Source: Promethearchaeum sp. (GTDB taxonomy: Archaea > Asgardarchaeota > Lokiarchaeia > Sigyniarchaeales > Promethearchaeaceae). From it: a stretch of DNA of 40,417 nt. The stretch covers positions 1-40,417 of the forward strand of contig JAUWOE010000006.1 in NCBI GenBank assembly GCA_030612265.1. The letters run 5' to 3'. The notes under the pieces are model-generated. The model saw only the letters and a list, made by a program, of their open reading frames with translations, was not told where the DNA came from and made no database searches. Numbering within the stretch: position 1 is the first letter of the stretch; every line of letters begins with the position of its first letter. A program made the translations under genes and the position numbers. This document shows positions 1-40,417 of the stretch, piece by piece.

Positions 1-235
1 GTTGTGGTATCACTCATCGTTATTACTATTATAAGATATCATTATTATTATTATAAGTAATTATTTACAGTTATAAGATATCAATTTTGTTTTGTTCTCT
101 AAAATGAGCCTCAAATGGATAAAATTCTTTCATTTAAAAGAAAACAGTTGTTCTGAAGGTAAATCGGGTTAAACTTCGTATATTTAGTAGATACTTAAAA
201 CTTTTATACTAATCCACCAGCATTTCTTGGATTTT

Positions 236-535
236 TTATTTAATTTCATTAATGGTTTTTGCATCCAATATTCCCAATTTTTTAATAAACCTTTGTCGAT
301 CTACTGTGCGAATTTGATCTATGACAATCCATCCCGTTTTACCTGCAAACCTTAATTTAACTCGAGTGGGATAGTCATGAGATTTTGTTGTCATTGGTGC
401 GAAAATTATAGTTTTTAAATATTTATTCATCTCATTAGGAGAAATCACTACGCATGGTCGAGTTTTTTTAATTTCATGACCAATTGTGGGATCTAAATTT
501 AATAAATACACCGAATATTGTTCAATTTTATTCAC
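236..535 (-). CDS. MazF/PemK-like endoribonuclease toxin
   Basis: 99 aa with the MazF pattern: 'LNLDPTIGHEIKKTRPCVVISPNEMN', 'IIFAPMTT', 'GWIVIDQIRTVDRQR'; follows a MazE-like ORF. Confidence 0.9.
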   Translation of the reverse strand: MNKIEQYSVYLLNLDPTIGHEIKKTRPCVVISPNEMNKYLKTIIFAPMTTKSHDYPTRVKLRFAGKTGWIVIDQIRTVDRQRFIKKLGILDAKTINEIK

Positions 536-547
536 AGGAATTTTAAA

Positions 548-802
548 TCACCAATCCCATGCTTCCAAATCAAATCCGTCATCGATTAGAAGTTCATCAT
601 CTTCAATCTTATGCATTTTTTTAAAAGCTTCTTCCCATTCTTTCCGGGGAGTATTGATTGATTTTATATGGATTTGCTTGGTTTCATCATCAATAATAAG
701 TTCTATCTTATTTTTAAGATTCAATCTTTCCAAAATATGCTTGGGGATTCTTATTCCTTTAGAATTTCCAATTTGAATCAGTTTAGTTTTTATTATTTCC
801 AT
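548..802 (-). CDS. MazE-like (AbrB/SpoVT fold) antitoxin
   Basis: 'KLIQIGNSKGIRIPKHILERLNLKNKIEL' swapped-hairpin AbrB signature and acidic C-terminus; directly upstream of the MazF-like ORF. Confidence 0.88.
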   Translation of the reverse strand: MEIIKTKLIQIGNSKGIRIPKHILERLNLKNKIELIIDDETKQIHIKSINTPRKEWEEAFKKMHKIEDDELLIDDGFDLEAWDW

Positions 803-837
803 ATAATTACAATGTAATTACGAGATAAAAAATATTA

Positions 838-1281
838 TTATTTGTTTGTGTTGATATTTGTAGAAGAATGAGATGAATTTTGACTCCAATCTTTAATTTT
901 TAATAGAGGAATCTTACTAAAGTGTTTTGTATTACGAGTAATTAATATTTCACTTTGATTAAGAACTATGCTTGCAATCAATACATCCATATCTCCGACA
1001 GGGTTCCCACTTTTGAGTAATTGCGCGTGAATTTGACTAAATAAATCTGCATCAATTAATTGAAAAGATAGAATTTCAAACTTCGCAAGAAAGTCTTTAA
1101 TATACCTAAGGTTTTTTGGGACATTATTAGTTAAATATGCACCTTCAAGCAATTCTGCATAATTAAAAATGGTTGTTTTCAACCTTTCTTCTTTATTGAA
1201 TAGTTCATTCAAATATTCTACTGCATATTTTGGTTTTTTTCTTAAGTAACTGATAATTAAATCAGAATCTATAACGACCAT
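838..1281 (-). CDS. VapC-like PIN-domain toxin
   Basis: 'MVVIDSDLIISYLRKKP' N-terminal acidic motif, 'GDMDVLIASIVLNQSEILITRNTKHFSKI' C-terminal PIN motif; overlaps the VapB-like ORF by 1 nt. Confidence 0.9.
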   Translation of the reverse strand: MVVIDSDLIISYLRKKPKYAVEYLNELFNKEERLKTTIFNYAELLEGAYLTNNVPKNLRYIKDFLAKFEILSFQLIDADLFSQIHAQLLKSGNPVGDMDVLIASIVLNQSEILITRNTKHFSKIPLLKIKDWSQNSSHSSTNINTNK

Positions 1282-1553
1282 TATAATTTCTCCAAATTTA
1301 GGTTATCTAAACTTTTTCGTGGAATTTGTCGTGCTTTTTCGAGAATTTTCTCAATTTTATCCCATTCATCATCTTCAGCTAAAACTCCCGCGAAAGATTT
1401 AAAATCTTCTTCATCATTCGGCTCTTTTTTTAAATCTAATAATCGATCCACTAACTCTGAGAATGATTCATTTTGTTTTTTCTTTGATTTTAGACGTTTA
1501 TAGGTTTCAGGTGTTAGCGAGATTGTTTTTTGTACCATAATAAAGAAAAACAC
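1281..1553 (-). CDS. VapB-like antitoxin (likely true start at MVQKTISL)
   Basis: 'KTISLTPETYKRLKSKKKQNESFSELVDRLL' typical archaeal VapB DNA-binding N-terminus; coupled to the PIN toxin. Confidence 0.85.
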   Translation of the reverse strand: MFFFIMVQKTISLTPETYKRLKSKKKQNESFSELVDRLLDLKKEPNDEEDFKSFAGVLAEDDEWDKIEKILEKARQIPRKSLDNLNLEKL

Positions 1554-1649
1554 TATTTAACTATTTATATTTAACTACTTAAATTTATAAAAAATAAATA
1601 TAATATCTGCTCTGGTTCTTGGTGGCCCTCGAGGTCAAGTAAAAATTAA

Positions 1650-2243
1650 TCAAAATGCTAATTTCTTTGAAAAATCTAATAGCCTATCTAATGTAGAAGA
1701 TAATTTCATCAAAGAAACTTTTTTTTTTAACCAATTCAGATCACAAGAGTCCTTATTATTAGCAAAAACATTAAGAAAATCAATAATATCATTATATTCG
1801 AGTAATTCGGAATCAGGGATATCAGAAATATCGCCTAAAAACCAAACTTTACCAAGTAGGATATATTCAACTGAAGCTATTTTAAGATTCATTTGATTAT
1901 AAGGTTCAATGACTCATGTATTAAGTGCTTCTATATCGATAGGCTTCTTTGCTATTTTAATATCCAACCGCATTACTGATAAATTATCAAAAATTGATGC
2001 ATTTGTGCTTTCTTTAAATGCCATTTGAACTTGCTCATGAAGTACATCAAAATTATTATCTTCTAATTTTTCAAGGAATTTTGAAATTTTTTCTGGATTA
2101 TTTTCAAGAATTAGATCAATATCGGTTGTCGTTCGAGCTCTTCCTCTAATAATTGCTGCTAATCCTCCGATAATAACATAATCTAGCTGAATTTCTGATA
2201 TAATTTTCTCTAATCTGGAGAGGATATTTTCAATTTCTGCCAT
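1650..2243 (-). pseudogene. Nucleotidyltransferase (MNT/AbiEii-type) split by an in-frame UGA at 1914-1916
   Basis: ORFs 1914-2243 and 1650-1892 are in the same frame, separated only by TGA and 7 sense codons (VIEPYNQ). First part has 'YVIIGGLAAIIRGRARTTTDIDLIL' (GG...DxD); second part has the C-terminal 'MNLKIASVEYILLGKV'. Confidence 0.7.
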
Positions 2244-2514
2244 TTGATGTTCTTCTCCTCATTTTTTTTAAATTATGATCAATTTCTATTAGCTTCTTCA
2301 TTTTTTCATGTATTTCTTGTTTCGATGCATCAGGATACTTGTTTTCAAGTCCAATACGAATAGATTGAAACATGTTATGTGTTAAACTATCAGTGATATC
2401 CAAAGGATGATGTCCTTTTTTAATTAAATATTGAAAATGTTCCCAATCTCTAAGAAATTTTGAAATTCTTCGAGTTAAGCGTTCATTCTTGGATTCAATG
2501 ATATAATTTTCCAT
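2230..2514 (-). CDS. Small helical partner protein of the nucleotidyltransferase (TA-like pair)
   Basis: 94 aa, overlaps the start of the NTase ORF by 14 nt; 'SIRIGLENKYPDASKQEIHEKMKKLI'. Confidence 0.5.
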   Translation of the reverse strand: MENYIIESKNERLTRRISKFLRDWEHFQYLIKKGHHPLDITDSLTHNMFQSIRIGLENKYPDASKQEIHEKMKKLIEIDHNLKKMRRRTSNGRN

Positions 2515-2630
2515 CAGTTATTACCTTAACATTATTATATATAATTCTGGGTTTTAAAACTATGTGTATTTAAAATTATGAAAGAAGCAAAGTATGAGAA
2601 AAAAATGAACGTATTGAAACTGACATAATA

Positions 2631-2798
2631 GTGTTCTATATACTTTCGGGGATTATTCTTATCGCTGGAGGCATTTTACTAGCAATGAATCGGAAAGTTG
2701 CACGTATCCTTATTCTGGTGGGAGGAATTCTTGGAATTAAAGATATTGGACTCATCGCTCTGATGGTTTTACTTATTTTTATCAAGAAAGAGGAGTAG
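2631..2798 (+). CDS. Possible small membrane protein (GTG start, 55 aa)
   Basis: Manual translation VFYILSGIILIAGGILLAMNRKVARILILVGGILGIKDIGLIALMVLLIFIKKEE; two hydrophobic stretches; no clear RBS. Confidence 0.3.
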   Translation: MFYILSGIILIAGGILLAMNRKVARILILVGGILGIKDIGLIALMVLLIFIKKEE

Positions 2799-2892
2799 AA
2801 TTGGTTTAGGTGATTAAAAATTATTTAATAATTTTTTTTTTTTTGAATTAGATTTTCATTATATCATGAAAAAAGGGTTGTAATAAGTTTTT

Positions 2893-2911
2893 AATGGCTT
2901 TGAGGGGGAAT
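2893..2911 (-). repeat. Degenerate tRNA 3'-end-like repeat (possible relic att site)
   Basis: aatggctttgagggggaat versus aatggcggctctgagggggaat at the tRNA-Sec 3' end (3-nt deletion plus one substitution). Confidence 0.35.
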
Positions 2912-3212
2912 ATGTTTTCTTGTTTTCCAAGTGTTAAGCTATGGGATGTTTTCATAGTCGATATTATTCATCGTGTATCTATTCTAGCATATTCGTGGTT
3001 GTAGCTTAGTTTGACAATTTATCAAATTTTATAATAAAAATGAATGGTTAAACTTCTTTAGTCTTAAAAAATATCGAAGAGTTCTATCATTGAATTTTCA
3101 AATATAAAAACTCCATAATGGATTGTTCTTTAATAAAATTGTTAGGAATCGAAAGGAAACAAATAAAATATTTAAAGCAGAATAACAAACTGAGATAACG
3201 AGTTAACAGAAA

Positions 3213-3878
3213 ATGAAAATTATAGGTATCAGTAGTAGTGGGAGAAAAGCTTCTTATTCAAAAAGAATCGTTAAAAATATTCTAGAAGAATCTGGTATTG
3301 ATTATGAAATGATTCATCTAGCTGAATTGGATATTAAAGGTTGTTTAGGGTGCCTTAAATGTGCAAAAAATAATAAATGTGTACAAAATGATGATTTTCA
3401 AGCAATTGTAAATAAAATAAATGAAGCTGATGCCCTAGTTTTTGGGGGATCTAATTATTATGGTGTGTTAAACGCTATTGGACATGTTTTTTGGGAACGA
3501 ACTTTTTCTTTACGACACCGTGAATCTTTTCTGTTCGCAGGTAAATTGGGTATTGCTGTTGGACTGAATCGTGACAGTGATAAACAAGAATCCACTAAAT
3601 TTATAGAAAAAATGATGCTTAGTAATAAAATGGCAGTTATTGCCACTTTCACAGATTCAGGGCATGAGCAATGTTATGACTGTGGATTTGGTCATAATTG
3701 TGTGGTTGGTAATGTTTTCGCTAATATGGGTTTAACTACGTCTGAATTAGCTGAAAAAAATCGACCCGTTGAATATGGAATCGATGTTCAAAATAAAGCT
3801 AAGGCAATAGGAAAGATGTTAGGATCTATCTTATCAGCAAGAAAAAACACGAAAGTTAAGAAGGAAGAGAATAAATGA
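3213..3878 (+). CDS. Flavodoxin/NADPH-dependent FMN reductase family (iron-sulfur flavoprotein-like)
   Basis: 'MKIIGISSSGRKASYSKRIVKNIL', 'IKGCLGCLKCAKNNKCVQNDDFQ', 'ADALVFGGSNYYG'. Confidence 0.85.
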   Translation: MKIIGISSSGRKASYSKRIVKNILEESGIDYEMIHLAELDIKGCLGCLKCAKNNKCVQNDDFQAIVNKINEADALVFGGSNYYGVLNAIGHVFWERTFSLRHRESFLFAGKLGIAVGLNRDSDKQESTKFIEKMMLSNKMAVIATFTDSGHEQCYDCGFGHNCVVGNVFANMGLTTSELAEKNRPVEYGIDVQNKAKAIGKMLGSILSARKNTKVKKEENK

Positions 3879-3950
3879 TAAAAAGTGTATAGAGATCATC
3901 CTTACATGGCCTTGAGAAGACTAGAGACATATCAATGAAATAACAGAAGG

Positions 3951-3970
3951 TGGCGGCTCTGAGGGGGAAT
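3951..3970 (-). repeat. tRNA-Sec 3'-end direct repeat (T-arm 3' strand, acceptor 3' strand and CCA)
   Basis: tggcggctctgagggggaat, 20/20 identical to the 3' end of the tRNA at 8920-8939, same orientation. Confidence 0.8.
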
Positions 3971-4031
3971 TGAAAAATATTTTGATACTATCGGTATCAA
4001 TTCGATTTCAATAACCAATAAAAAAAAAATC

Positions 4032-4811
4032 CTACATTACATAATGATAAATGTAAATATAATCAAATATCCCGCAATCTTCTTTTCTCAATTTGGTGTA
4101 TTTAGCTAGAAATTTAGCTTCAAATGGCGCAGTTGGCTTTTCATTCGAACGGTGGTTATGATAGTCTTTAAAACGCTTTAAATATTGATCTACTAATTTT
4201 CTAGCTTCTTCATATGCGTCTGAACAATATTCAAATGCAGTATGACATATTTCATAAGGAACTTTGGGATGTTTAGTATTAAATTTCTGTATTAATTCCC
4301 CCTTTTTCTCAATAATCTCTTTTTCTCCTGAATTTTTCCAAAAGCAGATCGTTCCTCCTTCGCTTAACTCTTTATAAAAGAATGCATGATCAAATCTTTC
4401 AGCAAAATGTAATGCATCTACGAAGACCATTCTTGGTGCATTTCGTAGTAGTACATCATCATTATCGATAGTTTTCAAAAGAAATTCATATGGATGGTCC
4501 TTTGCTTGAAATTTATCTACCGTTTTTATTTCAATTTTCTCCAAAAAATCGCTAATCCGATCCCAGACTATGTCTTTATTCCCACTTGATGGAATACGTA
4601 CCGATTCACAGAAATTTTGTAATTCTATCTTTAAAATATTATCAAACAATGAGTTTTCGTTAAAATTTGGGTGTTCCATCAATTTGTTAATGAAATTATC
4701 TCCCGATTTCTTATGAGAGATATTATAATGTGTGAGGAATTCAGAAATTCTTGATTTAGAGAAGTAAGAAAGAAAAATGACTAATTTATTCATACTTTTA
4801 TTACTTTTCAA
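4032..4811 (-). CDS. Hypothetical protein, possible SAP-like DNA-binding helices
   Basis: 259 aa; 'LQNFCESVRIPSSGNKDIVWDRISDFLE' resembles a SAP motif; otherwise unrecognised. Confidence 0.5.
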   Translation of the reverse strand: MKSNKSMNKLVIFLSYFSKSRISEFLTHYNISHKKSGDNFINKLMEHPNFNENSLFDNILKIELQNFCESVRIPSSGNKDIVWDRISDFLEKIEIKTVDKFQAKDHPYEFLLKTIDNDDVLLRNAPRMVFVDALHFAERFDHAFFYKELSEGGTICFWKNSGEKEIIEKKGELIQKFNTKHPKVPYEICHTAFEYCSDAYEEARKLVDQYLKRFKDYHNHRSNEKPTAPFEAKFLAKYTKLRKEDCGIFDYIYIYHYVM

Positions 4812-5058
4812 AATTAAAAAATATTTCTATCGGTATCCATATAAAAATTTTTTATCTAAAAATGGATATCAACAGCTTCGGATTACCCCATCTGGACTTG
4901 TAATGTATGAGAAGAGAATAGAGTAAAGCAAGGGATCTTCCATTATTAACCTTCTTATCTTGGTTTAATGTCTGGCTAACAAAATATCTATATAATTTTC
5001 AAAAAATTTTTTTCCAATTCCTGAGATTTCATAAAATATCTACTTGTGAAATTATTGT

Positions 5059-5082
5059 ATGGCGGCTCTGAGGGGGAATCGA
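5059..5082 (-). repeat. tRNA-Sec 3'-end direct repeat
   Basis: atggcggctctgagggggaatcga, 24/24 identical to 8919-8942 of the tRNA-Sec gene, same orientation. Confidence 0.85.
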
Positions 5083-5146
5083 TGGGAGTATAAAAATTAT
5101 ATTTCGATAATTATATGAATAGGAGAGTGTTCCTATATAAATAATA

Positions 5147-6592
5147 GTGGAACCTTACGCGTTAAAAAAATGTCTCGAAATTCTCACGGATTATTTGGAA
5201 TACTCCAATTATTCATTAGAATCTAGGCTACATAATCGGGATGATAAACATTTTATCCCTCAGAAAACCTATTCAGTGATTTTAAAGGATTTACGAGGAA
5301 TCATAAGATGGTTTAATAAAATTCAATTTGCTACTCAAAAAACCTTACGTGCTTTGAATTTGGGTTCAATAACAGATTTACAGCGGTCCGAATTGTACTA
5401 TTGTGTATATTGCATGCATTGGAAGCACGTGTCACATAAATATCTTCAAAAAGAATTTGATGATCTCCAGGCAACATTCCCTGATCATACAATCCCAGTT
5501 TGGAATTCCCTCTTATTCCAATTCTTAGAGAAATTTAGCCATTTTTCTTGGGAAATAGCCCTTAAAAATAAATCCTTATCAGAAAAAATAAGCATATCTC
5601 AAGCAGTTCCTTCTTTTTTTGTGGAACACTTAATCCCAGTCATGTCGGAACAAAAAATACAAGCCAATGCTAAAGCAATGAATCCCTTTAAGGATCAAAA
5701 TTTTATCACGCTCAGAATAGTTCTCGACAAAGGAAATGATGAAAAATTGGTTACTTTAACCAGAGATAAATGTCTTCAATATATGCATCAAAATGGGATT
5801 AAGACTAAAACTGATTCTGATATCCCCTTTCTAATTCATATTCCAATGGATCAACGTAATCTTATCTCAAAATCTCAATTATATCAATCAAATAAAATAA
5901 TTTTTCAAGATAAATCCGCAGTTATAGCATGTTTATTAATCGATCCGCAACCTTTGGAACTAATTCTTGATGTTGCTGCCGCCCCAGGGATGAAAACAAG
6001 ATTAATCCAAGAATTGACCTTCTTTCAAAGCGTAATCATCAGCGGGGATATCCACCGAGACCGTCTTAAAAAAACTAAAAAATTACTGGATCAATTGAAT
6101 ACAAAAAACACCCACCTCATCCAATGGGATGGAGCTAAATTACCTTTGCGAGTTGGAGTTAATTCTGAGCGACAAATGTTTGATAAAATTCTGTTAGATG
6201 CTCCATGTTCGGGATCAGGTACTTTTTTAAATGATCCTGAGATGAAGTGGCACCAAAATAAACACATTTTGCTAAAAAATGTCATTATTCAAGAAAAAAT
6301 CTTGAAACAGCTTAAAAATTATATACAAATGGGAACGACCTTGGTCTATGCAACTTGCAGTTTATATCCCGAGGAAGGGGAATATCAGATAATTAAACTA
6401 ATTAACAAGCCTTGGTTTCAAGATTTGACCCCTCAACCTTTAATTAAAGGTATTTCTCCTCCATATTTTATCAATGAATCTCTAAAAACATTGATTTCCA
6501 CTCAAGAAAAAAGAATTATTGGATTGGGGCGAATTTTTCCTGCTAAACATCATACTCAAGGTTTCTTTTTTGCCAAATTTACCCGCTATTAG
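5147..6592 (+). CDS. RsmB/NSUN-family SAM-dependent m5C RNA methyltransferase (GTG start)
   Basis: 'LDVAAAPGMKTRLIQEL', 'LLDAPCSGSGTF', 'LVYATCSLYPEEGEYQI' motifs of Nol1/Nop2/Sun methyltransferases. Confidence 0.9.
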   Translation: MEPYALKKCLEILTDYLEYSNYSLESRLHNRDDKHFIPQKTYSVILKDLRGIIRWFNKIQFATQKTLRALNLGSITDLQRSELYYCVYCMHWKHVSHKYLQKEFDDLQATFPDHTIPVWNSLLFQFLEKFSHFSWEIALKNKSLSEKISISQAVPSFFVEHLIPVMSEQKIQANAKAMNPFKDQNFITLRIVLDKGNDEKLVTLTRDKCLQYMHQNGIKTKTDSDIPFLIHIPMDQRNLISKSQLYQSNKIIFQDKSAVIACLLIDPQPLELILDVAAAPGMKTRLIQELTFFQSVIISGDIHRDRLKKTKKLLDQLNTKNTHLIQWDGAKLPLRVGVNSERQMFDKILLDAPCSGSGTFLNDPEMKWHQNKHILLKNVIIQEKILKQLKNYIQMGTTLVYATCSLYPEEGEYQIIKLINKPWFQDLTPQPLIKGISPPYFINESLKTLISTQEKRIIGLGRIFPAKHHTQGFFFAKFTRY

Positions 6593-6685
6593 GGTTTAGT
6601 TTAACTATAGTTAATCGATATAAGTGTTAAAAAATCAGCTAAAATATTTGGTATTTAAGTGTTAAACAATAGTTAAACTTTAAGA

Positions 6686-6711
6686 GCGGCTCTCGAGGGG
6701 AATCGAATCCT
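6686..6711 (-). repeat. Diverged tRNA 3'-end-like repeat
   Basis: gcggctctcgaggggaatcgaatcct compared with gcggctctgagggggaatcgaacccc in the tRNA-Sec gene; same orientation. Confidence 0.6.
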
Positions 6712-6914
6712 GACACATCAAATTGATACTCACACTGTGTACACTGGAATTCATCCCAGTCTTCTGCTTGTGTCAATCACTTTTGACCACGGGATGGGCA
6801 AATATCAGACTTGGAAGATTCTCCCTTAAAAAAATATTTAAAGATTCTATCTTCAATTCTCTACTTCATACTCAATTCTCGATCAAAATTAAGGAATCAA
6901 GAAAGTTTGATAAT

Positions 6915-7508
6915 TCAATTTGAAAAAATTTTATCATATTTTCCCTGAATCGCATGTTTGATATTGTACTCCGTCATGGAATAAAGATATTGAGCGATAA
7001 CATCTTTTGAGTGAACCATACCTTCTTCCATCCATCTTTTCAACACGGTGAAAAGCCCCCCTGTGAAATACTCAGTTAGGTATAGAAGAAGCGTGGGTTC
7101 GAATTTTAATTTGAGTTTATCAAGAAGGAGTGGAGTCAAATATCCGATATAATGCTGGAATTGCTTGAGGAGCAAATACTCTTTCCCTGCTCTGAGTAAG
7201 TTTCCAATGAGTTCTTTTTGATTTTCAAATTCACCCAGAATCACATAAATAAGGTCTAAACTTACTTCTGGGCTCTTTTCAAGAAAGGAAGACATGGTTC
7301 CTGTAAATGTTTCAAACACAATGTCAATACAGGAGATCAGCAGATCATCGACTGTTTTGAAATGAATATAAAAGGTGGGACGTGCAATATCGGCCCTATT
7401 GGTTATTTTGGATATGGAAATTTTATGGTAAGGAAGTTCTTTCATCAATTCCAGTAGTGCATCCTGCATCCATTTCTGGGTACGTTTTGATCGTCTATCA
7501 GTTTTCAT
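6915..7508 (-). CDS. TetR-family transcriptional regulator
   Basis: 'RSKRTQKWMQDALLELMKELPYHKISISKITNRADIARPTFYIHFKTVDDLL' TetR HTH. Confidence 0.92.
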   Translation of the reverse strand: MKTDRRSKRTQKWMQDALLELMKELPYHKISISKITNRADIARPTFYIHFKTVDDLLISCIDIVFETFTGTMSSFLEKSPEVSLDLIYVILGEFENQKELIGNLLRAGKEYLLLKQFQHYIGYLTPLLLDKLKLKFEPTLLLYLTEYFTGGLFTVLKRWMEEGMVHSKDVIAQYLYSMTEYNIKHAIQGKYDKIFSN

Positions 7509-7560
7509 TTTCTAACTATCAATATATATAAAGAAGGGTAGTTTAAAAATAAATAACATT

Positions 7561-7594
7561 TATATTAGAATATACATTTATAAATTAGAATATA
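7561..7594. promoter_or_regulatory. Candidate TetR operator in divergent intergenic region
   Basis: TATATT-AG-AATATA inverted repeat at 7561-7574; direct repeat ATTAGAATATA at 7564-7574 and 7584-7594 (20-bp spacing). Confidence 0.4.
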
Positions 7595-7640
7595 ATTGTA
7601 ATGTATAACTAAACATTTCATTATATGGGAAGGATTTAAA

Positions 7641-8534
7641 ATGTCCGAAAAAAAAAAATCAAAGCTTATCATAGCAGTTATAATACTATATACCTTAGTG
7701 AACATCCTAGTTCACATTTTTGGCGGGAAAGTCTTGCAAGCTGCAACAATTGGGATTGGATTGACAGTATTCACTTATCTACATGGGTCTTCAAGGTATA
7801 GTCTAAAAGATCTTACCATCTTTTTTGCTTTAGCCACAGTATTTGGGTTGTTCTATGAAAATCTCAGCATTCTAACGGGTTTTCCATTTGGATTTTATGT
7901 ATATGCAGATGGTTTGGGTCCATACCTCCTGCATGCTCCGATATTAATTGCCCCAGCATACTTTGCCTTAGGATACATTTCGTGGAATACCACATCAATA
8001 TTACTGAATAATTATAGTAATAAGCTACAAGGATGGAATGTCATCATCTTTCCAGTAATATCCACGTTTGTCACAGTCATGATAGACATTGTGTTAGACC
8101 CCACTTGGGCAACCATCGAAAACACATGGATATGGTTTCAAGGAGGTCCTTATTTTGGGATTCCTCTATCAAATTTTCTAGGGTGGTATCTATGTGTGTT
8201 CACATACATGTTATGCTTCTCAGTTTACTTGTCTAAAAAGAAGAATGTGGAAGATACCGAGATCATGAAAAAGAAGAGCTTTTGGTATCAAGTAGCCATA
8301 ATGTATGGGTTAATCGTGATTCAAATCCCAATTTTAGCGATCCTCAATACAAATGAAGCAGTAACCACGCACACGGGGCAAATTTGGTATACAAACGATA
8401 TTTACTGGTCCTCAACTTTAATTGCAATTGCAACTGTAGGTTTTGTATCTTTATTGAGTGTGATTAATGTATGGAATAACAAGAGTTTGGAAAAGAAGTC
8501 CACATTAATTTCTGAGGCTGATGAAAAAATTTAG
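7641..8534 (+). CDS. Carotenoid biosynthesis protein family (DUF422/CruF-like) membrane protein
   Basis: 'FPFGFYVYADGLGPYLLHAPILIAPAYFALGY', 'MIDIVLDPTWATIENTWIWFQGGPYFGIPLSNFLGWYL'; multiple TM segments. Confidence 0.75.
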   Translation: MSEKKKSKLIIAVIILYTLVNILVHIFGGKVLQAATIGIGLTVFTYLHGSSRYSLKDLTIFFALATVFGLFYENLSILTGFPFGFYVYADGLGPYLLHAPILIAPAYFALGYISWNTTSILLNNYSNKLQGWNVIIFPVISTFVTVMIDIVLDPTWATIENTWIWFQGGPYFGIPLSNFLGWYLCVFTYMLCFSVYLSKKKNVEDTEIMKKKSFWYQVAIMYGLIVIQIPILAILNTNEAVTTHTGQIWYTNDIYWSSTLIAIATVGFVSLLSVINVWNNKSLEKKSTLISEADEKI

Positions 8535-8667
8535 CTGAGGAGGGCAGTATCTCTTCTTATAATTTAAAAGTTTTCATCAATTTGGAAAAAAATTTTTCCC
8601 ATTATAGCAAAAAATCGAAAATATTATTGGATATATTCCTTTATTCCAGATAGGAGTCGATATTAAC

Positions 8668-8769
8668 ATGGCGAAGAATACAATCCGTAAAAAAAAATCT
8701 GAAACTAATCGAGCTAGTAAAAAGAAGGCAGCCAAAATTAATAAAATAGCGATAAATGATAAGAAGTAA
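8668..8769 (+). CDS. Possible 33-aa lysine-rich basic peptide
   Basis: Manual translation MAKNTIRKKKSETNRASKKKAAKINKIAINDKK; preceded by 'taggag' purine-rich element. Confidence 0.4.
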   Translation: MAKNTIRKKKSETNRASKKKAAKINKIAINDKK

Positions 8770-8919
8770 TAATAATCTCTGTTATTTTTTCTTTTAAGTT
8801 GAATAATCCGTAATAATTTATGAGATAATTCTCATAACCATTTTTTCCTCTTAAATTAAACCCACAAGATCTTCTTTTCCGGATTATCATTTTGAGAATA
8901 ATTATTTAGCAGACAAGAA

Positions 8920-9012
8920 TGGCGGCTCTGAGGGGGAATCGAACCCCCAATCGTTTGAGGATAGACCGGATTTGAAGTCCGGCGTCAAAGACCACTCTGA
9001 CCGCTCGGAGCC
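8920..9012 (-). tRNA. tRNA-Sec (anticodon UCA), CCA encoded
   Basis: Reverse complement GGCTCCGAG...CCGGA-CTTCAAA-TCCGG...GGGG-TTCGATT-CCCC-CTCAGAGCC-G-CCA. Anticodon loop CTTCAAA gives UCA; 9-bp acceptor (one C.A mismatch) over 4-bp T stem, long variable arm, 90 nt without CCA. Confidence 0.9.
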
Positions 9013-9123
9013 ATATTAAAAATAGTTAATTACTATAATTCATAATTCCCAAAAAACGCTTCTATTGTTAAACGAAAGATATAAAAAAAAAGATTACAAG
9101 CATTTCTTAGGTGTTCAATAATA

Positions 9124-9549
9124 ATGGTGAGAGAAGCAGAAAATTTGGGCAATCAGGATGAAATTGAAAATCTGGAACTTTTTTGCAAAGAATGGTTAAA
9201 AGCATGGACTGGAAATAATCCCGAAAAACTTATTGATTTCTACTCAGACGATACATATTATCGGGACCCTGCAAATCCTGAAGGCATTAATGGGTGCAAA
9301 CACCTTTTGAAATATTTTAAGAAACTATTGGAGAGAAATCCAAATTGGAAATGGGAGCTTATCGAATTTTTTCCCACTGAAAAAGGGTTTAATTTCAAGT
9401 GGAAAGCTACGATCCCGATTGGATCTGAACAAATTATTGAATATGGGATGGATATTGTAGAATTAGATCCTTTATGTAAAAGAAAAGTAAAGAGAAATGA
9501 AGTATATTTCGATCGAACCAATTTTTTTTCTACGCTTAAAAAATTCTGA
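9124..9549 (+). CDS. NTF2-like/SnoaL-like protein
   Basis: 'FCKEWLKAWTGNNPEKLIDFYSDDTYYRDPANPEGINGCKHLLKYFKKLL'. Confidence 0.8.
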   Translation: MVREAENLGNQDEIENLELFCKEWLKAWTGNNPEKLIDFYSDDTYYRDPANPEGINGCKHLLKYFKKLLERNPNWKWELIEFFPTEKGFNFKWKATIPIGSEQIIEYGMDIVELDPLCKRKVKRNEVYFDRTNFFSTLKKF

Positions 9550-9602
9550 ATAATAAAAAAAAGAAAAAAAGAAAAAAAGAAGTTAAGAAAAAAGAAAATA
9601 GT

Positions 9603-10400
9603 TTAAGGGAAAAACAAAGGAATAACCATTATCACATCTCCTAATAGATTCAATGCGATATGAGAATAAATTCCGATTTTTATATCTTTCTTCCACCAAA
9701 CCAAAAAGATCAATGGGAAAATTGCTAAAACACGAATGGGTACCATCCATGGAGTCCATAAATGATATAATGCAAATAACACAGTTTGAAGAACGGGTGC
9801 AAACCATTTATTTTTTACAAGTCGGGGCATAAGAAATCCTCGGAAATAAATTTCTTCAATAAAAGGTGCGATTATTGCTCCGAAAATTAAAGTTAGAATT
9901 AAAACTAATACCCGTATTCCGGTTGAATATAGTTCAGGATTGGTATGCACTCCGGTCATATCATAAAATTCCGGAAGCCAGTTAAACCAATTTTGAAGAA
10001 TCCAATTAGAAACACCGAGTTGCTTGTCAACAAAACCCATTATTAGAACTGCCCAAAACAAAGCGAGAAAAGAAAAAAGTATAACTACTTTTTTGGAATT
10101 CTTATTTGTATTCAATATAATTGAAGGAAGTTTTATTTTTGAGATATAATTTTCTGTTAAGTCGGTTTTCTTCTTACTACTGAATAGAATTATTCCTAAC
10201 TCTAACGGAATGAGAATGACTATAAGAACAGCATAGAAAGCAAATACAATAGGGATGTTATTTTTCCAAAATAATTGAGCAACAAGAAAATAGGCCAGTG
10301 CAGTTAATATTCCTGGAAAAAGATGTAATCCAATTGATAACCAAAGCGAATGATTATCCTTAGATAGGATTAATTTCAATTTATTTGATTTTTCTTCCAT
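9603..10400 (-). CDS. CPBP-family intramembrane metalloprotease (CAAX prenyl protease 2-like)
   Basis: 'APFIEEIYFRGFLMPRLV' EExxxR motif and 'LFALYHLWTP' histidine motif; multiple TM. Confidence 0.9.
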   Translation of the reverse strand: MEEKSNKLKLILSKDNHSLWLSIGLHLFPGILTALAYFLVAQLFWKNNIPIVFAFYAVLIVILIPLELGIILFSSKKKTDLTENYISKIKLPSIILNTNKNSKKVVILFSFLALFWAVLIMGFVDKQLGVSNWILQNWFNWLPEFYDMTGVHTNPELYSTGIRVLVLILTLIFGAIIAPFIEEIYFRGFLMPRLVKNKWFAPVLQTVLFALYHLWTPWMVPIRVLAIFPLIFLVWWKKDIKIGIYSHIALNLLGDVIMVIPLFFP

Positions 10401-10440
10401 GAATTAATATATTTTTTCTAACTATAATTCTTTTACTTTT

Positions 10441-11268
10441 CTAGTCGGAAGGATCCCAATCACTGTGGAAATCTTCATTGATCGAATTGAGGAGTTGAAT
10501 ATCATCATCTGAAATTGAAAAGTCAAATATGTCTGCATTTTCTCTGATGTGAGTCGGTTTAATAGATTTTGGAATAATTACAGTTCCATGTTGAATATTC
10601 CAACGTAACATGAGTTGAGCAGCAGATTTATTGTATTTTTCCATCATCTGTAAAAATTGGGGACTTTTAACATCCTTAAACTTATATCCATGAGTAAGGG
10701 GGGCATAAGATTCGATTACAATCCCCTTTTCTTGACAAAATTCTAAAACATCTTTTTTATACAAGAAGGGATGGAATTCAATTTGATTTACCATGGGTTT
10801 AATCGAAGCGATTTGAAGAAGTTTCGCTAAATGATTTATGTAAAAATTGCTTACCCCAATGGCGCGAACTTTTCCTTTATTATAGAGTTCTTCTAAGGCT
10901 TGCCAAGTATCTTTCCATTTCCCGTCTACTGGCCAATGAATGAGGTATAAATCCATATAATCAACACCAAGATTGCTTAAACTTTTATTAAAAGCATTTA
11001 TTGTGCGTGAATATCCTTGATCAGAATTCCAAACTTTAGAGGTAATAAAAACTTCCTTCCGAGGGATTTTACTATTTCTTAATGCATTTCCCACTATTTT
11101 TTCATTTTTATAGAGAGTTGCCGTATCAATTAATCTATAACCTATTTTTAAAGCAAATTCAATGGCTTTTTGCCCAAGGTTACCTGTTAGAAGATATGTC
11201 CCTAATCCAAAAATTGGCATTTTCATAGAATTAGCCAATGTTAGTGTTGAATTAATAGTAAGGGTCAT
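10441..11268 (-). CDS. Aldo/keto reductase
   Basis: 'MPIFGLGTYLL', 'GYRLIDTATLYKNEKIVGNAL', 'DYMDLYLIHWPVDGKWKDTWQALEEL', 'VIIPKSIKPTHIREN'. Confidence 0.95.
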   Translation of the reverse strand: MTLTINSTLTLANSMKMPIFGLGTYLLTGNLGQKAIEFALKIGYRLIDTATLYKNEKIVGNALRNSKIPRKEVFITSKVWNSDQGYSRTINAFNKSLSNLGVDYMDLYLIHWPVDGKWKDTWQALEELYNKGKVRAIGVSNFYINHLAKLLQIASIKPMVNQIEFHPFLYKKDVLEFCQEKGIVIESYAPLTHGYKFKDVKSPQFLQMMEKYNKSAAQLMLRWNIQHGTVIIPKSIKPTHIRENADIFDFSISDDDIQLLNSINEDFHSDWDPSD

Positions 11269-11353
11269 AATAATTTTATAAGAGTGTTTAGATCTTAAAA
11301 AATTGACTAAGAAAAATGAGGTTAAACTAAAAACGAAAAAAAACGGGTTAAAA

Positions 11354-12106
11354 TTACTCTTCTGTGAATTTAACTTCTTGTTTTAAGAGTTTTTCTTTGA
11401 TGGGATCCCAGAACATGTCATTATAAGGACCAGAGGTGTGAATTTCGCTCCATATTGTTTTAAAGTAATCTTGAGGACAGACCAACATACACGCACTGCA
11501 ATTAATGCACTTTTCATCATCGATCTCTATTAAAATTTTGGATTCCCATGCATCTGCCATCTCCTTGAATTTGATTGCATCAGTAGGACAAATATCTTTA
11601 CATTTATTACAATCTCCTGGGCATTTATTCAAGTAATTTTTTTTAAATTCAACTTCATCCTTCTCAATTTCGTAAGTTACTTTGGTTTCTCCTTCCCAGT
11701 AAATTTTAGCATCTCTTTTAATATTTGAACAATTAACGATTTTCGATTCTAATTTCGGGAGAGAATGAAATTTGGATATATCCAATTCTTCAATTTTAAC
11801 ATTTTCTCCATCAAATAGCAAATCAAGAGCGTCAAATGGGCAGAAATAAACGCATGTACCGCACATAACACATAATTTTACATCTATAGAATCAACTACT
11901 GCTGCATTTAATTCCTTTGGTTTGGATTCGTATACTCTAGATGCGGGACCGAATAAAATTGCATCTCGTGGGCAAACTATGGAGCATTGGCCACATCCTA
12001 CACATTTAAGCCGATCTAACATTAGCTCATATTTTTTTACGAGAAATTTATGCTCTATTTTTATTTGCGACTCATCAACGATTTTAGATAGTTTTGGAAA
12101 CAACAT
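11354..12106 (-). CDS. Polyferredoxin (four [4Fe-4S] motifs)
   Basis: 'CVGCGQCSIVCP', 'CVMCGTCVYFCP', 'CPGDCNKCKDICP', 'CINCSACMLVCP'. Confidence 0.9.
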   Translation of the reverse strand: MLFPKLSKIVDESQIKIEHKFLVKKYELMLDRLKCVGCGQCSIVCPRDAILFGPASRVYESKPKELNAAVVDSIDVKLCVMCGTCVYFCPFDALDLLFDGENVKIEELDISKFHSLPKLESKIVNCSNIKRDAKIYWEGETKVTYEIEKDEVEFKKNYLNKCPGDCNKCKDICPTDAIKFKEMADAWESKILIEIDDEKCINCSACMLVCPQDYFKTIWSEIHTSGPYNDMFWDPIKEKLLKQEVKFTEE

Positions 12107-12203
12107 TTTTTTTTCAGCTTGTTAGTTTTTCTGTTTTTAATATTTCAATAAATATCTTGATTCTAAAAAAGGGTTTTCTAATATTACTAATCAAAAAAAT
12201 GAT

Positions 12204-14033
12204 TTAAAAATCTATTTTATCTATAAATTTCGTAAACATCGGAACTACTGGAATAAATGGAGGGATACCTTTTGGTTGGGGTGTACGTAAAAGTCCAAGA
12301 CTGTAAGGATCCAAACCCATTCCTAGTCCAAGTAGTTGTGTAAAATAAATTACAGGGAGTTTAAACGGTTCCTCGATTTTATCTTTAAAATCAGTGTTTA
12401 TCCCCACTTGCCCCAAATCTAACTGCAAATGGCAAAAAGGGCAACAATCTACAACCATATCAACACCGGCACTGCGATAAGATTCCATCTTATCCCGTGT
12501 AAAATCATCTGCAACCTGCTTAATTGAGCCTCTTAAGCCCCCACCTGCGCCACAGCACATCAATTTATCTTGATGGGGGATGCTTTTGGAACCTGTTAAT
12601 TCCATTATATCATCAAAGAAAGTAGGTGCTTCAAAACTATCTTTCCATGGTTTATTATGAATTGGTTTTAATATGTGACAGCCATAATGAATTGCGATAT
12701 TGTAATCTAATTTGTGAACAATTTTCTTTTTTAATCCTTTCATTCCTACATCATCATATAACACCCACAAAATATGATTTACATCAATTGTTCCTTTGAA
12801 TTCACGCCCGATTTCTTTTAATTTCTCATTAACATTATCTCTTTTCTCAATTTCTTCTTTTAAATCTGTATTTATATCATTCAAAGTTCCATAACAACCA
12901 TTGCACATAATGCACATGTCTCGGTTAATATCCTCGGCAATAGTAATATTTCTAGCACCTAAAACGCGCCAAGTATTTATATCAAAAGATCTAAAAACAC
13001 CAGGTGCAGGACAACAACCTGCCCCTTCTAATTCGACAACTCCAACTTTTAATGCATCTAAAACATGACGGCTTGCAGCATCTATAAATGGATAACGGTT
13101 TGGTATAACGCACCCTAAAAACATACCTACATTTTTTCCATCGGGATTTTCTTTCAATAAACCTTGAATTTTTACCTTTAATCCATCTTGTCCTGATTTT
13201 AAATATTCTTCAAGTTCTTTTATCCACGGCCAACTGTTAGGGTCTTTCTTGTAAGCATTGCGAAGCGCGATTAAATTTTCTTGTGTTTTATCTTGACTCC
13301 AATAAATCATAGCAAGGTTAATCCAAATTGTAGCATCGATATTACTTGCATTTTTTGTAATATTTTCAAAGGTCTTCTCAGCGCTAATCAAATTTCCCAA
13401 TCTATATTCAGCCATTCCTAAATTATTCTGTAAATATAATCCATTTTTAGTAGATATATCGTTAAAAATAGGATTATTTTGAATAGCTCGAAAATTTTCA
13501 GCGGCTTTAAGAAATAGTCCTTGTTTTGCGTATAGGATTCCCAAATAAAATTTCACAAAAGGATATATTGGATCTTTTACGTTATTAGCTGCCTGAGTTA
13601 GATATTTTTTTGCATAAAAGAGTTCCATTTGGAAAAGTTTAATTAATCCAGCAATAAATAGTGCTTTTGGATTAGTTGGTATTAGATCTAATGCTTTTTG
13701 AGCATATCCAAATGCTCTTGTAAGTCCTTCTAATTTAAAATGAATTTTTGCTAGATTTATCCAAATTTCAGGATTTTTCGAATCCAAATCTGCTGCTTTT
13801 AGAAAATCATTACTTGCAGCAATTAAATCACCATTTTCTAAATTAAATAGGCCGATATGAATGAATCCTAAAGGTTTAGATGGGTATTTTTTTATAGATT
13901 CCATGAAATTATGTCTTGCTTCTAATACATCTCCTTTTTCTAGGAAGGAAATTCCTAAATCGATTATGCTTTCTAAAGAATCAACTTTTTTTACTTTTTT
14001 TACTTTCTTTGAACTTTTTTTAGTTTTTACCAT
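12204..14033 (-). CDS. hdrB: TPR domain-HdrB (CCG domain) fusion, heterodisulfide reductase subunit B-like
   Basis: N-terminal TPR repeats ('SKPLGFIHIGLFNLENGDLIAASNDFLKAADLD...'), then two CCG motifs 'GAGCCPAPG...CIMCNGC' and 'HYGCHILKP...LMCCGAGGG...DCCPFCHLQLD'. Confidence 0.88.
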   Translation of the reverse strand: MVKTKKSSKKVKKVKKVDSLESIIDLGISFLEKGDVLEARHNFMESIKKYPSKPLGFIHIGLFNLENGDLIAASNDFLKAADLDSKNPEIWINLAKIHFKLEGLTRAFGYAQKALDLIPTNPKALFIAGLIKLFQMELFYAKKYLTQAANNVKDPIYPFVKFYLGILYAKQGLFLKAAENFRAIQNNPIFNDISTKNGLYLQNNLGMAEYRLGNLISAEKTFENITKNASNIDATIWINLAMIYWSQDKTQENLIALRNAYKKDPNSWPWIKELEEYLKSGQDGLKVKIQGLLKENPDGKNVGMFLGCVIPNRYPFIDAASRHVLDALKVGVVELEGAGCCPAPGVFRSFDINTWRVLGARNITIAEDINRDMCIMCNGCYGTLNDINTDLKEEIEKRDNVNEKLKEIGREFKGTIDVNHILWVLYDDVGMKGLKKKIVHKLDYNIAIHYGCHILKPIHNKPWKDSFEAPTFFDDIMELTGSKSIPHQDKLMCCGAGGGLRGSIKQVADDFTRDKMESYRSAGVDMVVDCCPFCHLQLDLGQVGINTDFKDKIEEPFKLPVIYFTQLLGLGMGLDPYSLGLLRTPQPKGIPPFIPVVPMFTKFIDKIDF

Positions 14034-14241
14034 GTTTAAAATCGACTCCAGATAAGTGCAAAAATTCTTTTTTTCAACTTATGAAGAGGATATAATTGTC
14101 TTATATAAGAATTGCCTCATGTTTTTCATTCTATTTTAAGAATTTGATTAAATTAGTTTTAGTTCAGAAAATGGTGCAATTCGTATTTTTCTAAAAAAAA
14201 TTTGATCATTTTTAATCAATAATTGTATTTTTGCAAATAGA

Positions 14242-15495
14242 TTAGAATTTCTTCTTCCAAAACTTGTATGCCCGTAAATATTCCTTGACCGGAATTACTT
14301 TTGGATTACGTCGAAAACTGCTTGATATTACTCCATCACAACGGGAGCATAAATTTGAAGTTCGCATCCAATTTTTAAATTCATCAACATGAGCGGGATA
14401 CCTACAATTGGGGCATACTACAATACCTCGATGCCCGTCAGAAGTGGTAGGAAGTTCAAAACAAAAAATGCATTTAAAATCATCTTTAGTTAATGCTCCG
14501 GTTTTGGGTCTCATACGAAGAAGTTCTTTTTTTCTTGATGATGTGGAAGAACTAGAAGTGTATTGTTGAGATCTTGATGAAGAAGTGGAAGTAGAACGTT
14601 GAGTTCTTGGTGAAGAATATGATTTTTTAGTCTTTTTTGTTTTTGTTTGTTTAATTCTTTCCTGTTCTTGGCGTTTTTTACTGCGTGCCCTTTCTCTTTC
14701 TCTCTCTTTTTGACGCTTCTTACGTTCTTTTTCTTGACGCGCTTGTGCTTGAGCATTACGTTCTCCGCTACGAGCGAAGTTTACAAAATTATCTGCATCT
14801 GATATTCTACGGTCAATATTACTTAATCGATTAGAGACTCGGCTCATGGAAAATCTTGATGTTGAAGGCCGTCGTTTGGCAATAATGATGATAAAATATA
14901 AAATTAAAGTCAATAAATTCAGAAGAATTAGCAAATTTAGTGCTGAAGTTACAGGATTAAAAATCCATATAGCATCAGAAATTACTCCTTGGCTCATCAG
15001 AAGATAAAAAAAATCAATGAGAATGTAAAAAATACTTGTGAATATGATAAAGGTCCTTGCATAAATTGATTTGTTTCCAAAATAGATGCTGGTATATTTA
15101 GAGAGACACAAAAACAACAAAATCATACTTATAAACATATATGGAGTAGCGAAAAGGATGATCCAAGTATTGAAATTTATATCTCCAGAATTCGCATTTT
15201 CACTTAAGATCGTTGTAAAATCTCCCCAGATAGCATAAAAAATTCCCATTCCTAAGCCTCCAAATATGAGTGCAAAGTTATTCAACGACGAATTATATTC
15301 CCGTAATTTTTTAATTTTGGAGACATATTCAATTGAAATACAAATCCAAATTCCAAGTAGAATGAAAGAAAAAAAGCCGTTCAAAGATTCAGCTGGAGAA
15401 TTTCCAGTAAGAAGTGCAATGAAGAAATTTAGTAAGAGTACAATTAAATAAACGATAAATTTGGTTAGATTCATTTTCATTTTTAAATTCTTCAT
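14242..15495 (-). CDS. Multi-TM protein with C-terminal RING-like zinc finger; candidate membrane E3
   Basis: About 6 hydrophobic TM segments, R/K/E/Q/S-rich linker, then 'CIFCFELPTTSDGHRGIVVCPNCRYPAHVDEFKNWMRTSNLCSRC'; 5 nt downstream of the JAMM ORF. Confidence 0.75.
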   Translation of the reverse strand: MKNLKMKMNLTKFIVYLIVLLLNFFIALLTGNSPAESLNGFFSFILLGIWICISIEYVSKIKKLREYNSSLNNFALIFGGLGMGIFYAIWGDFTTILSENANSGDINFNTWIILFATPYMFISMILLFLCLSKYTSIYFGNKSIYARTFIIFTSIFYILIDFFYLLMSQGVISDAIWIFNPVTSALNLLILLNLLTLILYFIIIIAKRRPSTSRFSMSRVSNRLSNIDRRISDADNFVNFARSGERNAQAQARQEKERKKRQKERERERARSKKRQEQERIKQTKTKKTKKSYSSPRTQRSTSTSSSRSQQYTSSSSTSSRKKELLRMRPKTGALTKDDFKCIFCFELPTTSDGHRGIVVCPNCRYPAHVDEFKNWMRTSNLCSRCDGVISSSFRRNPKVIPVKEYLRAYKFWKKKF

Positions 15496-15500
15496 TTTAG

Positions 15501-16337
15501 CTATTCATCATACTCTAAAAATAAATCTTTTCCATCTACAATTGGGCTTGTAAAATCTAATAGTTCTGGTAGTACATTAGGGGTAATGTTCCCTTTAATG
15601 CTAAAGGGCACTTCATACCATTTGGCAGTTTTCAGATTTGCACGGAAAATATTAAACCCATATAAATGTCCATCAATTTGATAAGGATCAATGACCAAAG
15701 CTACTGATTTTTTCCATAATTTTTGATAACGTGCTTGTGTGCCCATATCTTCTGAACTTAAAAAGAGCCCATAGGATGGGTGAGAGTGATACCAACCGCA
15801 AATAAAAAATCCCTTTTTTTGCAAATCGGTATAAGCACGGATATAATTATTATAATCCTTGATTTCTGCATGGATTGCATTTCCATGTCCCATTGGATAA
15901 GCATCTTCAATTAAAAGTGTTTCACCATTATTTTCAAGCTTTCCTGCGAGTAATCCGATAACTTCCACCCATTTGGAGCGATCTATGTTTTCATTTGCAT
16001 ATTTTTTAGCATGAGTAGCGATTTTTAAGATGGCTTTAGCTGAAATCTGTGTTTTTTCTTCTTCTTTGATAGATGTTATTTTTTTTCCAATTTTTTCTTC
16101 TTTTTTTGCTTGCGCACTGTTTTTTTTTACGATTTTCTTGAATTCCAAACTTAGAGAATTATCTTCTAAAATTTTTTTCTCCAATATCTCTTCTTCTTTT
16201 GTCTCTTCGTTTTTCAATTCTTGATAAATTTCTAAAAGAACTTCTTTCTTAATTTCGTTCTTTAATTGTTTACGTATTTCAGTTTTTAATTTTGATTTTA
16301 ATACCTGAATTTCAGGAGTATCTTTATCATTTACCAT
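15501..16337 (-). CDS. JAMM/MPN+ metalloprotease, Rpn11-like deubiquitinase
   Basis: 'EVIGLLAGKL' and 'GWYHSHPSYGLFLSSEDMGTQ' (HxHPx7SxxD) JAMM motif; K/E-rich N-terminal extension. Confidence 0.93.
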   Translation of the reverse strand: MVNDKDTPEIQVLKSKLKTEIRKQLKNEIKKEVLLEIYQELKNEETKEEEILEKKILEDNSLSLEFKKIVKKNSAQAKKEEKIGKKITSIKEEEKTQISAKAILKIATHAKKYANENIDRSKWVEVIGLLAGKLENNGETLLIEDAYPMGHGNAIHAEIKDYNNYIRAYTDLQKKGFFICGWYHSHPSYGLFLSSEDMGTQARYQKLWKKSVALVIDPYQIDGHLYGFNIFRANLKTAKWYEVPFSIKGNITPNVLPELLDFTSPIVDGKDLFLEYDE

Positions 16338-16352
16338 TACTATTACCTGTAT

Positions 16353-16892
16353 TTACCATTTTTTATTAGCGTATTTTTTTACTAAATTTTTCACTTTTTT
16401 ATCGAATTTTTTCCGTTCTTTCATCATTTCTAAAGCAGCTTTTTTATTAAACACATCTGTAGGGTTAATATATTGTCCGGCAGTATTTAGCATGGACGTA
16501 ATTGCTTGAACGACAGTTACAGCAGTCTTAGTGGGACTCCATCCTCCTTTCTTTCCAATGTAATTTGGATCAACAAGAGCTAAACAGATGTTTCTTTGTC
16601 CTGGGTATTCTGAAGGTTTGGGCCAGAAATTTGGATGCCATATTGGAGTGTGTAATCTAACAAATGGCGGTTGGTTCGGGTATTCTCGGGGAAATTTCAT
16701 TTCTAACCTAAATAGTCCTTTCGCAAAGGCCGTTCCTTTTGGTCCAACCAATAAAATCTTCAAGTGATCGATACTTTTCTTTTGGGAATCAAAGGCTTTT
16801 AATTGTTTTATAGTCCCTTCTTTGTATAATTTTTTTAATCGGGCATAATCTTGTGAAATTCTTTTTTGTCTGATGCTCATTGTTATTACCAC
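16353..16892 (-). CDS. Ubiquitin-conjugating enzyme E2 (UBC)
   Basis: 'FRLEMKFPREYPNQPPFVRLHTPIWHPNF...GQRNICLALVDPNYIGKKGGWSPTKTAVTVVQAI': HPN motif and catalytic Cys in NICL. Confidence 0.95.
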   Translation of the reverse strand: MVITMSIRQKRISQDYARLKKLYKEGTIKQLKAFDSQKKSIDHLKILLVGPKGTAFAKGLFRLEMKFPREYPNQPPFVRLHTPIWHPNFWPKPSEYPGQRNICLALVDPNYIGKKGGWSPTKTAVTVVQAITSMLNTAGQYINPTDVFNKKAALEMMKERKKFDKKVKNLVKKYANKKW

Positions 16893-16959
16893 CTACATTA
16901 ATCAGTTTTCTGTATGTAAAAAAAATTTGTATTATAGATTATTGATTATCTGTTTAAAA

Positions 16960-18183
16960 CTATTTAAAAAGGCGAATAGTCACAAATATTTCGCCTTCTT
17001 GGAATCCCGATAAGGAGATAAACGAAAGAGAACGAATTTTATTTGCTATAGCTGTTTTCTCTAAATCCAATTCTCGTAATGAATCAAATTCGGGTACAGT
17101 TAAAATTGGCTCCATTTCTTCATCGAGTTTATATCCTTTCATTTTCAAAGCATCTATTATACATTGTAATTTCTGGTCTTTACGGATATATAATTCTTCC
17201 CGTATTACATTTTTCCCGCATTGTAAACATTCTGGATTACGAGGTTTTGTAAGATAATAGAATTTTTGAGTCATACCATTGTAAATTATATATTCTTTAC
17301 TAGGAATCCCCAACGCGGAGTTTCCCTTTTGATAATTAAGTATTTTCAATATTTCTTGAGATTGAATGCTAGCAATAACTGCGTTTATTGTTATTATTCC
17401 GGGTTCGTGATGATCGATAATATTTATTACTTCTTTCACCGTAAATTGTGGGTTAAAATTGAATTTATCTACAAGGTTGTTTGCGAAGGATATCAAGAAA
17501 TTCACATCATCAATATTTCCTGGATTTGGAACAGTAGAAAATTTCTCTTCAAAAGCCATTGTGGCTTTAAATAAACAATGGACGCGTTTACGTGGAACCC
17601 CTACTACTGTACATGCTGCCATTTCATCGCTTTCTGTGGAGGATGTTGGATGGCAATCATAACATGCATTTTCATATGGGAAAATTGTATAAATATGTCC
17701 ATGATATCCATTAACTCCACCATCAACCAGAGGTTTTTTGAAACGAACTGCTTGAAGGTTTAAGTTTATCCTTGCATTCTTTGAATCCAATCCTCCAACG
17801 ATGACATCTGCTTTTTTGAATATCACAGGAGGTAATTTTTCAAGGGAAGTGTGATACCCTTTTAATATAATATTTGGATTAACTTTTTTGAGCATTTCTA
17901 CAGCAGCTATCGCTTTAGGTTTTGCAATGTCCGCATCCATGAATAGAATTTGTCGATTTAAGTTAGAGTGTTCAATTACATCTAAATCTACTAAATCAAT
18001 ATGTCCTACTCCTAGCATTGCTAGATTTTTTGCAATTTCACAGCCGAGTCCCCCTACTCCTACAATTAAGATCCGTGAATTCTTTAAAATCCGCTGATTC
18101 CACCCTTTCAAGCGAAATTGTCTATCATAAAGTTGTCGTTCTTTAGCAGTAAGATCCTTACTGAAAAAATCTGATTCTCCCAA
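16960..18183 (-). CDS. E1-like ubiquitin-activating enzyme (UBA/ThiF)
   Basis: 'ILIVGVGGLGCEIAKNLAMLGVGHIDLVDLDVIEHSNLNRQILF', 'ADVIVGGLDSKNAR', catalytic 'ACTVVGVPRKRVHC', Zn Cys pairs CYDC and CLQC, C-terminal UFD-like tail. Confidence 0.95.
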   Translation of the reverse strand: MGESDFFSKDLTAKERQLYDRQFRLKGWNQRILKNSRILIVGVGGLGCEIAKNLAMLGVGHIDLVDLDVIEHSNLNRQILFMDADIAKPKAIAAVEMLKKVNPNIILKGYHTSLEKLPPVIFKKADVIVGGLDSKNARINLNLQAVRFKKPLVDGGVNGYHGHIYTIFPYENACYDCHPTSSTESDEMAACTVVGVPRKRVHCLFKATMAFEEKFSTVPNPGNIDDVNFLISFANNLVDKFNFNPQFTVKEVINIIDHHEPGIITINAVIASIQSQEILKILNYQKGNSALGIPSKEYIIYNGMTQKFYYLTKPRNPECLQCGKNVIREELYIRKDQKLQCIIDALKMKGYKLDEEMEPILTVPEFDSLRELDLEKTAIANKIRSLSFISLSGFQEGEIFVTIRLFK

Positions 18184-18238
18184 AATTTAATCCCTCATTT
18201 TCTAAAATAATATATAAAAAAAAATTTGAAATAGTTTA

Positions 18239-18592
18239 TTATATTCCTGCAGTGCTTGCTGGAATCAGTAATATTGTATCCCCGTCTTTTACGGGATAAT
18301 CCATTATTAATTTTCCTTCATCCAAAGTTACACCACCATGGGACAAATGAAAATCGGATGGATTAATTCCAAAGATGTTTCCTACTGTGGTTTTTATATC
18401 TCCCACATTGTTGCCTGTATTAACCAATAGTTTTTGCTTTTTTTCTCCAGGACCAATAGTTGACATAAAGAAAATTGAAATATCTTTCCCTCCAGGAGCT
18501 TGGGCTACATTTGGAGTTTTGGATGCAATAGCAGGTGTTTTATCCTCAATGTCCTCCAAATCTTCATCTAAATCATCAAAATCTTCGCTCAT
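18239..18592 (-). CDS. Ubiquitin-like beta-grasp protein with acidic/KTP N-terminal tail and non-diglycine C-terminus (PASTAGI)
   Basis: First gene of the E1-E2-JAMM operon; 'LLVNTGNNVGDIKTTVGNIFGINPSDFHLSHGGVTLDEGKLIMDYPVKDGDTILLIP' matches ubiquitin fold layout. Confidence 0.88.
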   Translation of the reverse strand: MSEDFDDLDEDLEDIEDKTPAIASKTPNVAQAPGGKDISIFFMSTIGPGEKKQKLLVNTGNNVGDIKTTVGNIFGINPSDFHLSHGGVTLDEGKLIMDYPVKDGDTILLIPASTAGI

Positions 18593-18725
18593 AATTTTTC
18601 ACTTATTTTTTCTTTTCATTTCCATTTTTTTTAAAAAAAGGGAAATTTAATCTATATTCTATTTTTGAGCATATAAACTTTGTAAAAAATTTGACCGCAT
18701 AAGTCCACCAAAACATAAATAAAGG

Positions 18726-19754
18726 TTGGTAATGCAATTTAGATTAGAAGACCTTAATTTTTTCTCCGAAATTATAAATTGTGATAATATGGTTAAGCAA
18801 AAAACACCTGGTCCACCAATTCGCGTTAAAACTCCAGAAATTGTAGAAAAAACACCTAAAATTGTAGAAAAAACTCCCCCTGCTCTAGATATTAATCAAT
18901 TGAAAAGCGAACGGAAAAAACTTGAAGATGAACGTCGAAATTTACAAGAAGAACGTAATCAATGGCAAAAAATTCTTAAAAAAATGCAACAATATTCGGA
19001 TTCATTGGAAGAACTTGAGCAACAACGGCAAGATAAAATCGAGGATATCAGAAATCTCGAAAAAGATCTAAAAGCGACAAAAAGAGAACATAATGATTTA
19101 CAAGATAAGATTGATAGGATGAATCGTGAAAAAGATCGAATAAAAGATGAACGGAATCGCCTGAATCGTGAAAAAGATGATTTGAATCGGGATCGAGATA
19201 GAATTCAAGATGAAAGAGATGCTTTGAAGAAAAAACGCAAACAAGCAGATGCTCGTATTCAAGATGAAAAAGAAACTTTGAGGAAAAAACGTCGACAAGA
19301 AGAAGATCGCCTAAATAAAATCCAACGAAATGCTGATGATGATTTGAAAAGAACTCATCAAAAACGCAAACAGGAAGAAAATGATTTGAATAATATACGT
19401 AATAAAATTCCAAGTTCAGAAAAAAAACTCCGCTCAACTGAAAAAAAAATTAATGATGCTAAACAAGATTGGAATCGAATCAAGCATGATAATGATCTAT
19501 TGAAAAATGAAAATAGACGACTTCAAAATGATAACCGCCGAATCGAAGATGAGAAGAACCGTTTGAAAAAGGAACGAAACAACCTTGAAAAAGAAAAATC
19601 AAAAATAAAACGTTTGGAAAAAGATTTAGATGGCCGAATGCGAAAAGTTCAAAATCTACAACGCGATTTAGAGAATCAAATTCATAAGATAAAGACAAAA
19701 ACTCCCGGAATTAAAACAAAAACTCCTGGAATTAGAACAAAAACACCGAGATAG
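18726..19754 (+). CDS. Long coiled-coil protein with KTP repeats at both termini (likely start at 18789)
   Basis: Extended charged heptad-like region 'ERKKLEDERRNLQEERNQWQ...'; termini 'KQKTPGPPIRVKTPEIVEKTPKIVEKTPP' and 'KTKTPGIKTKTPGIRTKTPR'. Confidence 0.85.
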   Translation: MVMQFRLEDLNFFSEIINCDNMVKQKTPGPPIRVKTPEIVEKTPKIVEKTPPALDINQLKSERKKLEDERRNLQEERNQWQKILKKMQQYSDSLEELEQQRQDKIEDIRNLEKDLKATKREHNDLQDKIDRMNREKDRIKDERNRLNREKDDLNRDRDRIQDERDALKKKRKQADARIQDEKETLRKKRRQEEDRLNKIQRNADDDLKRTHQKRKQEENDLNNIRNKIPSSEKKLRSTEKKINDAKQDWNRIKHDNDLLKNENRRLQNDNRRIEDEKNRLKKERNNLEKEKSKIKRLEKDLDGRMRKVQNLQRDLENQIHKIKTKTPGIKTKTPGIRTKTPR

Positions 19755-20045
19755 TAATTTTTTTCTCTTATTATTTTTAAAAATAAAGATATTTATCCAA
19801 AAAATATCCACTAATTTTAACAACCTTAAGAAAGCCATGGAAAATGATTTTAGTAAATCTTTTAATTTTACTGTTTTCTAAAAAAAAAGGAGTGAAGCTT
19901 TTTAACCGAATTTTATCATTTCTAGACTATAATATTGCCTTTATAATTAGAATACTTTACAGATTTGATTTTTTATAATATATGCAATTTTCCGATCAAA
20001 TTTCTAAAAGAAATCAATAATCTTGCCATAAAATAGGGAAAAAAT

Positions 20046-20618
20046 ATGGAAAAAATAACACCCAACATAATATTTAATATTAGTAATGTCATTAGTGATG
20101 AAGTCATAAAAGATGAAGCACTCAAAATTATGAGAGCTTGTTTTCAATGTGGAACATGTACTGGCTCTTGTCCCTCAGGTCGAAGAACTGCAATTCGAAC
20201 TCGACAAATTATGAGAGAAGCAGTATTATCTCTTGATGAAGTTCTTTCTGATGAGGATATCTGGTTATGCAGCACATGTTATACATGCTATGAAAGATGT
20301 CCGCGAAATATACCAGTCACAGATGTAATTATCAAATTGAGAAATTTAGCAACACAACGGGGATTTATAAAACCTGCTCATCAAAAAATAACTCAAATTC
20401 TAGCTGACACTGGGCATGGTGTTCCGTTGGGATTAAAAAACAATAGTGATGAGAACCAATGGTCAAAATCTCGCGAATCTTATGGGCTCTCTAAAATTCC
20501 ACCTACAACTCATTCTCATCCTAAGGCTGTGTTAGATATACAGAAATTAATGAAATTAACTCATTTTGATAAGCTTGTAAAAATCGAACTCAAATCTACA
20601 AATGAGGAAATAAAATAA
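20046..20618 (+). CDS. hdrC: Heterodisulfide reductase subunit C
   Basis: 'CFQCGTCTGSCPSGRRTAIRTRQIMREAV', 'LCSTCYTCYERCPRNIPVTDVIIKLRNLA'. Confidence 0.93.
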   Translation: MEKITPNIIFNISNVISDEVIKDEALKIMRACFQCGTCTGSCPSGRRTAIRTRQIMREAVLSLDEVLSDEDIWLCSTCYTCYERCPRNIPVTDVIIKLRNLATQRGFIKPAHQKITQILADTGHGVPLGLKNNSDENQWSKSRESYGLSKIPPTTHSHPKAVLDIQKLMKLTHFDKLVKIELKSTNEEIK

Positions 20619-20645
20619 CAAAGTATAATACTATAGTGATAAAAA

Positions 20646-22658
20646 ATGACTGAAAGTAATCCAAAAACGATTTCAAAATCAATTAACCCAAAAAAAGAAG
20701 ATGTCCGAATAGGATTATACATTTGTAATTGTGGAATAAATATTGCCGGGGTTTTACAAATGGATGATATGATTGAATTTGGTAAAACTCTTCCAAATGT
20801 GACGCTATGTAAACAGTATAAATTCTATTGTTCTGATAATGGTCAAGCAGAAATTGCTAAAGATATTAAAGATGGATTGGTGAACCGTGTTGTAGTTGCT
20901 GCTTGTAGTCCTCGAATGCATGAACCGACTTTCCGCCGCGTTTTAAAAGAGAATGGACTGAATCCATTTTATTTTGCTCAAGCAAATATTAGAGAACATG
21001 CAACCTGGGTTAACATGTATGATCATGAAGGTGCCCAAAGAATTGCCAAAGATCATATACGAATGCAAGTTGCTAAAGTCCGTAAATTAAAAGCATTGGA
21101 AACGATAAAAGTCAAGGTAAAACCTTCTACATTAATAATCGGGGCAGGTATTGCTGGTATGAATTCTGCATTGGATCTTGCTGATCAAGGTTTTGAGGTT
21201 TTTTTAGTTGAAAGAGAACTAACAATTGGCGGTCATATGGCACAATTGGATAAAACATTTCCTACAATGGATTGCTCTTCATGTATTTTAACACCAAAAA
21301 TGGTCGATGTATCTCGAAATCCGAATATTCATATTATGGCATATTCTGAAGTCGAACAAGTCGATGGTTATGTTGGAAATTTCGAAGTTAAAATTAAACA
21401 TAAAGCACATTACGTTGACCAAAATAAATGTACTGGCTGCGGAGCATGTATTGATAGTTGCCCCGTTATTTGCGGAAATAGTTTTGATTTAAACATGAGT
21501 TCGCGTAAAGCAATATATATACCATTTCCGCAAGCGGTTCCTGGTCAGTTCACAATTGATATTGATCATTGTATCAAATGTGGAAATTGTGCTCTACCTA
21601 ATATTTGTGAACCTGGAGCAATTATCTATGATGAGGAAGATCACTATTCCACAATAAAAGTTGGGACAATTATTGTTTCAACTGGTTATGATCAAATTGA
21701 TCCTACTAATCTTAAAAATTATGGATATGGTGTATATGAAAATGTTATCACGGGATTAGAGATGGAGCGAAATCTATCCAGCACAGGTCCAAATTTAGGA
21801 AAACCAGTATGCCCTTCAAATGGTAAACCTCCTCATTCTATTGCCTGGTTACAATGTGTTGGAAGTCGTGATAACAGAGAAGGGTATCATCCTTATTGTA
21901 GTCGTGTTTGTTGTATGTACGCAATAAAACAAGCGCGTCAGTATAAAGAAAAACATCCTGAGGCTGAATGTTATATATTTTACATGGACATTAGGGCTTT
22001 CGGAAAAGGATATGAAGAGTTTTATGAATCATCCAGTCATAATTTTGGAATAAAATATATGCGAGGGAGATTGGCTGAAATTTATCAAAATCCCGATAAA
22101 ACTCTATTGATCCGTGGTGAAGATACGTTTTTAAGCCGACCTATTGCTTTAACTGTGGATCTAGTTGTATTATCAACAGGGGTGGAAGCAAGAACAGATG
22201 CTGCTCATGTTGCTTCAATGTTAGGAATCCAACAATCATCAGATGGCTTTTTTATGGAGGCTCATCCTAAGCTTAGGCCTATTGACTCTTTAACTGCGGG
22301 AATTTTTATGGCCGGAGTAGCTCAAGGGCCCAAGGATATCCCTGATGCTGTTAGTCAAGCTAAAGGGGCCGCCTCGGGAGCAGCAATCTTAATGGCAAAA
22401 GGAGAAGTAGAAGTAGATCCATATTATGCGGTAGTTCAACCAAATTTATGTTCAGGTTGTCGTTCATGTATTAATTTATGCCCATATAGTGCAATTTCTT
22501 TTGATGATAATCAAAATGTGGCTTATATAAATCCTATTATGTGCCATGGATGTGGTACATGTGTTGCTAGTTGTCCGTCAAATGCAATATATCAGAATCA
22601 TTTTACGGGTGATCAATTAATGATAATGATTACTGACGTTTTAGGAGGAATTAATTAA
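20646..22658 (+). CDS. hdrA: Heterodisulfide reductase subunit A (FAD, multiple [4Fe-4S])
   Basis: 'IGLYICNCGINIAGVL', 'LIIGAGIAGMNSALDLADQGFEVFLVERE', 'CTGCGACIDSCP', 'CSGCRSCINLCP', 'CHGCGTCVASCP'. Confidence 0.96.
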   Translation: MTESNPKTISKSINPKKEDVRIGLYICNCGINIAGVLQMDDMIEFGKTLPNVTLCKQYKFYCSDNGQAEIAKDIKDGLVNRVVVAACSPRMHEPTFRRVLKENGLNPFYFAQANIREHATWVNMYDHEGAQRIAKDHIRMQVAKVRKLKALETIKVKVKPSTLIIGAGIAGMNSALDLADQGFEVFLVERELTIGGHMAQLDKTFPTMDCSSCILTPKMVDVSRNPNIHIMAYSEVEQVDGYVGNFEVKIKHKAHYVDQNKCTGCGACIDSCPVICGNSFDLNMSSRKAIYIPFPQAVPGQFTIDIDHCIKCGNCALPNICEPGAIIYDEEDHYSTIKVGTIIVSTGYDQIDPTNLKNYGYGVYENVITGLEMERNLSSTGPNLGKPVCPSNGKPPHSIAWLQCVGSRDNREGYHPYCSRVCCMYAIKQARQYKEKHPEAECYIFYMDIRAFGKGYEEFYESSSHNFGIKYMRGRLAEIYQNPDKTLLIRGEDTFLSRPIALTVDLVVLSTGVEARTDAAHVASMLGIQQSSDGFFMEAHPKLRPIDSLTAGIFMAGVAQGPKDIPDAVSQAKGAASGAAILMAKGEVEVDPYYAVVQPNLCSGCRSCINLCPYSAISFDDNQNVAYINPIMCHGCGTCVASCPSNAIYQNHFTGDQLMIMITDVLGGIN

Positions 22659-22659
22659 A

Positions 22660-23091
22660 ATGTCAAAAAAAGATGGTACAGATGAATTTGAACCATTCAT
22701 TTTAGGAATCTTCTGCAATTGGTGTACATATACCGGCGCAGATCAAGCAGGAACGTCTCGAATGCAACGTCCAGCAAATTTGAGGATTATGCGGGTTATG
22801 TGCTCAGGAAGGGTAGAATCTAGGTTCATCATCGAGGCATTAAAACGCGGAGCAGATGGAGTTTTAATTGGTGCATGTCATATTGGTGATTGTCATTACG
22901 TCAGTGGGAACCATAAAACTGTGCGGAGAATGCCGTTAATTAAAGAATTTGTAAAACAATACGGTTTTAATCCAAAAAGAGTCAGACTTGAGCATATTAG
23001 TGCATCGGAAGGTGCAGAATTAACAGAAATTTCTAAAGAATTTGTAAAAGAATTAAAAGAGATAGGGCCAAATCCGAGAAATAAAAAATAA
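22660..23091 (+). CDS. mvhD: MvhD/FrhD-type hydrogenase iron-sulfur subunit (HdrA partner)
   Basis: 'ILGIFCNWCTYTGADQAGTSRM', 'RVMCSGRVESRFIIEALKRGADGVLIGACHIGDCHY'. Confidence 0.93.
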   Translation: MSKKDGTDEFEPFILGIFCNWCTYTGADQAGTSRMQRPANLRIMRVMCSGRVESRFIIEALKRGADGVLIGACHIGDCHYVSGNHKTVRRMPLIKEFVKQYGFNPKRVRLEHISASEGAELTEISKEFVKELKEIGPNPRNKK

Positions 23092-23157
23092 ATTATTCTC
23101 AAATTGTTCAAATATTATGATATGTTTTTTTTTAATGTTGGTATGAAAAAATTGTAG

Positions 23158-24246
23158 ATGTTTGAGGTGTCAAAAATAACAATAGAATCAAATGAAATAA
23201 TACAAAAGTTCTTTAAATCAAAGGAATTTTTTCCAATCGAGGTAAAATTCGGAGAAGCAGAGATAATACGATTAACTAAACGCCCACGTAAAGCAATAAC
23301 CGAAATAATTGATATTTATTCTAACGATCTTCATATCGGAATGTTTATTGGAATTGAAAGGGTAGGTAATAAACTTAAATTTGGTCCTGCTGGAATGAAT
23401 AGGTCCCATTCATTTAGGGGAATTCTAAATTTTACATTCATCAAGCTATTCGAGTATTTTGGATTAGATGGTATTGATTCAATAACCATCGATGTTCCAG
23501 AGGATATGGAATTTAAGAATTTTCTTTCATCATTAGGTTTCATAAAAAAAGGAAATTATTTATCGATAGATTTTGATGAAAAGAAGATAATGGAATTTTT
23601 ATCATTTTTGGAAAAGATTCCTGCTGAAATAGCTTCACAAGTTGGTCAAATTCGAACTATAATTCAAATGAATATGGAAAATACAGATAATAAAAAACTT
23701 GATGAAATGGTTGATAATATCGTTGAAAAAATTAAAAATATGGACCCACTGGGGAAAACATTCTGGGACAATCGAAAAATAGCGCAATTAAATTATTACT
23801 TAAGTACAGCTATTGTTTTTGCTTCGGAATTAGAAAAGGAAGAGTTTTTAGATTTATTTATTAAAACAACAATCTGCTCACTTGATACTCATGTTAGAGA
23901 GCCATATTTGGAAGATATGTTTTTGGCATTGGAAGGTAAACGAATTTTTGATATGCCCTATATTCAAATTATGATAGAAAAAATTCGCTCTTTAATGCCA
24001 GAGGAAATTAAATCATTAGACAAGGAAAAGGATCATTTCAGAAAATGGGTTTATGACCACTTACCGACTTGGAAATTAAATGATAAACTAGTTTCTGAAA
24101 CCAGATTAAAAATAGTAAAAGATTCACAATTAACACTTAATGATTTTGGTGGAAACATACAGCTGGATTATTTTAACATAGTTCAGTCTTTAATAGATCA
24201 TTACAATGGTGCAAACATCTTTTTTGGTATGAATAATCGAATGTAA
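23158..24246 (+). CDS. Hypothetical protein; N-terminal half resembles a degenerate GNAT fold
   Basis: 362 aa ORF co-oriented between mvhD and AOR; 'GILNFTFIKLFEYFGLDGIDSITIDVPEDMEFKNFLSSLGFIKKG'. Confidence 0.55.
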   Translation: MFEVSKITIESNEIIQKFFKSKEFFPIEVKFGEAEIIRLTKRPRKAITEIIDIYSNDLHIGMFIGIERVGNKLKFGPAGMNRSHSFRGILNFTFIKLFEYFGLDGIDSITIDVPEDMEFKNFLSSLGFIKKGNYLSIDFDEKKIMEFLSFLEKIPAEIASQVGQIRTIIQMNMENTDNKKLDEMVDNIVEKIKNMDPLGKTFWDNRKIAQLNYYLSTAIVFASELEKEEFLDLFIKTTICSLDTHVREPYLEDMFLALEGKRIFDMPYIQIMIEKIRSLMPEEIKSLDKEKDHFRKWVYDHLPTWKLNDKLVSETRLKIVKDSQLTLNDFGGNIQLDYFNIVQSLIDHYNGANIFFGMNNRM

Positions 24247-24297
24247 TAAATAATCAAATTGTATTAATTTAATTAAAAAAAAAGGAAGAAAATTATT

Positions 24298-26184
24298 ATG
24301 GTAAATGCTTATACTCAAGTTTGTGTTAGAATTGATCTTACAACAGGTACAATAAAGAAAGAAGTACTCAGTGAAGAATTCTGCAAAAAATATATCGGTG
24401 GATATGGATTTATAACTAAAATTCTTTGGGACGAATCTCCTGTTGGCATCGACCCTTTTGATCCACGAAATCCATTCATCGTTGCTATCGGGCCATTTCC
24501 TGGAACCATAGTTCCGACATCTTCGAAATATGCTGTGGGTGCGAAAAGTCCATTATCTGGGCGAATCGGATTTGGAATTAGTTCTGGCTCCGTGGGAGCT
24601 CAGATGAGACGTGCCGGTTATGACATGCTTATATTTACCGGAAAGTCTCCTGAACCAGTTTTCTTATTCTTTGATGATGATTCTATTCAACTTATTCCAT
24701 GCAAAGACACAGTATGGGGTAAAGATACATGGGAAACAGAAGAAGAAATAAGAAATATGTTCGGTGATCACCGAATTGCAGTTATGGCTTGTGGTCAAGC
24801 TGGTGAAAAACTCTGTAAATTGGCATGTATTACTAATGATAGAGCACGACAAGTTGGTCGAAGTGGTATGGGGGCTGTTATGGGATCTAAAAACCTGAAA
24901 GCTCTTGCATTTCGAGGGACTAAATCGATTCAAATTGCAAAACCAAAGGAATTTATTGTTAAAGCAAAGGAATTGATTCAATTAGCAAATGGAAAGGATA
25001 CCATTAAATATAGAGATATAGGAACCCCGATAAATATGATGGTTTTTAATGAAATCGGAGTTTTACCTGTTAAAAACTTCCAAACAGGATATTGGGATAA
25101 AGCAGATGACATCTCAGGAGAAACAATGAGAGAGAAATGGGTAGTAAAAAAAACTGGATGCAGTCAATGCCCAATTGCTTGTGATCATCTTGCGGGAACA
25201 AAACCTGATGATCCAGATTGGCCAAATGTTGTTTCAAGCATCGATTTTGAATCATTATATGCTCTTGGATCAGTATGTTTAGTCAACCATTTTCCTGCCC
25301 TTATTAAAGCAATCGAACTTTGCGATCGATATGGAATAGACACAATGAGTGGTGGAACAACCATTGGTTGGGCTATGGAAGCATATGAAAAGGGATTAAT
25401 CACTAAAAAAATGCTAGGCGATAATCCGGTGTATAAAAAAGGTTTAAATTGGGGTGATTACCATGCAATGGTTCAATTTGTTGAAGATATGTGCCTAAGG
25501 CAAACTGAAGCAGGAGATCTTTGTGCAGATGGTTCCCGAGATGCAGCTCGAAAAGTCGGTCATAATGCAGAGAGATTCTCAATGGAAATTAAAGGATTAG
25601 GAATTCCTGGTTATGAACTTAAAGGTCTGACTACTGCATCTATCGGTTTTGCTGTATCTGTACGAGGTGCATGCCATTTACGTTCTGGGTCATACGGCTT
25701 TGATATGAAAAAGAAATTTGATCGTCGAAAATATGATGAATTGGATAAACGTGGTAAAGCATTAATGGGCATGGAAAACTATCTTGCTGTAATAGATTCA
25801 TTAGTTGTATGTAAATTTACTCGCGGTATTTATCACAGGGGAATCCCTGAAGTAGCAGAAGTATATGAAATGGTCACAGGAATTCCAATGAGTGGTGATG
25901 AACTGGAAATGGCTGGTACCCGAATCCATGATTTAGCTAAATGCTTTAATATTCGTGAATGCAGAAATGAGGGAATCGAACCGGAAACCGAAGACACATT
26001 GCCTTGGCGAAATTTCAATGAACCTAATACAGATGGTCCCACAAAAGGTTGGTTCAATGATGAGAAAGGTTTTCGCGAAGCGATTAAACAATACTATTTA
26101 GCCCATGATTGGGATGAACACGGCATTCCAACCGAGAAAGCCTTGAAGGAACGCGGTTTGGAGTTTGTTGTAGGAAAATTATAA
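24298..26184 (+). CDS. Aldehyde:ferredoxin oxidoreductase family (tungsten/molybdopterin)
   Basis: 'RIDLTTGTIKKEVLSEEFCKKYIGGYG', 'SPLSGRIGFGISSGSVGAQMRRAGYDMLIFTGKS', 'RQVGRSGMGAVMGSKNLKALAFRG', Cys motif 'GCSQCPIACDH'. Confidence 0.95.
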   Translation: MVNAYTQVCVRIDLTTGTIKKEVLSEEFCKKYIGGYGFITKILWDESPVGIDPFDPRNPFIVAIGPFPGTIVPTSSKYAVGAKSPLSGRIGFGISSGSVGAQMRRAGYDMLIFTGKSPEPVFLFFDDDSIQLIPCKDTVWGKDTWETEEEIRNMFGDHRIAVMACGQAGEKLCKLACITNDRARQVGRSGMGAVMGSKNLKALAFRGTKSIQIAKPKEFIVKAKELIQLANGKDTIKYRDIGTPINMMVFNEIGVLPVKNFQTGYWDKADDISGETMREKWVVKKTGCSQCPIACDHLAGTKPDDPDWPNVVSSIDFESLYALGSVCLVNHFPALIKAIELCDRYGIDTMSGGTTIGWAMEAYEKGLITKKMLGDNPVYKKGLNWGDYHAMVQFVEDMCLRQTEAGDLCADGSRDAARKVGHNAERFSMEIKGLGIPGYELKGLTTASIGFAVSVRGACHLRSGSYGFDMKKKFDRRKYDELDKRGKALMGMENYLAVIDSLVVCKFTRGIYHRGIPEVAEVYEMVTGIPMSGDELEMAGTRIHDLAKCFNIRECRNEGIEPETEDTLPWRNFNEPNTDGPTKGWFNDEKGFREAIKQYYLAHDWDEHGIPTEKALKERGLEFVVGKL

Positions 26185-26203
26185 TTGAAAAAACTATGAG
26201 AAA

Positions 26204-26764
26204 GTGAAAAAAATGGCAACGAAATCTGAAAATTCAATGAAAGATAAAAAAATTCTCCACAAAATACTGGTAGTAGACCCGCGCCGTTGTACTGGTTGCG
26301 AGATATGTGAAAGCGTTTGCAGTTTTTTCCATAATGAAGAATTCAATCCTTTAAATTCAAGAATAAACCGAATTCGAATCGAACCTATAATTAACAATAC
26401 TTTTAGTTGCTTGTCATGCTATGATCCTGATTGTATCAAGGCCTGTCAACTTTTAGCATTATCAAAAGATCCGGAGACTGGTTTAATTCGAGTGGATACT
26501 AATATATGTGATGGTTGCGGCGCATGTGTAAGAAATTGCCCCTTTGGAGCAATCAATATTAATGTAAAAGAGCGAAAGGCAGTTGTGTGCGATCTATGTG
26601 AGTCTACTGATGAGGGAGAGCCTCAATGTGTTGAATATTGTCCTAAAGGTGCGATATTTGTGGAGGAAATTGATCCGGAAATAAATGAAGAAAGATTTGA
26701 AACTCTTGCTAGAATATTAAAACGGGGATTTCCTGATCCCGAGCCCGGAGATATATTTAATTAA
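26204..26764 (+). CDS. 4Fe-4S ferredoxin electron-transfer subunit (HycB/AOR-partner type)
   Basis: 'CTGCEICESVCSFFHNEEFNPLNSRINRIRIEP', 'CLSCYDPDCIKAC', 'CDGCGACVRNCPFGAI', 'CDLCESTDEGEPQCVEYCPKGAI'. Confidence 0.92.
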   Translation: MKKMATKSENSMKDKKILHKILVVDPRRCTGCEICESVCSFFHNEEFNPLNSRINRIRIEPIINNTFSCLSCYDPDCIKACQLLALSKDPETGLIRVDTNICDGCGACVRNCPFGAININVKERKAVVCDLCESTDEGEPQCVEYCPKGAIFVEEIDPEINEERFETLARILKRGFPDPEPGDIFN

Positions 26765-26847
26765 ATCTCACTTTTTTCACATATTTTCACTATGTAGATT
26801 AAACATAAAATTTTTTAGTTAAAATATATACAAAAGAATAGAATCTA

Positions 26848-28122
26848 ATGTTGAAAAATATCATTAAAGCTGTCCCTGATTATATGCCTTTAACTTCGCA
26901 AGATTTTATTCGACATTTTTCAAATCTTCTCACAATCAAACAATGGGATTTGTGGGTACAATATAAAGAATACACAAAAATCCTTGGTTATTCTTGTAGA
27001 TCATTATTTGAAACCGTCATGATTTATTATCAAAGAGATGATTTAGTGGTTGCTACCACCCCTTTAAACCATACATCCTTTAGAAATGCTATTGAAAAAT
27101 ATGTAAAGCCTGAAAATATACATACTATTGAGTTAAACAAAAAATTTAATAGAATTAAAAAAATGCCAGAGTTGGACCGATGTGATTTGGTAGTTGTTAC
27201 TCACTTGTTTGGACAAGACATGGATTTAACAAATTTAACAGATTTTAAGAAAAAACATAAGTGTGTTGTAATTGAAGACCGAGTTCAAGGCGGTACACGT
27301 GATCTGAAATTTAGTAATGACTTTATTGATATTTCACTTTATTCCATGGCTATGGATAAACGTCCTGTGGCAATGGGCGGGGGATATTTGCATGTCAAAA
27401 ATTTCCATAAGGATTTTATTACAAATTCAATAAAATTTATAGGAAATCTTCCTCTTGAAACCCCCCGAAGTCGGTTTAAGGAATTATTGAAAAAGATCCC
27501 TACGTTTTTATTTTATAACAATAGACCATTCTTGTTCCTTGGTTTCTGTATTGTAGACTTCCTTAGACAATTTAATAATCAAATTAACATACTGAACCTT
27601 ACACGTTCTTATCGTAAATCAAACCCTGGATTCAACCGTGTTAATTTCATGCAAAAACCTTCCTCGGGTTTATGCCAATCTATGTATGAGAATTTTAATA
27701 ATTATCACAAAATGGAAAAAAACTATGATATTAAATTTAAAACTTTCATAAATCAGTTTTCTCCTAAGTTAAAATCCTATTTCTTTCCATGGTTTCGGGG
27801 AGATAGCTGTTTGGGATCCTACGACACCATAATGATTGAAGAGGATCTTGTTTCTAGCTTTTTAAGCTATTTCACCAACCATAAAATTTCAACCATTGTC
27901 AATCCTTCGTATAAAATTTTTAATTCATCACATGAAAATGATTTAAAGGTTATCAAATTTAAAAATGGTATTGTTTATATACCCTCATTAGCGAATTTGA
28001 ATAAGGAAGAAATTATATATCTATCGACCAGGATTAAGCATTTCTACTTGAGATATGTTGCCCATCGAAAAAAGAGTATAAAAATAGAAAAAGAAATCCT
28101 TACCTATCCAGTTTTAAATTAG
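26848..28122 (+). CDS. DegT/DnrJ/EryC1-like (PLP aminotransferase fold) protein
   Basis: 'VVVTHLFGQDMDLTNLTDFKKKHKCVVIEDRVQG...SLYSMAMDKRPVAMGGGYLHV'. Confidence 0.6.
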   Translation: MLKNIIKAVPDYMPLTSQDFIRHFSNLLTIKQWDLWVQYKEYTKILGYSCRSLFETVMIYYQRDDLVVATTPLNHTSFRNAIEKYVKPENIHTIELNKKFNRIKKMPELDRCDLVVVTHLFGQDMDLTNLTDFKKKHKCVVIEDRVQGGTRDLKFSNDFIDISLYSMAMDKRPVAMGGGYLHVKNFHKDFITNSIKFIGNLPLETPRSRFKELLKKIPTFLFYNNRPFLFLGFCIVDFLRQFNNQINILNLTRSYRKSNPGFNRVNFMQKPSSGLCQSMYENFNNYHKMEKNYDIKFKTFINQFSPKLKSYFFPWFRGDSCLGSYDTIMIEEDLVSSFLSYFTNHKISTIVNPSYKIFNSSHENDLKVIKFKNGIVYIPSLANLNKEEIIYLSTRIKHFYLRYVAHRKKSIKIEKEILTYPVLN

Positions 28123-28325
28123 TGAGAAAAACATCCCTTCATTTTTTCCTTTAAAAAATTTATTTTCTGCAATTGGAAGATAAATAGATCAAAAGTAATA
28201 AGAAAAAGAAGAAAGATTGTCATTATTTTTGCTTAATTTTCATTATTTTTACTCCAATTGAAATTCATTCAATTTTTTCTAAATTTCATCATTAAATCCG
28301 CTTAAATTCTCATGGTTGATTATGA

Positions 28326-28754
28326 TTAGCATAGTATTTGCCTTAGTTTTTCTGCACATTCTTCCAGTATGGATACAACGGCATTTTCTGGTGGACCATC
28401 AGGATAAACTTTCAAAAATTCATCATTATAGTGACGTGGATGCACGTGGAGGTGTAAATGAGGTACTTCTTGAAAAGCTGCTGAACCAATAGAATGCCAA
28501 ACACTAATTCCATCATTGGGAAAACAAACTGATACAGCTTGTGTGATTTTGGACAAAGTGCTCATTAATGCGCCACCTGTGGTTGGATCCAATTCTCGGA
28601 TATCGTTAAAATGCTTTCTTGGAATTATCAAAGTATGACCGGGATGGAATTGTCGCCAGTCCATGAAAGCCAATGTTAGTTCATCTTTGTATACAATCGA
28701 AGCAAGATTATTATCATGCTCAATTTTGCAGAAGATACATTCTTCAGTTTTCAT
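28326..28754 (-). CDS. HIT-family (histidine triad) nucleotide-binding protein
   Basis: 'CIFCKIEHDNNLASIVYKDELTLAFMDWRQFHPGHTLIIPRKH' and 'HLHLHVHPRH' triad. Confidence 0.95.
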   Translation of the reverse strand: MKTEECIFCKIEHDNNLASIVYKDELTLAFMDWRQFHPGHTLIIPRKHFNDIRELDPTTGGALMSTLSKITQAVSVCFPNDGISVWHSIGSAAFQEVPHLHLHVHPRHYNDEFLKVYPDGPPENAVVSILEECAEKLRQILC

Positions 28755-29343
28755 TACTTAATATTTTATTAAGCTTCATTTTAGAGTTTATGACATTACT
28801 AACTGAAAATTTGGTTTAGATTGAGAGCGATGATGATATTTGGAGGGTTTCCTTACCAATGAAGGAAAAGTGTTAAGGGTTGGAAGGGACTTGGAACGGA
28901 CCAATTCATGCAAAGAAAGAGCAATTTCAATTGTTCTTCCTCCACCTTATAATGCCACTTAATTTTTCGGTTTTTTTTGTTCTTTTTGAGTAATATAAAT
29001 ATCGAACCAAGCAGATATAAAATAAAAAATCATTGAAAAAAAAGTAATATAGAATAAAGCAAAAAAAAAGGAGAGAAAAGAGATTATTATAGATATAATT
29101 ACGTAATCTAACCGCTGATATCTTGCTAAATTGCGGAGATTGAGAACCGTTGGATTATTTTTTCATCATATTTTCATTATATCTTAATAATACTTAGCGA
29201 TATTAATTGAATGCTACTATGTCATAGTTAAAAATTGGCGATTTCAATCCATAAATCACGTTCACTAAGGAATAGTGAATTTTACAGCATTTAACTCAAC
29301 AATATAACCACCAATCCACCAATACCATCAGATTATCCAGATA

Positions 29344-29390
29344 ATCCGCCTCTATATATCATATCCGCCTCATCAATACGAATCCGCTTC
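29344..29390. repeat. Short 19-bp period repeat, three copies
   Basis: atccgcctc at 29344, atccgcctc at 29363, atccgcttc at 29382. Confidence 0.6.
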
Positions 29391-29411
29391 CTCATAAAGG
29401 GACACCCGAAT

Positions 29412-29429
29412 CAGTGGGTTTACCCACTG
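29412..29429. other. GC-rich hairpin CAGTGGG-TTTA-CCCACTG
   Basis: Perfect 7-bp stem with 4-nt loop in an AT-rich intergenic region. Confidence 0.6.
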
Positions 29430-29736
29430 GATGGAGGGTATATATTAAAATCCAATTAAAAACTGATATCTGACAACTGATAACTTATTTTAAGGATAGC
29501 CTCACTTCGGAGCAGGCTCCTTCGTTCAGCAGTGATGTTATGATGGGAGAGCTAAGGCAGTCTAGATATGATGGAGGTGGTGATATTATTGGGGTGTTAT
29601 GATGGTTTTTTGAGCAGAAAGAGAAAAAATGACCGAGAATTACTCAGTCAGATGGTCATCTACACCTAGATGCGGATAATCGTAATTTATATATTATAGG
29701 AAAGTTTTTTTATTTATTTTTGAATATTTTAGGTGA

Positions 29737-30270
29737 ATGGATCCTAAAACTGAATCTGATTCCACAACAAGTCATCAACATAAATTAATTAAAAAATCAA
29801 AAAAAACAGAGAAAACAGAGAAAACAAAGAAAACAATAAAATTCTCTCATGATGAAATAGTCAAGAAATTAAATGGGAGAACTCTAATGATTTATTTTGT
29901 AATGTTGAATAAGGGCTCAATCGGTGTTAGAGAACTTCAACGACATTTGGAATTATCATCCCCTAGTGTTGCTCGATATCATTTGGATAAACTTGTAGAA
30001 TTAGAATTAGTAGAAAACCGTAGTGGAGTATATACCCTAATTAGAAAAGCAGATATACCGGTTTTAACATCTTGGGTATTATTTGGGAAGAGATTATTAC
30101 CCAGAGTATTATTTATAGCAATATTTTTCTCTATTTTCTTTTTAGGTTATCTCATTTTCGTATTCCGTTTTTGGAATCGTGATAGTTCGTTTGTAATCTT
30201 ATTTGGAATAATAATTGTTGGTTACCTATGGACGGATGTTATATTACAACTAAAAAATAGACCAATTTAG
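29737..30270 (+). CDS. Winged-helix transcription regulator with two C-terminal TM segments
   Basis: 'GSIGVRELQRHLELSSPSVARYHLDKLVELELVENRSGVYTL' wHTH followed by two hydrophobic helices. Confidence 0.8.
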   Translation: MDPKTESDSTTSHQHKLIKKSKKTEKTEKTKKTIKFSHDEIVKKLNGRTLMIYFVMLNKGSIGVRELQRHLELSSPSVARYHLDKLVELELVENRSGVYTLIRKADIPVLTSWVLFGKRLLPRVLFIAIFFSIFFLGYLIFVFRFWNRDSSFVILFGIIIVGYLWTDVILQLKNRPI

Positions 30271-30394
30271 CATCCATATTCATTTTTCAATAACAATTTT
30301 TCACTGTTCTAAGTTTTTTTCTAGTGTTCTAAACTGTAGTATAAAATGATGCAAATCCTTGAAATCTTTATAGGTTATTTTTGTTGATAAAAAT

Positions 30395-33300
30395 ATGAAA
30401 CTTACAAAAAAAAAGGAATATGCAGGATTATTACTAATAATTCTTTCCCTTCAGCTTATTTCGCTGAGTATTAGCGTTCTTGGTATTTCAAATAGTAATT
30501 CTACTATAGGAACCTCGGAATCTTTTTCAAACCCAGAAAATAATGAAGAATCGCACTCTTCTCCTTTTCATTTTCCTATTGATAGATCATCTCCTTTGAT
30601 GACAGAAGAAGATTTAAATTCAGAAAAATTGAATGAAACTGCGCCGAAATCTTCTTATTATTATGATTTTAAAGATTATGCTGTGACTATTAATTTAGAT
30701 AAAAGCGCAGTCTCTATCGGTGAGCAAATCAAAATAGAATTAACTGTATTAATGAATTTAACAGCTGTAAATAATGAATATATTTCAATACAGGTTTATA
30801 ACGGTTTTTATAGGAATTACAATTACTGGTATGATAATTATTATGAAGTAAGTTCACCGATATATGAAACACAAGTATATACTGACAGTAATGGTCAAGC
30901 CTCCTTAACTTTTAGTGATACCTCTGATGAGGGTTTATACACAATTTATGCTTCTGCAAATAATTACCAAACTTACAAGGAGTTTACCGTAGGAAATACC
31001 GGTATTTTTTGTAAAGGACCATTATATTATAATGATGATCAAGAGTATAGAGCTGCAGTTCAGCTAGTAGATCTTACTGATTTTTCATCCTTACCTTTTG
31101 CCAATTTTAGCTATACGTTCTCTTATTATAATTATGATGTTGCATCATGGACCGATTTTACAACAAATCAGATACAAGTGGATGCAAATGGTTATGGTGT
31201 AATAGATTCTGTAATCCCACAGCAAGAAGATGATTATTATAGTTACTATAGCACTCTTAAACTAACAATCCAATTGGTAGAAAATAACACCAAATTTACA
31301 ACTTTTATTTACAAATCTTGGAATTATTACTATTACAGTTTATGGAATGGTGAGCAAAAAACCAATCAAGATCCAATCCAATATATAGTCTCTACTGATA
31401 AAACGATATATAATCCAGGTGAAACAATACACCTTCGTTCCTTAGTTTTAGAATATTCATTTATGGAAGAATCACGAATTGCTTTAATGAATTATCCAGT
31501 AAATCTCACAATAATTAATCCAAGTGAACTTGCCTTCTTTTGGACATCAGTTTCAACAGATAATAATGGAGTTTTGAAATTTGATATTCCTCTCGATAAT
31601 GATTGTGAATTAGGTATTTACGGAGTAGAATTTGACATATCTGGCAATCAATATCGCTATAATATTAAGGTTGAGCATTATGTTAAACCTGTTTTTCGAG
31701 TGAGTATCAATACTAATGGCAAAGATTACTATCCAAAAGATGATAGTATATTTGCAAGCAAAACCGTGTTTGAAGGCACAGTTGTTGTATTTTATTATTT
31801 TGGCCAACCCGTTGTTGATGCATCTGTTGAGTTAACCATCAAAGACTACTCAGGAGAAAACAAATTGCAAATTTCAGGAAAAACAAACGGTGAAGGTCAG
31901 TTTTATTTTTCAATAAATTTGGATTCAATTAAGGATCTTGATTATAGTTTTAGTGCTCAAGCTGATGTAATCGATATTTATGGAAGAGAAGCACTTACTT
32001 CAAGACATTTCTCGCGTTTTGAAGAAATTTACGCTTATGGCTATCTTTCTAATTGGGCACCTAAACCCAGTGAATCCTTGGAATATTATTTTAATGTATA
32101 TCAATTTCTTGCGAGCCCAGATGATTATGGCTGGTGGAATTATGATTTTAATCCACTGGTTAATGTTAGCACAAAAATTGAAATCTATGGTGTTCATGAA
32201 TATCCAATTATATTTACCACAATTACTAATAAAGATCTACTCCAAACATATTTTCAATCTACAAATATCTATGGCGGAGGTAAATTAGAATTCAATTTGC
32301 CATTTAATGATATATCTTCATATCATTTCTTCGAAATAAGTATAACAATTACTCTTAACGATGGTCGTGAAACTGAATCTTCTACTTATTTTAGATATAA
32401 GAAATATAGTTTGGATATAGATATTCAAACCGAATCTTTGAATAAAGGTGAAGATTTCAAGTTCTCGGCGACTTATAAGGATACATTAAGCGGAGCAGAT
32501 CAAACTGGAGAAGGTAGAATATATATTTATCAATCTGATCACCAATTACTGGGTCAAGCTTCTATAGTTATTACAGGGACTGAAGATTTTGAGGTTCCTA
32601 TATCGAATTATTCACCAGATGGAACATATTATATTTATAGTTATGTTTATTCTCGATCTAATCCGTTTTTTGGAGGTTTTTATTATAATTGGGCGCATGA
32701 AACATTTGAAGTGGGAACTTCCAATTCTATTTCTATTACATCAAATAGATCAACAAGCGAAAATAAATATTCTATAGATGTTTCACTCGGGGATATTGTA
32801 GAAATTTCTGGGACAACTGATGTTCCAACAAATCTCCCTGTATACTTAGAAATTTATAAACGCGGACTTGTTTCTTCAGTTCCAATGAGCGTGGATGGAG
32901 AAGGTGAATTTTCATATTTACTACCAATCATTGGTGAGTATGGTCCAGATTTTACGTTAATGGTTTATACAATTTCAGAATCTGGAAAACTCTATGAAGA
33001 TATACTGATTTTTCATATCCAATACGATTCAGGATTTACACTAACTACAGATAAGGAGATATATGAACCGGGAGATGATATTACTCTAACAATTACTCCA
33101 GAGAAAAATACTTCTACTCTATTATCTATTTCATTTATTGATAGCAGTGTTCTTGATGTAGAACCTGAAGATGATTCAGAATTAGCCTATTTCAAGATGC
33201 ATTCGTATGGTGCCTATATAAGTTCATCAAGTTCTTGGGGTAGTGGGTTCGATGCTGAATCTTATTGGTGGATTGATTATGATTACAACACCGGTGGTAT

Positions 33301-36300
33301 GTGGGACTATTACTACCTCTATGGTGGTGATTTAGCTTATGATATTGAGGGAGTTTCAAACGAAAGAGACAGTGAACTAGGTTCTCGAGAACCACCAACA
33401 TTTGATGACCTTCTATTAAGTTTTGATACGGAAATTAGAAAAAACATTTCAGAGTCTGCTAATTGGATACCTTCAATGATTATTTCAGAAACTGTAAACT
33501 TAACATTCCATCTTCCAGATAACATTGGAGAATGGACAATTAGAGTAGTTGGAAATGGAATAAATGAAGGAGGTTCTGTATTTTGGGGTAATGTTGAAAC
33601 TTTACAGATAAAAACATTTTTACCATTTTTTATCGAATTTGATATACCACAACCTGTAATTCAAGATGATATTTTAACGATAAAGGGATATGTATATAAT
33701 TATATTGGTCAAGATGTCTATGCCACAATTGCAATTAATGCCACTGGTTCCACTGTACTTAACCGTGAAGTTCAAGAACTATTTATCCCTAACGGATTTG
33801 TTTCAGAGGTCGAATTCTCGGTGTATTGTAGTGAGCCTTTTATGCAAGATATTATATTACTCGCTGCCACTAACGTTTCTGGAACTCTTTATTCTGATGC
33901 TAAACAACTCTCCATTTATATTGAACCCAATGGAATTGAAATCAGAAATAGAACAGTTGGTTTTTTAAATGCATCTGATGTTTCCACTTCTTTGAATTAT
34001 ACATTGGATCCGATGGCAATATACCATAAAGAAACGCTAGCGATTTATAGTGATCTTATGGATATCTCAATAGAAAGCTGGTCTTCATTAATTGGGTATC
34101 CCTATGGTTGCATTGAACAGACAATTTCAAAATTACTTCCAACAGCTTTAATATATAAATATCTTTTAGAGACAGATCAGCTAACGGATGACTTTGAAAG
34201 AGAGATAAATTCTATGATTTTAAGTGGTATAAATAGAGTATATGGATTTCAACACTCTGATGGCGGATGGGGTTGGTGGGATGATGATGAATCTAAAGTT
34301 TTAATGACATCAATCGTTTTATATGCTTTAAATCAGATTAATGAAGCAGGTTTTAGGATTAACAGTAATGTATTAGATAATGGATTAAATTATTTGCTTG
34401 ATCAACAAGATGTTAGTGGAAGCTGGGAATTTCAATATTATTCTGCCAATGAATTCGAATCCACGGCTTTTACACTAAGAGCTTTACTTTCTTCATCAGA
34501 AATAACTACGGCAATGCATACTTCAATTAACTTAGCCATAAATAGATTAGAAACAATATGGGAATCTCCGAATAATAGAAGTTCTTATGGTGCAGCTTTG
34601 TTATACATTGCTACAGCTGGTACTGATTATGAAAATTCTACTTTTAATGATGATTTAATAGATTTTTTGAAAAACAACTATGTAGTTTTGTTAGATACAA
34701 TTTACTGGGATAGCCCTCAAGAGGATTATTGGTACTGGAGAAATTTAGGTAATAATATCGAAATTACATCTTACGCAGCATGGGCACTTTCCTTAGACGA
34801 TTTCTCACTAAACTATCCACTCATAAAGAAAGCAGTTAAATTTATAATTGAAAAACGCAATAGATGGGGTTGGATGACTACTGCCGATACATCCGCAGCA
34901 ATAAGTAGTTTAACTGCCATAAATAATCTAACCAGTTCATTAGAAATTGTTGATTTTGAAGGAAACTCCAAAATTAATGTTAATAATGCAGAGAACCCCC
35001 AATTTGATATTAATTTAACTGAAACAAGCCATCACCCAAATGAGATTCAATTGAGTCTTTCAGATTTTATTAATTATGGGTCCAATTCAGTAAATATTTC
35101 GCTAAATGGAACCGGACAGATCTCTTATATACTAACCTCGGTTCAAATTTTGAGATCGAATCCAGTAGTTGAAATTCCTGAAATAATTGAAGTAAAAACA
35201 AGTGAAAACTTCTATCTACTAGTTAATTTCACAGAAATTGATCCAAGAATGCCTTTGATTGATACAACAGCTTCAATTGTTGGTATTCCCGAAAATATGA
35301 CTGATCCCAGTGGTGTATACACTTTGAACGCACCTATTATAGTTGATGGTAATCAACTTCCATTTGCTCTGCAAGCACCAGATAAAGAAGGTACATATAC
35401 TATTGAAGGAATATCCGTATCTGGGTTTATAGAATTCTTAAATCCGATAGATAATTCAACTTCGCGTCAGCTTTTCCATAAAACTCTTGGTCCCATTACT
35501 GTAATTGTTAGCGAAAATTCAGTTCCAAGCTCTTCAAATATTTACGAAGGATATTCAGCTTATTTATTAACAGAATCATATGAGTTAATGAAAACAGCAA
35601 TTGAAAGTAGTGAAGCTTATGATATTTTGATTTCAAAACAAATTTCAAAATACACTAATTTAATTCCTGGAGATATTTTAACAGTATCAATTAATATAGC
35701 CAATAATGAAGATATTTTACAATTCTATGCACTTGATGATGATATACCCGCAGGAACAGTATTTTTGGAAGATTCAATTGAAATATCGGGATTTACTGAT
35801 GATTCCGAAGTAACCTTTGATATGACAACTTCTGGTATTCATTTCTTCTTTCCAACTATTCCATCTGGTATATTTGAGATAAAATATCAAATACAAGTTG
35901 ATAGCATTAAAAATTCAAATCCAGGAAAATGCACTTTATGGGGGATGTATGATGATTTAGAAATTTCCACAAACACTCAGATTTTAGAGAATATCCCTCG
36001 CAAATTCTATATTAACCATTCTTTATACTTGGATCACATTTTACCGGTAATTTCTAAAATAGATACAAGTCAAAATCTTGATTCTGATGAAATCCAAGTC
36101 AAAATTGATATAAATGCAGTTGATAATAATCAAATACAAAAGATTCGTGTTGTATTCTCTCAATCGTCTGGATGGCGCGCTATAACCTACTATTCAAAAG
36201 AAAATATTGAAAAATTTACTATATTGCTTACTGATCTTGAAAATGTGGATTCTACTATTGGATATTATATAGAGATTGTTGATATTTACGGAAATATAAT

Positions 36301-36541
36301 AACCAGTAATGTGTTATCGATCAAAGTTTACTCAACATTAGTTCCATATCTTGTTATTTGTCTTTTAATCGGGATATCAATTGGTCTGGCAGGCATAGTT
36401 TCATTAAAATATAAGAAAAAAATGGAAAAACAGCAAGATCTTGGAGAAGAACTAGACACTGATGAGTTAAAAAAACAGCAAAAAATTACCTTTCTTGAAA
36501 ATTCCGATGAAGAAATGAAAGAACATAAAGATAAATTATAA
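30395..36541 (+). CDS. Alpha-2-macroglobulin-like surface protein with thioester domain and C-terminal TM anchor
   Basis: 2048 aa; signal-like N-terminus; MG-type segments 'FTLTTDKEIYEPGDDITLTITP'; 'YPYGCIEQTISKLLPTALIYKYL' CxEQ thioester; 'GGWGWWDDDESKVLMTSIVLYAL' TED helices; C-terminal TM 'VPYLVICLLIGISIGLAGIVSL'. Confidence 0.88.
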   Translation: MKLTKKKEYAGLLLIILSLQLISLSISVLGISNSNSTIGTSESFSNPENNEESHSSPFHFPIDRSSPLMTEEDLNSEKLNETAPKSSYYYDFKDYAVTINLDKSAVSIGEQIKIELTVLMNLTAVNNEYISIQVYNGFYRNYNYWYDNYYEVSSPIYETQVYTDSNGQASLTFSDTSDEGLYTIYASANNYQTYKEFTVGNTGIFCKGPLYYNDDQEYRAAVQLVDLTDFSSLPFANFSYTFSYYNYDVASWTDFTTNQIQVDANGYGVIDSVIPQQEDDYYSYYSTLKLTIQLVENNTKFTTFIYKSWNYYYYSLWNGEQKTNQDPIQYIVSTDKTIYNPGETIHLRSLVLEYSFMEESRIALMNYPVNLTIINPSELAFFWTSVSTDNNGVLKFDIPLDNDCELGIYGVEFDISGNQYRYNIKVEHYVKPVFRVSINTNGKDYYPKDDSIFASKTVFEGTVVVFYYFGQPVVDASVELTIKDYSGENKLQISGKTNGEGQFYFSINLDSIKDLDYSFSAQADVIDIYGREALTSRHFSRFEEIYAYGYLSNWAPKPSESLEYYFNVYQFLASPDDYGWWNYDFNPLVNVSTKIEIYGVHEYPIIFTTITNKDLLQTYFQSTNIYGGGKLEFNLPFNDISSYHFFEISITITLNDGRETESSTYFRYKKYSLDIDIQTESLNKGEDFKFSATYKDTLSGADQTGEGRIYIYQSDHQLLGQASIVITGTEDFEVPISNYSPDGTYYIYSYVYSRSNPFFGGFYYNWAHETFEVGTSNSISITSNRSTSENKYSIDVSLGDIVEISGTTDVPTNLPVYLEIYKRGLVSSVPMSVDGEGEFSYLLPIIGEYGPDFTLMVYTISESGKLYEDILIFHIQYDSGFTLTTDKEIYEPGDDITLTITPEKNTSTLLSISFIDSSVLDVEPEDDSELAYFKMHSYGAYISSSSSWGSGFDAESYWWIDYDYNTGGMWDYYYLYGGDLAYDIEGVSNERDSELGSREPPTFDDLLLSFDTEIRKNISESANWIPSMIISETVNLTFHLPDNIGEWTIRVVGNGINEGGSVFWGNVETLQIKTFLPFFIEFDIPQPVIQDDILTIKGYVYNYIGQDVYATIAINATGSTVLNREVQELFIPNGFVSEVEFSVYCSEPFMQDIILLAATNVSGTLYSDAKQLSIYIEPNGIEIRNRTVGFLNASDVSTSLNYTLDPMAIYHKETLAIYSDLMDISIESWSSLIGYPYGCIEQTISKLLPTALIYKYLLETDQLTDDFEREINSMILSGINRVYGFQHSDGGWGWWDDDESKVLMTSIVLYALNQINEAGFRINSNVLDNGLNYLLDQQDVSGSWEFQYYSANEFESTAFTLRALLSSSEITTAMHTSINLAINRLETIWESPNNRSSYGAALLYIATAGTDYENSTFNDDLIDFLKNNYVVLLDTIYWDSPQEDYWYWRNLGNNIEITSYAAWALSLDDFSLNYPLIKKAVKFIIEKRNRWGWMTTADTSAAISSLTAINNLTSSLEIVDFEGNSKINVNNAENPQFDINLTETSHHPNEIQLSLSDFINYGSNSVNISLNGTGQISYILTSVQILRSNPVVEIPEIIEVKTSENFYLLVNFTEIDPRMPLIDTTASIVGIPENMTDPSGVYTLNAPIIVDGNQLPFALQAPDKEGTYTIEGISVSGFIEFLNPIDNSTSRQLFHKTLGPITVIVSENSVPSSSNIYEGYSAYLLTESYELMKTAIESSEAYDILISKQISKYTNLIPGDILTVSINIANNEDILQFYALDDDIPAGTVFLEDSIEISGFTDDSEVTFDMTTSGIHFFFPTIPSGIFEIKYQIQVDSIKNSNPGKCTLWGMYDDLEISTNTQILENIPRKFYINHSLYLDHILPVISKIDTSQNLDSDEIQVKIDINAVDNNQIQKIRVVFSQSSGWRAITYYSKENIEKFTILLTDLENVDSTIGYYIEIVDIYGNIITSNVLSIKVYSTLVPYLVICLLIGISIGLAGIVSLKYKKKMEKQQDLGEELDTDELKKQQKITFLENSDEEMKEHKDKL

Positions 36542-36599
36542 TTTCTCATTTCTTCTTTTTTTAATTATTTTTAAAATTTACAATTCTTTTAAATCTATT

Positions 36600-36983
36600 A
36601 TGGATCTTCGAGAAAAATTAATTCGACAATTTTGGGCATATTTGGATAAACAAAAATTTGAATCCGTACGGTCTTTATTACATGAAGAATTTGAACTTAT
36701 TTGGGAAACCACAGAAGAGATTTTTCCATCTCGTGATGCATTAATTAACGTAAATCGTGATTATCCCGGAAATTGGCACACCATTCCTCAAAGAATTGAA
36801 TTATTTGATAAAGGCGCAGTAAGTGTCGTATTAGTCTATTCTGATGACATTCAAGAACGATTTTATGCGACATCTTTTTATAAATTTAAGGATAATCTCA
36901 TTTGTAAAATTACTGAATATTGGGCTACAATTGAAATAGCTCCTGAATGGCGTAAGAAGTACTCGATTTCAAAAAATAGGTGA
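36600..36983 (+). CDS. NTF2-like/SnoaL-like small protein
   Basis: 'QFWAYLDKQKFESVRSLLHEEFELIWETTEEIFPSRDALINVNRDYPGNW'. Confidence 0.7.
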   Translation: MDLREKLIRQFWAYLDKQKFESVRSLLHEEFELIWETTEEIFPSRDALINVNRDYPGNWHTIPQRIELFDKGAVSVVLVYSDDIQERFYATSFYKFKDNLICKITEYWATIEIAPEWRKKYSISKNR

Positions 36984-37018
36984 TTTTGTTGTTCTATAGA
37001 TTATTGCTAAAAAATATA

Positions 37019-37507
37019 TTAGTCGTTAAATTCATTTGCACCACATATTGAACAGAATTTTGCATCATTTGGCATTTCTCCACCACAATATCTGCAAAAC
37101 TTGGTTTGATGACTTATTTTTTGTGGTTGTGGAGATGGAGGTGTTTGAGTCTGAGCATATTGTGGTTGTCCATATTTTTGTTGCTCATATCGGGTTTGTC
37201 CTTGTTGAGGGTGTCCATATTGGACTGCATTTATTTGAGGTCCTGAAGATCCATATATTCCCCCTTGTTCTCCAACTGGATTTTCTGCCCGGGCAATTAT
37301 ATAAATAATTAATCCACAACATCCGAAAAAGAAAATTAAAATAAGCCAAAGAACCGGTTCCATGTTTCTTTGTTTGGCATCTTTATACACCCAAACCATA
37401 ACCAAAAGGTATATTATCAGGATGATGATTAGTATGCCCATAAAATTAAATGTTAGGCTAGGTCCACTATTATATTCTACTGTTTCATAACCCATTTTTT
37501 TCATCAT
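37019..37507 (-). CDS. Membrane protein with PQ-rich linker and C-terminal zinc ribbon
   Basis: Two TM segments, 'QPQYAQTQTPPSPQPQ', then 'KFCRYCGGEMPNDAKFCSICGA'. Confidence 0.75.
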   Translation of the reverse strand: MMKKMGYETVEYNSGPSLTFNFMGILIIILIIYLLVMVWVYKDAKQRNMEPVLWLILIFFFGCCGLIIYIIARAENPVGEQGGIYGSSGPQINAVQYGHPQQGQTRYEQQKYGQPQYAQTQTPPSPQPQKISHQTKFCRYCGGEMPNDAKFCSICGANEFND

Positions 37508-37616
37508 TCATTATTTACTATTTATTAATAAATTAAGAATACTAATTATTATATCTATTGGTCTTTTAAAGTATTGAGAATTATACCATATATAATCTTG
37601 TCATTGTTGATATATA

Positions 37617-38198
37617 TTGAAGGAAGAGAAGAAAGAGAAAATTCGGATACTTTTGGCTGATATTTATAAAGGTTTTAAAGCAATAGCTCCGATGTTATTA
37701 AGTCATCATCCTCCTTGTGAAACGTATAAAAACCACACAATCAATATTGGTAGATTAAAGTTATGCATTGGATGCTTTCTTGGGTATCCTTCAGCTGTTT
37801 TATCCTTATTATTAACGAAAATACTATATGATAATAATCCTTTTAATTTAATTCCAATTTTAATCATCGGAATTATATTATCCCTCGCACAATTTTTAAG
37901 CCTAACTTCACTAACTGAAAAAAAATCAATAAAAATTATACAAAAAATCTTCATTGGAACAGGAAGTGGTTTTATTGTCATTTTTATATATCAAACCATA
38001 AACATTTCAAATGTAGTTAAATTCATTGTGATTTTTTGCTTTCTTTTCATATATATAATACCTATAGGATATTTACACTATCGAACTTCTGTTAGAACTT
38101 GTGAAAATTGCAAAATTAAAGACATACCTGGAAAATGTCCTGAGGATTTCAGTTTTGATGACAATCCAGCAGTTAAAATTGGTCCTAATAGATCTTAA
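37617..38198 (+). CDS. DUF2085-like multi-TM protein with Cys motifs (TTG start)
   Basis: 'LLSHHPPCETYKNHTINIGRLKLCIGCFLGYPSAVLSLLL' and 'RTCENCKIKDIPGKCPEDF'. Confidence 0.6.
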   Translation: MKEEKKEKIRILLADIYKGFKAIAPMLLSHHPPCETYKNHTINIGRLKLCIGCFLGYPSAVLSLLLTKILYDNNPFNLIPILIIGIILSLAQFLSLTSLTEKKSIKIIQKIFIGTGSGFIVIFIYQTINISNVVKFIVIFCFLFIYIIPIGYLHYRTSVRTCENCKIKDIPGKCPEDFSFDDNPAVKIGPNRS

Positions 38199-38302
38199 CC
38201 GATCTTGATATTATTTAGAGATAACTAAATTAGTAATTTTAATTTCTTATTTGCTGAATAAAAAAAATAATGTTTTTCTTATTTACTGAATAAAAAAAAA
38301 TA

Positions 38303-39397
38303 ATGGATTACAAAAGATATGAGATCAATAAAAATGATTTCCAAGTATTACTCAAGCACCTCTTAAAAGAGAAAATAGTAGATAAGATACTCTCTGGAGA
38401 AAAAAAGAGAACACACTTTGCAATTATACCAAAATTTGATACCGATCCTGCACAAATAGATGAATTCCCATTATCTCAATTACTAGTTTATGGATTTTCA
38501 CGTACAGATTCTGCTTCCAATACACTATTACATACAAAGGAATCTTTGAATAGTAAGATAGGTGTAGTTGGAAGAGCATGTGATGTTAGAGCTATGATTG
38601 AATTAGACAAGAAAATGCAAGTTAATCTGGAAAACTTATTCATTATTTCATTCCATGATGTTGGATACATCCCAAATAAAATTCTTTCAAGATATTTCAA
38701 GAAAAACAATATTAATGAAGCCGATATTGTCCACGAATGGTTAACTCCTTCTGAATTAATCTTAAAATTTAAAAATGGAAAAATTCAAAAAATTCCTTTA
38801 GGGGAAGATGTACAAATCGCGGTTAACTGCACCCGTTGCATACAAAAAAGCCATCCATTAGCAGATTTTCTCATTGGAACTTACACTATATTTGAAAAAT
38901 CAGAAGATTACATTCTTACTGCTCAAAGTGCTCGCGCTAAAAATTTGATTGATAAACTCAACTGGCAAGACAAACTTATTGACGAAAATCAAAATAAGCA
39001 ATATGAAAAAGAAGCAGAGGATATAATTTTAAATTGCGTTGCCAAAAGAGAAAAAGAACTTTCGGAATTTTTATCAAATGAAGATCGATTTAATCTATTT
39101 ATAAAATGTACAGGTTGTGGAATGTGCGTAAAAGCATGCCCAGTTTGTTTTTGCACTGTATGTAATTTATTGGAACAAGTAAAGGCAAAAACTATGGACA
39201 AAGTCTCATTTGTAATGACTAGGTTTTGTCATATCGGTGACATTTGTGTGGAATGCGGACGATGTGAAAGTAATTGCCCGGTAAACCTACCTTTGACATT
39301 AGTATTTCAATCTCTCCGTGATAAATTCAAAAAAGAACGTGGTTATGAATCTGGGGTAAGTAAGAAACAGAAAATTCTTCATTTAGATGTAAAATGA
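38303..39397 (+). CDS. Iron-sulfur oxidoreductase subunit (FrhB/FdhB-like with 4Fe-4S dicluster)
   Basis: 'VVGRACDVRAMIELDKK', 'KCTGCGMCVKACPVCFCTVC', 'CVECGRCESNCPVNLPL'. Confidence 0.7.
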   Translation: MDYKRYEINKNDFQVLLKHLLKEKIVDKILSGEKKRTHFAIIPKFDTDPAQIDEFPLSQLLVYGFSRTDSASNTLLHTKESLNSKIGVVGRACDVRAMIELDKKMQVNLENLFIISFHDVGYIPNKILSRYFKKNNINEADIVHEWLTPSELILKFKNGKIQKIPLGEDVQIAVNCTRCIQKSHPLADFLIGTYTIFEKSEDYILTAQSARAKNLIDKLNWQDKLIDENQNKQYEKEAEDIILNCVAKREKELSEFLSNEDRFNLFIKCTGCGMCVKACPVCFCTVCNLLEQVKAKTMDKVSFVMTRFCHIGDICVECGRCESNCPVNLPLTLVFQSLRDKFKKERGYESGVSKKQKILHLDVK

Positions 39398-39428
39398 AAG
39401 AAAATTTTTTTATCTACTTTTTGGTATT

Positions 39429-40417
39429 TTATTCTAATTTTTTAAATAGCTCTATTGAATAGTCTAATGCTATGTCTACTTTATTTTTAATATTTTCAAT
39501 TGTTGGGGCAATTTTAATATCAGGGGTAATGCCAATTCCCTCAAATGGTGCACCATCAGGAAAATAAGCCCTTTTTGTCCCTATACAAATTGTTATATCT
39601 TCATCTATAGAAAACATGTAAGGTTGTCCAGTGCTTCCTTGAGTTGTTTGGCCAATTATCGTGGCTCGCTTATTATCTTTAAATGGAATTACAAAATCTT
39701 CAGCTGCAGATCCCGTATCCTTATCAATCAAAATACATAATTTGCCTCGATAAGCATTTTCTTTCGCTGGAATTTTCCTTGGATACCACATAAAATTGGA
39801 TTTGTGGAAAATTGAAAAGAAATCGACTTTTTCTTCAAAGCTTTGGTCCATTTGAGCGGATTTTTTAAAATAATCATAATAGAATTGGAATAAACTTAGT
39901 GTTATATTGGTAGATTCCGCCCAAAATCTATAGGGTCGATTCATTAGTTTAGATATAAGAATTTCTGGAGTTGATCCTCCTGTATTCCCACGAACATCTA
40001 TTATTATCATCTTGGCTTTAGAAAATTCGTTTATATATTCTAAAGCCTTATCTTGAAAATTATTTTGTCCAAAATTAGGAATTTTTATGTAAGCAATCTC
40101 ATTCTCGTTAATCCAATAACCCATTGTCGATACATTTTGATTTTCAAGAAGTGAGATCGAATATTCATTTTGATTAATTTCAATATGTTTATCATTATTA
40201 TTTAGCTCCAACTTAAATCTTTGAGGAAATAAATAAAAACGATCCTTAAATTTATTTTTTTTGCCATTTTCACTTGAAGCGTTAATGAATTTCTTTTTTT
40301 GTTCGTAAAATAAATAGAAATCCTCATTGTCGATTTTAGTAATTACATCTCCCGGGTGAATTTCATCAATTATAGATTTAGTAATTACCCATTTATCCTC
40401 AATTGGTATGAATTTGA
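39429..40417 (-). CDS. S41-family C-terminal processing peptidase (tail-specific protease-like), 5'-truncated by window end
   Basis: Frame stays open to 40417 with PDZ-like 'IHPGDVITKIDNEDF'; 'IIIDVRGNTGGSTPEILISKLM', 'LCILIDKDTGSAAEDFVIPFKD'. Confidence 0.85.
   Translation of the reverse strand, partial: KFIPIEDKWVITKSIIDEIHPGDVITKIDNEDFYLFYEQKKKFINASSENGKKNKFKDRFYLFPQRFKLELNNNDKHIEINQNEYSISLLENQNVSTMGYWINENEIAYIKIPNFGQNNFQDKALEYINEFSKAKMIIIDVRGNTGGSTPEILISKLMNRPYRFWAESTNITLSLFQFYYDYFKKSAQMDQSFEEKVDFFSIFHKSNFMWYPRKIPAKENAYRGKLCILIDKDTGSAAEDFVIPFKDNKRATIIGQTTQGSTGQPYMFSIDEDITICIGTKRAYFPDGAPFEGIGITPDIKIAPTIENIKNKVDIALDYSIELFKKLE

Follow-up and report, generated by a model that had tools for sequence, protein, structure and literature searches.

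The window, i.e. the whole analysed stretch of 40,417 nucleotides of Promethearchaeum sp. DNA, comes from an assembly of 3.77 Mb in 317 contigs that is approximately 80 % complete. Its minus strand carries an operon whose first gene (18239..18592; PF00240, E 6e-05) encodes a ubiquitin-like modifier of 117 aa and is followed, in this order, by genes for an E1, an E2, a JAMM protease and a membrane zinc-finger protein. A ubiquitin-fold modifier, E1, E2 and JAMM are thus encoded together, which is the gene set of an archaeal ubiquitin-conjugation operon. The E1-like activating enzyme (407 aa, 16960..18183, minus strand; ThiF, 1e-58) comprises an adenylation domain, the catalytic-Cys motif AACTVVGVPRKRVHC (C191), located by alignment, and a C-terminal ubiquitin-fold-like region. 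It is 96 % identical to the E1 of Candidatus Prometheoarchaeum sp. CSMAG_2396, the nearest named relative by this enzyme, which points to an Asgard archaeon of Lokiarchaeia type, and its closest solved relatives are UBA1, UBA2 and UBA3, with UBA5 matching far more weakly and Atg7 being a weak, distant match. The E2 conjugating enzyme (approximately 175 aa, 16353..16880, minus strand; UQ_con, 3.2e-26) carries the HPN motif and a Cys within NICLAL, and matches ubiquitin E2 structures. The assignment of both enzymes to the ubiquitin/NEDD8 type, made initially from the sequence alone, was borne out by a UBA1/2/3-like E1 and an HPN-type E2. In the JAMM/MPN+ metalloprotease (278 aa, 15501..16337, minus strand; JAB, 8.1e-16) the motif GWYHSHPSYGLFLSSED is intact, as it is in 10 of the 11 related operon loci checked. 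The membrane protein (417 aa, 14242..15495, minus strand) ends with a CxxC...CxxC...H...CxxC zinc-finger that gave a Pfam Prok-RING_1 match below threshold only; its homologues lie downstream in the operons of relatives, and it is a weak candidate for a RING-like E3.

Divergently from the modifier gene, a coiled-coil protein is encoded on the plus strand (18726..19754), with KTP/KxP motifs at both ends, as in the N-terminal tail of the modifier. Such a protein was found in 43 of the loci read, overlapping copies counted, and it recurs beside the operon across the Loki-type families and family f12. This recurrence suggests an unrecognised component of the system, and the protein is a candidate accessory partner.

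In the modifier, a disordered, acidic N-terminal tail containing two KTP motifs precedes a beta-grasp domain (approximately residues 36–111), and the chain closes with PASTAG-I. In the AlphaFold2 model, based on 20 aligned homologues, the beta-grasp core reached pLDDT above 90 and the N-terminal tail was disordered. The top Foldseek match was the Caldiarchaeum ubiquitin:Rpn11 complex (6fno), with eukaryotic ubiquitins also among the closest solved structures, and ubiquitin ranked first in a profile search of the PDB sequences. The ORF, read from 18592 to 18239, terminates with KDGDTILLIPASTAGI directly before the stop codon. The corresponding DNA end, GCA GGA ATA TAA, confirms the tail LLIPASTAG-Ile and the lack of a terminal GG that had been noted at first sight. 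A comparison with the SAMP/ThiS-type sulfur carriers spoke against such an identity: the ThiS-family matches in the source genome do not include the modifier, and a GG end is present in two of the three clear ones.

The only GG outside the fold, G34-G35, indeed lies directly N-terminal of the beta-grasp domain, as the sequence-only reading had pointed out. It was rejected as a site of cleavage or conjugation since relatives have AGND, AGKK, TAGKK or GSKK at this position.

Homologues were collected from relatives in which the modifier gene lies beside the same E1. In the 97 distinct homologues, picked by the tail pattern, the tail reads IPxSxAG, with AG in 97/97; in the window the motif IPASTAG occupies 18245..18265 (minus strand). 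The P, S, A and G have zero entropy, in part by construction since the sequences in the conservation table were selected by the tail pattern, and the Gly may be followed by any residue or by the stop. The stop comes right after AG in 54 of the 97, and the remaining 43 have one to five unconserved residues before it (one in 15 homologues, two in 19, three to five in 9), representing 27 different extensions. The five complete tails in the modifier's own family bear one extra residue each: I, R, K, M and I. Ala-Gly modifiers are carried by Loki-, Hel-, Sif-, Borr- and Sigynarchaea and by several further Asgard families. As a check on the selection, every profile match failing the tail pattern was listed as well; the intact ones with a neighbouring E1 were confined to a protein ending in STAGG plus ISIAS (G074, family f4) and one from another E1 lineage that ends in IEGG.

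Judged from these sequences, the conservation of the tail is far beyond chance, and the pattern is the one expected if Gly116 were the functional end and the following residues were dispensable. Because relatives either stop after AG or vary beyond it, Gly116 (codon at 18245-18247, minus strand) can be taken as the conserved end and the predicted point of conjugation, and Ile117 (18242..18244, minus strand), for which R, K, M and I occur within the same family, as an unconserved one-residue extension. This agrees with the initial proposal that the loss of one residue would expose a non-diglycine end. The open-licence papers searched contained no account of an Ala-Gly end shared by a whole lineage.

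An extra copy of the modifier, lying downstream of the operon (L086:3-365, plus strand), ends with STAGGISIAS; it has two Gly residues and the longest extension of the copies read.

The position of the tail relative to ubiquitin was established with hhalign, using the human ubiquitin and UFM1 sequences. The modifier matched ubiquitin with a probability of 94 %, the match ending at I110 of the modifier and V70 of ubiquitin. From these residues there are six to the last Gly in both proteins. This endpoint and the equal spacing place Ala115 on Gly75 and Gly116 on Gly76 of ubiquitin, without gaps. Compared with ubiquitin, the penultimate Gly is therefore replaced by Ala, and a short extension may follow the final Gly. 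In the PDB profile search the conserved Gly was also aligned with the C-terminal residue of FAT10 chains (7pyv_C, 159/159; 9ykv_C, 165/165).

Several explanations of this end had to be weighed. A frameshift or assembly error, named beforehand as something that might conceal a GG tail, was conceivable as long as the AG end was known from one genome only; since independent genomes and lineages end alike (STAGR, STAGK, STAGM, STAGI), a sequencing error cannot account for the lack of a diglycine, and this explanation now has practically no probability. A second candidate substrate for the operon E1 does exist: the same genome encodes another ubiquitin-like protein (G000:C224:22712-23002, plus strand, 97 aa) in which 14 residues come after QAGG, whose orthologues end with QAGG or QAGG plus one residue and which scores higher with PF00240 than the operon modifier (36.6 versus 23.6 bits). 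With the canonical GG end of its relatives, it could be the true substrate, leaving the operon modifier as a non-conjugated ubiquitin-like domain. The GG paralogue envisaged by the sequence-only reading is therefore real, but it proved independent of the operon E1: among the 79 genomes of the order, 48 have both, 14 the E1 only, 13 QAGG only and 4 neither (p = 1.0), whereas the Ala-Gly modifier is present in all 62 genomes with the operon E1 (p = 9e-12) and without it in only four of the 79, although both p-values overstate the certainty because related genomes are not independent samples. The contrast between 62/62 for Ala-Gly and 48/62 for QAGG stands apart from the p-values. Moreover, an invariant AG end would be needless for a free-standing domain, and the genomes with QAGG but without the operon E1 have another E1-like protein of 530 aa with an intact catalytic-Cys motif (AACT...HC). 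Its occurrence there makes this protein the better partner candidate for QAGG. Taken together, QAGG as the substrate of the operon E1 is quite unlikely. GG ends are readily detected by the reading of tails applied here, as shown by other E1 operons. Relatives of QAGG adjoin an E1 in Methanomassiliicoccales and Thermoplasmata; GG-ending modifiers, some with short extensions, were found in distant E1 operons of Methanomassiliicoccales, Thermoplasmata, Calditenuaceae, Thaumarchaeota and Wolframiiraptor; and the modifiers of a second Asgard E1 lineage (L127, L129, L130, L126) end with IKGG, IKGGFLSISN or IEGG.

The operon modifier might also never be conjugated at all and serve as a binding domain, e.g. 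for ESCRT-like or coiled-coil partners, with the AG end being structural or a cleavage signal. Members of the fold that cannot be conjugated are indeed known from some relatives, in which a related membrane-anchored ubiquitin-like protein ends with IPSRKK and has no Gly. This role is nevertheless unlikely for the operon modifier, given its strict linkage to E1, E2 and JAMM, the invariant Gly at the position of Gly76 and the stop exactly there in more than half of the homologues. The resemblance to UFM1 suspected earlier holds for the shape of the end: one Gly preceded by a residue other than Gly, a short extension that is removed as two residues in UFM1 and would be removed here, and the same spacing, with IIPRDRVG(SC) and LLIPASTAG(I) aligned by hhalign without gaps. 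The tails of the homologues fit a Gly that would be exposed by trimming. It does not extend to ancestry, as the hhalign probability was 0.7 % for UFM1 against 94 % for ubiquitin and no PF03671 match was obtained in the 79 genomes. The enzymes also differ from UBA5 and UFC1, the E1 being UBA1/2/3-like with UBA5 far weaker and the HPN-bearing E2 matching ubiquitin E2s. That this archaeal system is related or ancestral to UFM1 is therefore highly improbable.

The operon most probably (at about 0.8) represents a ubiquitin-type conjugation system of Asgard archaea, in which the modifier serves as the ubiquitin and has Ala-Gly, not Gly-Gly, as its working C-terminus. Known systems share individual features with it, and Atg8, bacterial cGAS and UFM1 are precedents for a lone terminal Gly. 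Atg8/LC3 likewise has a single terminal Gly, and in yeast Atg8 only a single residue follows it, but the E1 and E2 there are Atg7 and Atg3, the protease Atg4 is a cysteine protease and the target is a lipid. The Atg7/Atg3/Atg4 set is not found in the operon, which has a ubiquitin-type E2, a JAMM protease and an E1 matching Atg7 only weakly. NEDD8 has Ala72, and the equivalent position of the modifier is also Ala (A112), but NEDD8 keeps Gly75-Gly76. In the type II CBASS system cGAS-Cap2-Cap3, E1/E2 conjugation proceeds via a terminal Gly or Ala that is not part of a diglycine, and Cap3 acts as isopeptidase (PMC10097602); in contrast to the Asgard operon, the conjugated cGAS is not of the ubiquitin fold, its next-to-last residue is variable and the system serves bacterial defence. 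The closest parallel in gene content is the operon of Caldiarchaeum subterraneum and Asgard archaea, comprising Ub, E1, E2, a small RING protein and an Rpn11-like JAMM. The gene set, the E1 catalytic-Cys motif, the HPN E2, the JAMM and the ubiquitin fold are common to both, and the Caldiarchaeum precursor likewise has residues beyond the Gly (PMC5654768, PMC6043591). The Caldiarchaeum ubiquitin is, however, cut after Gly-Gly and has a nine-residue extension, whereas the Asgard modifier has Ala-Gly and 0–5 extra residues, and the candidate E3 here is a membrane protein, unlike the small RING protein of Caldiarchaeum. The operon type is thus already known from archaea; on the best reading, this one is a variant of it that differs in the C-terminus of its ubiquitin.

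The solved relatives of E1 and E2 and the intact motifs of E1, E2 and JAMM support ordinary ubiquitin-type activation, transfer and removal, predicted to proceed via Gly116. The modifier would be made with one dispensable residue, Ile117, to be taken off by a protease, most simply the JAMM of the operon. The E1 would then adenylate Gly116 and form a thioester at Cys191 before passing the modifier to the E2, and the membrane zinc-finger protein may help to attach it to amines of the putative targets, from which the JAMM would remove it again. JAMM proteases do not usually clip off just one terminal residue, however, and Ile117 could instead be removed by a carboxypeptidase. The JAMM is also present in loci whose modifier needs no trimming, e.g. 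L028 and L029, so it is not solely a maturation enzyme. As Rpn11 of Caldiarchaeum both matures the ubiquitin precursor and removes conjugates (PMC6043591, PMC5654768), the same two roles are likely, by analogy, for the operon JAMM.

The Gly-Gly end is treated as a near-defining feature of ubiquitin and is policed by the human E1, E2 and E3 (PMC3731359). Human UBA1 and the NEDD8 E1 strongly prefer Gly75, and substitutions of Gly75 impair the later transfer steps (PMC3731359). Because the human enzymes resist such changes, the Asgard ones must, if the Ala-Gly end is the working one, have adapted to Ala. A natural Ala-Gly cascade among the archaea closest to eukaryotes would then mean that E1/E2 chemistry does not in itself require Gly-Gly. 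The Ala-Gly end of the tag, encoded beside its own enzymes here and in about a hundred relatives, suggests that a ubiquitin-type cascade has become adapted to another C-terminal chemistry. Proteomics relying on the Lys-Gly-Gly remnant would miss all targets of such a modifier: trypsin would leave DGDTILLIPASTAG, a remnant of 14 residues, and the mass of an Ala-Gly remnant would equal that of glutamine.

The genomes G123, G129 and G131 contain both the Ala-Gly system and a second E1 system of the IKGG/IEGG type. It is possible, though we put this forward only tentatively, that in much of the Asgard phylum at least two ubiquitin systems operate in parallel, separated by C-terminal chemistry, the Ala-Gly enzymes having a Gly75 pocket that accepts alanine. 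In an equally tentative extension, the Ala-Gly ubiquitin would be read only by its own E1, E2 and JAMM, and the Gly-Gly modifiers by other E1s. If so, the question arises whether the identity of the tail separates parallel modifier systems within one cell.

Further variants were observed in the course of this analysis. The E1-like protein of 530 aa, seen in most genomes of the order (L283:304-1893, minus strand), has the motif AACTLKGIPRNRNHC and no neighbouring E2, and it is a candidate activator of the orphan QAGG modifier. One Lokiarchaeota genome carries a second E1 (L085:1368-2549, minus strand) in which the stretch around the catalytic cysteine is lost; it is possibly a regulatory or decaying copy. 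In family f3 (L066:735-1538, minus strand; L061:5658-6467, plus strand; and similar loci) a protein of approximately 270 aa begins with a hydrophobic segment and closes with a ubiquitin-like domain whose last residues are IPSRKK, without Gly; it is encoded divergently from a second Ala-Gly modifier (PASVAG or PASIAG) near the E1. In Candidatus Borrarchaeum weybense an open frame of 585 aa (L110:6072-7829, minus strand) has a C-terminal ubiquitin-like domain ending with IPSSRAG, as if a large protein had been turned into a conjugatable modifier.
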